In this document: one piece after another, positions 1 through 64,000 of the stretch
How the letters are laid out: every line of letters begins with the position of its first letter
Position numbering within the stretch: position 1 is the first letter of the stretch
Assembly: GCF_007746795.1 (NCBI RefSeq)
Contig: NZ_CP036343.1
Coordinates: forward strand, 5,369,357-5,433,356
DNA length: 64,000 bases
Origin: Gimesia algae
Lineage (GTDB): Bacteria; Planctomycetota; Planctomycetia; Planctomycetales; Planctomycetaceae
Direction of reading: 5' to 3'
Notes under the pieces: generated by a model
What the model was told of the DNA's origin: nothing
The model's database searches: none
The model's input: the letters and a program-made list of their open reading frames with translations, nothing else
Translations under genes and position numbers: made by a program

Positions 1-2
1 TT

Positions 3-266
3 GTCGGCTGCACCGGAGTTCAGGCCCCGACGATGTTGCCTTACATTCCCGACCAACTCACCGGCATGCTCGCTGCAATCAAAGGAGCCGCGGAATATGA
101 ACAGGCCATTATCAATGTGTACCCACAACTGAAGAATAACCCGAACGCCAAAGAAGGTCTGATTCGCATGGGACCTCAACTGGTCGCACATATTCTGCTC
201 ATCAGCTTGATATTCTTAGGTAATGTGATTTATTTCTGGGAACGAAAACAGGGACTGCATCAATGA
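3..266 (+). CDS. C-terminal part of a membrane-anchored protein (5' truncated)
   Basis: The frame is open from the first bases of the window, so the N-terminus lies outside. About 87 residues are visible. They begin VGCTGVQ, which could be the end of a lipoprotein signal (lipobox-like GC), and end with one clear hydrophobic segment (LVAHILLISLIFLGNVIYF) followed by a short charged tail. An internal ATG at 33 exists but has no convincing ribosome binding site, so I treat it as internal. The stop overlaps the next gene's start as ATGA, so the two are translationally coupled and probably act together at the membrane. I do not recognise the family. Confidence 0.6.
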   Translation, partial: VGCTGVQAPTMLPYIPDQLTGMLAAIKGAAEYEQAIINVYPQLKNNPNAKEGLIRMGPQLVAHILLISLIFLGNVIYFWERKQGLHQ

Positions 267-1156
267 AGCAATCAACACTCATCTGGACAATCTTGATGGT
301 CGCCGGTGGTGCATTTCTGCTGTTCCAGGCCAGTAAAGGAAACGGGCGCGTCTATGTGCGTGAAATTCCCGTTGATGCCCAGTCATCTCAGCCCGAGGGA
401 GAGAAACAGGATTACCACTGGAACCGTTATCAACAGGTGACAGAGAGTGAAAAAGGGGAACCGGATGTTCGCTTCAGTTTTTCACGAACGCTGGGATTGT
501 GGGTCGCCGCTTTTTGTACGTTGGCTATTTTCTCCTTTCTCTACGGCGACAACCCGATCTACAAATTTACCGAATCGGTTTTTGTTGGAGTTTCTGCCGC
601 GTATGCGATGATCGTCTCCTTCTGGACGGAAATCATGACCAACCTGTACGCGAAACTTCTGCCAGACCTGGCACGCATTACGTTTTTCCCTGATATTGAT
701 TCCACAGCCGAGCCAGACTATCTTTACCTGATCCCGCTCGTCTTGAGTATTTTACTTTTATGGCGTCTGTCTCCCAAAGGCAGCTGGATTGCCCGTTGGC
801 CACTGGCGTTCTTTATCGGCGCGACAGCCGGCATCCGCTTGATCAGCTATCTGGAAACGGACTTTATTGGACAGTTGCAAAGTACCGTGATGCCCTTCCT
901 TGTTTTTGCTTCCGATGGCTCGCTGCTGTGGATTAAATCATTACGAAACACCATATTCATCGTGGGCGTACTGTCCTGCATGATCTATTTCTTTTTCTCA
1001 GTCGAACATGAAGGCATCATCAAATATATCTCCCGTCTGGGAATCTGGTTTTTGATGGTCACCTTTGGTGCCAGCTTTGCGTATACCGTCATGGGTCGAA
1101 TTGCCCTGCTCAGTGGTCGACTTGTTTTCCTGTTTAATGACTGGCTGGGAATTTGA
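263..1156 (+). CDS. Polytopic membrane protein of unknown function
   Basis: This is a 297-residue protein with an N-terminal hydrophobic segment (about residues 5-23), a polar stretch of about 45 residues that is probably outside the cytoplasm, and then some six or seven further membrane segments from about residue 75 to the end. There is no recognisable catalytic motif. It overlaps the upstream gene by four bases, so it is the second gene of a coupled membrane pair. The pair could be part of a larger operon that starts before the window. The first ATG is supported by this coupling. I cannot assign a function. Confidence 0.75.
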   Translation: MKQSTLIWTILMVAGGAFLLFQASKGNGRVYVREIPVDAQSSQPEGEKQDYHWNRYQQVTESEKGEPDVRFSFSRTLGLWVAAFCTLAIFSFLYGDNPIYKFTESVFVGVSAAYAMIVSFWTEIMTNLYAKLLPDLARITFFPDIDSTAEPDYLYLIPLVLSILLLWRLSPKGSWIARWPLAFFIGATAGIRLISYLETDFIGQLQSTVMPFLVFASDGSLLWIKSLRNTIFIVGVLSCMIYFFFSVEHEGIIKYISRLGIWFLMVTFGASFAYTVMGRIALLSGRLVFLFNDWLGI

Positions 1157-1238
1157 TTTTCAATACTAAGCCGAATGTCGCCAGATCCGCATTGAGAGGA
1201 TGAAACGATTTCCCCTCATAAAACTGAGTAAACCACGT

Positions 1239-1282
1239 TCATCAGATTACTTGTGGATTACCCTCCGCTGAAAATCTGATGA
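1239..1282. repeat. Perfect 10-bp inverted repeat between the membrane operon and the MFS gene
   Basis: The arms TCATCAGATT (1239-1248) and AATCTGATGA (1273-1282) are perfectly complementary with a 24-base loop. No T-run follows on either strand, so it is not a classical intrinsic terminator. It could be an RNA hairpin or an operator in front of the transporter gene. Confidence 0.45.
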
Positions 1283-1417
1283 AGATCCGGATTTTGTGAA
1301 AAGCATTTACTTTCTACGCTACGCGATCATTTCTGCATCTGCTATATTTGAACTCAGCCCACCGGTCGCCCGCCCCGGGTTGATACCTCAACTATCCCAG
1401 GTAAGAAATAAATTGTA

Positions 1418-2770
1418 ATGAACTCGCAGCCGACTGCTGATGCAGAGCTGAATATAAACTCCCCCGAACTAGCTCTCACTACTTACAAATTTTTTCCCGG
1501 CTGGACCATGCTGGGAATCGCTGCAATGGCGCAGTTTTTATCGGCCCCCGGCCAGTCATTTTCCATAGCTGTTTTTAAAGATCCGATGCGGCTCTCTCTG
1601 GGGTTAACCGAGACTCAGTACTCACTCGCTTACGGGTTTGCCACGATTGTCAGTGCCTGTCTACTCCCTTTTGTCGGTAGCATCCTAGACCGCTGGGGGG
1701 CGCGTATCATTCTGCCCATCATCGCCGTGGGCCTCTCTGCCGCCTGTTATTTCATGTCACGAATCCACTCTCTGTCAGAACTTTATATTGGATTCAGTCT
1801 CGTCCGTAGCCTGGGACAAGGCGCTCTCACTTTGATCTCCGTCTGGATGGTGGGAGAATGGTTCGAGAAAAAACGGGGACGTGCCACGGCACTGGCGGGA
1901 TTTGGCAGCGCCTTTTCCGTGATGACGATCCCGCTGCTCAACAGCTGGTTGATTACTCATTATGGCTGGCAGACCGGTTGGGTATTTCATTCGATTACCG
2001 TCGCCATCTGCCTGATACTGCCAGTCATCTTTCTCGTGAGAAATCGCCCGGAAGATCTGGGGCTGCACCCCGATGGCATCGACCCTGCAGAAGAACCGGA
2101 GCCGGAAGAGGTACTCCCCGGCAAGAAACAAAAACGCCCGTTAATCACGGCAACCATCGAATCCTGGACGGTCCGCCAGGTTTTACGCGACCCGACGTTC
2201 TGGAAACTGCTGTCTGTGATTACCACGCATGCCTTAGTAGGAACCGGACTGGTATTTCACCAGATCGCTTTGTTAGGCAGTCACGGTGTTCCCCTGAACT
2301 GGGCCATTCGCATGATGTCGTTTCAGGCAATCTGCGCCACCATCCTGATGTTTCCGGCAGGTTGGCTGACCGACCGTTTCCCCAGCCGCTACATTCTCTG
2401 TGGATCAATGATCTGTCTGTCGCTGGCGAATCTGATTGTCCTCACCATGCCAGCCATCTGGATGGTTGTCGTCTATACGTTTCTGCTCGGTTTAACAGGC
2501 AGCGTGTTTCGCAGTACGGCAACTGTGGTCTGGATCAACTATTATGGCCGAATGAATCAGGGAGCCGTCCGGGGGGTCGCCTGGTCGATGATGATTCTGG
2601 CTTCGGCATTAGGCCCCCTTCCGGTTGCCATGTCAATTGACTACTTTGGCTCTTATAATCCAGTGCTCTATTTATTCACTACAATCCCGTTAATCTCAGC
2701 AGCCGCGGTCTGGTCTGCGCACCCTCCGAAGCTGTTTAAAAAACAAGAAGAAGCGGTAACAGAAATCTGA
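1418..2770 (+). CDS. Major facilitator superfamily transporter
   Basis: This 450-residue protein has two blocks of six membrane segments separated by a charged cytoplasmic loop (about residues 210-245, rich in E, P and K), the standard MFS layout. The loop after segment 2 carries a D-x-x-G-A-R signature (LDRWGAR), the usual MFS motif A variant. A second one lies in the C-terminal half (LTDRFPSR). The overall look is of the monocarboxylate/oxalate-type transporters, a family known to move small organic acids by proton symport or exchange; the substrate here is not predictable. Start: ATG at 1418 with AGGTAAGAA about 10 bases upstream. It converges with the potassium channel gene only 11 bases away. 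Confidence 0.85.
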   Translation: MNSQPTADAELNINSPELALTTYKFFPGWTMLGIAAMAQFLSAPGQSFSIAVFKDPMRLSLGLTETQYSLAYGFATIVSACLLPFVGSILDRWGARIILPIIAVGLSAACYFMSRIHSLSELYIGFSLVRSLGQGALTLISVWMVGEWFEKKRGRATALAGFGSAFSVMTIPLLNSWLITHYGWQTGWVFHSITVAICLILPVIFLVRNRPEDLGLHPDGIDPAEEPEPEEVLPGKKQKRPLITATIESWTVRQVLRDPTFWKLLSVITTHALVGTGLVFHQIALLGSHGVPLNWAIRMMSFQAICATILMFPAGWLTDRFPSRYILCGSMICLSLANLIVLTMPAIWMVVVYTFLLGLTGSVFRSTATVVWINYYGRMNQGAVRGVAWSMMILASALGPLPVAMSIDYFGSYNPVLYLFTTIPLISAAAVWSAHPPKLFKKQEEAVTEI

Positions 2771-2781
2771 GGCTGATTCCG

Positions 2782-3633
2782 TCAGAGCCGGCCACCACAG
2801 AACTTGCAGAAAATGGCATCGGTATCATGGCCTTCCCGCATACATTCAGGGCAGACCTGCGTCGTAATCCGATTTCGTTCTGTTCCTTTTCCTCCGTGTG
2901 CCAACTCTGCAGAGACGATACCCGTCGGCACAATAATCAGGCTGTACCCCAGAATCATGATAATCGATGCCAGGAGTTTTCCCAATGGAGTCACTGGAGC
3001 AACATCACCATAGCCGACAGTCGTCATAGTGACGATCGCCCAGTACATACTTTCTGGTATGGAATCAAAGCCATTATTCTTGTCCTCTTCGACCAAGTGC
3101 AACGTAGCCCCTTCAATTACGACAGCAATTACGACAGTTGCCAGAAAGACCGCAATTTTAGAACGACTGGCCCAGATTGCACGTTTCAACTCCGATGCCT
3201 CTGAAAGCATATGGCCCAGTTTAAAGATCCGAAACGCACGCAACAGACGCAATGCGCGAATCACTCCCAGACGCTGAGTTTCACCCGGTACGATGTTCAT
3301 GATATAAGTCGGCATAATCGAAAGCAGATCGACTACACCATAAAAACTGAAGATGTAACGCAGCGGGCGGCGGGCACAGATGATACGCGCCGCATACTCT
3401 ATCGTGAAAAGAATCGTGAAGAACCACTCTGCATAATGAAAGTACTCATTATATTCCGAGTCGAGGGAATCGACGCTTTCCAGCATAATCACCAGCACAC
3501 TCAACAGGATGGCAATCAACAATACGACATCAAATGCTTTCCCGGCCCGGGTATCTGCCTCGAAGATAATTTCGTACCAGTGATCCCGCCAGTCACGCGA
3601 TTTTCTTTCCGGTGTAATTTTCGGGTCAGACAT
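2782..3633 (-). CDS. Voltage-gated-type potassium channel with C-terminal zinc ribbon
   Basis: This is a 283-residue six-segment cation channel. S1 is around residues 34-51 and S2 around 66-83. S4 (about residues 126-138) carries regularly spaced Arg/Lys residues (RALRLLRAFRIFK), as in voltage sensors. The pore loop contains TTVGYGD (204-210), the potassium selectivity filter. After S6 there is a short linker and a four-cysteine knuckle, C261-P-E-C264 and C276-K-F-C279, that looks like a zinc ribbon in place of the usual RCK/KTN or cyclic-nucleotide domain. The filter and S4 place it firmly among Kv-like channels. That zinc binding gates or assembles the channel is inference. Confidence 0.9.
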   Translation of the reverse strand: MSDPKITPERKSRDWRDHWYEIIFEADTRAGKAFDVVLLIAILLSVLVIMLESVDSLDSEYNEYFHYAEWFFTILFTIEYAARIICARRPLRYIFSFYGVVDLLSIMPTYIMNIVPGETQRLGVIRALRLLRAFRIFKLGHMLSEASELKRAIWASRSKIAVFLATVVIAVVIEGATLHLVEEDKNNGFDSIPESMYWAIVTMTTVGYGDVAPVTPLGKLLASIIMILGYSLIIVPTGIVSAELAHGGKGTERNRITTQVCPECMREGHDTDAIFCKFCGGRL

Positions 3634-4044
3634 TCAGATACTTTCGATCTTAAATAAATTCGCGATAAGGCTTTGTAGAAAAGTACGACAGGTGAGTCTG
3701 TCGTATCAGATTATGCACGATATCCTGTTTTGAGGTCAACCTGATTCGAAATCGCATGGTTTCTACCATCTTCCTGTTTGAACAGGATATACGCAATGCG
3801 ACTCAGCCGGGATCAATCCTTTTCATTGCTTCCGGTTCCGAATTCAATAAAAGAAGAGTTAACCTCACTTGCAGCCTCCCCCTCACTTGCAGCCTCCCCC
3901 TCACTTGCAGTCTCCCTCTGAATGTGCCTGCCACCCTACCTTGATCAGGACCGTCAATACGACTTGGCACCTGTTTTCTGATACTGTTTCTGATCAGCGG
4001 CACTGTCTCCGCCGCGACTTCAGAATCGGCAGACTATGCTGTGA
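3634..4044. other. Gene-poor stretch with an 18-bp tandem repeat
   Basis: There is no convincing gene here. The stretch contains the 18-bp tandem repeat at 3863-3916, and its right end grades into what looks like degraded upstream sequence of the DUF1552 remnant. Short open frames on both strands cross the repeat without a ribosome binding site. Confidence 0.5.
3863..3916. repeat. Three tandem copies of an 18-bp unit
   Basis: The unit is CCTCACTTGCAGCCTCCC, present three times head to tail; the third copy differs by one base (T for C at position 13). Eighteen bases are a multiple of three, so the array stays open in several frames. On the minus strand it would read as a repeated GRLQVR peptide. 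It is too short and lacks spacers, so it is not a CRISPR array. Confidence 0.85.
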
Positions 4045-4260
4045 TCCGGTTCCACGATCAAAGATGGAAACCGCCACGATGAGCACAACCTGCCCGTGAT
4101 TCTCGCCGGCAAAGGAGGAGGCACTATTCACCCCGGGCGCCGATTGACGGCCCCGAAAGATACACCACTCTGTAATCTGTATGCCTCCCTGCAGCAGCGC
4201 ATGGGAATTCAGACCGAGCGATTTGGCGACAGCACTGATGAATTGAAAGGGCTCACCTGA
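4045..4260 (+). pseudogene. C-terminal remnant of a DUF1552 protein
   Basis: Frame 1 from 4045 to the TGA at 4258-4260 reads about 71 codons with features I know from the C-terminus of planctomycete DUF1552 proteins: DGN followed by HN-LPV-LAG, a glycine-rich turn (GKGGGT), TPLCNLY-SL, a M-G-I/V stretch, and ERFGDST-EL near the end. DUF1552 proteins are normally over 400 residues, have a Tat signal, and are encoded next to DUF1592/1588-type cytochrome proteins. Here an in-frame TGA (4042-4044) lies directly upstream, no start codon is available, and the rest of the gene is missing. It is therefore a decayed 3' end left by a deletion. It is convergent with the next gene and ends one base before it. 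Confidence 0.8.
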
Positions 4261-4261
4261 A

Positions 4262-5800
4262 TCAGTCCTGAAACTGATAGGAAAACAGGTCGGCATCTTT
4301 CAAGCGAAATCGCAGACGAATCGGTTTCCCAGCCAGGCTGCTGACATCTGATTTTTGATTCCATGTGACCGTGCGGTTGACCGTATCACCGAATAATTCA
4401 TCACAGTCCTTGAAAGTAAAGCCCGGTATCGGCTCGCCAGACGCATTCTGAATTTCCACATAGAGACTGCCGGCAGCCGAGGTCGAAAAGTTTAGAGACA
4501 ATTCTTTTCCGGTAAAGACGATCGGCACAGTCAGCAGCTCGCCCCCCTTCATTGATCCATGCAGGGCAATAAAGCCATCGAGTCGCAATGAATAACGCCT
4601 GAGCGAGCCTCCTTTTCCGTGCCAGTAATCTTCAGCCGCATAGATGGAAAGTTCATTGGGTGCCCCCTCAAAGGAAGACTCTGTCTGAACCACATTCTCG
4701 GCGATAAACTGATGCCCGTACTGCCAGGTACCGGGGCGCTCAATGCCCGGCCTGAGGAAAGCTTCATTCCAGCGTTTGAAATGCACTCCATCCCGACTGG
4801 CCATCAACAGTCCTTCACTGAGAGCCGTGCCGTACCGTTCGACTGACGAAGCTCTCATCTTTCGTCGCTCATAATCCGTCAGGGCCCGCATGGATTCTGA
4901 CCATCCCCGCTCAATGTAACGAGCGGGAAAACCGATCCTAAGATGCGGCGCGCGAAAGTAAGGCGATACCTGATTCGTATAGAGTTCTTCGCTGGGCGAA
5001 TCTTCGTAGACCAGATCTGCGACATTTTCCCATTTGAGAAAATCAGGGGAAGTCGCTGTCTGGATCGCGCGGTCCCCCTCAGGCTTCCATGTTTTCGAAT
5101 CAGTGATCCCCGCTGTGAAGACCCGGTAATAGGTTCGATACTGCTTTTGATCCGAATCCCAGAACGCCAGGTTCTGTGAATCAAAAGCACCTTTCGTGAT
5201 CACCGGTTCTTCCTGCATCAACTTCCAGTCAATTCCATCTGCTGACTGAAAGGCAAACAGCCCCCCTTCTCCCTGTAGTCCTCCCAGCGCTTTGTATTTT
5301 TCATCCGGTTTACAATCGGGATTCTCATCCAGAAAGGGAGCAAAGTTATGACACCCCTTCCCCTCAAGGATGATGTTATTCTTTTTCGATCCCTTGAATT
5401 CAACAATCCCCAGTTCCGGCCGCTTCCAGTGAATACCGTCTGTACTCTCCGCATAACAGTAATACGGTTTATGACTGCCCGTATTCAGTTTTCCCTCGGA
5501 AACGATGATATGTGAACCACGGTAATACAGCCGATACAGATCGTCCTCCTGGATAATCGTATGATAACCCGAACTGCTGCCTTCCCAGGGTTGATCAAAC
5601 TTGATAACCACTTCACGAGGAACCGGCTTCTGCAAGCGGAGTTCTGCATCACCTGTAATTTGATCGACCAGCGTCTGTTCGACGAACAGCTCTCGGCGCT
5701 CTCCGATATTCACAGGTGGTTTGGCTGAAACTGACTGCAGACAGCTCAGAAGTATTGCGAGGAGGTAAACGAACTGAACACGTGAGGTTGAAGCAGGCAT
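4262..5800 (-). CDS. Secreted beta-propeller glycosidase-like protein
   Basis: This 512-residue protein has an N-terminal signal peptide (hydrophobic LLAILLSCLQ, likely cleavage after the SVSA at about residue 26). The body contains repeated motifs typical of five-bladed propellers of the GH32/GH43/GH130-type fold: YYCYAESTDGIHW, FAFQSADGIDW, YRTYYRVFTAG and LLMASRDGVHF. In planctomycetes such proteins are often annotated as glycosyl hydrolase family 32 N-terminal-like. The C-terminal 100 residues form a separate beta-rich domain (GSLYVEIQNASGEPIPGF). A role in extracellular polysaccharide breakdown is inferred from the fold; I could not place a catalytic acid/base pair with confidence. It is a single gene without an obvious operon partner. 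Confidence 0.7.
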   Translation of the reverse strand: MPASTSRVQFVYLLAILLSCLQSVSAKPPVNIGERRELFVEQTLVDQITGDAELRLQKPVPREVVIKFDQPWEGSSSGYHTIIQEDDLYRLYYRGSHIIVSEGKLNTGSHKPYYCYAESTDGIHWKRPELGIVEFKGSKKNNIILEGKGCHNFAPFLDENPDCKPDEKYKALGGLQGEGGLFAFQSADGIDWKLMQEEPVITKGAFDSQNLAFWDSDQKQYRTYYRVFTAGITDSKTWKPEGDRAIQTATSPDFLKWENVADLVYEDSPSEELYTNQVSPYFRAPHLRIGFPARYIERGWSESMRALTDYERRKMRASSVERYGTALSEGLLMASRDGVHFKRWNEAFLRPGIERPGTWQYGHQFIAENVVQTESSFEGAPNELSIYAAEDYWHGKGGSLRRYSLRLDGFIALHGSMKGGELLTVPIVFTGKELSLNFSTSAAGSLYVEIQNASGEPIPGFTFKDCDELFGDTVNRTVTWNQKSDVSSLAGKPIRLRFRLKDADLFSYQFQD

Positions 5801-5889
5801 GCGGTATTCTCCTGGCGGGTAAATGGATGCATTTTACGATACCAGATTCCGACCAGAATAGCAGCCATAAATTAAAAAAACCGTATCAC

Positions 5890-6339
5890 TTATTCAGCAA
5901 GTTTGAGATGCAATAAGGGAAATGGTTTACCAAATCCATCCAGATCAGATCGATGAGCCACTTCAAAACCCAGATGTTGATAAAAGCCCAATGCCTGTCC
6001 GTTCTGCTCGTTCACATCAACCAGTTCGGCTCCCAGATCATCGATCGCATATTTTACTAACTGACGCCCGATCCCATATCCTCTCCAGGCAGGATCAATA
6101 AACAGTGCTTCGATTTTCGGCGACTCTACTCCGACAAAACCAATTACAGACTGAGAATCGTCACGAACGCAATACACAGGCATGCTGCTCAAGCAGGCCT
6201 CCTGCACCAGTGGTTTCAGCGATTGAATTGCCTCTTCATCCAGAAAATCATGCGTCGCGCGTACCGCTGCTTCCCAGACTTCCAGCGCCCGAGGATGGTC
6301 TTCTGAAGTAAGATTCGAGATGTGAAATGAAAGAGTCAT
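5890..6339 (-). CDS. GNAT-family N-acetyltransferase (YjaB-like)
   Basis: This protein of about 149 residues has the GNAT fold signatures. AVRATHDFL near the N-terminus is typical of the YjaB/YafP-like subgroup. RGYGIGRQLV (motif A, with the R/Q-x-x-G-x-G/A pattern that binds the pyrophosphate of acetyl-CoA) follows beta-4, and FYQHLGFEV is motif B. The acceptor substrate cannot be read from the sequence. Two starts are possible: GTG at 6366 (158 residues) or ATG at 6339. I prefer the ATG because the conserved N-terminus (LSFHISNLTSEDH) begins directly after it, but neither has a good ribosome binding site. Confidence 0.8.
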   Translation of the reverse strand: MTLSFHISNLTSEDHPRALEVWEAAVRATHDFLDEEAIQSLKPLVQEACLSSMPVYCVRDDSQSVIGFVGVESPKIEALFIDPAWRGYGIGRQLVKYAIDDLGAELVDVNEQNGQALGFYQHLGFEVAHRSDLDGFGKPFPLLHLKLAE

Positions 6340-6387
6340 AACAAATGAGGAAAGAGATTGAGTCACGAGCTTACTTTGATCGAAACA

Positions 6388-6426
6388 ATAAAAAAGGCCG
6401 ACCCGCTTCAGAGAAACGGGTCGGCC
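6388..6426 (-). terminator. Intrinsic terminator of the Gfo/Idh gene
   Basis: GGCCGACCCG (6396-6405) and CGGGTCGGCC (6417-6426) form a perfect 10-bp GC-rich stem with an 11-base loop. Read on the minus strand it lies 15 bases after the oxidoreductase stop and is followed by a T-run (positions 6395-6388 read as TTTTTTAT). This is a textbook rho-independent terminator. Confidence 0.9.
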
Positions 6427-6440
6427 GAGAAATATTTCAA

Positions 6441-7778
6441 CTAAGCTTTTTTCAGGACTTCTGAGACACCTGGAGTCGGAATCGGATAGAATCCATTTTC
6501 ATCGGGAACTGTAACGGGAGTTCCTTCCCAGGAGAAATCGCTTGGCATCAGACTGACTTCAGAAGCCATCGCTTCATCCCAGGTGACAGGCTTACCACTA
6601 TAGGTAGCCAGACGTCCCAGAATGGAAGTCATTGTGGATTTCGCACCATATTCGGCTTCATTGTAAGGCGTGCCGTTGTAAATTGCTGCAAACAGATCAT
6701 CATGCTCAACCTGGTAAGGATTGGTTTTCTTTCCACGGTATTTCCATTTGTAGCCACCGGTGGTTTCATACTTGGCACCACTGATATCGCAGGAACCTTT
6801 GGTTCCCTGAGCATGCTCTGTCACGCTGTTCCAGCAGTTACGAATGTGTCGACACTGACTGTACATCCGGGTGTCGTCGGCATAGACAAATTCAACGGCG
6901 AAGTGATCGTAGATTTCACCGTATTTTTTGTCGGTTCGAACCTGACGTCCGCCCATTCCATAAGCTTTGACGGGGAAATCATCTTTCAACCAGTTGCAGA
7001 CATCGATATTGTGAATGTGCTGTTCATTGATGTGGTCACCACAGAGCCAGTTATAGTAATACCAGTTTCGCATCTGATATTCCATTTCTGATTTGGCATC
7101 TTCACGGGCCAGACGTGGTTCCCAGACTCCACCACTGTTCCAGTAGCAACGCATCGAAGTGATATCACCGATGGCACCATCTTTCAACCGCTGAATCGTT
7201 TCAATGTAGGGAGCCTGGTGATGACGCTGCAGCCCCACTCCGACAGCCAGTTTTTTCTCTTTGGCTTTCTTGGCAGCTTCCAGCACTTTCTTCACGCCAG
7301 TCACATCTGTGGCAACCGGTTTTTCCATAAAGATGTGGACACCTTTATTGACGGCTGCTTCGAAATGAATCGGACGGAAACCAGGAGGAGTGGCCAGGAT
7401 GACGACATCAACGCCACTATCAAGAAGCTTCTGATAGGCATCGAATCCAACAAACATCTTGTCTTCGGCGACATCAACTCGTTCGGGACGACCGGAAAAC
7501 TGTTTCTGCAGATTGCTCAAGCTGCTGTCCATACGGTCTTTAAAAGCATCTGCCATCGCTTCCAGTTTGACGTTTCCTTTCGTAGACAACGCCTGGGAAG
7601 CAGCGCCAGTACCACGACCACCGCAGCCGACCAGACCGACTTTAATAGTATCATCGCCACTGGCGTGAACATGAGCTGTTGAACCCAGTGTGGAAAGGAT
7701 CCCTGTTCCCACCGCAGTGGCTGTTGTTACTTTCAAGAAGTCGCGCCTGGAAGTAGATTGATTGTTAGATTGAGTCAT
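6441..7778 (-). CDS. Gfo/Idh/MocA-family oxidoreductase with Tat signal
   Basis: This is a 445-residue protein. A twin-arginine signal (SRRDFLKVTTATAVG) at residues 10-24 sends it out folded. The Rossmann domain follows: KVGLVGCGGRGTGAA (about residues 46-60) is the dinucleotide-binding G-x-G-G-x-G loop. VVILATPPGFRP and FMEKPVATD (EKP motif) are hallmarks of the family. The C-terminal alpha/beta domain carries the substrate site (YYNWLCGDHINEQHIHNIDVCNW). Family members oxidise or epimerise sugars with tightly bound NAD(P), and Tat-exported versions are abundant in planctomycetes. The substrate is unknown. It is transcribed alone and ends at a strong terminator. Confidence 0.88.
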   Translation of the reverse strand: MTQSNNQSTSRRDFLKVTTATAVGTGILSTLGSTAHVHASGDDTIKVGLVGCGGRGTGAASQALSTKGNVKLEAMADAFKDRMDSSLSNLQKQFSGRPERVDVAEDKMFVGFDAYQKLLDSGVDVVILATPPGFRPIHFEAAVNKGVHIFMEKPVATDVTGVKKVLEAAKKAKEKKLAVGVGLQRHHQAPYIETIQRLKDGAIGDITSMRCYWNSGGVWEPRLAREDAKSEMEYQMRNWYYYNWLCGDHINEQHIHNIDVCNWLKDDFPVKAYGMGGRQVRTDKKYGEIYDHFAVEFVYADDTRMYSQCRHIRNCWNSVTEHAQGTKGSCDISGAKYETTGGYKWKYRGKKTNPYQVEHDDLFAAIYNGTPYNEAEYGAKSTMTSILGRLATYSGKPVTWDEAMASEVSLMPSDFSWEGTPVTVPDENGFYPIPTPGVSEVLKKA

Positions 7779-7920
7779 CAGAGGCCTTTCCCTAATCTGC
7801 AGGATGATTTGGTAAGATAGAAATATTTCTAATACACATATGCGTTTGCGGGATCAATTGATGATAAAATTCCAGCAAATGCAGCTGTTTCACAATAAGA
7901 TTCGTTGTCGAAAGCGCCGA

Positions 7921-8970
7921 TCAGCGACCTTCATCAGCCGGGATCGCAGGATCGAGGCCGTACTTTTTCCGTTCTTCGGCAGTGGGAACTGTCAATGGAC
8001 GAACGACCCGGAACCCAACCATAATGGCATCGGTATGATACCAGATACTCTGAGGAATCTGTGGATCCTGAATTTTCCAGTCGGCACTGGAGGCAATTCG
8101 GTTTGCACTGCGAAGTGCTTCAGGTTCGTCATCCCATGAACCGCCACGAGCGACGCGAGGATAGAGAGTTGTTGGAACATTGACTGGAAATTTCAGCGTT
8201 CCTTTACCGCTCCATTTTTTGTACGCGTCTGGAATGTACTGATCGAGGACCCACTCGGAAACATTTCCGTGGATGTCATACAATCCCCAGGGATTCGGCT
8301 TTTTCTGACCGACTTTCTGGTAGCTGTCATTGCAGTTGGCATAATGCCAGGCATAGTCATCCAGATTTGCCGCATTATCTCCAAACGAATACGCAGTCTT
8401 GGTACCGGCACGACAGGCATATTCCCATTCCGCTTCAGTGGGGAGACGATAGTAGTGCCCAGTCTTTTCACTCAACCATTTGCAATAGGTCTTCGCAGCC
8501 AGTTGAGTCATACAGATCGCGGGATAGCCATCGTGGCCCATATCGAACGTCATGTCTGTGTAAGGCTTGGTGGGGCGTGTGACTGCATCGGCTGCTTTTT
8601 CTTTTTCGTCAAACTTGCCACGCAACAGCTTCCGTCGCTGGATATCCAGATTGAAACTCCAGATGTCATATTCGTTCCAGGTCACTTCATGTTTGCCCAT
8701 CCAGAACGGTTCAATTTTGACTTTGATTTGAGGACCTTCGTCCTTTTCATGATTTTTTTCACTGGCAGGACTCCCCATCATATATTCACCGCCGGGGATG
8801 GGAACCATGTCAAAAGTAACATCGGTATTCAGTATTTTCTCGGTATAAGGCTTCATCTCTTTTTCTGTTTTTGCTTCCTCTGCGGAAACCATAGAAACAG
8901 AAAACAGGATCGCGGCAAGGAAAGTGAATTTGCCTTGCATTGAGAGACTGTGACGACATACGCTAAGCAT
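7921..8970 (-). CDS. Exported SUMF1/FGE-fold protein lacking the catalytic cysteines
   Basis: This 349-residue protein has a signal peptide ([17 protein letters not shown]). The sulfatase-modifying-factor fold then begins at [18 protein letters not shown] and continues through [45 protein letters not shown] and [20 protein letters not shown] to VGFRVVRPL. True formylglycine-generating enzymes have two catalytic Cys residues shortly before the final GFR motif. That segment here ([13 protein letters not shown] onward) has none, so it is probably a binding or non-catalytic member rather than a sulfatase activator. The start ATG at 8970 is supported by GGAG eight bases upstream. It diverges from the ApbE gene. 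Confidence 0.85.
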
Positions 8971-9021
8971 ATTAGTTTACTCCGTATCGGTAAGCTGCAA
9001 TCGGACTTTGAATCGGGATTG

Positions 9022-10056
9022 ATGATGTCATACATTTTTCAGACATGCCTGCTGCTCTCCACATTATCAGGCAATCAACAGTGCACGGATAGCGAAATTC
9101 TGAATCGGTATGAATTTCAGGAAGTACATATGGGAGTGCAGTGGAGAATCATATTATATGCTACCGACAAACCAATCGCAAACAATGCTGCTCAAAATGC
9201 TTTCCGACGTGTAAAGGAACTTAACAAACTGCTCAGCGATTATGACCCGGAAAGCGAGTTAAATAAATTATGTCGGTTATCCGGCCCTGGAAAGCCGGTT
9301 CCGGTGAGTCCCCCCTTGCTGGAGGTACTGAAAAGAAGTCAAGCACTCTCACTGGAAACAGAGGGAGCATTTGACGTTACCATCAGCCCTGTCGTCCGCC
9401 TCTGGCGACGGGCGCGGAGACAAACCAGGATGCCGGATCCCACTCGACTGGCTGACGCCCGCGCCAAAGTCGGTTACCAGTCCCTGAAACTATCAGAACA
9501 GAATCGAACCGTAGAGTTATTGAAGGATGACATGCGACTCGATCTGGGAGGCATCGCCAAAGGGTATGCAGCCGATGTCGCCTTGCAGGTTTTAAAAGAG
9601 CACGGCATCAACCGCGCCATGATCGATGCCAGCGGCGACCTCGTACTCGGAGAGCCACCGCCGGACAGTTGTGGCTGGAAAATCGGGATTTCCTCCTCCG
9701 ACGCTCCGCAGGCAAAAATCGACCGCTTCCTGTATCTGCACAACATGGCTGTCGCCACCTCGGGGGACGCGCTGCAGCATGTCGTGATTGATGGAAAACG
9801 TTACTCCCATATTGTTGATCCCCGTACCGGCCTGGGTCTCACCGACCAGAGTCGTGTTACGGTCATTGCCCCGAATGGTACCTCCGCGGACAGTCTCGCC
9901 TCTGCCATCAGTGTCCTCGGACCTGTGGAAGGAATCAAACTTTTAAGCAAGAAACCAGGTACCGCCTGCCTGATATTGCGACATGAAAACGGTAAGATGA
10001 AGTCTTATGAATCTCCCTGTTTCTCCTGCTATGAGCTGGATCAGAATCAAGAATGA
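9022..10056 (+). CDS. FAD:protein FMN transferase (ApbE family)
   Basis: ApbE proteins use FAD and magnesium to attach FMN covalently to Thr/Ser of periplasmic flavoproteins. Conserved blocks visible here are LNKLLSDYDPESELNKL, GAFDVTISPVVRLW, LDLGGIAKGYAAD (the signature D-x-G-G-I-A-K-G), the N-A-S-G-D-like stretch read as IDASGDLVLG, VATSGDA, and YSHIVDPRTG with the metal-binding D-P-R-T-G motif, followed by TSADSLASAI. The N-terminal segment (YIFQTCLLLSTLSG) looks like a weak signal or anchor. An upstream GTG at 8950 would overlap the divergent gene, so ATG at 9022 is preferred. It sits 12 bases before an aminotransferase gene, probably one transcript. The flavoprotein target is not encoded in this window. 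Confidence 0.85.
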   Translation: MMSYIFQTCLLLSTLSGNQQCTDSEILNRYEFQEVHMGVQWRIILYATDKPIANNAAQNAFRRVKELNKLLSDYDPESELNKLCRLSGPGKPVPVSPPLLEVLKRSQALSLETEGAFDVTISPVVRLWRRARRQTRMPDPTRLADARAKVGYQSLKLSEQNRTVELLKDDMRLDLGGIAKGYAADVALQVLKEHGINRAMIDASGDLVLGEPPPDSCGWKIGISSSDAPQAKIDRFLYLHNMAVATSGDALQHVVIDGKRYSHIVDPRTGLGLTDQSRVTVIAPNGTSADSLASAISVLGPVEGIKLLSKKPGTACLILRHENGKMKSYESPCFSCYELDQNQE

Positions 10057-10068
10057 ACTGGAGCCGAC

Positions 10069-10992
10069 ATGACGCAAAATCTGGTATATCTCAACGGCGA
10101 ATATGTTCCCGCGAGTGAAGCGAAAATCTCGATCTTTGACGGTGCAATCAGTCTCGGCATGACGGTCACCGAATCGACGCGAACCTTCGCACATCAGCCT
10201 TTTCGCCTGAGAGATCATCTGGAACGGCTCTATCTCAGTCTGAAAGCAGCCCGCTTCGATGCCGGCATGATGCTGGATGAAATGGAACAGCTTACACTCG
10301 AAGTCTGGGAGAAAAACAGACCACACTATCCTGCAGACACCGATGCCTGGATCATCCATAATATCACACCCGGTCAATGGGTCCCCTCCAGCGGACAGAA
10401 ACCGCCTGAATCCAAGCCCACCGTCATGATCGTCACCTTGCCTCTCGACCTTTCTTACTGGGCTGAATTCTATCGAACAGGCTGCCACGCCGTCACTCCT
10501 TTTACCCGCGTGCAACCGGCTCAATCACTGGATTCGCGGATTAAAAACCGCAGTCGTTTCCTGTATACGATGGCCGAATCGGAAGTGAAGCAGTTCGACC
10601 CGATGGCACAAAGTCTGATTCTCGATACCAACGGCTTTCTTTCTGAGAATAAAGGCGGCAACTTTTTCCTGGTGACAAAGAACTGTATCAAGACTCCCAG
10701 TACCATCAACTGCCTCAACGGCATCAGCCGCCAGACCATCTTCCAACTGGCAAATCAACTGGAAATCCCCATCGAAGAATGCCAGTTGCTCCCCTACGAT
10801 GTCACCACCGCCGACGAAGCTTTTTTCACCAGCACTCCCTACTGCATCATGCCAGCCACAAAATTCAATGGCATCACCGTGGGGAACGGCGAAGTCGGCC
10901 CGATCACCAGAAATCTGATCAGCGCCTGGAGCCAGCTCGTTGGCATCGACATTCAGGAACAGGCCCAGCAGTCCCAGCAGTCCCTTTCCTGA
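10069..10992 (+). CDS. Class IV (branched-chain/D-amino-acid type) aminotransferase
   Basis: This 307-residue fold-type IV PLP enzyme starts LVYLNGEYVPASEAKISIFDGAISLG, the usual strand-and-turn opening of the family. It is followed by FRLRDHLERLYLSLKA. The likely Schiff-base lysine lies in the IKNRSR block, and ILDTNGFLSENKGGNFF supplies the phosphate-binding part, followed by GISRQTIFQLA. The family covers branched-chain aminotransferase, D-alanine aminotransferase and 4-amino-4-deoxychorismate lyase; the sequence alone does not decide between them. Ribosome binding site GGAG lies upstream of ATG 10069. It is co-oriented with the ApbE gene at 12 bases, a link I cannot explain biochemically. 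Confidence 0.85.
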   Translation: MTQNLVYLNGEYVPASEAKISIFDGAISLGMTVTESTRTFAHQPFRLRDHLERLYLSLKAARFDAGMMLDEMEQLTLEVWEKNRPHYPADTDAWIIHNITPGQWVPSSGQKPPESKPTVMIVTLPLDLSYWAEFYRTGCHAVTPFTRVQPAQSLDSRIKNRSRFLYTMAESEVKQFDPMAQSLILDTNGFLSENKGGNFFLVTKNCIKTPSTINCLNGISRQTIFQLANQLEIPIEECQLLPYDVTTADEAFFTSTPYCIMPATKFNGITVGNGEVGPITRNLISAWSQLVGIDIQEQAQQSQQSLS

Positions 10993-11079
10993 ATCAACAG
11001 AAGGTCGCTGCCCCGGCATATCGTAAACTGCTGCCGTTGACTCTTTTTTCAATTCGTGATGCCAGGCAACGTTCGAGTT

Positions 11080-12243
11080 TCAGAGCAGTGATGTTCCCCC
11101 GCGGGCCTCTTTCACGATGATCTGAATGAAATGCAGTTTGCGAAGTACGGTGCGGGACATTACAAACGGATAGAAATCCTGATGCCCCATACTGCGCGCG
11201 AGTTCATTCAGGACGGTGGTGAGCTGAACCCACGAATTCATCAGCAGGATGACTCGTTCAGCATCAGGGGCCTTCGGGTCGTAGAGATCATTAACAGTGA
11301 AAGGTTCAACTGTCTGCTCGACGTCTTCGCCGCGCAACCCGAACCGGAGGGCGGTATCCAGGCTGTCGACCACATGCAGATAATGAGCCCAGCACTCGGC
11401 CCAATCCTCCCACGGATGAATTGACGCGTATGCACTAATATGTTTTTCAGCCCAGTTTGGGGGAGGTCCCTGCTCATAATTTCGTTTGAGAGCCGCAGAA
11501 TAATCTTCCCGCTCATCTCCAAACAAGTCACGGTATTGTTCCAGCCATGTTGTATCTGCAACGAGACGGTCCCAGTAATAGTGGCCGATTTCGTGCCGCA
11601 AATGTCCCAGGAGTGTGCGATAAGGCTCATGCATTTCTTTGCGGGCTTTTTCACGAGTAGCGTCGTCTGCTTCCTCGATATTCAGTGTGATCAGGCCATT
11701 GGCATGCCCTGTGAGAACACGCGGTTTCTGCCCAGTTGATCGTAGAAAATCGAACATGACGCCGTGCTCGGGATCCTCGCTCACTTTTGATTCAACCGGT
11801 AATCCGAGATTCAATAATTGTGCGACCAGGCGACGTTTCGCGTTTTCGATTTTGCGCCACCACAGACGATTGTCGGGGTCATCCAGGTTGGGAATCGTGT
11901 GGTCCAGCCGACAGGATCGACAGAGTGCTTCGTCTTCGTCGGCCTGCACCAGCCAGTTGCACCCGGCGGGAGAATCAAAATTTTTACAGCGTTTCCAGAT
12001 GGTCGTCTGTTCGGAATCCCCGTCAATCACCCACGTACCAGGTGTCGGCCCTTCTGCCAGTGAGCGGAGCTGTTGCAATGCTGGTGCGTATCCCAATGGC
12101 GATTGGCATCCCAGACAGACACTGTTTTGAAAATAAATCGGACGCCCGCAACGACAACTGGATGAACTTCTCAGTCCGGACTGGTCATCCGACTTCCAGA
12201 CTTCAACCAGGCGTTTGGTAACCGATTCGAATATATTCAGCAT
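11080..12243 (-). CDS. Putative zinc-binding metallopeptidase with N-terminal zinc ribbon
   Basis: This 387-residue protein has cysteine pairs CRCG (30-33) and CLGC (43-46), which make an N-terminal zinc ribbon. A second set (C86, C95, C108, C111) could form another metal site. The peptidase core carries HEIGH (217-221), an HExxH zinc motif, and a downstream EDWAECWAHY segment that can supply the third ligand, as in gluzincin-type enzymes. The family is cytosolic and usually annotated as putative zinc-binding metallopeptidase (PF15887/DUF2248-like). Its target is unknown. No signal peptide is seen. It converges with the aminotransferase gene. Confidence 0.82.
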   Translation of the reverse strand: MLNIFESVTKRLVEVWKSDDQSGLRSSSSCRCGRPIYFQNSVCLGCQSPLGYAPALQQLRSLAEGPTPGTWVIDGDSEQTTIWKRCKNFDSPAGCNWLVQADEDEALCRSCRLDHTIPNLDDPDNRLWWRKIENAKRRLVAQLLNLGLPVESKVSEDPEHGVMFDFLRSTGQKPRVLTGHANGLITLNIEEADDATREKARKEMHEPYRTLLGHLRHEIGHYYWDRLVADTTWLEQYRDLFGDEREDYSAALKRNYEQGPPPNWAEKHISAYASIHPWEDWAECWAHYLHVVDSLDTALRFGLRGEDVEQTVEPFTVNDLYDPKAPDAERVILLMNSWVQLTTVLNELARSMGHQDFYPFVMSRTVLRKLHFIQIIVKEARGGTSLL

Positions 12244-12400
12244 GTGTTCCCCTCTGTGATCTGATGCAGATTACATCGACGATTTCAGAGTTTACATCCA
12301 GCATCTGGATGAAGAAATCCACTGTCATGGCGATGCGCGTCTAATGTATGCAGATGAGCCTCGGATTGTAAAGGATCAAACAGCTCACCTGGACACATCG

Positions 12401-12480
12401 CATTTAACGATAGCGTCTCTCGTACTATGATACTGGCCCCCAATGCTCCTGATGACGCTACTGTCAAACTGGACATTCTA
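12401..12480 (+). repeat. Dispersed 80-bp repeat, copy 1
   Basis: The core is AGCGTCTC ... GACGCT with fixed spacing to the other copies. In the shared frame it reads FNDSVSR-TMILAPNAPDDATVKLD without a stop or gap. It differs from the other copies mostly by codon-wise changes, including third-position changes (CTG for CTC, CCC for CCA, GTC for GTA). Confidence 0.75.
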
Positions 12481-12930
12481 ATGATACTGCACATGAAGTA
12501 CTTCCTCCTGAAATTCACATGTGAAGAGATTTCCTCTGACTGATAAAACTCCCCTTGACGCCTGCTCGCCGTTCGCCATCATCCACGCTTATATGTGAGT
12601 CGCGCGCGTTGTCAAAAATTAATCATCTAAAGACCACGCACCACTGAGAACATCGGCACTATAAAAGTCCCTTGATTCAGCACGATTCAGGCCAAAGCTG
12701 CTCAAACATTCTCTGTGTGTCGACACACAACACCGCAGTATCGCATTGGAGTACTCCGGCTTCGTCCCCAAACCAGAACATATCATCACACATCGCCACA
12801 TCATTCGACTCATAATCCCTTGACCCACCCACGCCCTTCGAGAAAATACAACCAACTGGCACCACATTATTTCCGTTTCCTTATCAATTAAGCGACAGGG
12901 ATTCCATTCAGCAGAGCCTCTAGAGCGCAT

Positions 12931-13010
12931 CATATTTAACCACAGCGTCTCTCAATCTGTTATATTCGCTCCCAATGGCTCTGGAGACGCTACAGTAAAA
13001 CTGAACGCAA
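12931..13010 (+). repeat. Dispersed 80-bp repeat, copy 2
   Basis: This is the second copy, 530 bp after copy 1 and in the same direction. It reads FNHSVSQS-VIFAPNGSGDATVKLN in the shared frame. The arms AGCGTCTC and GAGACGCT are intact. The frame stays open upstream (PLERII) and for more than 40 codons downstream. Confidence 0.8.
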
Positions 13011-13608
13011 TCTATTCAAATACACGAGCAACCCCATGCGTCCGCCCACAGAACCAGCATCGACACTCAAAACCAGACCCGATAAAACCATCAGGCTCAG
13101 GCCCCAATGTAATTCAAACCGAGCGCAGCGAGCAGAAAACTGTCAGAGCAATCTCACAATCACCCGAGCCACCGCCCTCTCCTATAATCATCTGCAACAA
13201 GCAGGGTAGCAGTCAGCCCATCATACAGATCAACGCACGCCAGGCGAGATGAAGATCTGGAACCACTAACCGGTCTGAGTTTCGATTCAAACTTCGTAAA
13301 CCGGTTCTTTTTAGCGTTGTCCATTATGAGACGCTGCGGCAGGCTGATCAAATATGAATTCTTGGCAAACAGACATTTACTTATCGCGATATCACGATAT
13401 AATTGGTATAGAAAATATAAAAAGCCAATAGCAAACAATAATACCAAATCAGTATTTGAGATTGATGATGAAGAGTAGTATCAGGCTGTAATAGCACATT
13501 GGATTATTCGATCATCTGCGGATGATTCCGGAATGTTTTTTTGCATGATCATGTCATATTATCGCGATAATTTGATACTACAGCTGAAAGCAGGGATGAA
13601 ATCATTAA

Positions 13609-13743
13609 GGAGTCAGCATACATGCGATTTCTGAACAGTCCTATGAAGTGCGGGTGCAGCACCCGCTGGCTGGTAACTGGGCGAAGTCTGAACATGTGGT
13701 TTTCAATCAGAAGCGGCAGTTTTGTCATCTGCTGATTGGCTGA
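13609..13743 (+). pseudogene. Possible C-terminal scrap of a lost gene
   Basis: The 44 codons following a TAA at 13606-13608 read like real protein (start GVSIHAISEQSYEVRVQHP, end RQFCHLLIG) and finish in TGA. There is no ATG and no ribosome binding site. Composition and lack of low-complexity suggest a former gene end, but I do not recognise the family, so this is weak. Confidence 0.3.
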
Positions 13744-13820
13744 GAGAGAATCGAAAGATAAATTAAAAACGCTCGCAGAGAACATACAACTTGTAATGAT
13801 TGTCCGATGAAGGAAATAAA

Positions 13821-14927
13821 ATGAACTTTGCTCGAACAAATACACTGAAATTGTTCGCGATAGGTCTCGCATTAATACAGGGTATCGATAGCAGTGCTCA
13901 AACCTCTACGCAGAAGACTGTTAACATCGGGAATACCTGGCAGGCACTTCCAGTAAAGGCCAGCTCTCCCGAAGACAACCCGACGACTCAGGAAAAAGTC
14001 GAGTTGGGAAAGAAACTGTTCTTTGATCCGCGTCTTTCATTGACAGGTACTGTCTCGTGCAATACCTGTCACAATCTGATGGAAGGCGGCGATGACGGTA
14101 GATCAACTTCAATGGGCATTCATGGTCGACTCGGCCCGAGAAATGCCCCGACTGTCTGGAATTCTGTTTTTCAAAATTCGCAGTTCTGGGACGGTCGCTC
14201 AATGAGCCTCGAAGATCAAGCCAGAGGCCCGATCGTTGCAGGTCCAGAAATGGGGATGCCGGCTCACAAGAATGCGGTTGACCGAATCGCAGCGATCCCA
14301 GGCTATCAGGCAGCCTTCAGTCGCGTTTTCAAAAGTGAAGAGCCTGTCACGATCGATAACGCCGTCAAGGCGATCGCGGCGTTTGAACGAACCCTGATCA
14401 CTCCCAATAGTGCCTACGACCGTTTTGTACACGGCAACAAATCAGCAATGAACGAGAAACAGCTCCAAGGCATGAAGCTGTTTGACAGTATCGGGTGTAC
14501 CGAATGTCATTCCGGCCCGGCGTTCAACGGCTGGGAAATTGGTTCGACGACACCAATGTTTGAAGAGTTCCCGCGTAATGCGAAAAACCCGCTGGTGAAG
14601 CACTTTGGTCTCAACAAAGATCTCGGTCGTTTTAAAGCAACAAAGAATGTTGCTGACAAACATCATTATAAAGTTCCCACCCTGCGAAACATTACGCTTA
14701 CAGCGCCTTACCTCCACAACGGAGCTGTGCCGACGCTTGCAGAAACTGTTCGTGTGATGAGCGAAACACAACTCGACGCTCAAATTTCAGACACGGAAGT
14801 AAGCAGCATCGTCGAATTCCTCACTGCACTTGAAGGTGAGTTTCCTGAGCTCACGTTACCACGTTTGCCATCGCGGTCCGGCCAATCTGTCCTCGACGAT
14901 CAAGAGCCTGCAGCAAAGACTGAATGA
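13821..14927 (+). CDS. Di-heme cytochrome c peroxidase
   Basis: This 368-residue exported protein belongs to the CcpA/MauG family. The signal peptide covers about residues 1-26 (LFAIGLALIQGIDSSAQ). Two c-type heme sites are present: CNTCH (80-84) in the N-terminal domain, preceded by KKLFFDPRLS, and CTECH (226-230) in the C-terminal domain. VPTLRNITLTAPYLHNG is the characteristic C-terminal block that carries the methionine/tyrosine-side environment of the electron-transfer heme. These enzymes reduce hydrogen peroxide in the periplasm with electrons from small cytochromes. ATG 13821 is chosen because AAGGAA lies five bases upstream; an ATG seven codons earlier has none. It is followed by DsrE-like and bacterioferritin genes in the same direction. 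Confidence 0.92.
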   Translation: MNFARTNTLKLFAIGLALIQGIDSSAQTSTQKTVNIGNTWQALPVKASSPEDNPTTQEKVELGKKLFFDPRLSLTGTVSCNTCHNLMEGGDDGRSTSMGIHGRLGPRNAPTVWNSVFQNSQFWDGRSMSLEDQARGPIVAGPEMGMPAHKNAVDRIAAIPGYQAAFSRVFKSEEPVTIDNAVKAIAAFERTLITPNSAYDRFVHGNKSAMNEKQLQGMKLFDSIGCTECHSGPAFNGWEIGSTTPMFEEFPRNAKNPLVKHFGLNKDLGRFKATKNVADKHHYKVPTLRNITLTAPYLHNGAVPTLAETVRVMSETQLDAQISDTEVSSIVEFLTALEGEFPELTLPRLPSRSGQSVLDDQEPAAKTE

Positions 14928-15011
14928 CAGGAATTCACCACGTAGTTTTACCGCCGATGAACGTGATTTCGGCGACAATCGTCCAGATTTATTTTCGATG
15001 GAGAACTTGAG

Positions 15012-15470
15012 ATGAAAGCTCGATCAGCACTCGTTCCCTTAACCCTGTTATTGCTTTGCGGAATCGGCTTTCCAGTTGCGCAGGTCGAAGGAAAGCCACC
15101 CGAGAAACAGAAAACCGCTGTCATTCACCTTTCGCATTACACCGATGATCTGCACCGTGCTTTTATGGCAATGAAGATTGCCAGGATGATGCAGAATGGC
15201 GGCGTAGAAACGACTCTCTTCCTCGATATCGAAGGCGCAAGGATCAGTGACGCTCGACAGTCTTTAGATATGTGCTGGGGGCCATCACCGACTCCTCTCG
15301 GTGCAGTGTTTGACGATTTCATCAAGAGTGGCGGCAAAGTCGTCGTATGCCCCCACTGCGCGAAAGCCGCCGGTATCAAAAGCGATCATCTGCGACAAGG
15401 TACAACGATTGGAACCGAGGAAGAACTCGCCCGCTTATTGATAAGCACTGATAAAATCATGGACTACTGA
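15012..15470 (+). CDS. Exported DsrE-family protein
   Basis: This 152-residue protein has a signal peptide (LVPLTLLLLCGIGFPVAQVEG). The core matches the DsrE/DsrF-like fold: AVIHLSHYTDDLHRAFMAMKIA, then TTLFLDIEGARIS, and a late cysteine-bearing strand GGKVVVCPHCAKAAGI. DsrE-like proteins handle sulfur through such a cysteine (here CPHC, a thioredoxin-like spacing). The gene lies 84 bases behind the peroxidase gene and before bacterioferritin. A periplasmic redox or sulfur role in the same stress response is plausible but inferred. Confidence 0.8.
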   Translation: MKARSALVPLTLLLLCGIGFPVAQVEGKPPEKQKTAVIHLSHYTDDLHRAFMAMKIARMMQNGGVETTLFLDIEGARISDARQSLDMCWGPSPTPLGAVFDDFIKSGGKVVVCPHCAKAAGIKSDHLRQGTTIGTEEELARLLISTDKIMDY

Positions 15471-15605
15471 TCCATTTCGTCGTAATATACAGAAGCCGTT
15501 TTTCCAGAATACCTGTGGTTGTCATCACAGTCATTCTGGCGGCAGAATATCATATGTATGATATATTCAAAAGAACTGGTTTAGACTAGCTTGAAGGTAA
15601 AGAAA

Positions 15606-16085
15606 ATGAACACGCAACGATCAACCGAAAACCTGCAGACCGCACTCAGCATGGAACTGACTGCGATGCACCAATACCAGTTACATGCCGGAGTTCTTGA
15701 TGATTGGGGATTGAGCCTGCTGGCAACGCAACTCCGCGAAGAAATGCAGGAAGAACTCGGTCATTCTGAAGAATACATGACACGGATTCTGTTCCTGAAG
15801 GGATCGCCTGTATTTACATTGGCAAAAACTCCAATTCGCGCTTCTTCACTGAAAGAAATGTTTGAATCAGACCTCGCGGATGAGAAAGAAGCCATCGAAT
15901 TCTATACAAAATCCTCGATACAGGCGTCAGAGGATGGTGATATTGGAACTCGCACGATCTTCGAACGAATCGCGCTGGACGAAGAACAGCACATGAGTTG
16001 GCTGGAACTGCAACTCGACCTGCTTGCGCGGATGGGAGAGCCAGCTTATATCTCGAAACACATGCCAACACCAGCACAGGCATAA
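15606..16085 (+). CDS. Bacterioferritin-like ferritin, apparent heme ligand missing
   Basis: This 159-residue four-helix protein has the di-iron ligands of the bacterioferritin family: E17, E50 with H53 (ELGH), E93, and E126 with H129 (EEQH). The downstream ILFLKG-P and SWLE-QLDLL-RMG blocks match bacterioferritin. In Escherichia coli Bfr the second helix reads EMKH, whose Met binds the inter-subunit heme. Here the motif is ELGH (50-53), so Met is replaced by Leu51. It may be a heme-free ferroxidase or bind heme differently. Start ATG 15606 is chosen over TTG 15591 because the GAAGG-rich site sits just upstream. It ends at a strong terminator, closing the peroxidase, DsrE and ferritin group. 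Confidence 0.85.
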   Translation: MNTQRSTENLQTALSMELTAMHQYQLHAGVLDDWGLSLLATQLREEMQEELGHSEEYMTRILFLKGSPVFTLAKTPIRASSLKEMFESDLADEKEAIEFYTKSSIQASEDGDIGTRTIFERIALDEEQHMSWLELQLDLLARMGEPAYISKHMPTPAQA

Positions 16086-16099
16086 CGGTAGAACAGAGA

Positions 16100-16136
16100 G
16101 GGCGGGAACAATATTTAGATTCCCGCCCCCTTTTTA
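16100..16136 (+). terminator. Intrinsic terminator after the bacterioferritin gene
   Basis: GGGCGGGAA (16100-16108) and TTCCCGCCC (16120-16128) form a 9-bp stem with an 11-base loop, followed by CCTTTTT. It lies 14 bases after the stop codon. Confidence 0.88.
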
Positions 16137-16188
16137 AATAACCCACGCTCTGGGAAGCATGGCTGAGACAGATTTTTTTGTATGCCAT

Positions 16189-16992
16189 TTATGGATTTTT
16201 GATGTCTCTGAACAGTTTGAGAGCAGTATCCCGGGAAGTGGTGTAGACCACCATATCCTGGGAAGGGACGGTGGTTTTCCAGGAGTGACCCTCTGCATCG
16301 AAGAACTCATGGAACACCAGATTGGGCGCGGTGCTGTGTGAGACCAACACATGCAGCAGACGTTTTTCAGTGCCATCCTGGAACAGCGTGTTTTCAAAAT
16401 CACGCGCTTCAAAGCGGATCGTGTCCACTTGAGCCGACCGAGGATCAAAGGTGGTGATGACCCTGGTTTCGTTCACTTTCAGCGGCTGTTTCAACAACAT
16501 CCGATCGGCATAGGCCGGGCCCTTAACCCCAATCGGAAAGTCTCTGGTTGTTTTCGCGACCCTGCCATTTGCTTCTGTTTGAATTCGCAATTGACCATCA
16601 GCAACACGGCCCTCCTTGAGAGTGGTAGCCAATGGCGGGTTCTGGACCTGGTATCGAAAGGCGAGCACATCGCCGTCGATCGTTTCTTCAGTCTGAATCA
16701 TAATCTTGGAACGGGTATCGGAGGGAACATCCTGTATCCCATTCCGGCGCGACTGCGTGACATCGAAGACGGAAGTATGCTGATTGACAACAACCTCTTT
16801 GCCGGCCCGGTTGACTGTTTCGACCACATCGTGAACATATCCAATGTTCGAGCCCCCCACATAGATCATCCGCCATTGTTCTCGCGATTCCAGCGGTCTT
16901 GCGGGACGCCGCTCATTACCCTGTTGGGAATAAGCAATACAGGAGAATTGGGATACGGCCAATGTGAATACAAGAATCAAACAACGCTGCAT
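16189..16992 (-). CDS. Exported protein, probable truncated transglutaminase-type N-domain
   Basis: This 267-residue protein has a signal peptide (LILVFTLAVSQFSCIAYSQ) and a very good ribosome binding site (AGGAGG seven bases before ATG). The body is a beta-rich domain: WRMIYVGGSNIGYVHDVVE near the N-terminus, a middle block IDGDVLAFRYQVQNPP, and a C-terminal W-K-TTVPSQDMVVYTTSRDTALK. In planctomycetes this type of domain is normally followed by a transglutaminase-like catalytic core (Cys-His-Asp). Here the protein stops right after the domain, and no continuation is seen downstream. I infer loss of the catalytic half or a stand-alone binding version. Confidence 0.6.
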   Translation of the reverse strand: MQRCLILVFTLAVSQFSCIAYSQQGNERRPARPLESREQWRMIYVGGSNIGYVHDVVETVNRAGKEVVVNQHTSVFDVTQSRRNGIQDVPSDTRSKIMIQTEETIDGDVLAFRYQVQNPPLATTLKEGRVADGQLRIQTEANGRVAKTTRDFPIGVKGPAYADRMLLKQPLKVNETRVITTFDPRSAQVDTIRFEARDFENTLFQDGTEKRLLHVLVSHSTAPNLVFHEFFDAEGHSWKTTVPSQDMVVYTTSRDTALKLFRDIKNP

Positions 16993-17473
16993 GATAAGAC
17001 CTCCTGATAGATCGTTTTCAGACTATCTGTAAGTTTGAGAACCTAATTGCCTTTGGCAGAGGGCGGCCAGATGAGTATGCATTCAGACTAATGGCAAGTC
17101 TGTCTACTTTATGTAATCCCCCAGAACAATATTACCCAAACCCATCATACCCCCCAGGATTTGGTACTGCAACTACCAGTATACAATTATTATCCCCGCC
17201 CTGTTGTGAAGAGCGGAATCCGGAGTGAAAAGATCCGCCGCTTGTAAGCATTCCATGGTACTTTGAGAGGCAACACAATTAACCATGGCGTCTCTCAATC
17301 TATGATACGCGGTCCAGATGGCCCTGGAGACGCTACAGTAAAACTGGACACAGTCTAGCGCGCCAACAGTGAAAGAACAGTCTGCCCCACACCGATCGCA
17401 TCAGGCACACTGGGATGCACCTTTACAGCCATCCGATTATGACGTCCTGATGAAGGCCCATTCAACCCACGAA
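16993..17473. other. Gene-poor region with repeat copy 3
   Basis: This stretch carries copy 3 of the dispersed repeat (17271-17355). Its left part is the promoter side of the exported protein gene. I see no coding signal elsewhere. Confidence 0.5.
17271..17355 (+). repeat. Dispersed 80-bp repeat, copy 3
   Basis: It reads NHGVSQS-MIRGPDGPGDATVKLD in the shared frame and is followed four codons later by TAG. The arms GGCGTCTC and GAGACGCT differ at one position, yet the peptide frame is intact. Confidence 0.8.
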
Positions 17474-18364
17474 TTAACACAAACTTACTTCCTCCCGAAC
17501 AGTTTCGGGAAGCATTAACACTGCTCCCAGGAAGAAGCAGACCGCGCCTTGCAGTGTCAGTGCCACCGACAGGGTGTCTCGCCATGGCGCAACTGGGGTG
17601 GGCAGTGATATCGCCAGGAGCGCGGAAATCATAAAGCCAATACATCCCAGTAGATTGATCAACACAATCCACCAGGACAGATTTCCCGGCTGCCAGGCCC
17701 AGTAACGATGCCCGGTCTCAATAAAAGCCAGATAGCCCGACGTCAGAAACAGAATCGAACCCCCGAAATTCGGAATCCAGACCAGCAAATCGGTCTTGAA
17801 CCAGGACAGGGACGGCTGCATTGCATCAAAGGTATTAATATTGAACAGAATCGTTCCGGCAAACTGCAGGGCACAACTCAGCCAGCCTGCGCTGGCCGGT
17901 TTCCAGCCGAACAATTTCAGACGCCCCGATTGTTCCTGTTCTTCATCGGGAAGTGCACCTGAATTCGCTGCCTGAAACAGCTGCAGGTAAGCCGCTGTCG
18001 TAAAGGGGATCGAACCGCAAAAGTAAATCGCATTGACCTGAGAGGGAGCCAGAGAAAGTGCTGCAGCCAGATCAGGAGCGAGAATCAGGATACTGGCGAT
18101 CGCAAACAGAGACGCTCCCACAGCAAAGACAGCACCAATCCACCAGTTCAATTCGTGTGGCATCCACAGACAGCGGAGTAACAGCTTGCCGACCGCTTCG
18201 ATCAGACCGATTTCCCGGGCAATCAGATTCTTACGATGTTTGCGCGAGAGCCATTCCTGAATTGAGCCATTCGCGTGGCGAAACAGCCGGTGCGTAATAA
18301 ACGGAGGCGGCCCATCCGACTTGATACATTCCCATCCCTGTCCATTCTGGCGGCGTTCTTCCAT
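17474..18364 (-). CDS. Multi-pass membrane protein, possibly YrhK-like
   Basis: This 296-residue protein has a charged N-terminal stretch of about 70 residues and then eight membrane segments in pairs. Segments such as LNWWIGAVFAVGASLFAIASI, FGGSILFLTSGYLAFIE and LSWWIVLINLLGCIGFMISAL repeat a W-x(3)-G-x(2)-F-x(2)-S/G pattern that resembles the short YrhK membrane domain, here apparently several copies. The likeness is weak. No catalytic residues stand out. It is probably transcribed alone; the function is unknown. Confidence 0.7.
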   Translation of the reverse strand: MEERRQNGQGWECIKSDGPPPFITHRLFRHANGSIQEWLSRKHRKNLIAREIGLIEAVGKLLLRCLWMPHELNWWIGAVFAVGASLFAIASILILAPDLAAALSLAPSQVNAIYFCGSIPFTTAAYLQLFQAANSGALPDEEQEQSGRLKLFGWKPASAGWLSCALQFAGTILFNINTFDAMQPSLSWFKTDLLVWIPNFGGSILFLTSGYLAFIETGHRYWAWQPGNLSWWIVLINLLGCIGFMISALLAISLPTPVAPWRDTLSVALTLQGAVCFFLGAVLMLPETVREEVSLC

Positions 18365-18609
18365 GTCGGTTTTCTATTGGAGACTGATCAGCAAAGAATT
18401 TTTGGATTAGATTGAAGAAACGAAATCGATGGAATTTCTTACCCGAACGCAGACAAGAGGATTTGCGACTCTCTTAAAGAATATCACCTGGAGAGAAGAT
18501 TTTCACTCCAGAACGTGACAGCTCTTCAAATGGATTTCTGAGTGCGCAGAGCTGATGAAACAGAAGATCGCGCAGATCATTTCTACCACTTGCACATTTA
18601 CCATCCCGA

Positions 18610-21600
18610 TCAGGAACGCTTCTTTAACCGTAGGGGCTTTTTCGCATCATAGAGTTTCTGGCGGTTCTGATAATTTCGTTTGAGACGATAGTTGCTTTCG
18701 CTCTCAATCGCATTTTGATTGTACTCTTTCGCCTTACTAAACTCTTTGAGTTCGGCATAAGCGGCTGCCAGTAACGCCATGTTACTCGATTTTTTTTCGG
18801 TCAGGAGTCGGGCTGCCTGTCGGGCATGGTCAAATGCCCGTTTGCCGTTCCGTGCTTTGTTATCCGCACTGGCAGCCAGCAGTAATGCAGCTTTCTGATG
18901 TGCAAAGTAGTTTTTCGAATCCAGCTGCGCTGCCTGCTCATAATCTTTGATGGCAGCCTGATCTTTGCCCGTCGATTCCAGGAATTCGCCACGACTCATC
19001 CAGACTTCCGGCACCTGCGGCGAAAGTTCGATTGCTTTGTCAAAGTCCTGCTGTGCCAGATCGCGTTTTTTCAAGGTCGCATGCAAATGGCCCCGCTTGA
19101 CCAGTACCAGACTTGATTCGGGGAACCGTTCAGCCGCCCGATTCAACGTCACCAGTTCCAGATCACGATTCTTATGGTATCCGTAAGCATGCACTCGATC
19201 TAACAGCCTCGGTAACTCTGCCGGGGTATTCTCTGGTTTTTTCGTGTCGGCAGGCTGCGGTTTATTCTTCATTTTAAGCAGTGTAAACGCCGCCAGCCGG
19301 GCGGTTTTCTGTTCCTGATCGCCTGAATCCACTGCCTGCTGCAGATACTGGATGGCCAGCTTGTGCTGCTTTTTCTGCAGTAAGGCTTTGCCGATAAAGT
19401 ATCGAAAGTTGGTGCGGATCTGTTGATTAGGTGGCTGCTGCAGATACCAGTCGATCACTTCGGCGGACGGAATGTCACTCCCGGTCAGAATCTGTTTGAA
19501 AAGCAGGACCTGTTTGATCTGCGGAACATGATATCTTTTGCCCTGGGCACGAAATTCAATCTGAATCGCTTTCGAGAGATATTCGTCCCGCTCCTTCGTC
19601 AGCCCCAGTTCGTCTGCCAGCAACGCAGCCATGACCGCCGGAAACGCATCCGCCACGAATTCGTATTCCTCTGCGGAATAGTTCCAGACTTTCATAGCGG
19701 TTCGTGGATTGTTTTCCAGAATCAGATAGCAGCCGACTTCAAAGAGTTGACCATAAATCAACTGGTCCGCCACCAGATGACGATTATCGGGCAGTGGCAC
19801 ATTGGAATAATATTCCAGCACAGGCTTCAGTCGGTCTTGAAGCGGACCGGGAGGTTCCAGACCCTGTGAGCGGCACCAGGCGTGAAAATTAAATTGATTG
19901 TTATAGCGGAGCGACTCCTGTTTTCGCAGCTCGAAAGCACTGTCCAGATCGCCCAGCAGTCGATGACATTCCGCTCCTATTCTTAACCCCCGGCTGGAAT
20001 TACTTTTCGCTACCAGTTCAGCATAGGACAAAGCCTGCTGATAATCTCCCTGTCGTATATAATATTTCGCGATCTCGGCCTGCTGATGCCGCTTCTGCAG
20101 CGATCTTTTGTCTGCCAGTTTGAGCGCTTCCTTGAGCAGTTTCAATTCCAGTTCCGCGTTCTCCTGAACCCGGGCCAGATTAATTAATGGCTGAATATTT
20201 TCATAGGAAGGTTCCTGATTGTACATTGTCTGATAGATAGATTCGGCGCGGGGATAATCAAACCTGAGCAGATACTGCTGTGCAATCGCATGAATCAGCA
20301 GATCGGCATCAGCATATTCCTTGAGCAGTTCAGGGATTCGCTGCTGGTTCTGCTCCCAGTTGTAAGTCAGTTCCTGCATGATCGTATAAGGCGCATGCGG
20401 ACTGACGGCTTTCAGATAGGGAACCCACTGCTGTTTTTCCGCTTCGGGGACTGCATGGTCAATCGCGTAAGCCAGTTCAGAAATCACGTGACCGGCATTG
20501 CGAATAAAGGTAGGAGACCGAACCGATTCCAATGGTTCGTCAGGCAGGCTGATCTGACGATCTCGCACCAGAATGGGATACGTTGCCGGCGTCCAGTATT
20601 GTCCCGGCACAAAACGCAATTCGGAAAACGCGTCAGTCGCGACCGCTTGCTGCCAGGCAAAGCTCTGCAGAAACGGTTTGAAGGGATGCTTTGCGAGCGA
20701 CTTCAAAAACAGATCGAGAATCGAGTCCGCATTCACAGCCCTCAGTTCCTGATAGCGACTGATTAAATCCCAGGCCTGCAGCATCGTCAGTTCCTGCACC
20801 GTACTTGCCAGCATCGAAAAGGAGGGCTCGTTTTTTTCATCCCGACTGGTTCCCATGGCATGCAGATCAGCCACGATGGAATCGCGACTCTTAATCAGGT
20901 TTGGCAGTTTGGTCCCGGTTCTTTCCGGCAGCATTCTCAAAACATTTTTTTCTTCAATATAACCAAATGCGTAGTTAATCAGGTCCTCGTTTGCATCATG
21001 AATCATCGCCAGACTCTGGCCATCACTGATGGTTCTGGGTCTGGTATAAAATGCCCGGGGGGAGCGGGAATCCTGTGCCAGATAGGCATCGACGGCTGCG
21101 TTCTTCTGTTGAGTTGTACCGAAATAAGTCGCCTTTAACAGGTTAAGATATCGTCGAAGCAGTTCATTCTCCGGGCTTAACTTCTTGCCTTCCAGACGCT
21201 TATTGTCGTACAGACAGTGCGCTTCAATCACAGGCAACCACTGCGGGGACTCATTCACCTTTGGCTGGAGAGCGGACGCCGTTTCCAGATCTTTCAGCGC
21301 CATCCGATCCAGGCCGACTAAGGTGCGCACCAATGCGCGGTACGAAAACGCATAGGCTTTGTGCGGACACTTGATCTGCAGTCGCTCCGCATACAATAAC
21401 CCGCGTGCTTTGGCCGCCAGGGGAATCAGGCTCCAGTACTGTTCCGTCAACGTCCCGTATAAAGCATAACTTTGCGCGAGAGTCGCCAGCCGCTCCGGAG
21501 ACTCCCCCTGCTCGTTGATCTCGCGGTGCGTGTCGATCAATCGGGTGAATTGTTGCCGATAATTTAATTTTTCCGGCTTGATAAACAGAGGCTGATACCG

Positions 21601-22308
21601 TGAAAGTTCAGTCGTCGCTGCTTTTCGTTTCAGCGGAATGTAACCCGCCTGCTGCAGGAGGTCTTTAAACCAGGTGTGCGAGTATTCTTCGGCTAAGCGG
21701 GCTACATCAGTCAGCGGAGTGCGATTGGTCATTTTTAGATCCCGCTTCTCAATCAGCTTTTCTGTGTCACCGTCCCGCTGCATGACCTGAACAATATATC
21801 GGCTTCTGCGATTAAGGGTGACATGCACATTGAAAACCGGAACATCCCCTGCGTCTTGTGGTGGGAGCGGTTCTCCCAGAGAGGCATCACGTGTCCGATA
21901 GCCCATTTCCTCGCGTGCCGCGATCAGAAAGGCCTGCCGAAACAGCTCTCGAACCAGAATACTGGGGACCCGGATATTTGAATCCTGTTTCTGCAGATCC
22001 AGATAAACCGGCTGATTCAGTGCCGCTGCCGAAAGTTTCTGACTCGCGCCTGCAACTGAAGAATATAGCCCGGACAAGAAGAGAAAACAGACCAGTAGCA
22101 TCCCGGCCCAGATTATTCGCAGCTTCGCTAAGGGCTGCCGAAAACAAACGCTCGAATTGAAAAAGTAAACCCGGTTAAAATAAGCGAAATACTGCATGCG
22201 AAGACCCACGATTAATACAATGTTACATCTGCCGATTGAGTCCCCCAACATAGCAGACATCAGTGCAGTATCCAACTCCAGACAGGCAAAAATAAGCCGT
22301 CGTTTCAT
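18610..22308 (-). CDS. Large TPR-repeat protein, exported or membrane-anchored
   Basis: This is a 1232-residue protein. One hydrophobic segment (IIWAGMLLVCFLFLSGLYSSVAG, about residues 65-88) is a signal peptide or anchor. The following 1100 residues are mostly helical and predicted to lie outside the cytoplasm. Tetratricopeptide repeats are clear toward the C-terminus, for example SLVLVKRGHLHATLKKRDLA, EVWMSRGEFLESTGKDQAA and NYFAHQKAALLLAAS, ending in a basic tail (KKPLRLKKRS). TPR arrays bind partner proteins; the partner is unknown. The start is uncertain. ATG 22308 gives the longest form, ATG 22197 is an alternative, and a start close to the hydrophobic segment would make a conventional signal. 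Confidence 0.85.
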   Translation of the reverse strand: MKRRLIFACLELDTALMSAMLGDSIGRCNIVLIVGLRMQYFAYFNRVYFFNSSVCFRQPLAKLRIIWAGMLLVCFLFLSGLYSSVAGASQKLSAAALNQPVYLDLQKQDSNIRVPSILVRELFRQAFLIAAREEMGYRTRDASLGEPLPPQDAGDVPVFNVHVTLNRRSRYIVQVMQRDGDTEKLIEKRDLKMTNRTPLTDVARLAEEYSHTWFKDLLQQAGYIPLKRKAATTELSRYQPLFIKPEKLNYRQQFTRLIDTHREINEQGESPERLATLAQSYALYGTLTEQYWSLIPLAAKARGLLYAERLQIKCPHKAYAFSYRALVRTLVGLDRMALKDLETASALQPKVNESPQWLPVIEAHCLYDNKRLEGKKLSPENELLRRYLNLLKATYFGTTQQKNAAVDAYLAQDSRSPRAFYTRPRTISDGQSLAMIHDANEDLINYAFGYIEEKNVLRMLPERTGTKLPNLIKSRDSIVADLHAMGTSRDEKNEPSFSMLASTVQELTMLQAWDLISRYQELRAVNADSILDLFLKSLAKHPFKPFLQSFAWQQAVATDAFSELRFVPGQYWTPATYPILVRDRQISLPDEPLESVRSPTFIRNAGHVISELAYAIDHAVPEAEKQQWVPYLKAVSPHAPYTIMQELTYNWEQNQQRIPELLKEYADADLLIHAIAQQYLLRFDYPRAESIYQTMYNQEPSYENIQPLINLARVQENAELELKLLKEALKLADKRSLQKRHQQAEIAKYYIRQGDYQQALSYAELVAKSNSSRGLRIGAECHRLLGDLDSAFELRKQESLRYNNQFNFHAWCRSQGLEPPGPLQDRLKPVLEYYSNVPLPDNRHLVADQLIYGQLFEVGCYLILENNPRTAMKVWNYSAEEYEFVADAFPAVMAALLADELGLTKERDEYLSKAIQIEFRAQGKRYHVPQIKQVLLFKQILTGSDIPSAEVIDWYLQQPPNQQIRTNFRYFIGKALLQKKQHKLAIQYLQQAVDSGDQEQKTARLAAFTLLKMKNKPQPADTKKPENTPAELPRLLDRVHAYGYHKNRDLELVTLNRAAERFPESSLVLVKRGHLHATLKKRDLAQQDFDKAIELSPQVPEVWMSRGEFLESTGKDQAAIKDYEQAAQLDSKNYFAHQKAALLLAASADNKARNGKRAFDHARQAARLLTEKKSSNMALLAAAYAELKEFSKAKEYNQNAIESESNYRLKRNYQNRQKLYDAKKPLRLKKRS

Positions 22309-22830
22309 TTTTTCAGCTGGGCAGGAAACCGTTTTTACGGGTAAGCGTTCGCAGCCGATGCACTAAACTCCGGAACTATTCGACCAATGCCATTTCGCAA
22401 AATGGGTCCATTTTCAGGACAGCCCGCGACAGCATCTCAACAGACCCCGATTCGACAGGCCGCTTCGAGCAAAGGCCTGGCAGAAACGGCATCAGAGTTT
22501 CACTCCGAATGCACGAAGCCATCAACCGGAAGGACGTCTGGCTTTCACACCTATGCACTTTAGCGGGCAGCCCTTCGGTCAATTTTACGCAGAAATTTAG
22601 ACGATTCGAATCGGCTCACGTATCTGATTGTGTATGTCGCTGTCACGACGAGACCTGATTTGACACAGATTAATTCAGGTTTTAGGATGAAGCATCGGTA
22701 GTTCAACCCCGTTTTACCCTGGCCGAACTCGCAAGAGATTGGGTCGTCGCCCGCAAAGCGAAGCAGTCCGAAGTGTTGCTACATTGGCAACGGATTCTCC
22801 AACTATAACAAGACTGAAAGTAGATATCCC
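22309..22830. other. Intergenic region between divergent TPR and triple-trypsin genes
   Basis: No gene is supported here. Both flanking genes point away from it, so promoters for both must lie here, but I cannot single out a strong -35/-10 pair. Confidence 0.4.
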
Positions 22831-25215
22831 ATGAGAGTTCACAGCTTTCCTTTTCGACTTACAGCCTGTTGGGGACTCCTGCTGATCTCTGCGGTCACCT
22901 GCCTCACAGCGGAATGGGTACACGCTGCTGATACAAAACGCATCGTCACTGACGAAAAGGCGAACGCGATCTCTGCCGCGATGGAATCGTCTTTAGCAGG
23001 TCTGCCAAAACTCTACGCGTCAGTCAGCCCGTCGGTCGTGCGCGTCGAAACGGAGCAGAACAACAACCTGACCGGGGTCATCGTATCATCAGACGGACAT
23101 CTCCTGGTGGGGAATGGGTTCAGTGTGGTGAATGGGAGCGGATCGATTGACGTGAAAGTCCATTTGAGCGATGGCCGTACCGTCACCGCGACGGCTGCCG
23201 GTTGGTCGATTGAATGGAGACTCGCCGTGATGAAGATCAACGCAGCAGGCCCCTGGCCGGCGATCGAAGTGGGCTCAACAAAGGAACTGAATGCCGGAGA
23301 ACCCTGTCTCGTGATCGGCTACTCACGGCGCGGCGACATGAAATATGATTCGTCACCAGCGGCAAGGTTTGGGCTCATTGACCGTAGCGTACCTGCCCGC
23401 TGGTTCACAACAACGTGTTTTCCGGGATCTTTCGAGTACCCGGCCGTTGTGGGAATGGATGGCCGCCTGCTGGGAGTGGATAGCGGCAAAACGGGAACAC
23501 AGAACCACGCGACCGCTGTCGATGTATTTGTCGCCCATCGCAATGACCTGTTTGCGGGAAAGAACCTCGATTGGGTGCGGTTTCCGCCCGCTCCTGATTC
23601 GGTCTATCGCACTGGTGTGGGCGACCACCCTGAGCTGCTGAGAATGAGGAAGACGGATGATGTCCTGGGTAAAGCAAAGCCGCCGACGCGCATGAGCGAT
23701 GCGCAGTTGTCAAAGGTCAGGCAGATTGCGAAGCAAACAACGGTGCGACTGGTCTCGAAAGATCAACGTACCTACGACGGAGAAGATGATGCTCGCTGGA
23801 GCGGCGTGATTGTCTCTGAGGACGGCTACACCCTGACTTGTGCTCACGCCGGTCAGTTGCCGGGGGAACGGTTCACAGTTCGTCTGTCGGACGGTCGCGA
23901 TGCTGAAGGTGTCGCGTTGGGCAGCAATCCGATCACGGATATCGGTCTGGTGAAGATCACAACACCGGGTGCGTGGCCATTCGCAAAGATTGCCGCGTCG
24001 TCGACATTGAAACCGGGCGATCCGCTCGTTGTCGCCGGGTATCCAGCCGTGGATGCGCAGGGGAACTGGACTACAGAACGATTACCAAAGATCGACGTCA
24101 CGGCAGTGGAACATCCGCTGTACCTGTTGTGGTACCGTGAATTCAACAACCGACTCGATTATTTGGGTCAAGGTGGAATGTCTGGAGGAGGTGTATTCAA
24201 TGAACACGGTTGCTATGTCGCTGTTTACCAGGGATCAGGGAACGCGCGGTCCGAAGTCGCCCGGCTGCAATGGGATGACTTGCAGCGAATTGAGTCGATC
24301 GACACTGCGATTGGATTGCCACATCCATTGCGTAAACGATTCGTCGCGCCGAGTAAGGCGGTTGCTCAATCGGTCGTGGAACTGTTAGTGGATTCCAAAC
24401 CGGTCAGCAGCGGAACCATCTTGGACGCTGACGGATGGATTCTCACCAAGGCGAGTGTCCTGGACGGAAAGGTGAGTTGCCGCTTGTCCGACCAGTCTGT
24501 CGTCGTCGCCGAAAAACGGGCTGAGTCACAAGCGCATGACCTCGCCTTGTTGAAAGTCGACGCAAGCGACCTGACTACGGCCACGTTTTCCGACCAGGAG
24601 CCACCAGCGATGACACAACTCTTGTGTGCAGTGGGCCCACGACCGATGCTCAACCCGGGAATCGTGTCGGTCGAAACGCGCGCGATCCCACCCGAACCGC
24701 GGTGGAAGGGGGGCGCCACAGAAGAGACACCAGACGGCGTGAAGTTATCCCGATCGAGAGACCTGCATTTAAGCGGGACGAAGCTCCGGCGCGGTGACAT
24801 CATTGTTTCCCTCAACGGTCATGCGACTCCCGATGTTGCCGCGTTGACTCAAGTATTAGAAACAAAGCTCGCCGGGTACTGCACCGGAGATCTGGCTTCG
24901 GTCGCACTGCGCCGCAAAGGTGAAGCGATGAACGTACTGACAACTCTGCCGCCGACCACCGGCGCGAATTATTGGATAATGGACTCGCGTGACACACCGA
25001 GGCGATCCGGCTTCGCTGCGGTCTTTGATACCGACATTGAACTTCCCCAGCCAGAAGTGGGCTGTCCCGTGATTGACGTGGAAGGCCGCATTCGCGGTAT
25101 CGCTATCGCCAGTCGAGGCCACGTCGAAACACGACGTGGCCTGACTTCCGTATTGCCGAGTCACATCGTCAAACGCGTGATACAACAACTCATGGCTGAG
25201 GCAACCTCCCCATAA
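22831..25215 (+). CDS. Exported protein with three tandem trypsin-like domains, only the middle one intact
   Basis: This 794-residue protein has a signal peptide (TACWGLLLISAVTCLTAEWVHA). Three HtrA-like (S1C) domains follow. Domain 1 (about 55-245) has lost all triad residues: GNGFSVV stands where NAHVV is expected, RLAVMKI replaces DLAVLKI, and no GxSGG is present. Domain 2 (about 290-500) has TCAHAG (H339), TDIGLVKI (D370) and GGMSGGG (S451), a complete triad. Domain 3 (about 505 to the end) keeps D570 (HDLALLKV), but His is replaced (TKASVL) and the Ser loop reads GCPVIDVEG. A PDZ-like stretch (LRRGDIIVSLNGHATPDVAAL, split by no stop) is embedded within domain 3. Degenerate copies probably serve as substrate-binding or regulatory modules. 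A periplasmic protein quality-control role is inferred. Confidence 0.88.
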   Translation: MRVHSFPFRLTACWGLLLISAVTCLTAEWVHAADTKRIVTDEKANAISAAMESSLAGLPKLYASVSPSVVRVETEQNNNLTGVIVSSDGHLLVGNGFSVVNGSGSIDVKVHLSDGRTVTATAAGWSIEWRLAVMKINAAGPWPAIEVGSTKELNAGEPCLVIGYSRRGDMKYDSSPAARFGLIDRSVPARWFTTTCFPGSFEYPAVVGMDGRLLGVDSGKTGTQNHATAVDVFVAHRNDLFAGKNLDWVRFPPAPDSVYRTGVGDHPELLRMRKTDDVLGKAKPPTRMSDAQLSKVRQIAKQTTVRLVSKDQRTYDGEDDARWSGVIVSEDGYTLTCAHAGQLPGERFTVRLSDGRDAEGVALGSNPITDIGLVKITTPGAWPFAKIAASSTLKPGDPLVVAGYPAVDAQGNWTTERLPKIDVTAVEHPLYLLWYREFNNRLDYLGQGGMSGGGVFNEHGCYVAVYQGSGNARSEVARLQWDDLQRIESIDTAIGLPHPLRKRFVAPSKAVAQSVVELLVDSKPVSSGTILDADGWILTKASVLDGKVSCRLSDQSVVVAEKRAESQAHDLALLKVDASDLTTATFSDQEPPAMTQLLCAVGPRPMLNPGIVSVETRAIPPEPRWKGGATEETPDGVKLSRSRDLHLSGTKLRRGDIIVSLNGHATPDVAALTQVLETKLAGYCTGDLASVALRRKGEAMNVLTTLPPTTGANYWIMDSRDTPRRSGFAAVFDTDIELPQPEVGCPVIDVEGRIRGIAIASRGHVETRRGLTSVLPSHIVKRVIQQLMAEATSP

Positions 25216-25863
25216 CGGTCCTGTAGCATTCTTCCGTACGGGGATTCATTGAGGTACAGTGCAGCCACTGACCCCTTGATTAAATTCTTGCGTCCCGACC
25301 TTTTTTTGAGTCGAAGATTACAGTGAGTAGCCTTCACTGGAACGATGACGAGTCACTCCTGGCAAAGCGGCCGACTTGTTGTACGCTCAAAACCATGAAT
25401 CAACCGAATCCATTTTAGGAAATGAATTCTTGTCCCAGGTCTGAGACCGATACGACGAGACAGCGAAAACGATCTGGTTTTCGGGACAGGGCTCCCACAA
25501 CCGAGACCGAAATTTGATTTTTTGACCAGGATTCCGGACCTGTGATTCACACGGCAGTACTGTCAACAACAGGCGACACCTGTCTGCGCCACTTTACACC
25601 CACGACATCATGTTCAAAATGAGATCTGTACTTAAACCGGAGAGATCCTGAAAAATACGCAGCAGCCCCAATCAGGCAAAGAATGCAAGTAACCGGTTGT
25701 CAATTCTACTGCCGCCCGGAACTGCAACCGCTGGCTGTAGAAAGGAGATATTCTCTGGGCAAGTGCCAGATAGTATGGAGCCAGCGGTAAAGCAGGGAAT
25801 TTCAACCACGATTGAATTCTGGATGACATTCTGATGACTGCACGTCACGAAATCTGTTTTGTG
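25216..25863. other. 650-base gene-poor stretch
   Basis: I see no gene. A small hairpin (CGAAAAC / GTTTTCG, near 25466-25485) and scattered T-runs are present, without a pattern I can interpret. Open frames on the minus strand (25353-25569, 25632-25829) lack ribosome binding sites. Confidence 0.4.
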
Positions 25864-26148
25864 TTAAGGGGTTATTTCGATGTGCAGTAAATCCGGAACC
25901 AGCAGTAAAGCCAGCAGTAAGAGCAGGAAAGGAGTGATTCCCATCAATAACATGATCAGAATCAGTCTGGTGATCATGGATGATTCCGCCTGACTCGATT
26001 CCCTGTCTTCAACGCAGGGCTGAAGCTCTGTATTGGGAATTCCTTTCAGCGGTTCGTATGGCATCTGATTCTGTTGGTCGAACAGACCTTGCCGAAATCG
26101 TCTATTTTTGAAGATGGAATGGGTTTCCTGATTTGATTTCTTCAGCAT
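25864..26148 (-). CDS. Small tail-anchored membrane protein
   Basis: A 94-residue product is obtained if translation begins at ATG 26148, which has AGGAG eight bases upstream. The longer frame to 26238 has no such site. The N-terminal 60 residues are polar and rich in Q, N and E. The C-terminus is a long hydrophobic run (LILIMLLMGITPFLLLLLAL and beyond) followed by only about ten residues, so the protein is a C-tail anchor. No family is recognised. It lies divergently 336 bases from the NsrR-type gene and could share its regulatory region, which is inference. Confidence 0.6.
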   Translation of the reverse strand: MLKKSNQETHSIFKNRRFRQGLFDQQNQMPYEPLKGIPNTELQPCVEDRESSQAESSMITRLILIMLLMGITPFLLLLLALLLVPDLLHIEITP

Positions 26149-26406
26149 GCTCACTACTCCTGTATCGAAGGCATCCGTTGATAGGAAACATGAGTGGTCC
26201 ATTTCCTGTGGAGAGCAAAATCCGAACCAATGCGTCAAAATAACTTGAAATTAGAGCACGCTATTCCATTCATATGACAGGTACAAATCGTGCGTGGGTA
26301 CTCTTACTCTAAATAAATATGCTGATCTCAACTGAAAGGTTTTGTACGCCGTATTCAAAATCCAACCCTGTCTTCTTCACTTTAATTTCCAAGGAAAGAG
26401 TTTTTG

Positions 26407-26435
26407 TTGACAAACCGGACCATTGGGTCTATATT
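26407..26435 (+). promoter_or_regulatory. Sigma-70-type promoter of the NsrR-like gene
   Basis: TTGACA (26407-26412) and TATATT (26430-26435) are separated by exactly 17 bases. The NsrR-like operator begins seven bases after the -10 box, so it covers the expected transcription start. Confidence 0.7.
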
Positions 26436-26441
26436 CGGTAT

Positions 26442-26464
26442 AAGATGTATTACTTATACATGTT
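26442..26464. promoter_or_regulatory. NsrR-type operator (11-1-11 palindrome)
   Basis: The left arm AAGATGTATTA and right arm TTATACATGTT are separated by a single C. Nine of eleven positions are complementary. The half-site AAGATGYATT is the known NsrR consensus half-site (ATGYAT core). Its place over the start of transcription of the regulator's own gene predicts negative autoregulation. Confidence 0.75.
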
Positions 26465-26484
26465 TATAAATGCAGGACCGATTA

Positions 26485-26904
26485 ATGCAGCTTACCATGC
26501 AAACCGATTATGCTTTGCGAACCCTGATGTACCTGGCATCACAGGATGACCGGGCCACCGTTACTGATGTGGCAACGCTGTTTAGTATTTCTTCGCATCA
26601 TGTCGCCAAGGTGGTGAACCAGTTGTCGCGCCTGGGATATATTCGCAGTGTGCGTGGCATGGGAGGCGGAATAGAACTGGCAATCCCCCTGGAAGAGATT
26701 CGTCTGGGTGAAGTGATCGAACGCTTTGAAGGAAATCTGCATCTACTGGAATGCGTTGGCACTCAGAACGTTTGTGTGATTCAGCCGTTTTGTAAGCTTA
26801 AAGGGGTCCTGGCGGAGGCCGAACGGATTCAGTTGGATTATCTCAACAGTGTGACTCTGGCCGATGTTACACCATCGCGTCGACAGTTGAAAAGTATTTC
26901 TTAA
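26485..26904 (+). CDS. nsrR: Rrf2-family regulator, NsrR-like nitric-oxide sensor
   Basis: This 139-residue protein has the Rrf2 winged helix with recognition helix SISSHHVAKVVNQLSRLGYI and the wing RSVRGMGGGIELA. Three cysteines, C90, C97 and C103 (ECVGTQNVCVIQPFCKLKG), match the iron-sulfur ligands of NsrR; spacing is C-x6-C-x5-C against x4-5/x5 in characterised NsrRs. D8 (MQTDYA) corresponds to the Asp ligand known in Streptomyces NsrR. The end TLADVT is also typical. NsrR loses DNA binding when its cluster is nitrosylated. ATG 26485 is preferred because AGGA is seven bases upstream. A matching operator precedes it, so the NsrR assignment is stronger than IscR or RsrR. Confidence 0.85.
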   Translation: MQLTMQTDYALRTLMYLASQDDRATVTDVATLFSISSHHVAKVVNQLSRLGYIRSVRGMGGGIELAIPLEEIRLGEVIERFEGNLHLLECVGTQNVCVIQPFCKLKGVLAEAERIQLDYLNSVTLADVTPSRRQLKSIS

Positions 26905-27135
26905 CTCAGCCAGAACTGACACAGCAATCTCTCCTTCCCTCTTTTCTTTTAGCAGAAAGGAATATTCATGCACAAAAACAGAATTCGCTACCAGCCTCGC
27001 AGTGATGTTTCTGTTGATTCACACGTTCAATTCATCAAACGAAGACACCGGTCCCGGTTGTGATAAAAAAGTGTGTCATGTGTCATCCCCTTTATAAGAA
27101 GGTCAAAGCAGACCAGTCAAACGGAGTGATCAGCG

Positions 27136-27567
27136 ATGAGTTACCAATCAAGTGAGTATCTGGTTGAAAACTGGAATCAGGAACAGCTTGACCTTGAGTT
27201 AAGTGCGCCTCACCAAGCAGTCGGCGATGCCGTCATCTGCGTGGACCGGGACGGGATTCTGGTATTGTGGAATCCGGGAGCAGAGCGTCTGTTCGGTTTC
27301 TCCTCTCAGGAAGCGATCGGCGAGCCTCTTGATTTAATCATCCCTCACGCGTATCGCAAACCACACTGGGAAGGGTTTCATGCAGCCATGCGACAAAATC
27401 AGACTCGGCTGGGGACCAAAGTGATCAGGGTCCCCATGCTGCGAAAGGATAAAAGCCAGTTCCGCGGTGCGCTCACCGTTGGAATTGTGCGTGGTGAGAA
27501 TAACAGGATTGAACGAATCGGTGCCATGATTCGAGAAGAAACCGAGAATAAAGGCACTCAGGAATGA
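27136..27567 (+). CDS. Stand-alone PAS-domain protein
   Basis: This 143-residue protein is a single PAS fold: AVGDAVICVDRDGILVLWNPGAERLFGFSSQEAIGEPL is the N-terminal half, IIPHAYRKPHWEGFHAAM is the middle helix, and VPMLRKDKSQFRGALTVGIV and IGAMIREET form the closing strands. The H-x-x-x-x-x-H pattern in the middle (PHAYRKPHWEGF) offers possible heme ligands, as in some gas-sensing PAS proteins, but this is inference. There is no output domain, so it must act on a partner or simply bind a ligand. It lies 231 bases behind the NsrR-like gene with GGAG before its ATG. Confidence 0.8.
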   Translation: MSYQSSEYLVENWNQEQLDLELSAPHQAVGDAVICVDRDGILVLWNPGAERLFGFSSQEAIGEPLDLIIPHAYRKPHWEGFHAAMRQNQTRLGTKVIRVPMLRKDKSQFRGALTVGIVRGENNRIERIGAMIREETENKGTQE

Positions 27568-27745
27568 TGTTGGACGGGCCCACCACTCCCGTTAAATACA
27601 AAAACCAGCGTTGAGAGATTTTGGTTTCCCAAGCACTAAACGTGGATGAGGCCAGATGAAACAAGCGGGAGAGCAATTGTGAAGCTGCTCCGCCGCGAAT
27701 TTCAATCAGGCTCCTGCCTTATTATGTATCTCAGAAATCAGGACA

Positions 27746-28318
27746 ATGGTTCCCACTATGAAAAAACTATTTGTGTTTTTATGCATTATCCCTGGCCTGA
27801 TCTGGATCTGGCAAGAACAGCATGGGCTCTTCCTGGAGACCATGCAAGCTGAAGAGCAGACTCGACAGGCAGTACAACACAATCCCAAAACATTGCCTGC
27901 GACAGTCGAGGAGGCTCGAATTCGCGCGAAGATCTTACACGAGACGATTCATGGTTCACTTCAGGTCATGCATCGGGACTTTTTTCTCGAAGATGAAAGT
28001 ATCACCATCCCTTCCCGCTCTCTGGAAGATGTCTTTAAAGAACTGGAACGCGCGTACGGGATCAAAGCCCGCTGGCTGGCAGTCAATGCCAAGGCAATGA
28101 ATATTGACAATGAACCGGTGTCGGACTTTGAGAAAGCCGCTGTAAAAGTGTTGTCCGATGGAAAACCGGAATATGAACAAATTGCGGACAAGAAGTTTCA
28201 CTACGCCGGTTCAATCCGTCTGGCTTCGCAATGTCTGAAATGCCATCTTCCCCAGCGAACCAGTAACAAAGATCGAGTGGCTGGGTTAGTCATTTCAATG
28301 CCGTTAAAAAAAAGGTAG
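27746..28318 (+). CDS. Periplasmic c-heme DUF3365 (Tll0287-like) protein 1
   Basis: This 190-residue protein has an N-terminal anchor or signal (KKLFVFLCIIPGLIWIW). The DUF3365 domain follows: VMHRDFF, RSLEDVFKELERAYGIKARWLAVNAKAMNIDNEP, DFEKAAVKVL, then one c-type heme motif CLKCH (163-167), and GLVISMP at the end. Domains of this family have a PAS-like fold with covalent heme and occur as sensor parts of kinases and chemoreceptors; stand-alone forms have been linked to redox or gas sensing. The start is either ATG 27746 or ATG 27758. It lies in the NsrR/PAS/TDT cluster and has a close paralogue at 30021. Confidence 0.82.
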   Translation: MVPTMKKLFVFLCIIPGLIWIWQEQHGLFLETMQAEEQTRQAVQHNPKTLPATVEEARIRAKILHETIHGSLQVMHRDFFLEDESITIPSRSLEDVFKELERAYGIKARWLAVNAKAMNIDNEPVSDFEKAAVKVLSDGKPEYEQIADKKFHYAGSIRLASQCLKCHLPQRTSNKDRVAGLVISMPLKKR

Positions 28319-28446
28319 GTACGATTGCGCCATAGAGACGGATCAACGGTTGGTCTCGGAGGAACAAAATCACCACACGCTTCTGTGTTCACTGCACGCC
28401 GAGTTGATTCGTGTATTAACAGAAGCAGGAAAATACATTTGGCAGC

Positions 28447-28464
28447 ATGTAGATCGACCTACAT
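28447..28464. promoter_or_regulatory. 18-bp near-perfect palindrome before the SLAC1-type gene
   Basis: ATGTAGATC and GACCTACAT form a palindrome with 16 of 18 positions matching (two outer 6-bp arms perfect, ATGTAG/CTACAT). It lies 56 bases before the transporter start. The even centre differs from the 11-1-11 NsrR site, so it may belong to another regulator. Confidence 0.4.
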
Positions 28465-28519
28465 CACATGATAAAACAGGTTCTACTCGTTTTAATGCTT
28501 AGTTCCCGCGTGAGAGAGG

Positions 28520-29581
28520 ATGCAATTTAAATTGGAAAGTGATCAGTCATACTCAGTGAAACAGACTGCGATGGAAGGGAAACTGAAGTCGTTTGCCATC
28601 GTCATGGCAACGGGAATTGTTTCCATTGCCTGTGGGCAGTTAAATCTGTGGCTGATCTCTTATGGGTTACTGGCCTTGTGTCTTGCGTCGTCTGCGTACC
28701 TGCTGTTCTACAATGGAGCCCAGATGAAGAAACATAAGCAGTTGGCGATCGCCGAATTTTTAGCTCCCCCAACCGGATTCGATTTTTACACAATTGTGGC
28801 GGCCAGTTGTATCCTGGGAAGTCAGTTTCTTCAGATCGTGTACCTGCCAGCTTTCGCACTGCTGCTATGGTTGATGAGCCTGATTGTCTGGGCCTGGTTA
28901 AGCTATTCCCTCTTGGCTCATTTCATCATCAGACAGTCCAGGTTGGAACTTGTGAGAGATGTTCACGGAGGCTGGTTACTGCTGGTGGTTGCGACCCAGG
29001 CAGTTGCCGTTCTGGGGACTTCTCTGTCGCGGGAATTCACTGTGTTTCGTGAAGCCCTGGTGTTTCTTTCTCTGGGGCTTTGGCTGGTCGGCGGACTGTT
29101 ATACCTCTGGATCATTTCACTGATCATGTACCGATCCATATTTTTTGCAATGAATTCCAATTCACTGGCTCCTCCCTACTGGATCAGCATGGGAGCAATG
29201 GCGATTTCCACACTAACCGGTGCCGGTCTCATTTCGACGGCACAAAACTCTGTGATCCTTTCGCAGGTTCTGCCCTTCCTGAAAGGCCTGACACTGCTCT
29301 ACTGGGTGATAGCGACCTGGTGGATCCCACTGCTTGTGATCCTCGGAGTCTGGCGACATATGATTCAAAAAGTCAGCTTATCATATGATTCACAGTTCTG
29401 GAGTATCGTTTTTCCTCTAGGAATGTATTCAGCATGCACGCATCGTCTGGCTGTTGAACTGAACTATCCTCCGCTTATGCTGGCAGCGAATCTGTTCGCC
29501 TATATCGCATTGGGGGCCTGGCTGATAACGGTAGTAAAAATGGCCTATGCCAGCTTACCCGCCGCAGTAACCATTAAGTAA
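28520..29581 (+). CDS. TDT-family (TehA/SLAC1-like) channel or carrier
   Basis: This 353-residue protein has ten membrane segments in five hairpins. The opening helix carries MATGIVSIACGQLNLW, the TDT-family signature, and PLGMYSACTHRLAVELN is the conserved late segment. Known members are anion channels (plant SLAC1, bacterial TehA) and dicarboxylate carriers (Mae1). SLAC1-type pores conduct nitrate and chloride, which would fit an NO/nitrite-related cluster, but the ion is not predictable from what I see. It sits between the two DUF3365 genes, in the same direction. Confidence 0.82.
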   Translation: MQFKLESDQSYSVKQTAMEGKLKSFAIVMATGIVSIACGQLNLWLISYGLLALCLASSAYLLFYNGAQMKKHKQLAIAEFLAPPTGFDFYTIVAASCILGSQFLQIVYLPAFALLLWLMSLIVWAWLSYSLLAHFIIRQSRLELVRDVHGGWLLLVVATQAVAVLGTSLSREFTVFREALVFLSLGLWLVGGLLYLWIISLIMYRSIFFAMNSNSLAPPYWISMGAMAISTLTGAGLISTAQNSVILSQVLPFLKGLTLLYWVIATWWIPLLVILGVWRHMIQKVSLSYDSQFWSIVFPLGMYSACTHRLAVELNYPPLMLAANLFAYIALGAWLITVVKMAYASLPAAVTIK

Positions 29582-30020
29582 AAGAATTTTCCATGCAGCA
29601 ACCAGTTACAAAATGTCATCTGGGCGAGACCAGGCACAAGAGACGCAGTTGTCGCTCAGATACCACCAGCATGTGCGACATACCATTTCCAAAAAATAGC
29701 GGGACAGTATTTTCTATTTTGCGAGAGAGGTTTAGGAAAATGCGATTTTTGATGAAAGCAGTTTTGTCATAATGGAAAAGTTTTTGAGGAGTGCTTTATC
29801 AAGCTGGAAAGTAAGTGTTGTGGGTATTGTTTACGCGTTCCGTTGTCGCACTCTCACAATATCTATCAACACAATCTATCAACCCGGAATTTTAAAATAA
29901 CACTGCCGTAGTCTGTGAATAATATTTATTTGAGTTTGGTGGCAGAGTCACATTTCCACTCAATACCATTCATTGAAACTGCTGATAGTTTCAGTTGTAA
30001 ATGAAGCAAAAGGAAGAAAA
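29582..30020. other. Intergenic region upstream of DUF3365 gene 2
   Basis: The region is AT-rich near its right end and probably holds the promoter of the DUF3365 gene. I find neither a gene nor a second copy of the NsrR-type palindrome. Confidence 0.4.
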
Positions 30021-30617
30021 ATGAAAGCAATGCTCAGAATTTGTACTGTTATTTCGATAAGTGTATTTTCATTTGGTTTAGTTTCCTTCGCCGAGCCACC
30101 AGAGAATGGAAAGGAGCAGAAAGGAACAATACAGTCATCCACAACGAAGCAGAATAAGCGGCCCACACAAGCGCTGTCCCTCGCCCAGGCACGTGAGCGT
30201 GCAGAGCTGACACATATTTTGTACTCAGCAACACTGGATGCCATGCACCAGAGCTACTTTATTAATGAACGCGCAGCCGTTCCTGCACGCGTGATGGAAC
30301 GCATGTTTAAAGAGGTAGAAAATCAGGAAAACATCAAGGCCCGGTGGATCGCCGTCAATGCCCGAGCCATGAGTGTCGATCATGAGCCGGAAACGGAATT
30401 CGAAAAACAGGCTGCTGAGGAACTCGCCTCCGGTAAAGCTGTATACGAGCGTGTGGAGAATGGTGTTTTCCAGCGGGCAGGTTCGATCTCGTTAATGAAC
30501 CATGGTTGTTTAACATGTCATGTCGGGTTTGGGAAACAGAATAAAAAAGAACGATTTGCAGGATTGATCATTTCCATCCCGGTCAAATCTAATCCAGTCA
30601 AAGTGAAAAAGGACTAA
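30021..30617 (+). CDS. Periplasmic c-heme DUF3365 (Tll0287-like) protein 2
   Basis: This 198-residue protein has a signal peptide (MLRICTVISISVFSFGLVSFA) and then a linker of about 30 polar residues. The DUF3365 domain is collinear with the paralogue at 27746: MHQSYF, VMERMFKEVENQENIKARWIAVNARAMSVDHEP, EFEKQAAEEL, and CLTCH (163-167, the same position). It ends GLIISIPVK. ATG 30021 has AAGGAAG directly upstream; the longer frame starting at 29973 does not. A duplication within one cluster suggests that the two proteins work together or have diverged in heme potential. Confidence 0.85.
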   Translation: MKAMLRICTVISISVFSFGLVSFAEPPENGKEQKGTIQSSTTKQNKRPTQALSLAQARERAELTHILYSATLDAMHQSYFINERAAVPARVMERMFKEVENQENIKARWIAVNARAMSVDHEPETEFEKQAAEELASGKAVYERVENGVFQRAGSISLMNHGCLTCHVGFGKQNKKERFAGLIISIPVKSNPVKVKKD

Positions 30618-30702
30618 CTCTGTCCAGTTTAACTGTAGCCTCTCCATAGCAGTTTGAACCTAGTATAATTGATTGAGTGACGTTATGGTTAAAGGTGATG
30701 CG
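30618..30702 (-). repeat. Dispersed 80-bp repeat, copy 4 (most diverged)
   Basis: In the minus-strand shared frame it reads ITFNHNVTQS-IILGSNCYGEATVKLD. Against the other copies, S becomes N, S becomes T, M becomes I and D becomes E, all conservative. At the same time the arms are no longer fully complementary (AACGTCACTC against GAGAGGCT). This argues for preservation of a peptide rather than of a hairpin. Confidence 0.65.
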
Positions 30703-30822
30703 ATCTAACGGGATCAGGAAGCGAAAGTGTCGTTGACGCGCTATTTCATTATCGTATGATTATTATATCTGAATGGAACATTTCATAATTTCTTGTTGTG
30801 CAAAAACAGGTGGGACACTCAT

Positions 30823-31272
30823 TTGAAAAAACATGTCGTCCTCTTTTCGATCTTGCCTACCCTGGTCATTATCATGTATGCCTGCTCTCTCCTCAGGCCT
30901 GACTTTGAACAAGGGTGGTCGGGGCAGCGCTACCTGCTGGGGGGGAAGACTTCTGCGTTACCGGACGAGTTTAGCATTGAATCAACACTCCCGTCCGGGC
31001 TCACCGTAACGGCAAAGTATGGGCTCATGCAGTCGCACACGCCTGATGGCATCGTGAGCCAGGAAGATCAACGATATGAATATGTTCAAGTGACAGGCCG
31101 TAACTGGTTTTGGCGATTACCCGATTATGGAACGACCATTCGTCAGCAATCCGAGGCAGAACTGGATCTCCATTTAAAGCAATTGGGAGTTGCTGCAATC
31201 TCCGGCGATCAGTTCAGCCAGAACATATTGGCAATGTCGAAGCGGAATCAGTGCTCTTCCAACACACCTTGA
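30823..31272 (+). CDS. Small exported or membrane-anchored hypothetical protein
   Basis: This protein of about 149 residues has a hydrophobic N-terminus (KKHVVLFSILPTLVIIMYACS) that could be a signal anchor or a lipoprotein signal with C near residue 20. The rest is a beta-rich domain (LPSGLTVTAKYGLMQSH, RYEYVQVTGRNWFWRLPDYG). TTG 30823 is chosen because AGGTGG lies about ten bases upstream; a further TTG at 30793 lies before that site. I do not recognise the family. Confidence 0.55.
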   Translation: MKKHVVLFSILPTLVIIMYACSLLRPDFEQGWSGQRYLLGGKTSALPDEFSIESTLPSGLTVTAKYGLMQSHTPDGIVSQEDQRYEYVQVTGRNWFWRLPDYGTTIRQQSEAELDLHLKQLGVAAISGDQFSQNILAMSKRNQCSSNTP

Positions 31273-31333
31273 GCTGTTGACGTCAGGCGGACATCGGTTC
31301 CCTGGTCTGATCAATTCGCGAGGCGCACGCCCC

Positions 31334-32782
31334 TCAGGCAATCAGGTTCTCCAGCACTTTGCCTTCAACGCCCGTCAGTCGATAATCGAGGCCTTTGTGC
31401 TTGACAACCAGCCTGGTGTGGTCAAAGCCCAGCTGATGCAGGATGGTCGCGTGCAGATTATGAATGTGCACTTCGTCTTCTACGGGGTGAAATCCCAATT
31501 CGTCGGTTTTGCCGATGATCGTTCCTGATTTGATACCGCCGCCGGCCAAAAGCATCGTAAAACTGAAGGGATGATGATCGCGGCCTTCTTTGCCGGGTGT
31601 GGAACCTCTCCGCACTTCAGTCATCGGCGTGCGACCGAATTCGCCGCCCCAGATCACCAGGGTGTCATCCAGCAGGCCGCGCTGTTTGAGGTCTTTGATC
31701 AAGGCGGCACTGGGTTGATCGGTCATATCACAGTTGGTTTTCAGATTCTGATTCAGGTTCGAATGATCGTCCCAGGTGGAATGATAGAGTTGTACGAACC
31801 GCACACCGCGCTCAATCATCCGCCGCGCTAGCAGCGCGTTGCTGCCAAACCAGTTGGTCGTTTCGTTATTAATACCATACATCTCGAGCGTCGCTTGCGA
31901 CTCGTCCTTGAAGTCCAGCAGTTCCGGCGCGGACGTCTGCATGCGATAAGCCAGTTCATAGGAGGCGATCCGTGAAGCAATTTCCGGATCGCCAGCCTGA
32001 TCGAACCGCAGGCCGTTCAGATCGCGAATGGCATCCAGACGATTGCGCTGCGTGCCCTGGGAAATACCATCCGGATTGGATAGATACAAAATCGCCTCTC
32101 CACGGCTGCGAAATGTCACGCCTCGATACGTCGAGGGTAAAATCCCATTTGTCCACAGAGAAGAACCGCCATCCACGCCCTTCCCCGAATTCGACAGCAG
32201 CACTACATATCCCGGCAGATTCTTTGACTCACTGCCCAACCCATAAGTCACCCATGAGCCCATACTGGGTCGATCAAACATCGTCGAGCCACTGTTCATC
32301 AGCATCTGGGCCGGATGATGGTTGCTGACATCGGTGTGCACCGTGCGAATCATACACAGGTCATCTGCGCAGCTTCCCAGGTGAGGTAGCAGATCAGAAA
32401 ATTCGAGACCGGCTTCTCCATATTTTTTGAAGGTCCGGGGAGACGCCATGACTTGAGCCGTCGTTTTAATCAACGCATCATTAATGCCTTTCAGGAAGGA
32501 TTCCGGGACCGGCTGTCCATGCAGTTTCTGCAGTTCCGGTTTGGGGTCGAACAGGTCCATCTGGCTGGGCCCCCCCGACATGAAAATGAAGATCACGTTT
32601 TTCGCTTTGGGTTTGAAGTGGGGCGATTTGACAGCGAGGGGATTGACAGCATTGGCAGCGGAAGTTTCTGCTGCAGACTCTTCCGTCAGTAACTGCTGCA
32701 GCGCAATCGAACCCAGCCCACACGCAGAGGACTGTAAAAAGTGGCGGCGTTTCAGATGAAGATATTGCTCTGGTTCCCACAT
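31334..32782 (-). CDS. DUF1501 protein with Tat-like signal
   Basis: This protein of about 482 residues has the N-terminus KRRHFLQSSACGLGSIALQQLL, a Tat-type signal. The DUF1501 core, related to alkaline-phosphatase/sulfatase-fold enzymes, shows NVIFIFMSGGPSQMDLFDPKPEL, TVHTDVSNHHPAQMLMNSG, MGSWVTYGLGSE, WDDHSNLNQN and LVIWGGEFGRTPMTE, ending GRDHHPFSFTMLLAGGG. It is the second gene of a pair with the PSD1 gene upstream, whose stop lies just before this start (ATG 32782; a TTG at 32791 would overlap). DUF1501/PSD1 pairs are a planctomycete speciality of unproven biochemical role. Confidence 0.9.
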   Translation of the reverse strand: MWEPEQYLHLKRRHFLQSSACGLGSIALQQLLTEESAAETSAANAVNPLAVKSPHFKPKAKNVIFIFMSGGPSQMDLFDPKPELQKLHGQPVPESFLKGINDALIKTTAQVMASPRTFKKYGEAGLEFSDLLPHLGSCADDLCMIRTVHTDVSNHHPAQMLMNSGSTMFDRPSMGSWVTYGLGSESKNLPGYVVLLSNSGKGVDGGSSLWTNGILPSTYRGVTFRSRGEAILYLSNPDGISQGTQRNRLDAIRDLNGLRFDQAGDPEIASRIASYELAYRMQTSAPELLDFKDESQATLEMYGINNETTNWFGSNALLARRMIERGVRFVQLYHSTWDDHSNLNQNLKTNCDMTDQPSAALIKDLKQRGLLDDTLVIWGGEFGRTPMTEVRRGSTPGKEGRDHHPFSFTMLLAGGGIKSGTIIGKTDELGFHPVEDEVHIHNLHATILHQLGFDHTRLVVKHKGLDYRLTGVEGKVLENLIA

Positions 32783-32787
32783 CGTAT

Positions 32788-35403
32788 TCAATCCCGTGTT
32801 ATAAATTCATGCAGATTGAGTAACACACTCGCCACGACCGTCCACGCAGCCTCTTCCTGTGAGCGTTTTCTCACAGATGTTTCCGACTGATTCAGTTCCT
32901 GCTGATACAGTAACTTCAACCTTGCGACTTCCTGATCCTGTGGTGCACGAGACAGGCAGAGCTGAAAAGCATAGCGCAGCTGTTCCTCGAGATCCCCCTG
33001 ATTCTCACGCAAGACCCGCTGAGCCAGATGCCGGGCGGCTTCGAAAAATACAGGATCATTCAACAGTGTCAAAGCCTGCAGAGGCGTATTCGAGCGATCG
33101 CGACGGCTGCACGTCTGACTGGGATTCGGCGCATCAAAGATCACGGACTGAGCATAGGGTGAAGTTCTTAAGGTCAGCGTGTAAAGTCCGCGGCGATAGC
33201 GGTCTTCCCCGGTACTCACTTCCCAGGTGTTGGAGCCGAAGCCTTCCATCACCACACTGTCAGGTTGAGGCGGTCGCACACAGGGGCCGCCCCGCTTTTC
33301 AACCAAGAGTCCACTCACCGCCAATGCCTGATCGCGGACTGTTTCCGCGGGCAATCGTAGACTGGTCTGACGACTGAGCAGAAGATTGGAGGGATCCTGC
33401 TGGTGGATGTCAGCCCGCATGCGCGCTGATTGACGATACGTGGCGGAAGTGACGATCAGGCGATGCAGGTCTTTGACATTCCAGCCCTGACTGCGGAAAT
33501 GACAGGCCAGCCAGTCCAGTAACTGCGGATGCGAAGGCACAGCGCCTTGTGTGCCGAAGTCATCTGATGAGACTACGATGCCCTGTCCAAAGTATGCCTG
33601 CCAGATCCGATTGATCGTGACCCGCGCCGTCAGCGGGTTTTCCTTCGAGACCAGCCACCGCGCCAAATCCAGCCGACTCGGTTTCTGCTGCTCCATTGCA
33701 GGTAAAAATTCAGGAGTAGCCGGCTCAACCGGAATTCCCGGTGCTTGAAAAGAACCTCTCAAATGCACGAACGCCAGTTGCGGTATTTGCATTTCCCTCA
33801 CCGCCGGTGCCCGGGAGACAGCAGGATATTCTTTTCTCAGTTCACCCAGTTTGCGGGCGAGTTCACCCAGCTTAAGCTCTTTAAATTTCCCACCGTTGAC
33901 CAGATGCCCGCGTCCCAGAAAATAATCGAGCAGATCATCCTGCTGTCTCTGGCTGCGCTGCGCGGGTTCCATCTTGAGTATCTCCAGCCCTTCCTGCTGT
34001 CCTTCTCCGGTCCCTACGCCCCAGACCAGTCCCATTACTTCCCAGGCACGTGCCCAGTGATGATCGTCGGCCGGATGCATGGCGGCATAGAGCATTTTCC
34101 GCTCCCATTCCCGCTGTAGTTTTTCCAGTGGTTCACGGATCGGTTCGATCAGAGCCTGACGTTTCGTCTGGTACTCTGCCTGCTGCTGCAGACGCTGCTG
34201 TTCCCCTGCCAATGGTGCATCGATATTGACTTCATAGGCGGAGTTAAAGAAGGCATAGAACTGATAGAATTCTTTTTGCGTGATCGGATCGTATTTATGA
34301 TTGTGACAGCGGCAGCAATCCAGCGTGAGCCCCAGCCAGACCGTGCCCATGAGTTTCGTGCGATCGATGACCTTATTCACCCGGAATTCCTCGAGATCGG
34401 CTCCTCCCTCGCGATTACTGAGTGTCTGCCTGAGAAAACCCGTTCCCGCGTGTTGTGCAGGTGTTGTCTCCGGCAGCAGGTCACCCGCCAGTTGCTCAAT
34501 CGTAAACTGATCAAAGGGCTTGTTCTCATTCAATGAGTTCACTACCCAGTCTCGATAGCGCCAGGCATGCGGACGGACCGCGTCAGTCAGATAGCCATCG
34601 CTGTCTGCATAGTGACAAAGGTCCAACCAGTGTCGAGCCCACTTCTCACCAAAGCGGGGCGAAGCCAGCAGACGATCCACGACACGCTCATAGGCCTCTG
34701 GACTGGAGTCATTCAGAAACTGATCCACTTCTGCAGGCGTGGGAGGCAGACCGGTCAAATCAAGCGTTATACGTCGAATCAATGTCGCTTTGTCAGCGGC
34801 TTCTGAGGGGGATATTTTTTCCTGTTCCAGACGATGCAGAATAAATCGATCGATTTCATTTTTGCACCAGCGTTCATTCAGAACCGCGGGAAGTTCCGGA
34901 TTGATGATCGGCTGGAACGACCAGTGTAGTTGGCGCGGTTGGGATGTCGTGTCGAGAACCAGGGCGTCCGGCCAGTTGGCTCCCTCCCTGATCCATTGAC
35001 GAATCGCCGCGACTTCTTTGTCAGAAAGTCGTTCCCCTTCTCCCTCGGGAGGCATCACGATTTCATCCTGGTGCGTTCCGGAAATCATCAGCAAAAGTGG
35101 ACTTTGATCCGGCTTACCGGGGATGATGGCGGTTCCATAATTACCGCCAGTCAAAGCAGACTTTCGCGAAGTGAGTGAGAAACCGCTTTCCGGCTTTTCG
35201 GAGCCATGGCAGCTCAGACAATGCGGTTCCAGAAGAGGCTGGATATCACGCGTAAACTGGATTGAAACCGCATCCGTTTTTTGTCTGCCCGGCTCTTTTT
35301 CCGCAGACAGGAACGAAAGAGGCATCAGCAATACCACACATCCGGCCAGCAGACTTAAATTCAGAATCCCCAACTTGCAGAAAAATAATCGATCTCGCAT
35401 CAA
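32788..35403 (-). CDS. PSD1 protein: cytochrome c-like, DUF1549 and DUF1553 domains
   Basis: This is an 871-residue protein. After a signal peptide (LGILNLSLLAGCVVLLMPLSFLS, residues 11-33) comes the planctomycete cytochrome c-like domain with one CLSCHG motif (residues 58-63) and its usual tail EIVMPPEGEGERLSDKEVA. DUF1549 follows (ALIRRITLDLTGLPPTPAEVDQFL-type block, here TLIRRITLDLTGLPPTP), and then DUF1553 (LARWLVSKENPLTARVTINRIW and NTPLQALTLLNDPVFFEAAR). It is cotranscribed with the DUF1501 gene. The pair has been proposed to act on complex polysaccharides or sulfated sugars, but the reaction is not established. Confidence 0.9.
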   Translation of the reverse strand: MMRDRLFFCKLGILNLSLLAGCVVLLMPLSFLSAEKEPGRQKTDAVSIQFTRDIQPLLEPHCLSCHGSEKPESGFSLTSRKSALTGGNYGTAIIPGKPDQSPLLLMISGTHQDEIVMPPEGEGERLSDKEVAAIRQWIREGANWPDALVLDTTSQPRQLHWSFQPIINPELPAVLNERWCKNEIDRFILHRLEQEKISPSEAADKATLIRRITLDLTGLPPTPAEVDQFLNDSSPEAYERVVDRLLASPRFGEKWARHWLDLCHYADSDGYLTDAVRPHAWRYRDWVVNSLNENKPFDQFTIEQLAGDLLPETTPAQHAGTGFLRQTLSNREGGADLEEFRVNKVIDRTKLMGTVWLGLTLDCCRCHNHKYDPITQKEFYQFYAFFNSAYEVNIDAPLAGEQQRLQQQAEYQTKRQALIEPIREPLEKLQREWERKMLYAAMHPADDHHWARAWEVMGLVWGVGTGEGQQEGLEILKMEPAQRSQRQQDDLLDYFLGRGHLVNGGKFKELKLGELARKLGELRKEYPAVSRAPAVREMQIPQLAFVHLRGSFQAPGIPVEPATPEFLPAMEQQKPSRLDLARWLVSKENPLTARVTINRIWQAYFGQGIVVSSDDFGTQGAVPSHPQLLDWLACHFRSQGWNVKDLHRLIVTSATYRQSARMRADIHQQDPSNLLLSRQTSLRLPAETVRDQALAVSGLLVEKRGGPCVRPPQPDSVVMEGFGSNTWEVSTGEDRYRRGLYTLTLRTSPYAQSVIFDAPNPSQTCSRRDRSNTPLQALTLLNDPVFFEAARHLAQRVLRENQGDLEEQLRYAFQLCLSRAPQDQEVARLKLLYQQELNQSETSVRKRSQEEAAWTVVASVLLNLHEFITRD

Positions 35404-35536
35404 ATCTCCTCTGCCACATGCAGGAGCAGGAATCGTTTGATCTCACTCGATTTAATATAACGAATTATTTATACGTTGAACAGGATTGACTCCAGAACCA
35501 GGTCATTTTCACACGAACGCCAGGCAGTGTTACGCA

Positions 35537-35571
35537 GACAGGCTGGGAGAAACAGATCCTGCCAGCCTGTC
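35537..35571 (-). terminator. Hairpin after the transthyretin-like lipoprotein gene
   Basis: GACAGGCTGG (35537-35546) and CCAGCCTGTC (35562-35571) form a perfect 10-bp stem 21 bases after the stop of the minus-strand gene. There is no T-run, so termination is likely but not certain. Confidence 0.55.
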
Positions 35572-35591
35572 GCTTATTTCAAAACTTCAAA

Positions 35592-35987
35592 TTATTTGGC
35601 ACTGGTTAAATCAAAATCGAAGGATGTATTCTCTTTCGAAACGCCCGCTTTCAATGAAGTCTCTGCCCCCTGATACTCTTTAAGAGCCGGGTTCGGACCG
35701 CCATTCGTCATGCGGTCCACCGTAATTTTATAATCCCGGGGTGCGTTTACTGACATCGTATAACTGCCTTTGTTGTCTGTAATCGTCAGAGCAGGACCGA
35801 CCAGTGGATCGCCGTCAGCGGGAACAAACGTGACTTCCGCATCACTAAGTGGTTTTCCATCCAGGGTGACCACGCCTGAGATTTCCACTGCTTCATTGGG
35901 ATCGGCCATTTTCTGTTCTGAGCAACCCAGGCTGAGCAGACTGAAAACTACGGGAATCATTAGAGTAAAATATCGCATCGTTCTCAT
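35592..35987 (-). CDS. Transthyretin-like lipoprotein
   Basis: This 131-residue protein has a lipoprotein signal ending LLSLGC (lipobox, C22). The mature part is a single carboxypeptidase-regulatory/transthyretin-like beta sandwich: SGVVTLDGKPLSDAEVTFVP, ALTITDNKGSYTM and NAPRDYKITVDRM. Small lipoproteins of this type accompany DUF1559 genes in planctomycetes and are thought to be cell-surface components. It follows the DUF1559 gene at 36098 in the same direction, with a strong hairpin between them. Confidence 0.85.
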   Translation of the reverse strand: MRTMRYFTLMIPVVFSLLSLGCSEQKMADPNEAVEISGVVTLDGKPLSDAEVTFVPADGDPLVGPALTITDNKGSYTMSVNAPRDYKITVDRMTNGGPNPALKEYQGAETSLKAGVSKENTSFDFDLTSAK

Positions 35988-36024
35988 TGTCGTTTCACTT
36001 TTCCTAAATCATTCAAACCAAGAG

Positions 36025-36057
36025 CAATACACACTGAGTAACGCCCAGTGTGTATTG
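36025..36057 (-). terminator. Perfect 12-bp stem between DUF1559 gene 1 and the lipoprotein gene
   Basis: CAATACACACTG (36025-36036) and CAGTGTGTATTG (36046-36057) pair perfectly around a nine-base loop. It lies 40 bases after the DUF1559 stop. The minus-strand sequence after it is T-rich but without a solid T-run. It may allow partial read-through, giving unequal amounts of the two proteins. Confidence 0.65.
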
Positions 36058-36097
36058 AAAAGAAAAACCGTTTTTTTTAATCATCCGCAGAGCAGCC

Positions 36098-37033
36098 TCA
36101 GGGAACCTGGACCACTTCCCCGCCCATCGGAGTACAGAGTGCCTGCCACTGACGGCCATCAATATTGCTACTGATAAAACGCACGGCCCCATCCATGAAC
36201 CCACAATGCACGCCACCGGTATGGGCACTGCCTACGGTACCCCAGTTGATTGTAGTGCTGTAAGTCGGTACGGGATTATTAGGTGTTGATATAGTTCTCG
36301 TCGAGAATCCAATATTGCCATACCCCACAGCCGGGTCAAACCAGCTGCGTCCCATATTATTTTTATGTGATGTGGGCAGGACGTAATCCAGCCCTTTCGC
36401 GAATTCTGAAAAGCTGATCGTGTTACTGGTTCCATCAGTCACATTTCGTAAACGCATCTGGGGAGCGTAAACAGCCCCGGTGGCATCATCAGTCATGCCC
36501 CAGCGAGATGCGAAGATCCCGTTGGTAGTATCACTACCATGACGACCACACAACCCATAACCGTGATTGGCACTTGCAGTGGGATAATTGTGCTGTGCGT
36601 AATTTGCATCATCGATCACGATCGCACTCGGGCACATGAAGACTGTCACTTTGGTGCGTCGTACCTCAGCATTGGCAGCGTTTTGTGGATCTACCGAAAA
36701 ATTAATTTTGTTATATAGATTTGTCTGATCCAGGTAAGGCAATAACATGGTATGAATCGTATAGGCATAGTTCCCGTTATCTGTCTCACAACAGCAGGAA
36801 GTGGCATCATAATGGTTCACGCCACGGGGAATCACGCCGGATGTCGTATCAATGTAGTTGTGTAACGCCAAGCCCAGTTGTTTGAGATTATTCCGACACT
36901 GGCTCCGGCGGGCAGCTTCACGGGCCTGTTGGACAGCCGGCAACAGCAGAGCGATCAGAATGGCAATGATCGCGATCACCACCAGCAACTCAATGAGTGT
37001 AAAACCACGTTTGCGTCTAGATGATTGAAGCAT
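36098..37033 (-). CDS. DUF1559 protein with pilin-like N-terminus (1)
   Basis: This 311-residue protein starts with [19 protein letters not shown] (residues 8-26), a type IV pilin/pseudopilin processing site and helix, and then [17 protein letters not shown], the DUF1559 continuation. The C-terminal [18 protein letters not shown] block is the end-of-domain signature. AGGAG lies seven bases before ATG. DUF1559 proteins are exported, very numerous in planctomycetes, and of unknown role; pilin-like assembly through the helix is suggested by the N-terminus. A near-identical copy lies at 37517. Confidence 0.92.
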
Positions 37034-37300
37034 AATAAAACTCCTGAAAAAAAGAACTGAATTTAATATAGAAAGGTCAGTAAATAACTATTAATTCTTC
37101 AGTAGTAGTCGTTATTGAGCGGAATGCTCAGATTGGATACCTCAATTACATCAAAACACACTTATAAATAGCAATGTTATTATCATCTCTTTTTACTAAT
37201 TTTAGTTAATTAATAATTTAAACCTCATTCCTTAACTAACTTGTATTTTCTGTTTTTGATCTGGTTGTAAGGACCTGAGTGCCAGGGCCAGGCTGTGGCC

Positions 37301-37380
37301 ATTTTACAGTAGCGTCTCCAGGGCCATTTGGACCGAGTATCATAAATTGAGAGACGCTATGGTGAACTGTGATGTGCTCG
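37301..37380 (-). repeat. Dispersed 80-bp repeat, copy 5
   Basis: It reads ITVHHSVSQF-MILGPNGPGDATVKW in the minus-strand shared frame. It lies between the two near-identical DUF1559 genes and is contained in an open frame of 66 codons (37236-37436) that could start at a TTG. The arms TAGCGTCTC and GAGACGCTA are intact. Confidence 0.8.
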
Positions 37381-37446
37381 AGAGCGCTACCGGCGACACC
37401 ATTCTGAATACCAGAATTCGCAGCAGTCGAGGCCAAAGAAAAGGCA

Positions 37447-37482
37447 ATAACACACGCCCGGATCTCTCCAGGGCGTGGTTAT
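37447..37482 (-). terminator. Terminator after DUF1559 gene 2
   Basis: On the minus strand ATAACCACGCCC pairs with GGGCGTG-GTTAT (one bulged base, 37447-37482). It is followed by the T-rich TGCCTTTTCTTT. It lies 34 bases after the stop of the gene at 37517-38452. Confidence 0.7.
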
Positions 37483-37516
37483 CATCTGTTGATTTGACTG
37501 AAATGATGAAACAGGA

Positions 37517-38452
37517 TCAGGGAACCTGGACCACTTCCCCGCCCATGGGAGTGCACAGTGCCTGCCACTGACGGCCATCAATATTGCTACTGATAAAACG
37601 CACGGCGCCATCCATAAATCCACAATGCACACCACCGGTGTGGGCACTGCCTACAGTCCCCCAGTTGATTGTGGTGCCGTAAGTTGCTTTGGGATTGTTA
37701 GGAGTCGCATCGATGCGTGTCGAGAAACCAACGTTGCCATAACCGGCTGTCGCGTCATACCAGCTGCGTCCCATATTATTTTTATGAGACGTGGGCAGGA
37801 CATAATCCAGCCCTTTTGCGAACTCTGAAAAGGTGATCGTGTTACTGGTACCATCCGTGATATTTCGCATTCGCATTTGAGGGTCCGTCACAGCACCAGA
37901 GACACTATCTGCAATTCCCCAGCGTGATGCAAACAGCCCATTGGTTGTTCTGGAGCCGTGGATTCCGCACAGACCATATCCATGATTGGCACTGGTTGTC
38001 GGATAGTTATGCTGAGCGTAAGTCGCATCATCAATTACAATCGCACTCGGACACATGAAGACTGTGACTTTCGTTTTCCGCGCTTCAGAGTTGGCTGAAT
38101 TCTGTGGATCGACTGCGAAATCAATTGTGTCATACAGATTTGTCTGATCCAGGTAAGGCAGCAGCATCGTGTAGACCGTATGGGCGTAGTTCCCGTTATC
38201 ATAAGTACAACAGCAGGCGGGTGAGTTGTAATGATTGACCCCACGCGGAATTACGCCAGCAGTGGTATCAACATAATTGTGCAAGGCCAGACCGAGTTGC
38301 TTCAGATTATTTCGACACTGACTGCGTCGCGCTGCTTCGCGGGCCTGCTGAACAGCCGGTAACAGTAAGGCAATCAGAATGGCAATGATTGCAATTACCA
38401 CCAGTAATTCGATCAGCGTAAAACCCCGTTTTCGCCTCAGAGAATGAAACAT
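37517..38452 (-). CDS. DUF1559 protein with pilin-like N-terminus (2)
   Basis: This 311-residue protein has the same length as the gene at 36098 and aligns with it without a gap. It shares long identical stretches at the N-terminus ([19 protein letters not shown]) and at the last 60 residues, and differs mainly in the middle ([21 protein letters not shown]). It is thus a recent tandem duplicate. AGGAG lies eight bases before ATG. It has its own terminator, so the copies are separately transcribed. Family knowledge: exported, pseudopilin-like N-terminus, function unknown. Confidence 0.92.
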
Positions 38453-38842
38453 TCAATAACTCCTCAATAAATAATAATTTTGATGAACTACAAGAGTCCT
38501 CTGAATTCTGCCTCAAGAACCTCCACAAATGCATGCTTCGTAGGCTGATATCAGGCCAGTAAAATGCAGATTCAGGGAGTTTTTTAAAGCTACCCGTTGA
38601 ATCCGCAAAATCGATGCCACAATACCAACCAGATAGCGAAAGCAGAGTTACCTCTGAACAATATTTTCGATCAGCCAGGATGTATCACAATAATATGTAT
38701 ACGTATCAGTAACAAATTGGCGTAATACGATCGCAGATCCAGAACGAAGGAGTCTTCGTGGAATAGATTCATACAGCCTGGTGAACAGGCAAATGCAGAC
38801 AGGCACGTCCAACTTGCAGCCGATGAACTGGCTGAGAGTAGA
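38453..38842. other. Intergenic region behind the lipoprotein gene
   Basis: I see no gene. The left part must contain the promoter of DUF1559 gene 2. Confidence 0.4.
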
Positions 38843-39304
38843 TTATTTTGTTTTCAACTCAAACGGAAATTCACCACCTGCATCAGTGACTTTGGCGGTC
38901 AGCTTTGAATCGGTGAAGCTGCTGTATTGGGGAGGCAGTGCTTCATCAGCGCCGAGGTTAGCCGGTGGTTCAGATCCATCGATTTTAATCGGAGTCCCAT
39001 CCGCTTTCAGGAAATAATTGATCACAACGCGATACTCTCCCGGAGGCGCACCAGCGGCACCCCGGATCTGCTCCAGAGTATATTTCCCCGACTCATCGGT
39101 CACGCCGACACATTCAATTCCTTTCGTCGCGCCCATCGGAACAAAGGTCACGGTAGCAGACTTGATCGGCTTTCCGTTCAAACTCACGACTCCCGAAACA
39201 GGAGCTGTATCTGGTAATGATTCCGCAACGGTAGTTCCGCCACAACCCGACAATCCTGCTGTAAAAACCACGAACAGTGAATAAAGACTCAAACGGTAGT
39301 ACAT
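38843..39304 (-). CDS. Transthyretin-like lipoprotein (second)
   Basis: This protein of about 153 residues has a lipoprotein signal YSLFVVFTAGLSGCGG. The domain SGVVSLNGKPIKSATVTFVPMG, GVTDESGKYTLEQIRG, PPGEYRVVINYF is the same carboxypeptidase-regulatory/transthyretin type as at 35592, with a longer C-terminal tail. ATG 39304 is chosen (AGGA about nine bases upstream) over an ATG 16 codons earlier. It follows DUF1559 gene 3, repeating the DUF1559-lipoprotein pairing, and has a strong hairpin in its leader. Confidence 0.85.
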   Translation of the reverse strand: MYYRLSLYSLFVVFTAGLSGCGGTTVAESLPDTAPVSGVVSLNGKPIKSATVTFVPMGATKGIECVGVTDESGKYTLEQIRGAAGAPPGEYRVVINYFLKADGTPIKIDGSEPPANLGADEALPPQYSSFTDSKLTAKVTDAGGEFPFELKTK

Positions 39305-39323
39305 TGCATTTTTTCCTGAAAAC

Positions 39324-39368
39324 TCCGGACTGATCCTCTTGTGCACGGACATGCAGAATCAGTCCGGA
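39324..39368 (-). terminator. 11-bp hairpin between DUF1559 gene 3 and the lipoprotein gene
   Basis: TCCGGACTGAT (39324-39334) and ATCAGTCCGGA (39358-39368) are perfectly complementary around a 23-base loop. On the minus strand it is followed by GTTTTC and then directly by the lipoprotein ribosome binding site. It could be an attenuator or leader structure instead of a full terminator. Confidence 0.55.
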
Positions 39369-39472
39369 TTTAAGTTGAAGCTTCTTTCAGCGCCCCGGTC
39401 TCTGATCAATCAGGGACTTCGGAAACACAGAATCGAGTCCATAAAATTTATCTGCGGACGACAGGTTTAAAA

Positions 39473-40441
39473 TCAGAATTCACCCAGCACATTGCCATCA
39501 GCCATACGGGCCAGGTTCTGGCGAGTGGTAGTGTCGATGTTCTCACTGATAAAACGGACGGATCCATCTGCCAGTGTGAAGTGAGCCCCTCCCGTATGCA
39601 GGCTTCCCGCATAGGCCCAGCTCCCCAGTTTTCCCTGTGGTTGCTGCTGCGGTGAGGCAGAGCTGTACCAGAACCGATTGATCGGATAAGAGACCAGGTT
39701 CAGACCGACCATCACGTGACCGCGATAACCCCAGGCATTGGTGCCGCCGTTATAAACATTCCGTGTCGTTTCACCAACCATCATGGTATTACTGGTACCA
39801 TCTTTAACATCATCCAGACGACACTTACTGTTATCACCAAACATGCACTTACTGGTGGCTGCTGTTCCGGCCCAGTTTTCACAGGAGTTGTAGGGAGTAA
39901 TCGTAATGAAATCGTAGTTCGTTTTGGCACCGCCGGTTCCTGTATTGGTCGCTGAAATCCCATAACTGCTTGTAGGAGCGGAAATAAACTCGGTTCCTGG
40001 ATCAGAGGGACACAGAAAAACGGTCACCAGGGTTTTCACAACAGCAGCATTTCCATTGGTCACGGGATCATCACCAGCAGACAGGGTTCCAGGCCCCGTT
40101 GAGATACTGGAGTGCGTGGTAGCACAGCCACTGGAATTATACTGATTGTAAAGGTTTGCCTGATCCAGATAGGGTAGAATCATTGTCAAACCAGAAGCCA
40201 TCAGTCGGGGAGTCGTGCAGCGACCGATATGAGCCGGTGGCATCACCGAAAATGTTTCATGATAATTATGCAACGCCAGCCCGAGTTGCTTTAAATTGTT
40301 TTTGCATTGAGAACGTCTGGCTGCTTCTCGCGCCTGTTGTACAGCAGGTAGCAACAGTGCAATCAAAATCGCAATGATCGCGATCACCACCAGCAACTCA
40401 ATCAGAGTGAAACCGCGTTTACGTGAAACTAACCGTGACAT
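39473..40441 (-). CDS. DUF1559 protein with pilin-like N-terminus (3)
   Basis: This protein of about 322 residues has the same N-terminal processing site and helix as the other two copies ([19 protein letters not shown]) and ends with [18 protein letters not shown]. The middle is quite different from copies 1 and 2, so it is an older paralogue. ATG 40441 is preferred to ATG 40447, as AGGAG then has a six-base spacing. It precedes the lipoprotein gene at 38843. Confidence 0.9.
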
Positions 40442-40741
40442 CAGCATCTCCTGGAAATATTCTGGATGAAATGAAATAAATTAAAGCGTTCCGTTCAATC
40501 TGCCTGCTCAACTGCTTGTCGAACCCGCAAGGCTGCGACAATTTTGTGCTGAATTGGAATCTGAAAATCGGCTTTCATCAACAAACTTTAGATAAGCAAA
40601 ATCAGTGCCACTTTCTTTTTCTGATTCAATGAATCTTTTTTGAGTCATCAAACAATTCCCTACCTGACAAGACGCATCCCTAACCTTATCATGGACTAAT
40701 GAATGTCACCCATTACACTTTCATTGAAGGTCAGACAATCT
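40442..40741. other. Divergent promoter region
   Basis: This is the intergenic stretch between the divergent DUF1559 gene 3 and the FAD oxidoreductase gene. I see no gene in it. Confidence 0.4.
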
Positions 40742-43432
40742 ATGAAATCAGTTACGCTCGCTTTCCTGGTTCTCACATCACTTGTTGTTAACTCCGCCCA
40801 GGCGGAACTACCGGTCAAAAAAACAGACCTTCTCATTGTGGGAGGCACCGAGTCTGGTTGGGCCGCCGCGATTCAGGCTGCCCGGCAGGGAGTGAAGTCT
40901 ATCACGCTGGTCCTGGATGGTGACTGGCTGGGCGGGCAGTACACAGAACAGGCGTTGGCCTGCGTCGACGAAAACAAAGGCCCGGGGAAAGTCGGCTGGG
41001 GGGTCGACTGGCATCCCATGAAACGATCCTTCCACCGCAGCGGACTGTTCAAAGAACTGATGGACCGTATTGAAGCCTTCAATACGGAAAAGTACGGCTC
41101 TGCCATGCCGGGCCGCCCGTTTCATGGGCCATCCACTTTTCGACCTGCGGAAGCAGAAGCCATATTTCGGGAACTGCTTCAGCCTTATCGAGACAATGGA
41201 CAGGTCACACTCATCACCCGACATTACCCGGTCAAAGCGGATGTGAATCAGTCCGGTTCCCACCCCCGCTTAACCGGCCTCTGGTTTGCTCCCGCCGGTT
41301 CCGAACAGCCGGACCTGCACATTCAGGCGCGACTGACGATTGATGCCTCTGACTGGGGAGACGTGATTCAGGTCTCCGGGACTGACTTTGAAATGGGAGC
41401 TGATCCGCGCTCGCGCTATCAAGAACCAAGTGCACCCGTGGATTTATCTGACTATCCTGCCAATGAAATGAACCCGATCACCTGGGCAATGATCATTGAA
41501 GAATCGAACCAGGACACTCCCATTCCCCAGCCAGATCACTATGACGATCGTAATTTTGTCCGCACTTCCAAATTGAGTCTGGCAGAGATGAAACAATTAC
41601 TATGGGATCGTCCCGTCAAACTGGGCTCGATTCCACACTGGCCCGATCAAGGCAAAGCGTCTCCGCGGCAGCTTTCCATATTTACTGTGCGGCGGATTGT
41701 GGATGGCGAGACCAGCAAAGACCGACGCACCAGTATCCTGCTGAATTACATGCTCGGTCAGGATTACCCGCTGGAACGATTACCCCAGCAGGTCGTCACC
41801 GCACTCGAAGCCACCGAGCCCGGCGCATCAGAGAAAAACATCGTGTTAATGACACGTCCGCAGCGAAAGATCATTTTTGAAGATGCCAAACGGCACTCTC
41901 TGAGCCTGCTCTACCACCTGCAGAATTATGTTCATACTCGTGCTCCCGACAAAACCAACAGCTTTCGTCATTTTCATTTGAGCGACGAGTTCGGAACGAC
42001 AGACCACCTGCCCCCCAAACCCTATATTCGTGAGTCCCTGCGTTTGAAAGCCATGTATATGATGCGTGAACAGGACGGACGCAATCAGGATGGTCCCCAT
42101 AAAAAATTCGCGCGTGAGCGTTTCTCGCAGGTCATGTATCCGGACGGACTCTTCGCCTGGCAGTTTCATTATGACTTCCATCGTACGGGACGGGCCTACT
42201 TGAAATCGGAAGGCAACACCGGTCCCTGGATCGATTACGAGAAACCGGGGCGCAACACCAGCCTGGTCAGTGACCGCAGTCTGTTTCCTTTAAGAAGCCT
42301 GGTTCCTGCCGAAATGGATGGTTTACTGGGTGCTCAGAAAAATGTGGGCTACAGCAGCATTGTCAGTGCAGCGATTCGACTGCACGATCAGTGTGTCGCC
42401 ATCGGTCAGGCGGCAGGCGCGACTGCTGCGATTTCATTACAACACGATATCGCACCTCGCGAAATCCCCTATGATCGTGCAAAACTGGAACAGGTCAGAA
42501 CCGGATTATGCGACGGATCAAAAGCAGGCGTCGCCTTGTTGATCTGGCCTTATCGTGATCTGGCCCCCTCGCACCCCGCCTTTATCGCCATCAACCGACT
42601 GGCGGCGCGCGGCGCCTTGCCGATGGAAGTTCGCAAGGTGGATTTTCAACCCGATGCTCCCGCCAGTCCCAAATGGCGTCAGGAGGTCCAGCGACTCGCT
42701 TATCAATCTGTCAATGTGGCAAACCTCACATTTACATTCAACGAAAACATGAGTCGCGGAGAATTCTGCCAACAGTTATGGGATGGGCTGAAAGACCTGC
42801 CTCTCCGTCCTTACACACGCGTGAAACCAGATGACGCAGATGCAGACGGAATCCTGGATCGGGATGACCCCACATTGTTTACGCCCGGTGAACCGGTTCA
42901 GTGGAAAAAAATCACATCCGTCACTGACGCAGATCAGAATGGCATTGTGAATCTCATAAAATCTCCGCAGGAACGCCGGATTAATTTCGCTGGAAAAAAT
43001 ATCCCTCCCTTGTCTGGATTTGAAGCGGATCAGGGAGCTGTCTTTAATCCGCAGCGAGGCTTCGGCTGGCAGCGTGACCTGAGTCAGAATGTGCGTCAGC
43101 GCAAACAGGTACCGGAAGTCTATCGTGATACCTTCGTATTTACCCGCGATCACGACCTCTGGGAATGTACGGTTCCCAATGGACGCTGGCAGGTCACTGT
43201 CTGTGTGGGAGATGCCGGCCATGATCAGATCGGACAATGGGTCTCTGTGGAAGGAAAACAGATCATTCAGGATTTTTCCACCGTTGGCGGGTCGTTTCTG
43301 AAAAAGCACACCCAGGTGGAGGTGAGAGATGGCCGACTAACCGTTGAGATTGGAAAACCCAAGGCAGGCACCAATACCTGTCTGAACTGGCTCGCATTTG
43401 AACCGATCCCCCCAGCCGGAACATCCCGATAA
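40742..43432 (+). CDS. Exported FAD-dependent oxidoreductase with C-terminal calcium-type and carbohydrate-type modules
   Basis: This protein of about 896 residues has a signal peptide (SVTLAFLVLTSLVVNSAQA). The FAD-binding Rossmann fold begins DLLIVGGTESGWAAAIQAARQG (GxGxxG-like) and continues with TIDASDWGDV and the late FAD block LIGAQKNVGYSSIVSAAIRL-like (here LLGAQKNVGYSSIVSAAIRL). This is the FAD_oxidored family common in planctomycetes and bacteroidetes. After it comes a short aspartate-rich stretch DADADGILDRDDPT and DADQNGIVN, typical of calcium-binding thrombospondin/EF-hand type repeats. A jelly-roll-like domain (YRDTFVFTRDHDLWECTVPNG to the end) follows. A secreted or surface-bound sugar oxidoreductase is plausible. 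An ATG at 40703 is possible but has no ribosome binding site. Confidence 0.88.
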   Translation: MKSVTLAFLVLTSLVVNSAQAELPVKKTDLLIVGGTESGWAAAIQAARQGVKSITLVLDGDWLGGQYTEQALACVDENKGPGKVGWGVDWHPMKRSFHRSGLFKELMDRIEAFNTEKYGSAMPGRPFHGPSTFRPAEAEAIFRELLQPYRDNGQVTLITRHYPVKADVNQSGSHPRLTGLWFAPAGSEQPDLHIQARLTIDASDWGDVIQVSGTDFEMGADPRSRYQEPSAPVDLSDYPANEMNPITWAMIIEESNQDTPIPQPDHYDDRNFVRTSKLSLAEMKQLLWDRPVKLGSIPHWPDQGKASPRQLSIFTVRRIVDGETSKDRRTSILLNYMLGQDYPLERLPQQVVTALEATEPGASEKNIVLMTRPQRKIIFEDAKRHSLSLLYHLQNYVHTRAPDKTNSFRHFHLSDEFGTTDHLPPKPYIRESLRLKAMYMMREQDGRNQDGPHKKFARERFSQVMYPDGLFAWQFHYDFHRTGRAYLKSEGNTGPWIDYEKPGRNTSLVSDRSLFPLRSLVPAEMDGLLGAQKNVGYSSIVSAAIRLHDQCVAIGQAAGATAAISLQHDIAPREIPYDRAKLEQVRTGLCDGSKAGVALLIWPYRDLAPSHPAFIAINRLAARGALPMEVRKVDFQPDAPASPKWRQEVQRLAYQSVNVANLTFTFNENMSRGEFCQQLWDGLKDLPLRPYTRVKPDDADADGILDRDDPTLFTPGEPVQWKKITSVTDADQNGIVNLIKSPQERRINFAGKNIPPLSGFEADQGAVFNPQRGFGWQRDLSQNVRQRKQVPEVYRDTFVFTRDHDLWECTVPNGRWQVTVCVGDAGHDQIGQWVSVEGKQIIQDFSTVGGSFLKKHTQVEVRDGRLTVEIGKPKAGTNTCLNWLAFEPIPPAGTSR

Positions 43433-43667
43433 CTTTGATCATCTATGAATTCCAGTCCCTCTGCCCGAGTTCCTATGTCCTTTCTCTGATAATTCCGTTT
43501 AATAACGTCAGAACCTGTCTTATCAGGCCTATTTGTCGTTATTTTCGACGAGTCACATAGAATCGTATTGAACGCATCAAGTCTTGACGATATATTTAAT
43601 AAGATTAATAATATCAGAAGTGATATCGCTCAGACTTCAAAAATATCAACTGGAACTGGAATCGGAA

Positions 43668-45125
43668 ATGAAGTTCGGTCCCCATTCGCGTACTCATACA
43701 CAGCACGCTTTCACAGCGTTTAACCCGCTGGTCCCCGAAGGTTTAGTGCTTCACAGTCGTCGTAACATGCTGAAAGCTTCCCTTGCGGGACTGGCTGGTC
43801 TCTCCGTGCCGGGCCTGTTGAAAGCCTCTGATCAACTCCAGTTGGCTGGAAAATCTTCGCTGCCCAAAAAGAGTATTATTCTCCTCTGGATGACGGGGGG
43901 CCCCAGTCATATTGATACCTGGGATCCCAAACCGGATCGCCCCATTCAGAATCGTGGCCCGTTCGGCGTAACCCAGACATCGGTCCCCGGTATTACGATT
44001 ACAGACATGCTCCCCAAACAGGCCGCAATGATGGATCGCTTCACGCTGATTCGGTCTGTCGATCCCAAAATGAGCAGCCATCAACCCAATCAGGTGATGC
44101 AGACATCCAACCTGCTGGCAACTCCTCGTACTAATCGGAAAGGCGATCGCTACCCGGCAATGGCATCGATTGTGGCCAAGCATCACGGCGCCAATCATCC
44201 CGGTATGCCCCCCTATGTCTCATTCATGAAACACGATTCCCACATTGCCTGGGGCGGATATCTGGGAAAACAATACGACCCTTTCATCGCCAATGAGGCA
44301 GCAGACCTGCCCGTTTATGACATGGTGGGTAATGACACAGGGAAAACCAGCGGTGGAAAAATGTTTCAGTTTGCACCCGGGCTCTCCTTTGATCGCATGA
44401 AAAACAGACGCGATCTGATGCTGCAGTTCGATCAGATGCGGAGCGGCATTGACCAGGCCGGTTCGATGCAGGCCATCGACAGTTACAGCCGTCGCGCATA
44501 TGACATGGTACTCGGACAACGCGTGCAGGATGCGTTCGATCTCAACAAAGAAAGCCCCGAAACCCGGGACCGCTACGGAAAACACCTCTGGTGTCAGCAG
44601 GCTCTGCTGGCAAGAAGACTCGTGGAAGCAGGCAGTTCCTTCGTCACTCTGGATTTGAGTTACCATACCGCCTCCGGTACCTGGGACAACCATGGTGACA
44701 ATATTCCTCCCTACGGCGGAATTAAAAATGGTCTCGGTCCCCTGCTCCCCCTGTTTGACCATCTGTTGACGACTCTGGTTTCTGATCTGGAAGAACGATC
44801 GATTCTGGACGATGTTCTGGTGATCGCCATGGGCGAATTCGGTCGCTCACCCATTTCAGGTACCCAAGGCAGTACCGATGGACGCAATCACTGGCCGGTG
44901 GTCATGTCAATGTGCCTGGCCGGCGGTGGTATGAACCACGGACAGGTCATCGGTGCCAGCGAACATGACGGCAGTGAGATCAAACACCGACCCGTGCGAC
45001 CGGGAGATCTGGCGGCGACCATCTATCGATACATGGGAGTCCCCCTCGATACGCACTACATTGATGATAAAGGACGCCCCATTTTTGCTGTGGAAAACGG
45101 GGAACCGATTCACGAACTTTTCTGA
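43668..45125 (+). CDS. DUF1501 protein with Tat-like signal (second)
   Basis: This protein of about 485 residues has the N-terminus HSRRNMLKASLAGLAGLSVPG (residues 25-45), a twin-arginine signal. Core blocks are IILLWMTGGPSHIDTWDPKPD, MSSHQPNQVMQTSN, MPPYVSFMKHDSHIAWGGYLG, WDNHGDNIP and VIAMGEFGRSPISG, ending GRNHWPVVMSMCLAGGG. It is only distantly similar to the copy at 31334 and here has no PSD1 partner next to it. ATG 43668 is chosen because GGAA precedes it and the Tat signal follows; the frame is open to 43584. Confidence 0.9.
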   Translation: MKFGPHSRTHTQHAFTAFNPLVPEGLVLHSRRNMLKASLAGLAGLSVPGLLKASDQLQLAGKSSLPKKSIILLWMTGGPSHIDTWDPKPDRPIQNRGPFGVTQTSVPGITITDMLPKQAAMMDRFTLIRSVDPKMSSHQPNQVMQTSNLLATPRTNRKGDRYPAMASIVAKHHGANHPGMPPYVSFMKHDSHIAWGGYLGKQYDPFIANEAADLPVYDMVGNDTGKTSGGKMFQFAPGLSFDRMKNRRDLMLQFDQMRSGIDQAGSMQAIDSYSRRAYDMVLGQRVQDAFDLNKESPETRDRYGKHLWCQQALLARRLVEAGSSFVTLDLSYHTASGTWDNHGDNIPPYGGIKNGLGPLLPLFDHLLTTLVSDLEERSILDDVLVIAMGEFGRSPISGTQGSTDGRNHWPVVMSMCLAGGGMNHGQVIGASEHDGSEIKHRPVRPGDLAATIYRYMGVPLDTHYIDDKGRPIFAVENGEPIHELF

Positions 45126-45323
45126 TCGCACCACATTTCACTAGAGCAGCTTCTCTAAAAATATCGAAAACCCTCCTTAAACGCAGCGATTCCCCGTTTG
45201 ATTTTCCGGGAGCATGAGATAATCTGCATGCTGAGACTGCAGCCCGATGCGCTGTGGCTCTCGATTTCGTAGACTACGTTGATATGAAACTCCTGGCGCT
45301 CTTTCAGAAACTGTCCCGATTCC

Positions 45324-47315
45324 ATGACCAGTTCCACCGCTTCACTGTCAGACGATTCTCTCAATCAGTCCTCACAGGATTCCCGCCTGCGCTGGTCTGT
45401 TTACTTACTGCTGTTAACAGTCACATGCGGACAAAGCCTGGCAGCCATCATGAACAGCGCGCCGCTGCAAAGTGCCAACGACCGTTCCCGCTGGTGCACA
45501 GTCTGGTCGCTGGTAGAAGAAGGCACCTACCAGATCGATACCATCAACGATCGTCCGGGCTGGTCGAGCATCGACAAAGTCAGACACGAAGGCCACTTCT
45601 ATTCCTCGAAGCCCCCGTTATTCCCGACCATAGTCGCGGGACTTTACTGGTTCATCAAAACCACAACGGGATTGAACCTGAACCGGAATCTGCATGATGT
45701 GGCTCACCTGATCCTGATCGCCGTCAATTTAATTCCCATGCTGATCGCGCTGCTGCTGATCTGTAAAATAGTGGAACGTTACGCAACCAAACTCTTCACG
45801 CGATATTTTGTGGTCATTGCAGCCTGCTTCGCCACACTCCTCACACCGTTTCTATTAACCTTAAATAATCATTCCATCGCCGCATCTTGTGCCGTATTTA
45901 CACTTTATTCACTGATGCGAATCCTGCTCGATGGCGAACAACGCAAACGCTATTTCCTACTGGCTGGTTTCTTCGCCATGTTGACCTGTTGCAATGAACT
46001 GCCAGCAGCTGTGTTTGGCTTGGTTGTTTTTGGGTTGCTGTTCCGGGCTAACCCCCGCCTGACCTTACTTGCCTTTTCACCGGCGGCACTGGTTCCCCTG
46101 CTCGGTTTCTTCGTCACCAATTACGCGGCGACCGGAGGCTGGAAACCGTTTTACATGTACTACGGAACCGAAAAATATCTGTACGAACACAAAGGGGTAC
46201 CCAGCTACTGGAACAATCCCCAGGATCTCGACCGGAATCTTGATTCACCCCTGGTCTACTTTTTTCATTGCACGCTGGGCCATCATGGCATTTTCTCACT
46301 CTCGCCTATCTATTTCCTGACACTTTTCTCCTGGTTGAGAATCAGCAAAAACAAATTACACATCCTGCGCCCCCTGTTATGGATCAGCCTGATGATTAGC
46401 GTGATCGTGTTTGGGTTTTATCTCTCTCGGACGGGGAATTACAACTACGGCGGCAACAGTGCCGCACTCCGCTGGATGCTCTGGCTGACCCCGTTCTGGC
46501 TCATCAGTATGATTCCCCTACTCGATGAGTTATCAGAGAAACGCTGGCTGAGGGGACTGGGGATCCTCTGCCTGCTGGGGTCCGTTTTCTCAGCACAGCA
46601 TCCGCTGCACAACCCCTGGCGGGCCCCCTGGATCTACTCCATGTTTGAGCAGGCTGGCTGGATTGACTATAAGCAACCACCGCCTGCCCTGCAACGCCCC
46701 TTGACGACCTGGCTGGCATCCATTCCGGAACCTGGCCGGGAAATCCCTGAACCCTATGTCGTATTTTCCGGACCTGCGAATGATGGTCGCCTGGTCAAAC
46801 TTAGAATCAGCCTGCAACCATCGTCTGATGATTCTTTACGCGTGATTCAAGTCACTCACTCCATCGGCAGCGAGACGCGCGATTCGAAGCAATACACGAT
46901 CAACATCGCAGACTTCAACGCAGGAAAGTGGCCTCAGGAGTTCCTGCGCTGGCCGAATCAGGAAGTCAGTCAGGCTGAAAAATATTCCGCCTACCGCTTC
47001 TTCTACGGCATGCCTCGGCCACGGAAGTATAATCCTGGTAAACCACGGCATCTGTTTACCCCACTCAGAGAAGATGCCTTTGAATGCCAGTTGGCAGCTT
47101 CACAAGTCTCCGTCACCATCGCCGCCAAAACAGCAGCAGAGCAGAAAATGCGATACCGCAAAGATCTCTGGCTCTGCGACCAGATTCCATTTGGAGTTGC
47201 GAAACTGGAAACGTCAGTCTATGACTCGGATTCTAATCTGCTTCTCAGCCGACAGACACTGGTAGTCACTGACTGCAGCAGTGACACCAGTCCTCCATCA
47301 GCTGAAGAACCTTGA
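45324..47315 (+). CDS. GT-C-type membrane protein (glycosyltransferase-like)
   Basis: This 663-residue protein has about ten to twelve membrane segments in the N-terminal 430 residues. A large loop behind the first segment carries HFYSSKPPLFPTIVAGLYW, a motif seen in dolichyl-phosphate-mannose-type (GT39/ArnT) membrane glycosyltransferases. The C-terminal 200 residues (from about 455) are soluble and beta-rich. Such proteins use lipid-linked sugars on the outer side of the membrane. Donor and acceptor are unknown. The neighbouring gene at 48714 is another GT-C-like protein on the other strand. Confidence 0.75.
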   Translation: MTSSTASLSDDSLNQSSQDSRLRWSVYLLLLTVTCGQSLAAIMNSAPLQSANDRSRWCTVWSLVEEGTYQIDTINDRPGWSSIDKVRHEGHFYSSKPPLFPTIVAGLYWFIKTTTGLNLNRNLHDVAHLILIAVNLIPMLIALLLICKIVERYATKLFTRYFVVIAACFATLLTPFLLTLNNHSIAASCAVFTLYSLMRILLDGEQRKRYFLLAGFFAMLTCCNELPAAVFGLVVFGLLFRANPRLTLLAFSPAALVPLLGFFVTNYAATGGWKPFYMYYGTEKYLYEHKGVPSYWNNPQDLDRNLDSPLVYFFHCTLGHHGIFSLSPIYFLTLFSWLRISKNKLHILRPLLWISLMISVIVFGFYLSRTGNYNYGGNSAALRWMLWLTPFWLISMIPLLDELSEKRWLRGLGILCLLGSVFSAQHPLHNPWRAPWIYSMFEQAGWIDYKQPPPALQRPLTTWLASIPEPGREIPEPYVVFSGPANDGRLVKLRISLQPSSDDSLRVIQVTHSIGSETRDSKQYTINIADFNAGKWPQEFLRWPNQEVSQAEKYSAYRFFYGMPRPRKYNPGKPRHLFTPLREDAFECQLAASQVSVTIAAKTAAEQKMRYRKDLWLCDQIPFGVAKLETSVYDSDSNLLLSRQTLVVTDCSSDTSPPSAEEP

Positions 47316-47320
47316 CTGAT

Positions 47321-48664
47321 TCACTCTTTAGGAGCAGCAGGACCTGCAACAGGTTGAATCCACGCACGCTCCACTTCACCCGTTTCCGACGGATTCGGAT
47401 GCAGTTTGGAAGATCGGACGATCGCTCTGACATAAATTTCTTTCCCCGTCAGATCATAACTTGCGGAAGTTCCTTTAACGGATTTCAGTGTCTCGCCAAT
47501 TTTCTTGCTGTAACGTTTGGTGGTGTTTATTTCCTCACCTTTTTGATTCAGCACGGGAATGCCCCGCTGGGGATAGCCTTCCAGTGTGCCGACAAAGTCG
47601 GTGGTGTAGGTCACACCCTCTTCCGGTTCGATTTCCACCTGAATCCCCTGATCCGAATAAGTCACCGATTTCAGTTTGACACCGGAAGAAGCATAAAAAC
47701 GACCCGCTTCCATCGCTTCGACCAGTGCTTCGGGTTTGAGTTCTTCCGACAGGATCACAACCCAGCCTCGGCCTGGTTCGCTGGCACGACTCGGAATTTT
47801 ATGGTAGTTGTGTCCGTCATCAGTCCCGAGCCCGTACATGATGGGCAGTTTCAATTCTGCCAGCCGCTTCGTCAGAACAATATCCCAGATCTGTTCGGTA
47901 CTGGCATGCGCTTCATCACCTGAATCATTCACACCGGGATGTCCGTTATAAACTTCAAAGAAGTTTTCACCAACCACTTTCATCAAATCTTCCGCAGTGA
48001 CCCCATAATGAAAGTTCGGATGATTGAGATGGATCATCATTTTCTGTCCGGACCGTTCTCGTTGAGACACTAAAGCGTTGGTATTGTTCTGCATCACTTC
48101 GTATACACTCTTACCACCCAGGGGTGTCAGCAGTGAATGCACGTTGGTCGCATTCATATGCACGGGATAATTTTTGTAGCGATCCGTGACTTCCTCACTT
48201 TGGATCAGCAGATATTTTCCCGGCTCTCCCAGTTTGTCGGAGACTTCTTCAAACGTGCGCAAACGAACTTCAATTTGGCCATCCTTATTTTTTCGCTCTT
48301 CCACCCAGTCAGGAAATCGCTTCTTCAATTCTTCGTAAGCATGCAGCTTCCCTTTGTTTTTTTCAGGCACTGTCCAGCGCTCTGAATTTGAGAGGACGTT
48401 ATGATCGGTAAACGACAGAAAATCATATCCATGGGACTTATACCAGTCCGCGATCATTTCCAGATAATCATCCCCGTCACTCCAGAGTGAATGGGTATGT
48501 AAATTTCCCTTGTACCACTTCTGGCCCGCTGTTTCCTTCAACTCAATCGTTTCTGCCGCACCTGCCAGCGAACCTGCCAGACAGAAACAGACCAGAAACA
48601 GCAGACAGACGGCTGGAATACGAACTGCATGCCCGCAGGCAGAATAGTGTTGAAAACGATGCAT
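47321..48664 (-). CDS. Exported PHP-domain metallohydrolase
   Basis: This protein of about 447 residues has a signal peptide (AVCLLFLVCFCLAGSLAGA). The PHP fold starts KWYKGNLHTHSLWSDGDDYLE, whose H-T-H-S with downstream D-G-D are the first metal ligands, and continues FLSFTDHNVLS (TDHN ligand block) and MIHLNHPNFHYG (later His). Near the end of the domain GLGTDDGHNYH supplies the final Asp-Gly-His set. PHP enzymes use two or three metals to hydrolyse phosphoesters; the exported ones in this phylum have no known substrate. ATG 48664 is preferred (GGAG eight bases upstream) over 48691. Confidence 0.85.
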   Translation of the reverse strand: MHRFQHYSACGHAVRIPAVCLLFLVCFCLAGSLAGAAETIELKETAGQKWYKGNLHTHSLWSDGDDYLEMIADWYKSHGYDFLSFTDHNVLSNSERWTVPEKNKGKLHAYEELKKRFPDWVEERKNKDGQIEVRLRTFEEVSDKLGEPGKYLLIQSEEVTDRYKNYPVHMNATNVHSLLTPLGGKSVYEVMQNNTNALVSQRERSGQKMMIHLNHPNFHYGVTAEDLMKVVGENFFEVYNGHPGVNDSGDEAHASTEQIWDIVLTKRLAELKLPIMYGLGTDDGHNYHKIPSRASEPGRGWVVILSEELKPEALVEAMEAGRFYASSGVKLKSVTYSDQGIQVEIEPEEGVTYTTDFVGTLEGYPQRGIPVLNQKGEEINTTKRYSKKIGETLKSVKGTSASYDLTGKEIYVRAIVRSSKLHPNPSETGEVERAWIQPVAGPAAPKE

Positions 48665-48713
48665 GTTGATAGCTCCGAAGTAAAAGTTCACTCAATCAAA
48701 GATAGTTTAAAAC

Positions 48714-50558
48714 TCAAAATCCCGGGGGTGCATTTGTAATCAGATCGGCCTGCAGTTCATGCTGCTTATAGACATCCGGCGCCGCTACAGGCTTCAAGAT
48801 AAAACCGGCATTCACCAGATTACGTAACGATACCGGAGACGCCCCCCAGCGAACTATTACTTGTTTTCCTGCATCCAGGTTTTCTTCGTCCGGTTTTTCT
48901 GCTGCAACTGCCGTACTGATTTCCGCCGGTATATTCAGATCCTGAGGGATCACTGCCCCCTGAACCTGTTTGTAGTCAATGTTTCCCCAGAGATAGAAAA
49001 TCAGAAAAGTGAGCTCAAGGGGAGGTTCAATTTTACTGACCAGCAAACAGTGATCCACATTCTGAGTCAGTCTCAGTTGATGTTCAAACTGCAACAACCG
49101 CTCACCTGCCGGGTTTGGTTTGGGAACCGAATACACTCCAGAGACAACATGCAGCGCGGACAGGGAAATGACCATGGCAATTTCCACAAGCCGATGCCCA
49201 TCCTCTTTTTTAAACCGATGGCTATACCAGAGCACCATTACCAGTGATAATCCCAGTATGATCAACTGTCGCAGAAAATGGGCTGAGATTCGGGGACTGA
49301 GCGTATCTGTATGCGAAGCGCTGAGAAAGATAACAGCCAGGACCCCTAACGTAAAAACTGCCAGGACCGTCGGGTAACTGACGTGACGCAACGCGATCTG
49401 CTGAAACTCCCAGGCGACAATCGCCAGCATCGGGATAATAAAAAACAGCTTCCACATGGCACGCGTGCTGGCATTCATTTCAGGCAGATATTGCACACCC
49501 CACCAGAACAAAGCACCAATCAATACCCACATCACAATGAGTCTTAACCAGGCAATCTCCTGCATGTTCCCTTGAGGATAAATGACCCGCCTCAGACCAT
49601 GAAACAGTCCGAACACCGCGAATCCCAGCAGGAATCCCATTGAAGAAATGATATCTCGCACAAAATACGAAGGATAAAATTCTGTTTTCCAGTACAGGCT
49701 GATATTCGGCTGACCCGGACCGGCAAACCACTTACCCCAGAATCCCTCGATCTGAGATGCCGCCATCAGTTCCCACCAGCCGCCCACTGCAAATCCGGTG
49801 AAGGCCAGGATAAAAAATGATTTCCAGATGCGGACGACCTGCTTGAAGACCGGTGCCTTCTTCTGCTCGCTCCCTGAACGGGTTTTGGGCAATTCCGCTG
49901 GATTCAAAATATAAAGCCCCAACATCAACAGCACACCTAACGCCAGTGCGCCCCCCGAGAGCAGACACAGTCCCAGTGAAATCCCGCCACCCAGCAGTTT
50001 GTAAGAGACAATTCCTGACTCGGAACGGAGATGTGTGATGAATCCCCAGATCGTGAGCAGCGCAAACAGAATCGGAAACGCAGGCGCTTCGATCAGTTGT
50101 ACCTGTTTCAGTACCACCGGATGAAACGCCAGTAGAAAGCAGAATACCAGCGCATACCGGGGGTTACACACTTTCCTGGTCAGACGATAAGCCACGTAAA
50201 GCATGCAGGCCGTCGAAAAATAAGAGAATAAAACCAGGGAGGAAGACCAGTGACCAATCACAGACAACAGCCCTGTAAACATCCAGCGTATCAAAGGGGG
50301 CTGAGAGATCAGAGCATTTGTGCTGTCCCCAATCAGTTCTGCTTTTCCCAGACACTGCAGACCAAACCAGGCAGAGAGCTCGTCGATGCGATAAGAGTGA
50401 AAGGCCAGCAGGCCCGGCCCGAGTGCCAGCAACGCCACCAGAGGCGACATCACAGCCGCGCGCCGCATCACCGGAAACAGATCCTGAGCAGGTTCCACTG
50501 ATCGCTGCAACAGTTCCTGATCACTGATAATTACCAAAGGGGCTATCCTTCCAGACAT
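48714..50558 (-). CDS. GT-C-type membrane glycosyltransferase (ArnT/PMT-like)
   Basis: This protein of about 614 residues has eleven or more membrane segments. The first periplasmic loop carries HSYRIDELSAWFG; an acidic pair at this place is the catalytic hallmark of GT-C enzymes. The later loop FWGKWFAGPGQPNISLYW and the soluble C-terminus fit the same superfamily. The start is uncertain: the frame is open to a TTG at 50696, ATG 50558 is the first ATG, and ATG 50468 lies directly before the first helix. No good ribosome binding site decides. Sugar and acceptor are unknown. Confidence 0.75.
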   Translation of the reverse strand: MSGRIAPLVIISDQELLQRSVEPAQDLFPVMRRAAVMSPLVALLALGPGLLAFHSYRIDELSAWFGLQCLGKAELIGDSTNALISQPPLIRWMFTGLLSVIGHWSSSLVLFSYFSTACMLYVAYRLTRKVCNPRYALVFCFLLAFHPVVLKQVQLIEAPAFPILFALLTIWGFITHLRSESGIVSYKLLGGGISLGLCLLSGGALALGVLLMLGLYILNPAELPKTRSGSEQKKAPVFKQVVRIWKSFFILAFTGFAVGGWWELMAASQIEGFWGKWFAGPGQPNISLYWKTEFYPSYFVRDIISSMGFLLGFAVFGLFHGLRRVIYPQGNMQEIAWLRLIVMWVLIGALFWWGVQYLPEMNASTRAMWKLFFIIPMLAIVAWEFQQIALRHVSYPTVLAVFTLGVLAVIFLSASHTDTLSPRISAHFLRQLIILGLSLVMVLWYSHRFKKEDGHRLVEIAMVISLSALHVVSGVYSVPKPNPAGERLLQFEHQLRLTQNVDHCLLVSKIEPPLELTFLIFYLWGNIDYKQVQGAVIPQDLNIPAEISTAVAAEKPDEENLDAGKQVIVRWGASPVSLRNLVNAGFILKPVAAPDVYKQHELQADLITNAPPGF

Positions 50559-50965
50559 CCAGGCCGGCAGGCTGACAGTCACCCGCTGACACGATGCAAG
50601 ATCACACAAATATAAAACTCTTTGAACCAGCCGGTATTGTATCGCTTCTGAAAACTCAGGAACACTCTGCTTACCGGAAAATACCTCAAACGGCAAACGT
50701 CGTGCAGGGTTTAACCTCAGTCACGACAACACGTTTCACCAGCCACGAGAACCGCTCCTGACAAATATTCTGATTGTAATCCCTGAACTCAACCAGAACT
50801 ACGGAACCGGTTGAATCATCACATTTTTTCTAATTTGACTCAAGACAGACTGTCGAAGTAACAAAAATGCGCACCCGCAGACAATGTGTCATTTTTAATC
50901 TCAGGATGAGAAATAGGTATAAGGATAGAATGAATTTTTAGGATCCTTCGAGTATTGGCTTCAAT

Positions 50966-51232
50966 ATGTCACAACACATCTCCATAGATCACGCTCATCA
51001 ACTGAGTGAACTCATTAGCCAGGCGATTTCTACATCTGTACTGGTCGCGAACCAGAATGTTCAATATCAGATTGAACAGGAACAGGTTGTTCTTACAGGC
51101 ATCGTTGGCAGCTATTATGCGAAACAGTTGGCCCAGGAATCTGTCAGCCGCATCCAAGGGGTTCGGCAGGTTGATAACCGTCTGACTGTCACTTCAGATC
51201 AAACAGGTCAACCAACACTCAGCACACACTGA
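50966..51232 (+). CDS. Small BON-domain protein
   Basis: This 88-residue protein is a single BON domain: a helix (LSELISQAISTSVLVANQNV) followed by IEQEQVVLTGIVGSYYAKQLAQESVSRIQGVRQVDNRLTV, the typical G-x-V-x-S-x-x-x-K/Q pattern and closing strand. BON domains bind phospholipid membranes or surface polymers. No signal peptide is present, so it may act at the inner side of the membrane. Confidence 0.82.
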   Translation: MSQHISIDHAHQLSELISQAISTSVLVANQNVQYQIEQEQVVLTGIVGSYYAKQLAQESVSRIQGVRQVDNRLTVTSDQTGQPTLSTH

Positions 51233-51349
51233 ATTGACGGTAAAAACCCAACTGATAATGATTTAAGACTTTACGCTCTCATTGACATGTTTTTATGTAT
51301 ACTTTCCAGCAAAAAACATGACAATACATCAGGTTGCGCAGGCTGACCG

Positions 51350-51378
51350 TTGTCAAATCCGTGCGAATCTTGTTAGAA
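51350..51378 (+). promoter_or_regulatory. Possible sigma-70 promoter of the small charged protein gene
   Basis: TTGTCA (51350-51355) and TTAGAA (51373-51378) have a 17-base spacing about 120 bases upstream of the start at 51496. The -10 box matches the consensus poorly. Confidence 0.3.
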
Positions 51379-51495
51379 TCCCCGTTCCCCGGCGTTTCTA
51401 CGGGGGAAGTAGTCATTGTACGCACAGAGGATTCGGGGTGAACCCCCGTCGCAATAAAACCGTCATTCATACATACTAAGGGACACTGGAAGACA

Positions 51496-51741
51496 ATGTC
51501 TTTACGAAGATCTCAACTGGAACGTCAGTTACAAAACGCAGAAACGGCAATTGCCGATTACAGCAAGGTCCTGGATGAACAGAACCTGACTCCACAGCAG
51601 CGGAAAAAGCATCCCAAATGGAAGCAGGTCAACGCACAACGACTTCAAATTATGAACCGTCTGAAGTCTCTCAAAATCATCGAAGACCGCGAAGAAGCAA
51701 TCAAACAGGGACTTGCTGCTTCCGAATCTTCAGAAGACTAA
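51496..51741 (+). CDS. Small charged coiled-coil protein
   Basis: This 81-residue protein is highly charged and almost entirely helical (LERQLQNAETAIADYSKVLD, a K/R/Q-rich middle HPKWKQVNAQRLQIMNRLKS and an acidic tail). GGAAG lies before ATG. The basic middle suggests nucleic-acid or ribosome contact, but I do not recognise the family. It is followed by tRNA-Ser. Confidence 0.75.
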   Translation: MSLRRSQLERQLQNAETAIADYSKVLDEQNLTPQQRKKHPKWKQVNAQRLQIMNRLKSLKIIEDREEAIKQGLAASESSED

Positions 51742-51797
51742 ATCAAAAGATTTCAGGCAGAGATAACGGCTCCCCATTTTTTTGACGGAGTCACCCC

Positions 51798-51887
<90 letters not shown>

Positions 51888-51894
51888 ATTTGAT

Positions 51895-51928
51895 TGCCGT
51901 TGAGTTGTAACCCTATAACTCAGCGGCA
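51895..51928 (+). terminator. Hairpin after tRNA-Ser
   Basis: TGCCGTTGAGTT and AACTCAGCGGCA pair at 11 of 12 positions around a ten-base loop. It starts eleven bases after the tRNA and is followed by TTTACTTTAT. Confidence 0.7.
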
Positions 51929-51961
51929 TTTACTTTATCTGGACCGCTCCAGAGCTTCCCA

Positions 51962-51991
51962 TTTGTGGCACATTTTGTGGCGTTTTGTGGC
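51962..51991. repeat. Three direct copies of TTTGTGGC at the integrase gene start
   Basis: Copies lie at 51962-51969, 51974-51981 and 51984-51991, just upstream of the integrase fragment and near the tRNA. They may be arm-type binding sites of the integrase, which is inference from position. Confidence 0.4.
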
Positions 51992-52018
51992 ACGGGGGTT
52001 CTCTGAAAGGCTCTGTTG

Positions 52019-52393
52019 ATGAAGCAATCATCAAAGCAAAACCGTAAGACAACTTTCCGGATCGGCAAAGTTCGTGGCGATCTCCGCGGGAAAATCTGGT
52101 ACCTCACCTACCACGAAAATGGCAAGCGTTTGCGACCCAAAATCGGTCCGGACAAAGAACAGGCCCGGCAGATGGCCGCGCGTATCAATAGCCAGTTAGA
52201 GTCTCACACTCATTCGGTGTTCAATTTTGAACCCGTTCATATCGATGATTTGCAAACCAGATGGCTCAACCATCATGAACAGGTTTTACGATCTTCATTG
52301 CAGTCCATCGTCCCTTACAAAACCCTCTTCGTAACGAATTTTGCACGGGCTGATTCCGGAAGTTATGAAGTCAAAGAAACTTACAAAAGTTAA
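52019..52393 (+). pseudogene. Truncated tyrosine-recombinase integrase (N-terminal part only)
   Basis: About 110 residues resemble the N-terminal part of planctomycete tRNA-type integrases: KVRGDLRGKIWYLTYHENGK, EQARQMAARINSQLESH and the start of the SAM-like core-binding domain LQTRWLNHHEQVLRSSLQSI. After about position 52330 the frame runs into unrelated residues and stops. The catalytic domain (R-H-R-Y) is absent. The position right behind tRNA-Ser marks it as the scar of an integrated element. Confidence 0.75.
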
Positions 52394-52634
52394 AGTCCAC
52401 AGCGACTCGGAGGTAACTCGCAGCTTTCGGAGTTTTGATTGGCAGGTTAAAAGCAGCCGCGACACCGATATATAAGGCGAACTGCGTCAACTCTGCGGCC
52501 CTGAAGTCGATGAAGGTTCCGCAAAGCCCTGAAAGAGACTGTCCATCGAATGTGAACTGTCTGTCAGCAGGGTACAAATAAAGTGACATCTCCTTATATT
52601 ACAGCATGTTACCACTGAGACTGATTTTACCACG

Positions 52635-53696
52635 ATGATCCAACTATTTCATCCTCTGCTGACACTGATTGCGACTGCTTCCGACAGCCTGTTGGCCAAA
52701 TACGTCCTCTATTTGAAAAATGAGAACCGGATTTTGCGGGACCGTACCCCAGGAGCGATTCATACAAAACCTCACGAACGTGCGCAACTCTTGAAATATG
52801 GCAAGCCGCTCGGATAAGCGATCAACGAACTGATCACAATCGTCACACCCGTGACCTTTCATCGCTGGGTACGGGAAGAGAAACGAGGCCGGAAGAAATA
52901 TCCCGTCGGTCGGCCAGGAAAGAGCGTCGTACTGCGCGAACTGATTCTCAAGATCGCCCGTGAAACGGGGTTCGGTTACACTCGAATCCTGGGTGAACTT
53001 CGGAAGCTCGGCATCTCCCGGATCTGTCGTCAGACGGTGAAGAACATCGTCAAGGAAGCAGGGATTGAGCCGAGTCCGAAACGAAGTACCGGCACCTGGG
53101 ACCAGTTTCTCAAAACTCATTCGGAAACACTCTGGGCCTGCGATTTCTTTACGAAACGAACCGTGACACCGCGGGGGCTCGTCGATTTGTATGTGTTAGT
53201 TTTCATGCATCTTGAAACGCGTGAAGTCTTTGTGACACCCTCAACCCGAAGTCCGGACTCAGCCTAGGTCACAAATCAGGCCAAAGCATTTGTAAACCAC
53301 GTTGCCGATCGGGATGAGAAGCCGACCTGCCTGATCCATGATCGAGACACAAAGTTCTCTATCGAATTCAAACAGTTTCTGAAGAACAAAGACATTCAGC
53401 CAAAGAGGCTGCCAATCCGTTCTCCCAATTTAAATGCCCGGGTCGAAAGGTTTGTGCAAACGATTAAATACGAAGCCTTGAATCATTTCATCGCTTTCGG
53501 CAAAGTGCATCTCGATTATCTTGTTTCTGAGTTTGTTGATTATTACAACAAGCATCGAGCGCACAGCTCGCGAGAACATCTGCCGCCCTGCTGTGCCGAG
53601 CCGCCGCTGGAATTCGAGACGATCAAGCTTAATGAGATCCATTGCGAGGTACATCTCGGCGGTCTGATCAAGTCGTACAAGCGGATTGCGGCGTAG
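52635..53696 (+). pseudogene. DDE transposase (rve superfamily) with two in-frame stop codons
   Basis: One continuous frame of 353 codons is interrupted by TAA (52815-52817) and TAG (53265-53267) but has no frameshift. The DDE residues lie in TLWACDFFTKRTVT (D), CLIHDRDTKFS (D) and RVERFVQTIKYEAL (E), all intact. The N-terminal HTH region contains GFGYTRILGELRKLGISRIC. The type is that of integrase-core transposases (IS3/IS481-like). I cannot see terminal inverted repeats. The pattern (substitutions only) suggests recent inactivation. Confidence 0.85.
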
Positions 53697-53826
53697 ATCA
53701 AATCGAAACACAAGTCATTTCTTCATGCGCAGCGTACGCGCTCCTGAAAGGTCACAACTAACAACTATTCACAGCATACCTGCTCCAACTCGCATCAGTT
53801 CTTTCAACAGATTTTGTTTTCAAAGA

Positions 53827-54024
53827 TCAATTACCCGTTGAACTTAACGGGCAACAGTCTTTTTGTACCCGACGCTCGATTGCATTTGTGAAAGACGTCT
53901 TTTTTTCAAGTTTATTTGCCCATTCCTGCTGTCTGGTTTCAGCTTCCTGTTTGCTGAAGGGGGCGACTAATAGTGCCGGATCATTTCCAGAGGGTTCTGG
54001 TTTAGGGAGGGAAGTAACCGTTAC
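53827..54024 (-). pseudogene. Remnant of a SUMF1-type J-like paralogue linker
   Basis: On the minus strand directly after the stop of the WD40 gene, codons read LLVAPFSKQEAE, RQQEWANKLEK and TSFTNAI. The intact gene at 61571 has at the same place LLIAPFNKLEVK, RQEWSDYL and TVTNSIGM, just where its SUMF1 domain begins. The remnant breaks off exactly after FTNAI and ends in TGA at 53827. It is the scrap of a deleted paralogue; the adjacent transposase may have caused the break. Confidence 0.7.
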
Positions 54025-54030
54025 CTGTTT

Positions 54031-56304
54031 CTAATCGAGCATAGTTTCTGCCTTTGGTATCTGAATTGTCAGTTTGTGAAAACGACCTGAGGAACAACCA
54101 ACAATCACAGACTTCTCATCTGAACTTATTTTTATAACTTGTGCGGTATCAGCCAGCTCATAGGTTTTGATTAGTTCTCCGTCTTGAAGGCTCCATAATC
54201 TGAGAGTATTATCCTTGGAACTGGAAATCACCTGTTTTCCATTGGAAGTCATTGCCGCAGAAGTGATATGATCAGAATGACCTTTTAGCGTTTGGACAAC
54301 TTGAAGACTTGGAAGTTCCCACAGTGATAGAGTATTGCCATCTGAGCCTGTCATCAACTTATCCCCAGAGGGACTGAATGCGACATAATTAATTCGTTCC
54401 GAGACTCCTGCATCTCCTGTATGTTTTGCTAAGTTACGAATCAATGTTCCTTTAGAAAGGCCGTTGGTAATATCCCAGACCTTCAATCCCAGAATGGAAC
54501 TGGAAATAAGATACTTTTGATTCAGAGCAATACAGGTGCTATACGATCTGTCATACGTACTAATTACCTTTCCGCTGGTGAAGTCCCATACTTTCATGGT
54601 ACGATCTGATCTCATAGTACGATCAAATGAATAGGAAATAATCTGCTTTCCATCTTCTGAAATTGCAATATTTCTAATTGGCCCTATGTGTCCGCGGAGA
54701 ATATTCACTAATTGCAATTTCCCATTGTCGTATTTCCAGATTCTAATGGTTTTATCTACATCTCCTGATACAACGTAGTTGCTGTCACGTGTGATCGTAA
54801 TGCAAGTGACTCTATCAGTATGGCCCGTAACCAATTGCAGTATTTTTTTAGTATTAAGATCCCGTAAAATAAGTGTTGAATCATTGGCAGTAATGGCGAA
54901 TTTTCCGTCTGATGCGATGGCAATACAGTTGGTCATAGTTTTTCGTTTAAAACGAGATCTTTTATTGTACTCATCAAACGTCGGCCACTCCGAACGAAAC
55001 TGCACGCGATCTTTCGGCAGCTGCTGAAAAACGGCGAGTTCGGGTTCAGGACGGCCGATCAGGCGTGCCTGCAGTTGTTCGCGTAAGGCTTCGGGATTCT
55101 TGCGGAGAACGTGCTGGGACAACTCCAGTGTGCCTTGAACCGTTTGTATGAGCGGATCTTTTTCGGTTTCGTATTCCTCAAGTAACACGTCAATGCCGAC
55201 CTGGGCCAACCTTTTTTCGATCCAGTCGGGATTCAGGTAATCTGGTTCTTCCGAAACCGGGATCATCAGGCTGTGTGTGAGGGTCTGAGGAAACCCATGC
55301 AGTTCTCGTTCCCAGTTTTGACGATCTCGGCTCAGTTTCGCCAGCAGGCTACCAACTGCAGTATCAGGCGGCAGCTTTATCTGCAGCTTCGCTAATCCGT
55401 GTTCATCTGTGATAACAGTCCCCAGTGTAATCTGCTTTTTCTCATTCTGCCTGGACTGGTAAACCAGTTCCAGCTTGACATCCTTCAGTGGTTCGCCGGG
55501 CTGTTGATCCTGGGCTTCTCCACGCACCGTAAACTGTAGCATGAGCTCGGTTGCCGGCGGTGGCTGAGGAGCCGGCTTGGGGTTAACCGAGGTTCCACTG
55601 CCTGGTGGAGGAACCTTCTGTTCCTTCTGCGTCAGACTCATTGACTTTTCCTGAGGCGGTTGAGTCTGTTCCGGATCTGGCAGAACTGTTTTCTCAGTTT
55701 CTGTTAGATTCGAAACAGCTGTCTGAGTTGGAGCGTCAGGCTCCTCTGTTGCTCCCATAAATTGAAAGCTGATCATAATGACCAGAAATAAGAGGCAGCA
55801 GCCCCCCGCGATTCCCCAGGCAGACTTGGGAACTCGAATATTGAGCTTGAATGGATCTTGTTTTGAAACTTGCTCTCGTTTTCGGAGTCTTTTTGGCGGT
55901 GATTCTGTGCGTGCCGATTTGGTGCTGCGTTTGTGTCTCTGTCTGTTTACGGAGCGCTCAGGTAGAAGGTCTTCGTCCGATTGCTCATCCCATTCTTCAG
56001 ATAAGGCAGGCTCCGGCGTAGAATGTTCAAGTTGGGCGCGCAGATCTACGTCGTATTTTTCCTTCTGTTCTGGAACCAGCAGGCAAACTCGCGCGGCAGA
56101 GAGTTCATTCAGGATCTTTTGAGATTCTTTTAGATGCTCACCGAGCGCACACTGTTGGACAAACGCCATACAGCGGTCCGCGGCTGCTTCGATGACATCA
56201 GGGTCCGCTTCAAATAAATCGATTCCCAGCAACCGATAATGATGCGGAGGTTGATCTTTGAGGGGGATCCCCAGCCATTTGTAATAAGGATCAAATTTTG
56301 TCAT
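54031..56304 (-). CDS. Membrane protein with J-like domain, one TM helix and WD40 propeller
   Basis: This is a 757-residue protein. Residues 1-90 form a J-like domain (HHYRLLGIDLFEADPDVIEA, ILNELSAARVCLL and EKYD) but the HPD motif that stimulates Hsp70 is missing. After a charged linker comes one membrane helix (163-184), then a proline-rich linker, a beta-sandwich (about 255-350), and a helical piece ALELSQHVL-type (LELSQHVLRKNPEALREQL, 393-411) like that before propellers in STAND proteins. From about 457 there are WD40 repeats (GHTDRVTCITITRDSNYVVS, GHSDHITSAAMTSNGKQVIS). The propeller is predicted to be outside the cytoplasm and the J-like part inside. It is divergent from the FHA/Hsp70 gene group. 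Confidence 0.88.
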   Translation of the reverse strand: MTKFDPYYKWLGIPLKDQPPHHYRLLGIDLFEADPDVIEAAADRCMAFVQQCALGEHLKESQKILNELSAARVCLLVPEQKEKYDVDLRAQLEHSTPEPALSEEWDEQSDEDLLPERSVNRQRHKRSTKSARTESPPKRLRKREQVSKQDPFKLNIRVPKSAWGIAGGCCLLFLVIMISFQFMGATEEPDAPTQTAVSNLTETEKTVLPDPEQTQPPQEKSMSLTQKEQKVPPPGSGTSVNPKPAPQPPPATELMLQFTVRGEAQDQQPGEPLKDVKLELVYQSRQNEKKQITLGTVITDEHGLAKLQIKLPPDTAVGSLLAKLSRDRQNWERELHGFPQTLTHSLMIPVSEEPDYLNPDWIEKRLAQVGIDVLLEEYETEKDPLIQTVQGTLELSQHVLRKNPEALREQLQARLIGRPEPELAVFQQLPKDRVQFRSEWPTFDEYNKRSRFKRKTMTNCIAIASDGKFAITANDSTLILRDLNTKKILQLVTGHTDRVTCITITRDSNYVVSGDVDKTIRIWKYDNGKLQLVNILRGHIGPIRNIAISEDGKQIISYSFDRTMRSDRTMKVWDFTSGKVISTYDRSYSTCIALNQKYLISSSILGLKVWDITNGLSKGTLIRNLAKHTGDAGVSERINYVAFSPSGDKLMTGSDGNTLSLWELPSLQVVQTLKGHSDHITSAAMTSNGKQVISSSKDNTLRLWSLQDGELIKTYELADTAQVIKISSDEKSVIVGCSSGRFHKLTIQIPKAETMLD

Positions 56305-56593
56305 GGCCCGACTTGAATGTCTGTTTCTAAATTCGTTTGCTCAAAGAATTAAAAATTGAGCCTAACTCTAACTACGTGACTGATGATCCTGTTAGTAAGT
56401 TTCATACTATTCCCATTACAGCCTCCTATCAATTGATTTTGATGTGAAATGTAACATTTGTCACCTTTTGTTATTGAGTTTGATGGTAGAAAGTAACAAC
56501 TATGTATACTGGTATTAAATTTCAAAGTATATTACGGAGTAATCTTTCGGCTAATTCACTAGCGAGCTCACACTATTTTAAAGGAGAAGTCAT

Positions 56594-58165
56594 TTGCCGG
56601 TTGTTCGTCTTTCCGATGGAGAACAAATTTCATTTACTGGAAATAAAGCAACGATTGGAAGCAATTCAAACTGCACCATTGTAATCAGGGACGATCCGCG
56701 AATTGCAAATCGACATGCAGTGATTAAGAACATTGCTGGACGGTGGCTAGTCGAATCAACATCTGAAACTCTGCTTTCTGCAAATGACTCAGAGCCAAAC
56801 CGACTCTGCTGGATCAAGTCGAATGATCAGATAAAGTTAACGCAGGATGGTCCAGAGATTGTTTTTTTTGCCGAAGAGATCTCAACTGATGATGATTCCT
56901 TGAAGCAAACAGAAACGTTACCGCCACCTGCTGCTGCTCAACAAACAGCATCGGATTCCATTCCGGATTACGATGCTGTTGTTGAACCTCAGGAAGTGAT
57001 GCCGAGAGAGGATAGTTCGCTTTTAGTTTCAACTGAACCGACAACTTCAAGCACTGTTCCCGTTGGTCTTCCACATAGTGCCGGTCCAATTACAATCAAT
57101 GTATCGGGTAATCAATCGGGAACAAACAGTCCGCTACTTTGGGTGGGTGGTGGATTGATATTTTTGATTCTAATTTTGATTATCATTTTATTTTTTATAT
57201 TCGGGTTATCACGCAGTCAACAATTGCAAGGGCCGTATAATGCTCAGGCAGTTCAACCGAATAAAAATAATGATCAGCAAGTGAATCAGACATCTGGCCT
57301 GGACAACCAGGTCACTGAAAATAATAAGTCTATTCCAGCACTACCTGTCCGAACTTCTGAATTTGATGTCAGAAAGTCGATCTACACGGTGTTTGCTCAG
57401 GAAAATAAAAGCCAGTTATTTCTCCGGATTGGGACTGCATTCGCCATCTCAAACAATCAGTTGATTACCAGTGGAAGTGTGGGGGCATTCATTGAACGAA
57501 ACAAAGAACAGTACCCCATCATCCAGGTGCATTCGACTACCAATACCGATGCTATCTTCTTAGTCAGGAAGACCTCTTTATTACCTGACTATCGCCAATT
57601 TGTTAACACATCATACGACTTAGACAGAGAAATTCGTAAGCTCCAAGAAGGGATGAATAACAGAGGGACTCCCCCCAGCAAACAAGAATTGAATCAGGCT
57701 AGCCAGAAAATGGAATCCCTCAATGATCACATGTTCCAAACGGTTGAGCAACTAATCTGTCTGGATGTTGCGATGCTCCAAGTGCAGGGGGAATTGCCGG
57801 TTCATCTGGAACTTGCGGATGAATTACCGACTCCGAATAGAGAACTCACAATCTGGGGGGTACCATTTCTACAGGAAGATGCGGAATTCATTGCAGGAGA
57901 AAGCAAGTATACCGCAAAGAGCATGAAAGGATATTTCATCCGTTTTCAAGGCTTGGAGAATAATAGCTTGAAACGTCTACTAGTAAAATGTAAGGGAGAC
58001 GATATGGCTTACAACTGGAATGGCAGCCCTTTGTTGAATTCCAGGAATAAAGTTGTCGGGCTTTACTCACGTCCTACACCAGACAAGGATTTTAATAAAC
58101 CACCGTCAGGCGAACAATGTGATGTACCCACCTTGGAACAAATTCGTAAATTAACACAATTATAG
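56594..58165 (+). CDS. FHA-domain membrane protein with degenerate trypsin-like domain
   Basis: This is a 523-residue protein. The N-terminal FHA domain (1-92) has the conserved G22-S23 (IGSNSNC) and R40-H41 (RIANRHAVI), so it should bind phosphothreonine peptides in the cytoplasm. A linker rich in S, T and P and one membrane helix (181-204) follow. The outer part (about 255-520) resembles a trypsin/HtrA fold, but TSGSVGAF replaces the NAHVV loop (His lost) and NWNGSPLLN replaces GNSGGPL. Only the Asp block (LDVAMLQV) remains. It is probably a pseudoprotease. The start is TTG 56594, decided by AAGGAG seven bases upstream. Confidence 0.85.
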   Translation: MPVVRLSDGEQISFTGNKATIGSNSNCTIVIRDDPRIANRHAVIKNIAGRWLVESTSETLLSANDSEPNRLCWIKSNDQIKLTQDGPEIVFFAEEISTDDDSLKQTETLPPPAAAQQTASDSIPDYDAVVEPQEVMPREDSSLLVSTEPTTSSTVPVGLPHSAGPITINVSGNQSGTNSPLLWVGGGLIFLILILIIILFFIFGLSRSQQLQGPYNAQAVQPNKNNDQQVNQTSGLDNQVTENNKSIPALPVRTSEFDVRKSIYTVFAQENKSQLFLRIGTAFAISNNQLITSGSVGAFIERNKEQYPIIQVHSTTNTDAIFLVRKTSLLPDYRQFVNTSYDLDREIRKLQEGMNNRGTPPSKQELNQASQKMESLNDHMFQTVEQLICLDVAMLQVQGELPVHLELADELPTPNRELTIWGVPFLQEDAEFIAGESKYTAKSMKGYFIRFQGLENNSLKRLLVKCKGDDMAYNWNGSPLLNSRNKVVGLYSRPTPDKDFNKPPSGEQCDVPTLEQIRKLTQL

Positions 58166-58243
58166 TCGCTAATATTTGTATGTTGAGCGTTTGAAAATAA
58201 TAGATCATCGATTGTTCAAATTAATCCGCAAGGAAATGAGCTC

Positions 58244-59443
58244 ATGCAGAAAATCAAAATGTTAATTATCACTGTGATGCTCTCACTATTTTTTGCAGAA
58301 CCGGCAATAACACAAACTGTGGTATATCCAAAAAGACATTGGTATTATTCATACTATCACTATAGAACTTATTCTAATCCGGTGATCATTCTTGAAAATA
58401 ATACTTATGCTCTGTCTGATTTGATTCGAGCACGAGGCGACTCTGCAGTGGACATTGCTTATGCTCGTAAGTTGCATGCACAGGCAGCTCGTATGGAGAT
58501 TGAGAACTGGGTTTTGAGACTTAAGGCCTACTATGAAGCAAAGGCAATACGTGAGGCAGAACGCCTGAAACGGGCTTACAATCATCTTGATAGTAAAAGA
58601 CTTCAAAACAATCGAAAGTGGGAACGCCTGAAAAACCATCCTGAACTTAACGGCCCGGCCATTGCAAACGGAAATGCGTTAAACTTTTTGTTATATCGTC
58701 TCTCAAATAGTGTACTCGCATATGAGTATTCTCAGAAGTCACATTCGATAGATGGCATAGAGTTAAAAAAAATGACATTGTCCCCTGAAGTTCTTCACGG
58801 GGTAATGCTCCAGCAACGCCTCACCAATGGGCGGCGAATGGTTTTTCGGGCTGATGAAGGTAAACCGCTTGATACCAACTGGTGGCCGAATGTGTTACGT
58901 GATGATTACTTTAATGATGGTCGAGAAGAGTTTGAGAAACAGCGTGACCTGGTGATCCAAGAAGCAAGTGCAGGTGGAATTTCGAGTAAATCTCTGAATG
59001 CTTTATATGTAGCATTCGAAAATATGCGGGACCGATTTAATAGTAAAAACACCAGGGATTCACGGTTTAAAGAGGGAATGGAAAGTTGGCAGCAGTATTA
59101 CCGAGCAGAAATCTTTCTGAAAAGCTTGTGGACGGAAATCTCTTTGTTGCAGTCTACAGCAGATATCGGCATCCTTGGAGCAGGTCTGAAATTTGATCCT
59201 AAAGAGGGAGAATGCAATGTGATTACGCTATTGCAATTCATCTCTCGCAATGGTCTCGACTTCGCTCCTGCCAAACCGGGCGATGAGCCTGCCTATCATC
59301 AACTTTTTAATCTAATGCGAGATCTATACGTCAATATTGCCGATGAAGACGAATCGCTTCAACCCGAAACAAAAAAATATCAGCAAATGCTGAAGCGTGA
59401 TGGTGTACCCGACGTCAGCTCGGGTTCGGTGTTGAATAAATAA
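58244..59443 (+). CDS. Exported helical protein of unknown function
   Basis: This 399-residue protein has a signal peptide (MLIITVMLSLFFAEPAITQ), a tyrosine-rich start (YYSYYHYRTYS) and a coiled-coil stretch (YARKLHAQAARMEIENWVLR, LKAYYEAKAIREAERLKRAY). The rest is mixed (LSPEVLHGVMLQQRLTNG). AGGA lies before ATG 58244. It sits between the FHA gene and the Hsp70 gene with 78 and 131 base gaps, so it likely belongs to the same transcript and is a periplasmic partner. I do not recognise a family. Confidence 0.75.
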   Translation: MQKIKMLIITVMLSLFFAEPAITQTVVYPKRHWYYSYYHYRTYSNPVIILENNTYALSDLIRARGDSAVDIAYARKLHAQAARMEIENWVLRLKAYYEAKAIREAERLKRAYNHLDSKRLQNNRKWERLKNHPELNGPAIANGNALNFLLYRLSNSVLAYEYSQKSHSIDGIELKKMTLSPEVLHGVMLQQRLTNGRRMVFRADEGKPLDTNWWPNVLRDDYFNDGREEFEKQRDLVIQEASAGGISSKSLNALYVAFENMRDRFNSKNTRDSRFKEGMESWQQYYRAEIFLKSLWTEISLLQSTADIGILGAGLKFDPKEGECNVITLLQFISRNGLDFAPAKPGDEPAYHQLFNLMRDLYVNIADEDESLQPETKKYQQMLKRDGVPDVSSGSVLNK

Positions 59444-59574
59444 CAATGCAAGCTTTCCATTAGCACAAGGGGTATTCCTGAAACTCTGTCTGGACAAACT
59501 GAATCCCAAATTGCTTCAAGGTCAGTAGAAGTCTGGACCTGGCCCCAAACATTCACTGACAATAGAAAATATCA

Positions 59575-61125
59575 ATGACTGATTCGAATAAGATTGCAGT
59601 TGGAATTGATCTGGGAACCACCTTTTCCGTTGTGGCTTATCTCAACTCCAGTGGAGTGCCGACTACCATTCCCAATACCGAGGGGGATTTGACCACTCCC
59701 AGTGTTGTGCTGTTTGATGATTCAAATGTGGTTATCGGTAAGGAAGCAGTGCGGGCAGCTCCTCTCGAAGCCGAATCGATTGCTAATCATGCCAAGCGTG
59801 AAATGGGAAACTCTCACTACTCCCGTCGGATCGCTGGCCAAAACCTTCCTCCGGAAGTCGTTCAATCACTTATTTTGGAAAAACTAAAACACGATGCCGA
59901 ATCTGTTATAGGTCCCTTCGATGATGTCGTCATTACAGTCCCTGCCTTCTTTAACGAACCACGACGTAAAGCAACTGAAGACGCTGGCAAACTGGCAGGA
60001 CTCAACGTGATTGACATCATCAACGAACCAACTGCTGCGGCAATTGCGTATGGTTTTAAAAATGAATTTCTATCTCAAGGGGGCGAGTCACAGCAGAAAG
60101 AAATAGTACTGGTTTATGATCTGGGTGGAGGTACTTTTGATGTTACTCTCATGGAAATCAATGGAAAAAACTACAATACTATTGCGACAGCGGGGGATGT
60201 ATTTCTTGGTGGAATTGACTGGGATCGCCGCATCGTTGATTTTATTGCTGAAGAATACAAAAAGAAATATCGTGGCCTAGATCCTCGTGATAACCTGGCA
60301 GGCATACACCGCTTGATGCGCGAGGCGGAAGATGCCAAGCGTGCACTTTCTGCTCGTGAGCAAACCACGATTTCCTTTGAACATGCTGGACAGGGAGTCC
60401 GTCTTTCCCTCACGCGAGAGATGTTTGAATCGCTTACAGCAGATTTACTGCGACGAACCATTTTTACAATAAGCCAAATGATTAAAGATGCTGGTTTGGA
60501 TCGCAACCAGATAACCCGATTGCTGCTAATTGGTGGTTCGAGCAGAATGCCTGTTGTCAAAAAGATGCTGGAACAGGAAACGGGGCTCAAGCCTGAGAAA
60601 TCGCTTCCTGTAGACGAGGTCGTAGCACACGGGGCAGCCATTTATGCTGGCTTGTTGCAGTCCGAGAGTATTGATATTGAACAATCGATCAAAATCAGCA
60701 ATGTCAACTCGCATAGCTTAGGGGTCCTTGCACTCGATCAACAAACGAACCGCAAAAAAAATTCAGTGATCATACCACGCAACACTCCATTACCGGTTAT
60801 TAGAGGCAAACGCTTTTTCACCGTTAAAGAAAATCAAAAACGAGTTGTCGTTAAAGTTATCGAAGGAGGAGACGCGACCGGCAAAAATGCGACTATCATT
60901 GGGAAATGTATTGTTGACAATCTACCCAAAGGCTTGCCTGCTCAATCGGAAGTTCTTATCAACTTCAGCTATGCACAAAATGGTCGCCTCACAGTTTACA
61001 CGCGACTCCCTCAAGCTGAGCGTGAAGTTCAGGTCACAATCGAGCGCGTGAGTGGCCTTGATGAGTCCGCCATGCGCGAATGGGGCCGCCGCTTGGATAA
61101 ACCTGGTGGGCTCTTCGCAAAGTAA
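59575..61125 (+). CDS. Hsp70/DnaK-like chaperone without the C-terminal lid
   Basis: This is a 516-residue protein (DnaK is about 640). The ATPase domain is complete: GIDLGTTFSVVAYL (residues 10-23), INEPTAAAIAYGF, VYDLGGGTFDVTLME and LIGGSSRMPVVKKML. A shortened substrate-binding beta part follows (VIIPRNTPLPVIRGKRFFTV), and the protein ends at GGLFAK without the helical lid and without the EEVD/EVKD-type tail. No signal peptide is visible, so it is cytoplasmic. It lies next to two proteins with J-like domains and an FHA protein, which suggests a dedicated chaperone of this cluster rather than the housekeeping DnaK. Confidence 0.92.
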   Translation: MTDSNKIAVGIDLGTTFSVVAYLNSSGVPTTIPNTEGDLTTPSVVLFDDSNVVIGKEAVRAAPLEAESIANHAKREMGNSHYSRRIAGQNLPPEVVQSLILEKLKHDAESVIGPFDDVVITVPAFFNEPRRKATEDAGKLAGLNVIDIINEPTAAAIAYGFKNEFLSQGGESQQKEIVLVYDLGGGTFDVTLMEINGKNYNTIATAGDVFLGGIDWDRRIVDFIAEEYKKKYRGLDPRDNLAGIHRLMREAEDAKRALSAREQTTISFEHAGQGVRLSLTREMFESLTADLLRRTIFTISQMIKDAGLDRNQITRLLLIGGSSRMPVVKKMLEQETGLKPEKSLPVDEVVAHGAAIYAGLLQSESIDIEQSIKISNVNSHSLGVLALDQQTNRKKNSVIIPRNTPLPVIRGKRFFTVKENQKRVVVKVIEGGDATGKNATIIGKCIVDNLPKGLPAQSEVLINFSYAQNGRLTVYTRLPQAEREVQVTIERVSGLDESAMREWGRRLDKPGGLFAK

Positions 61126-61570
61126 CCCCTCATTTTATATTTCTAAGACCAGAGATCCAAATCATATTCAGGGATGCTCGACAGGGATTCGAGCATCCAG
61201 CGGCTGGCTACTGATTTAATCACCGCATGACGACTGGTGCAGTTAGGATTGCTCTCAATCTTCGCCTTCTATCCTGAAAGGTGATTTTCATCACCCGATG
61301 GCAGTTCCACAGTTGGCAACAGACTAAACCTTTCCAATAATAGTTTATTACGATACAGTCGCCTGTCAGTCTTTATTCAACTCCCCCAGGGATAATGCAT
61401 CAAGTCTGATTACAGTTATGACAAAGTACATTCGTCTCAATTTGAACTTTAGAATTGATGGCTGGTCTTTTTATGAATAGTATGGATTCTACATACTATC
61501 AGTAAGATTACTGTATTTCATCAGAGTACCGATTTCATTCTGACAACGGGACCAATCTACAAGGCGGGCC
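61126..61570. other. Intergenic region with a 10-bp hairpin
   Basis: GGATGCTCGA (61172-61181) and TCGAGCATCC (61189-61198) make a perfect stem 46 bases after the Hsp70 stop, with no T-run behind it. It probably ends the FHA-Hsp70 transcript. The remaining 370 bases are the promoter side of the next gene. No gene is seen. Confidence 0.6.
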
Positions 61571-64000
61571 ATGGCAAAGTTTGACCCCTATTACAAATGG
61601 CTGGGCATTCCTCCCAAAGATCAACCACCAAATCATTATCGATTGCTCGGTATCGATTTATTCGAAGAAGATCCCGATGTCATTGAAGCGGCCGCCGATC
61701 GTTGTATGGCATTTGTGCAGCAGTGCGCATTGGGCGAGCATCTAAAGGCATCTCAACAGATCCTCAACGAACTCTCAGCTGCAAGAGTCTGTCTTCTGGT
61801 ATCCGAACGAAAAGAAAAATACGACACGGAATTACGTGCCAAAATAAAAACTTCTGAACCAGAGTCTGCTTTCACGGATTCATGGTCGGAAGAACTTGAT
61901 GATGATAAAATCTACGATCAAGTAATCCGCAATCAGGATTCTTCAAATCTAACACCACGCCGTATACGCAGCAGGCGAAAAAAAATAACCAGACCGAAAG
62001 CCAGACCGTTTCATACCGATCCTCGTTTCTTTTGGGGTAGTGCAGGAGTGATTGTTCTATTGCTCCTCGCCGTCACAGTTAGTTCATTACTTCCTGGGCA
62101 AAAGGCAACCTCTGAACCATTAAATCAGGTTGCTTCCTCAGATCAATCAGAATTAAATGAATCTGTACCAGAAGAACCTGCTGAGTTGCCTACACCCTCA
62201 ACAGGAAATGAGGCGCCCGTTACGTTGCCCCAATCTCCGGAGCCAGAAGACCAACCAGAGCCAGTTCAGGAACAAAAAACTGAACTCGAACCAAAAATTG
62301 CTTTACAAATTGTTCCCACATCAAACCCGAAGATGAAACCCAAGAGTGCAGTTCCTGAATCCCCACAACTGCTGATCGCCCCCTTTAATAAGCTTGAGGT
62401 GAAAAATATAAGGCAAGAATGGTCTGATTATCTCAAGCACGACAGTACTGTTACAAACAGCATTGGAATGAATCTCATCCTGATTCCCCCGGGAGAGTTT
62501 ACAATGGGGAGTTCATATTCCCCTCAGGAACTACAGAAAATACTTCTATTGGGTCCAACATTTCCCGTTTCAGTGTTAGAAGATGAGTTCCCCCCACATC
62601 AGGTACAGATCACCAAGCCATTTTATATGGGATCATACGAAGTCACGCGTGAAGAATTCAACACGCTGATCAAAGACAGTATGAATCAGGGTATGATAAA
62701 GGGACTGGAGAGAGTCAATGTAAACAGGTTTCCAGCCTGGCGAATTTCCTGGTTCGATTGTGTTATGTTTTGTAATCAACTCAGTGAAAGGGAAAAACTC
62801 CCTCCGTATTACAGTCTGAAAAATACAAAGCGCCGCTCTTTCCGTATTTCTACTGGAACAAATTCAGAGAAAACGATCAGCACCATTATTGAAGCAAATG
62901 TTTCAATTAACGGCGGATTGGGGTACCGATTGCCCAGCGAAGCTGAATGGGAATATGCCTGTCGAGCTGGCACGACTTCACTCTTCCATTTTGGCTCTAA
63001 AGTTGACACAAGTAAAAGTAACCTGACCGGGATTAGACGCCCGGCACTTGGTAAGGGAATGGATTCAAGACTTGAGACGAGATTCGAGACGAGAGTGGGT
63101 TCTTATCGACCCAATAATTTTGATCTCTATGATATGCATGGAAATGTTGGAGAATGGTGCGAAGACTGGTATGAAAAAGATTTCTATCAACAATTCGACA
63201 GTCAAAAAGCAATCGATCCCTTGGGAAAGTTAGATCAGTCAGGCACACGCGTTTTTCGAGGGGCAACCTGGGTGATTCATCATTCCGCTTTTCGAAATTC
63301 TCATGGCCCCGACTCTCATGCTAATCCAATTGGCTTCCGAGTCGTACGAACTCTCGCGGCCCCAAATGACTCCCCTGGAACTCCCCAACCGCCAGATAAA
63401 ACCGCCACACATGACCTGAAGTTCTCGGTACTTTCGGAGTCCACTAAACAACCACTGAAACAAGTCATGATTCAATTATTACTTAATAATAAGGACAACC
63501 AATCTTTACTGGGAAGTACAACTACTGACGCACAGGGACTGGGACAGATTTCAATAGCTCTTCCCACCAATGCAAAGCTGGAAAACTGCCTGGTCAAACT
63601 AACCAGTAGCGGAATTAAATGGGAAAGAAAATTAGCTGATTTTCCTGAAGAATCACCACACGCTTTCACTATACCACTCCAGGATAATGCAGAGTATCTG
63701 AACCCTGAGTGGATTGAACAACGCCTCACCTCAGTCGGCGTGGATCAAATCATTAATGAATACAGCAATAGTAACAGTCTCGATGTACAAACAGTTAAAA
63801 AAGCCCTGCAGCTCTCACGACATGTTTTACTCGATAATCCACAAGCGGTACGTGAGCAGTTACAGGCCCGGCTGATAAGCCAGAAAGAGCCGGCTTTCAC
63901 TTTATTTCAAACGCTACCTGATCAGCAGATTCAAATTCGTTCCAGTTGGCCTTCTTTTAATCAGCCAGGCGGACCACTGATACGAACGCTTGCCGGGCAT
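61571..64000 (+). CDS. Membrane protein with J-like, TM, SUMF1-fold and (incoming) WD40 domains, 3' truncated
   Basis: The frame is open from ATG 61571 to the window end (810 codons). The J-like domain (1-90, NHYRLLGIDLFEEDPDVIEA, no HPD) is almost identical to that of the gene at 54031. One membrane helix follows (154-174), then a Pro/Glu-rich linker, LLIAPFNKLEVK and a SUMF1 domain ([60 protein letters not shown]). The cysteine pair of true formylglycine-generating enzymes is missing before GFR. Then come the beta-sandwich, the LQLSRHVLLDNPQAVREQL helix and finally RTLAGH, where a WD40 propeller should start. The J-like and helix-WD40 parts duplicate the divergent gene, with a SUMF1 domain inserted. 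Confidence 0.9.
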   Translation, partial: MAKFDPYYKWLGIPPKDQPPNHYRLLGIDLFEEDPDVIEAAADRCMAFVQQCALGEHLKASQQILNELSAARVCLLVSERKEKYDTELRAKIKTSEPESAFTDSWSEELDDDKIYDQVIRNQDSSNLTPRRIRSRRKKITRPKARPFHTDPRFFWGSAGVIVLLLLAVTVSSLLPGQKATSEPLNQVASSDQSELNESVPEEPAELPTPSTGNEAPVTLPQSPEPEDQPEPVQEQKTELEPKIALQIVPTSNPKMKPKSAVPESPQLLIAPFNKLEVKNIRQEWSDYLKHDSTVTNSIGMNLILIPPGEFTMGSSYSPQELQKILLLGPTFPVSVLEDEFPPHQVQITKPFYMGSYEVTREEFNTLIKDSMNQGMIKGLERVNVNRFPAWRISWFDCVMFCNQLSEREKLPPYYSLKNTKRRSFRISTGTNSEKTISTIIEANVSINGGLGYRLPSEAEWEYACRAGTTSLFHFGSKVDTSKSNLTGIRRPALGKGMDSRLETRFETRVGSYRPNNFDLYDMHGNVGEWCEDWYEKDFYQQFDSQKAIDPLGKLDQSGTRVFRGATWVIHHSAFRNSHGPDSHANPIGFRVVRTLAAPNDSPGTPQPPDKTATHDLKFSVLSESTKQPLKQVMIQLLLNNKDNQSLLGSTTTDAQGLGQISIALPTNAKLENCLVKLTSSGIKWERKLADFPEESPHAFTIPLQDNAEYLNPEWIEQRLTSVGVDQIINEYSNSNSLDVQTVKKALQLSRHVLLDNPQAVREQLQARLISQKEPAFTLFQTLPDQQIQIRSSWPSFNQPGGPLIRTLAGH

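Follow-up and report, generated by a model that had tools for sequence, protein, structure and literature searches.

A locus of Gimesia algae appears to encode membrane receptors that operate through a dedicated Hsp70: J-like domains without the HPD motif would recruit this Hsp70 through a rebuilt contact, and the system would be tied to Ser/Thr-kinase signalling. We give this reading a probability of roughly 0.55. The evidence comes from the gene content of the locus, the conservation of an Hsp70/J-like gene pair across the phylum, the matched loss of contact residues in the two partners and fusions of either partner to protein kinases.

Gene content and genomic setting of the locus

The stretch of DNA analysed, 64,000 nucleotides in length and referred to here as the window (G000:C1:5369357-5433356), is from NZ_CP036343.1; the genome is a single contig of 7.93 Mb. 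The features of interest in the window are:

54031..56304, minus strand: J-like/TM/WD40 receptor, 757 aa (WD40 E 1.5e-32; TM aa 165-183)
56029..56304, minus strand: J-like domain (aa 1-92) of the 54031-56304 gene, placed by alignment
56594..58165, plus strand: FHA/TM/pseudotrypsin protein, 523 aa, with FHA and Trypsin_2 Pfam matches
58244..59443, plus strand: helical exported protein, 399 aa, with an N-terminal hydrophobic stretch at aa 4-22
59575..61125, plus strand: lidless Hsp70, 516 aa (PF00012 positions 1-507 of 599, E 2.8e-117)
60013..60015, plus strand: codon of D147, equivalent to DnaK R167 in alignments
60643..60645, plus strand: codon of Y357, equivalent to DnaK Q378 in alignments
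61571..64000, plus strand, gene cut by the window edge: J-like/TM/SUMF1/WD40 receptor (FGE-sulfatase E 2.2e-40)
61571..61846, plus strand: J-like domain (aa 1-92) of the 61571 gene

This five-gene layout agrees in positions and named domains with a preliminary description of the same DNA. In the genome the 61571 gene encodes 1716 aa (L008:7628-12778), and its complete product contains WD40 repeats. A third J-like gene, encoding 814 aa, lies beyond the window (L008:13223-15667). The J-like domains of the 54031-56304 and 61571 genes are 88% identical. Over their first 802 bases the two genes are 85.7% identical, and nothing matches beyond; because identity stops there, the J-like domain and membrane stretch can be regarded as a module with swappable outer parts.

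The cluster is preceded by a tRNA-Ser (51798-51885) and an integrase-like open reading frame (52016), and recombinase- and transposase-like open reading frames follow it (L008:16140 and L008:17048); the integrase-, recombinase- and transposase-like frames were named by eye. The locus is probably an additional copy of the receptor/Hsp70 set, located in a genomic island. The stretch behind the tRNA-Ser (51798-52393 of the window) recurs at other places of this genome as well as in relatives, in the manner of an island at a tRNA. Comparison with PADLOC detected no defence-system component, the matches being weak, partial and confined to six proteins.

A conserved Hsp70/J-like pair across the phylum

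The same genome encodes a second lidless Hsp70 (527 aa) at L010, followed by a 348-aa J-like protein (L010:9382-10428) with an MshEN domain (PF05157, E 4.4e-15) and C-terminal membrane stretches. MshEN is familiar from type II secretion ATPases. The J-like protein is 91% identical to a protein of a Gimesia MAG, and the typical form of this core pair is a lidless Hsp70 of about 525 aa, then a J-like membrane protein of about 350 aa.

J-like domains were present in 33 of 40 related genomes (G. algae included), and the gene neighbourhoods of all 33 were read. The core J-like gene lay directly behind a lidless Hsp70 gene, at a distance of about 500 bases or less, in 24 of them. Among named genomes the best 80 of 172 relatives were analysed. 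In 60 of these 80 loci an Hsp70 gene in the same orientation immediately precedes the J-like gene, at a spacing of -55 to 338 bases; in three of the other 20 fewer than 700 bases separate the gene start from the sequence end. In a sample of the phylum, 51 of 149 genomes matched the J-like profile at 1e-5, many of them only over the part common to ordinary DnaJ. A strong distant set was defined as genomes outside the class of G. algae with E <= 1e-8 and a match start by model position 13, which left 16 genomes and excluded one further distant genome whose match started at model position 21. The two genes were adjacent in eight of these 16, spanning five families. The link between J-like genes and Hsp70 reaches deep into the phylum.

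J-like proteins also occur in four genomes (G028, G037, G186, and G059) in which no lidless, R167-less Hsp70 was found among the matches read. The Hsp70 matches there were DnaK, an R167-bearing one (G059), and very divergent or partial ones, not all of which were read.

The J-like domain and its missing HPD

A profile built from 23 J-like domains found DnaJ chains (1bqz, E 1.3e-5; 5nro_B, E 3.4e-5), and the predicted model of the domain has its helices in the J arrangement; the label J-like is upheld by both. With the plain Pfam DnaJ model the core J-like protein scored under the cut-off, and DnaJ was absent for the window proteins among the matches listed (for the 54031-56304 gene, the best 25 of 54). 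The PDB matches also included radial spoke and mitoribosome chains, where J-like folds are structural parts.

HPD was found at its usual position in none of 155 distinct J-like domains; none had H at the first position or D at the third. The aligned positions in the window are QQC, as expected from the earlier view of these domains as HPD-less. HPD or HPE strings occurred elsewhere within the domain in eight of 178 open reading frames. Helix II of the core J-like domain is still basic. Six J-like proteins of one genome (L219-L223) have an HPD three residues later, and the Hsp70 beside them has D167.

Lid loss and changed contact residues in Hsp70

The predicted model of the window Hsp70, of middling quality (pLDDT 76.5), contains the strands of the substrate-binding beta domain (residues 382-490), then one short helix (497-508), and the protein ends at aa 516. 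The helical lid of Hsp70 (PF00012) is thus lacking in the model while the beta domain is present, which supports the preliminary designation as lidless. The 50 PDB matches listed for the protein were all Hsp70 chains or complexes containing them.

Contact residues were compared in 62 lidless Hsp70s, namely 59 of 60 adjacent ones (one shorter than 400 aa was dropped) and those of the window, L050 and L010, with DnaK numbering verified on E. coli DnaK. By alignment, R167 is replaced by D in all 62, Q378 by H in 60 and Y in two, and the linker residue L391 by T in 49 and A in ten; the window Hsp70 has D, Y, and I at these places. The catalytic residues are intact (E171, T199, and D201 in 62 of 62; K70 and D10 in 61 of 62, with one gap), and P419 is kept in all 62. 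The lidless Hsp70s therefore lack the combination of R167, Q378 and a hydrophobic linker that marks a DnaK-type Hsp70 partnered by HPD. R167 and Q378 are both present in 28 of 28 canonical planctomycete DnaKs and are retained in DnaK, HscA and HscC of E. coli.

The altered positions are those that HPD touches: in the DnaJ-DnaK structure (PMC8215388), H33 contacts L391, D35 contacts R167 and Q378, and P34 contacts P419. The DnaK change R167A is suppressed by DnaJ D35N (PMC13012618), so this residue pair can be exchanged jointly.

The distant survey yielded ten Hsp70s next to a J-like gene (nine from eight distant genomes and one from the family of G. algae). They had D in four, G in four and S in two at R167, and H in four, W in four and Y in two at Q378. 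Among 41 non-adjacent, non-canonical Hsp70s, R167 was kept in 20, lost in 20 and in a gap in one. The difference in R167 between adjacent and non-adjacent Hsp70s had a Fisher p of 0.0039 with one duplicate locus excluded, which is a guide only as the genomes are related. Since 20 of the 41 also lack R167, adjacency by itself does not account for the loss. In a tree, all 72 focal Hsp70s fell within one clade of 83 members (support 0.96), none of which has R167. The loss was therefore probably a single old event and has been kept since.

A 676-aa Hsp70 (L011:7146-9176) belongs to the same R167-less clade and has no J-like match within the 16 kb read. Three genomes of one family have two adjoining, very divergent Hsp70-like genes (L319-L321 and L327-L329), in which LLEEPQ or LIEEPQ replaces IINEPT.

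E206 and E217 are part of the acidic DnaK surface that holds helix II of the J domain. E206 is replaced by R or K in 60 of the 62 lidless Hsp70s and E217 in 59; the window Hsp70 retains E206 and has N at 217. Classical docking seems unfavourable, because the patch of the core Hsp70s has turned basic while helix II of the J-like domain is basic too. Either the binding geometry is new or the contact is located elsewhere on the Hsp70.

One open reading frame, which leaves the contig end (L333, in G121), joins a J-like domain (19-94) to a divergent Hsp70 (535-882). This fusion, the adjacency of the genes and the matched loss of HPD with R167 and Q378 agree with the earlier proposal that the J-like part belongs with Hsp70, and direct binding between the two is likely. 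The same proposal favoured a scaffold use without ATPase stimulation; we regard this and a rebuilt J-like/Hsp70 contact as equally probable.

Other J-like receptors

The first set, drawn from the window region, the remainder of the genome and its relatives, comprised 69 J-like open reading frames, of which 43 were non-core. In 39 of these 43 the 160 residues that follow the domain contain a single membrane stretch. For 39 of the 43 the stretch read, which reached at most 10 kb to either side, held no Hsp70 gene; the four with a nearby Hsp70 comprise the window cluster's three and one at L050, where a window-type Hsp70 of 513 aa is divergent to a J-like/TM/WD40 gene. Scattered homologues, which the preliminary description named as evidence against itself, were thus found for the receptors, while the core pair is conserved.

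A Pfam scan of 20 proteins (17 receptors, two core-like and one Hsp70) detected WD40, SUMF1, trypsin, 3-keto-disaccharide hydrolase, PD40, HEAT and laminin-G outer parts, and leucine-rich repeats under the curated cut-off. The J-like side of the receptors is presumably cytoplasmic, with which the positive-inside count agreed in 22 of 39 receptors, a weak signal.

The FHA-pseudoprotease and exported-protein module

The 523-aa protein matched FHA at 27.9 bits (cut-off 20.7) and Trypsin_2 at 20.1 bits, below the cut-off of 27.6. Its trypsin part was earlier called degenerate, and this proved to be a family trait, with the His and Ser stretches altered in seven of seven aligned proteins, the window protein included. 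The His-Asp-Ser triad of trypsin-like peptidases is not preserved. FHA domains read phosphothreonine with a Gly-Arg pair, a Ser and an Asn. The corresponding sites in the window are IGSNSNC, IANRH, and SETLL, in which Gly-Arg has become Gly-Ser and none of the expected Arg, Ser and Asn is present. The exported 399-aa protein matched no Pfam family, and a profile search of the PDB gave nothing below E 0.05.

At E <= 0.01, 13 of 59 genomes encode a relative of the exported protein, and eight of 59 encode a relative of the FHA protein (G. algae included in both counts); five of the other genomes matched the exported protein at 1.5e-10 or better. The two genes are neighbours in four other genomes, and similar pairs occur in L213 and L214. 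With the window counted, neither Hsp70 nor J-like genes occur in the stretch read around five of seven such loci. In L210, L213, and L214 the pair has kinase genes or an FHA-kinase gene nearby, and in L209 an Hsp70 N-terminal fragment, the FHA gene and the exported-protein gene are consecutive on one strand. The module thus adjoins the Hsp70 and J-like genes but is separable from them, and the idea that all five genes form one unit was not sustained, neither by these loci nor by the receptors that stand apart from Hsp70.

Links to protein kinases

A protein kinase and an Hsp70 are encoded in one open reading frame at L218:7387-9909 (Pfam) and at L336:3-2693, which reaches the contig end. The kinase-Hsp70 gene of L218 lies about four bases from a J-like/TM receptor gene, and a second Hsp70 with D167 is next. 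A J-like domain precedes a protein kinase in one open reading frame in L230, L231, and L232; the proteins of L230 and L231 have additional laminin-G and Ig-like parts. A kinase gene directly follows the core J-like gene in at least six of the 80 named loci (L117, L119, L121, L140, L145, and L158), a lower bound as identical proteins were entered once. In L008 the search detected no kinase next to the window locus, and the J-like genes there had no kinase match.

A link to kinase signalling was part of the preliminary description. The fusions argue for it, but the route proposed there, FHA as phosphothreonine reader, is not supported, as the residues are missing. Because kinase fusions exist, the partner bound by Hsp70 may take part in Ser/Thr-kinase signalling, and we somewhat favour a signalling output of the Hsp70.

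Proposed mechanism and alternative explanations

In the proposed system each receptor would sense the exterior with a varying outer part (WD40, SUMF1, and others), which a single membrane helix joins to a J-like domain taken as cytoplasmic. The J-like domain would recruit the dedicated lidless Hsp70 by a contact that both partners have remodelled, the HPD contacts of Hsp70 (R167, Q378, and linker L391) having presumably been replaced jointly with HPD while the ATPase residues stayed intact. The beta domain of Hsp70, by ATP-driven binding and release that the loss of the lid may make fast, would act on some protein that works with the receptor, the likeliest candidate being a Ser/Thr kinase or kinase target. 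Hsp70 would then be a signalling part more than a folding helper. That such proteins constitute a class of Planctomycetota transmembrane receptors, with the Hsp70 ATPase as output through an HPD-less J-domain and a co-rebuilt contact, parallel to or upstream of Ser/Thr kinases, is a more tentative proposal.

The separability of the FHA pair bears on whether there is a system at all. Two unrelated modules, FHA with exported protein and Hsp70 with J-like receptors, may simply lie side by side in a genomic island, as the five loci without Hsp70 or J-like genes, three of them with kinase genes near, and the mobile-element-like frames (named by eye) and tRNA-Ser around the cluster would suggest. 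We see this as possible but not the better account, since the series of Hsp70 fragment, FHA and exported-protein genes in L209 and the kinase links of both modules speak against it. It is very improbable that the island serves defence or conflict, with an effector under the control of Hsp70 and the J-like proteins: HSP70 and DnaJ are known from conflict systems (PMC7159879) and the island setting fits, but the PADLOC matches were weak, partial and limited to six proteins, no effector is recognisable, and the core pair is stable among related genomes, unlike a typical defence gene.

Two further explanations concern what the Hsp70 and J-like proteins do. Envelope quality control of the HscC-DjlB/DjlC kind, in which anchored J proteins bring Hsp70 to membrane clients, the outer WD40 and SUMF1 parts hold cargo and signalling is secondary, would be in line with E. 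coli hscC adjoining two J-protein genes, with the suggestion of membrane proteins as clients of the HscC system (review, PMC8215388) and with a similar locus, L009, in the same planctomycete. It is unlikely, however, as the window pair has lost both the J-protein motif (HPE in DjlB and DjlC) and the R167 and Q378 that HscC retains, and as the kinase fusions point elsewhere. Slightly less probable still is that the J-like domain no longer contacts Hsp70 and is a helical docking module, the operon being a relic and the Hsp70 J-independent, hence without R167. The charge-reversed dock on the core Hsp70s, the receptors without a nearby Hsp70, the J-like proteins in genomes where no lidless R167-less Hsp70 was found and the structural role of J-like folds in the mitoribosome and radial spoke matches are what one would then expect; gene order and proximity conserved across many families and the J-like/Hsp70 fusion are hard to explain by it. 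We therefore retain the receptor system with a dedicated Hsp70 as the main reading.

Comparison with known systems

The HscC-DjlB/DjlC system of E. coli resembles the window pair in having a specialised Hsp70 (HscC, 556 aa) beside its own J proteins, and differs in that HscC retains the lid with a short deletion (PMC8215388 for both). It further differs in the R167 and Q378 of HscC, the HPE of DjlB and DjlC and the lack of receptor modules; the window pair thus does not belong to the group defined by an R167 Hsp70 with HPD or HPE J proteins. L009:2012-8549 encodes an HscC-like Hsp70, two J-like proteins with KPE at the HPD place (by eye) and two 223-aa proteins, in an order that resembles ybeR-djlB-ybeU-djlC-hscC of E. 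coli.

The receptor Ser/Thr kinases of Planctomycetota, which carry WD40, TPR or SUMF1, share with the J-like receptors one TM, outer WD40 or SUMF1 parts and a cytoplasmic module (PMC11032199). Here, in contrast, the J-like domain replaces the kinase or, in L230-L232, precedes it. GTPase-centred conflict systems (HSP70, GrpE, and DnaJ-FNIII) likewise cluster an Hsp70 with a DnaJ-fused partner (PMC7159879), but a GTPase or GrpE gene was not recognised here and the J-like domain lacks HPD.

A J-like domain without HPD is also part of the membrane motor formed by Pam16/Pam18 with mitochondrial Hsp70 (PMC13254874). Pam16, however, works by binding a true J partner, Pam18. The mitochondrial Hsp70 of this motor retains R167. 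'Type IV' J-domain proteins and DnaJB13 have a J fold with altered HPD, but section 7 of PMC13254874 describes no Hsp70 with changed matching residues for them.

The constituent folds are known. That a J family lacking HPD is paired with an Hsp70 clade lacking R167 appears to be new, as do the phylum depth of this pairing and the fusions; none of these turned up in a literature search that covered few subscription papers. HPD-R167 is regarded as a near-universal switch between J protein and Hsp70 (PMC13012618), and a 2026 review (PMC13254874, section 7) describes it as 'enigmatic' whether alterations of HPD arose by accident or under selection. The present proteins form a large family in nature that has kept an HPD-less J domain together with an R167-less Hsp70 across a phylum. 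Because both losses are paired in this family, the question can be tested on one matched pair; the kinase fusions would also put Hsp70 forward as a possible component of bacterial signalling.
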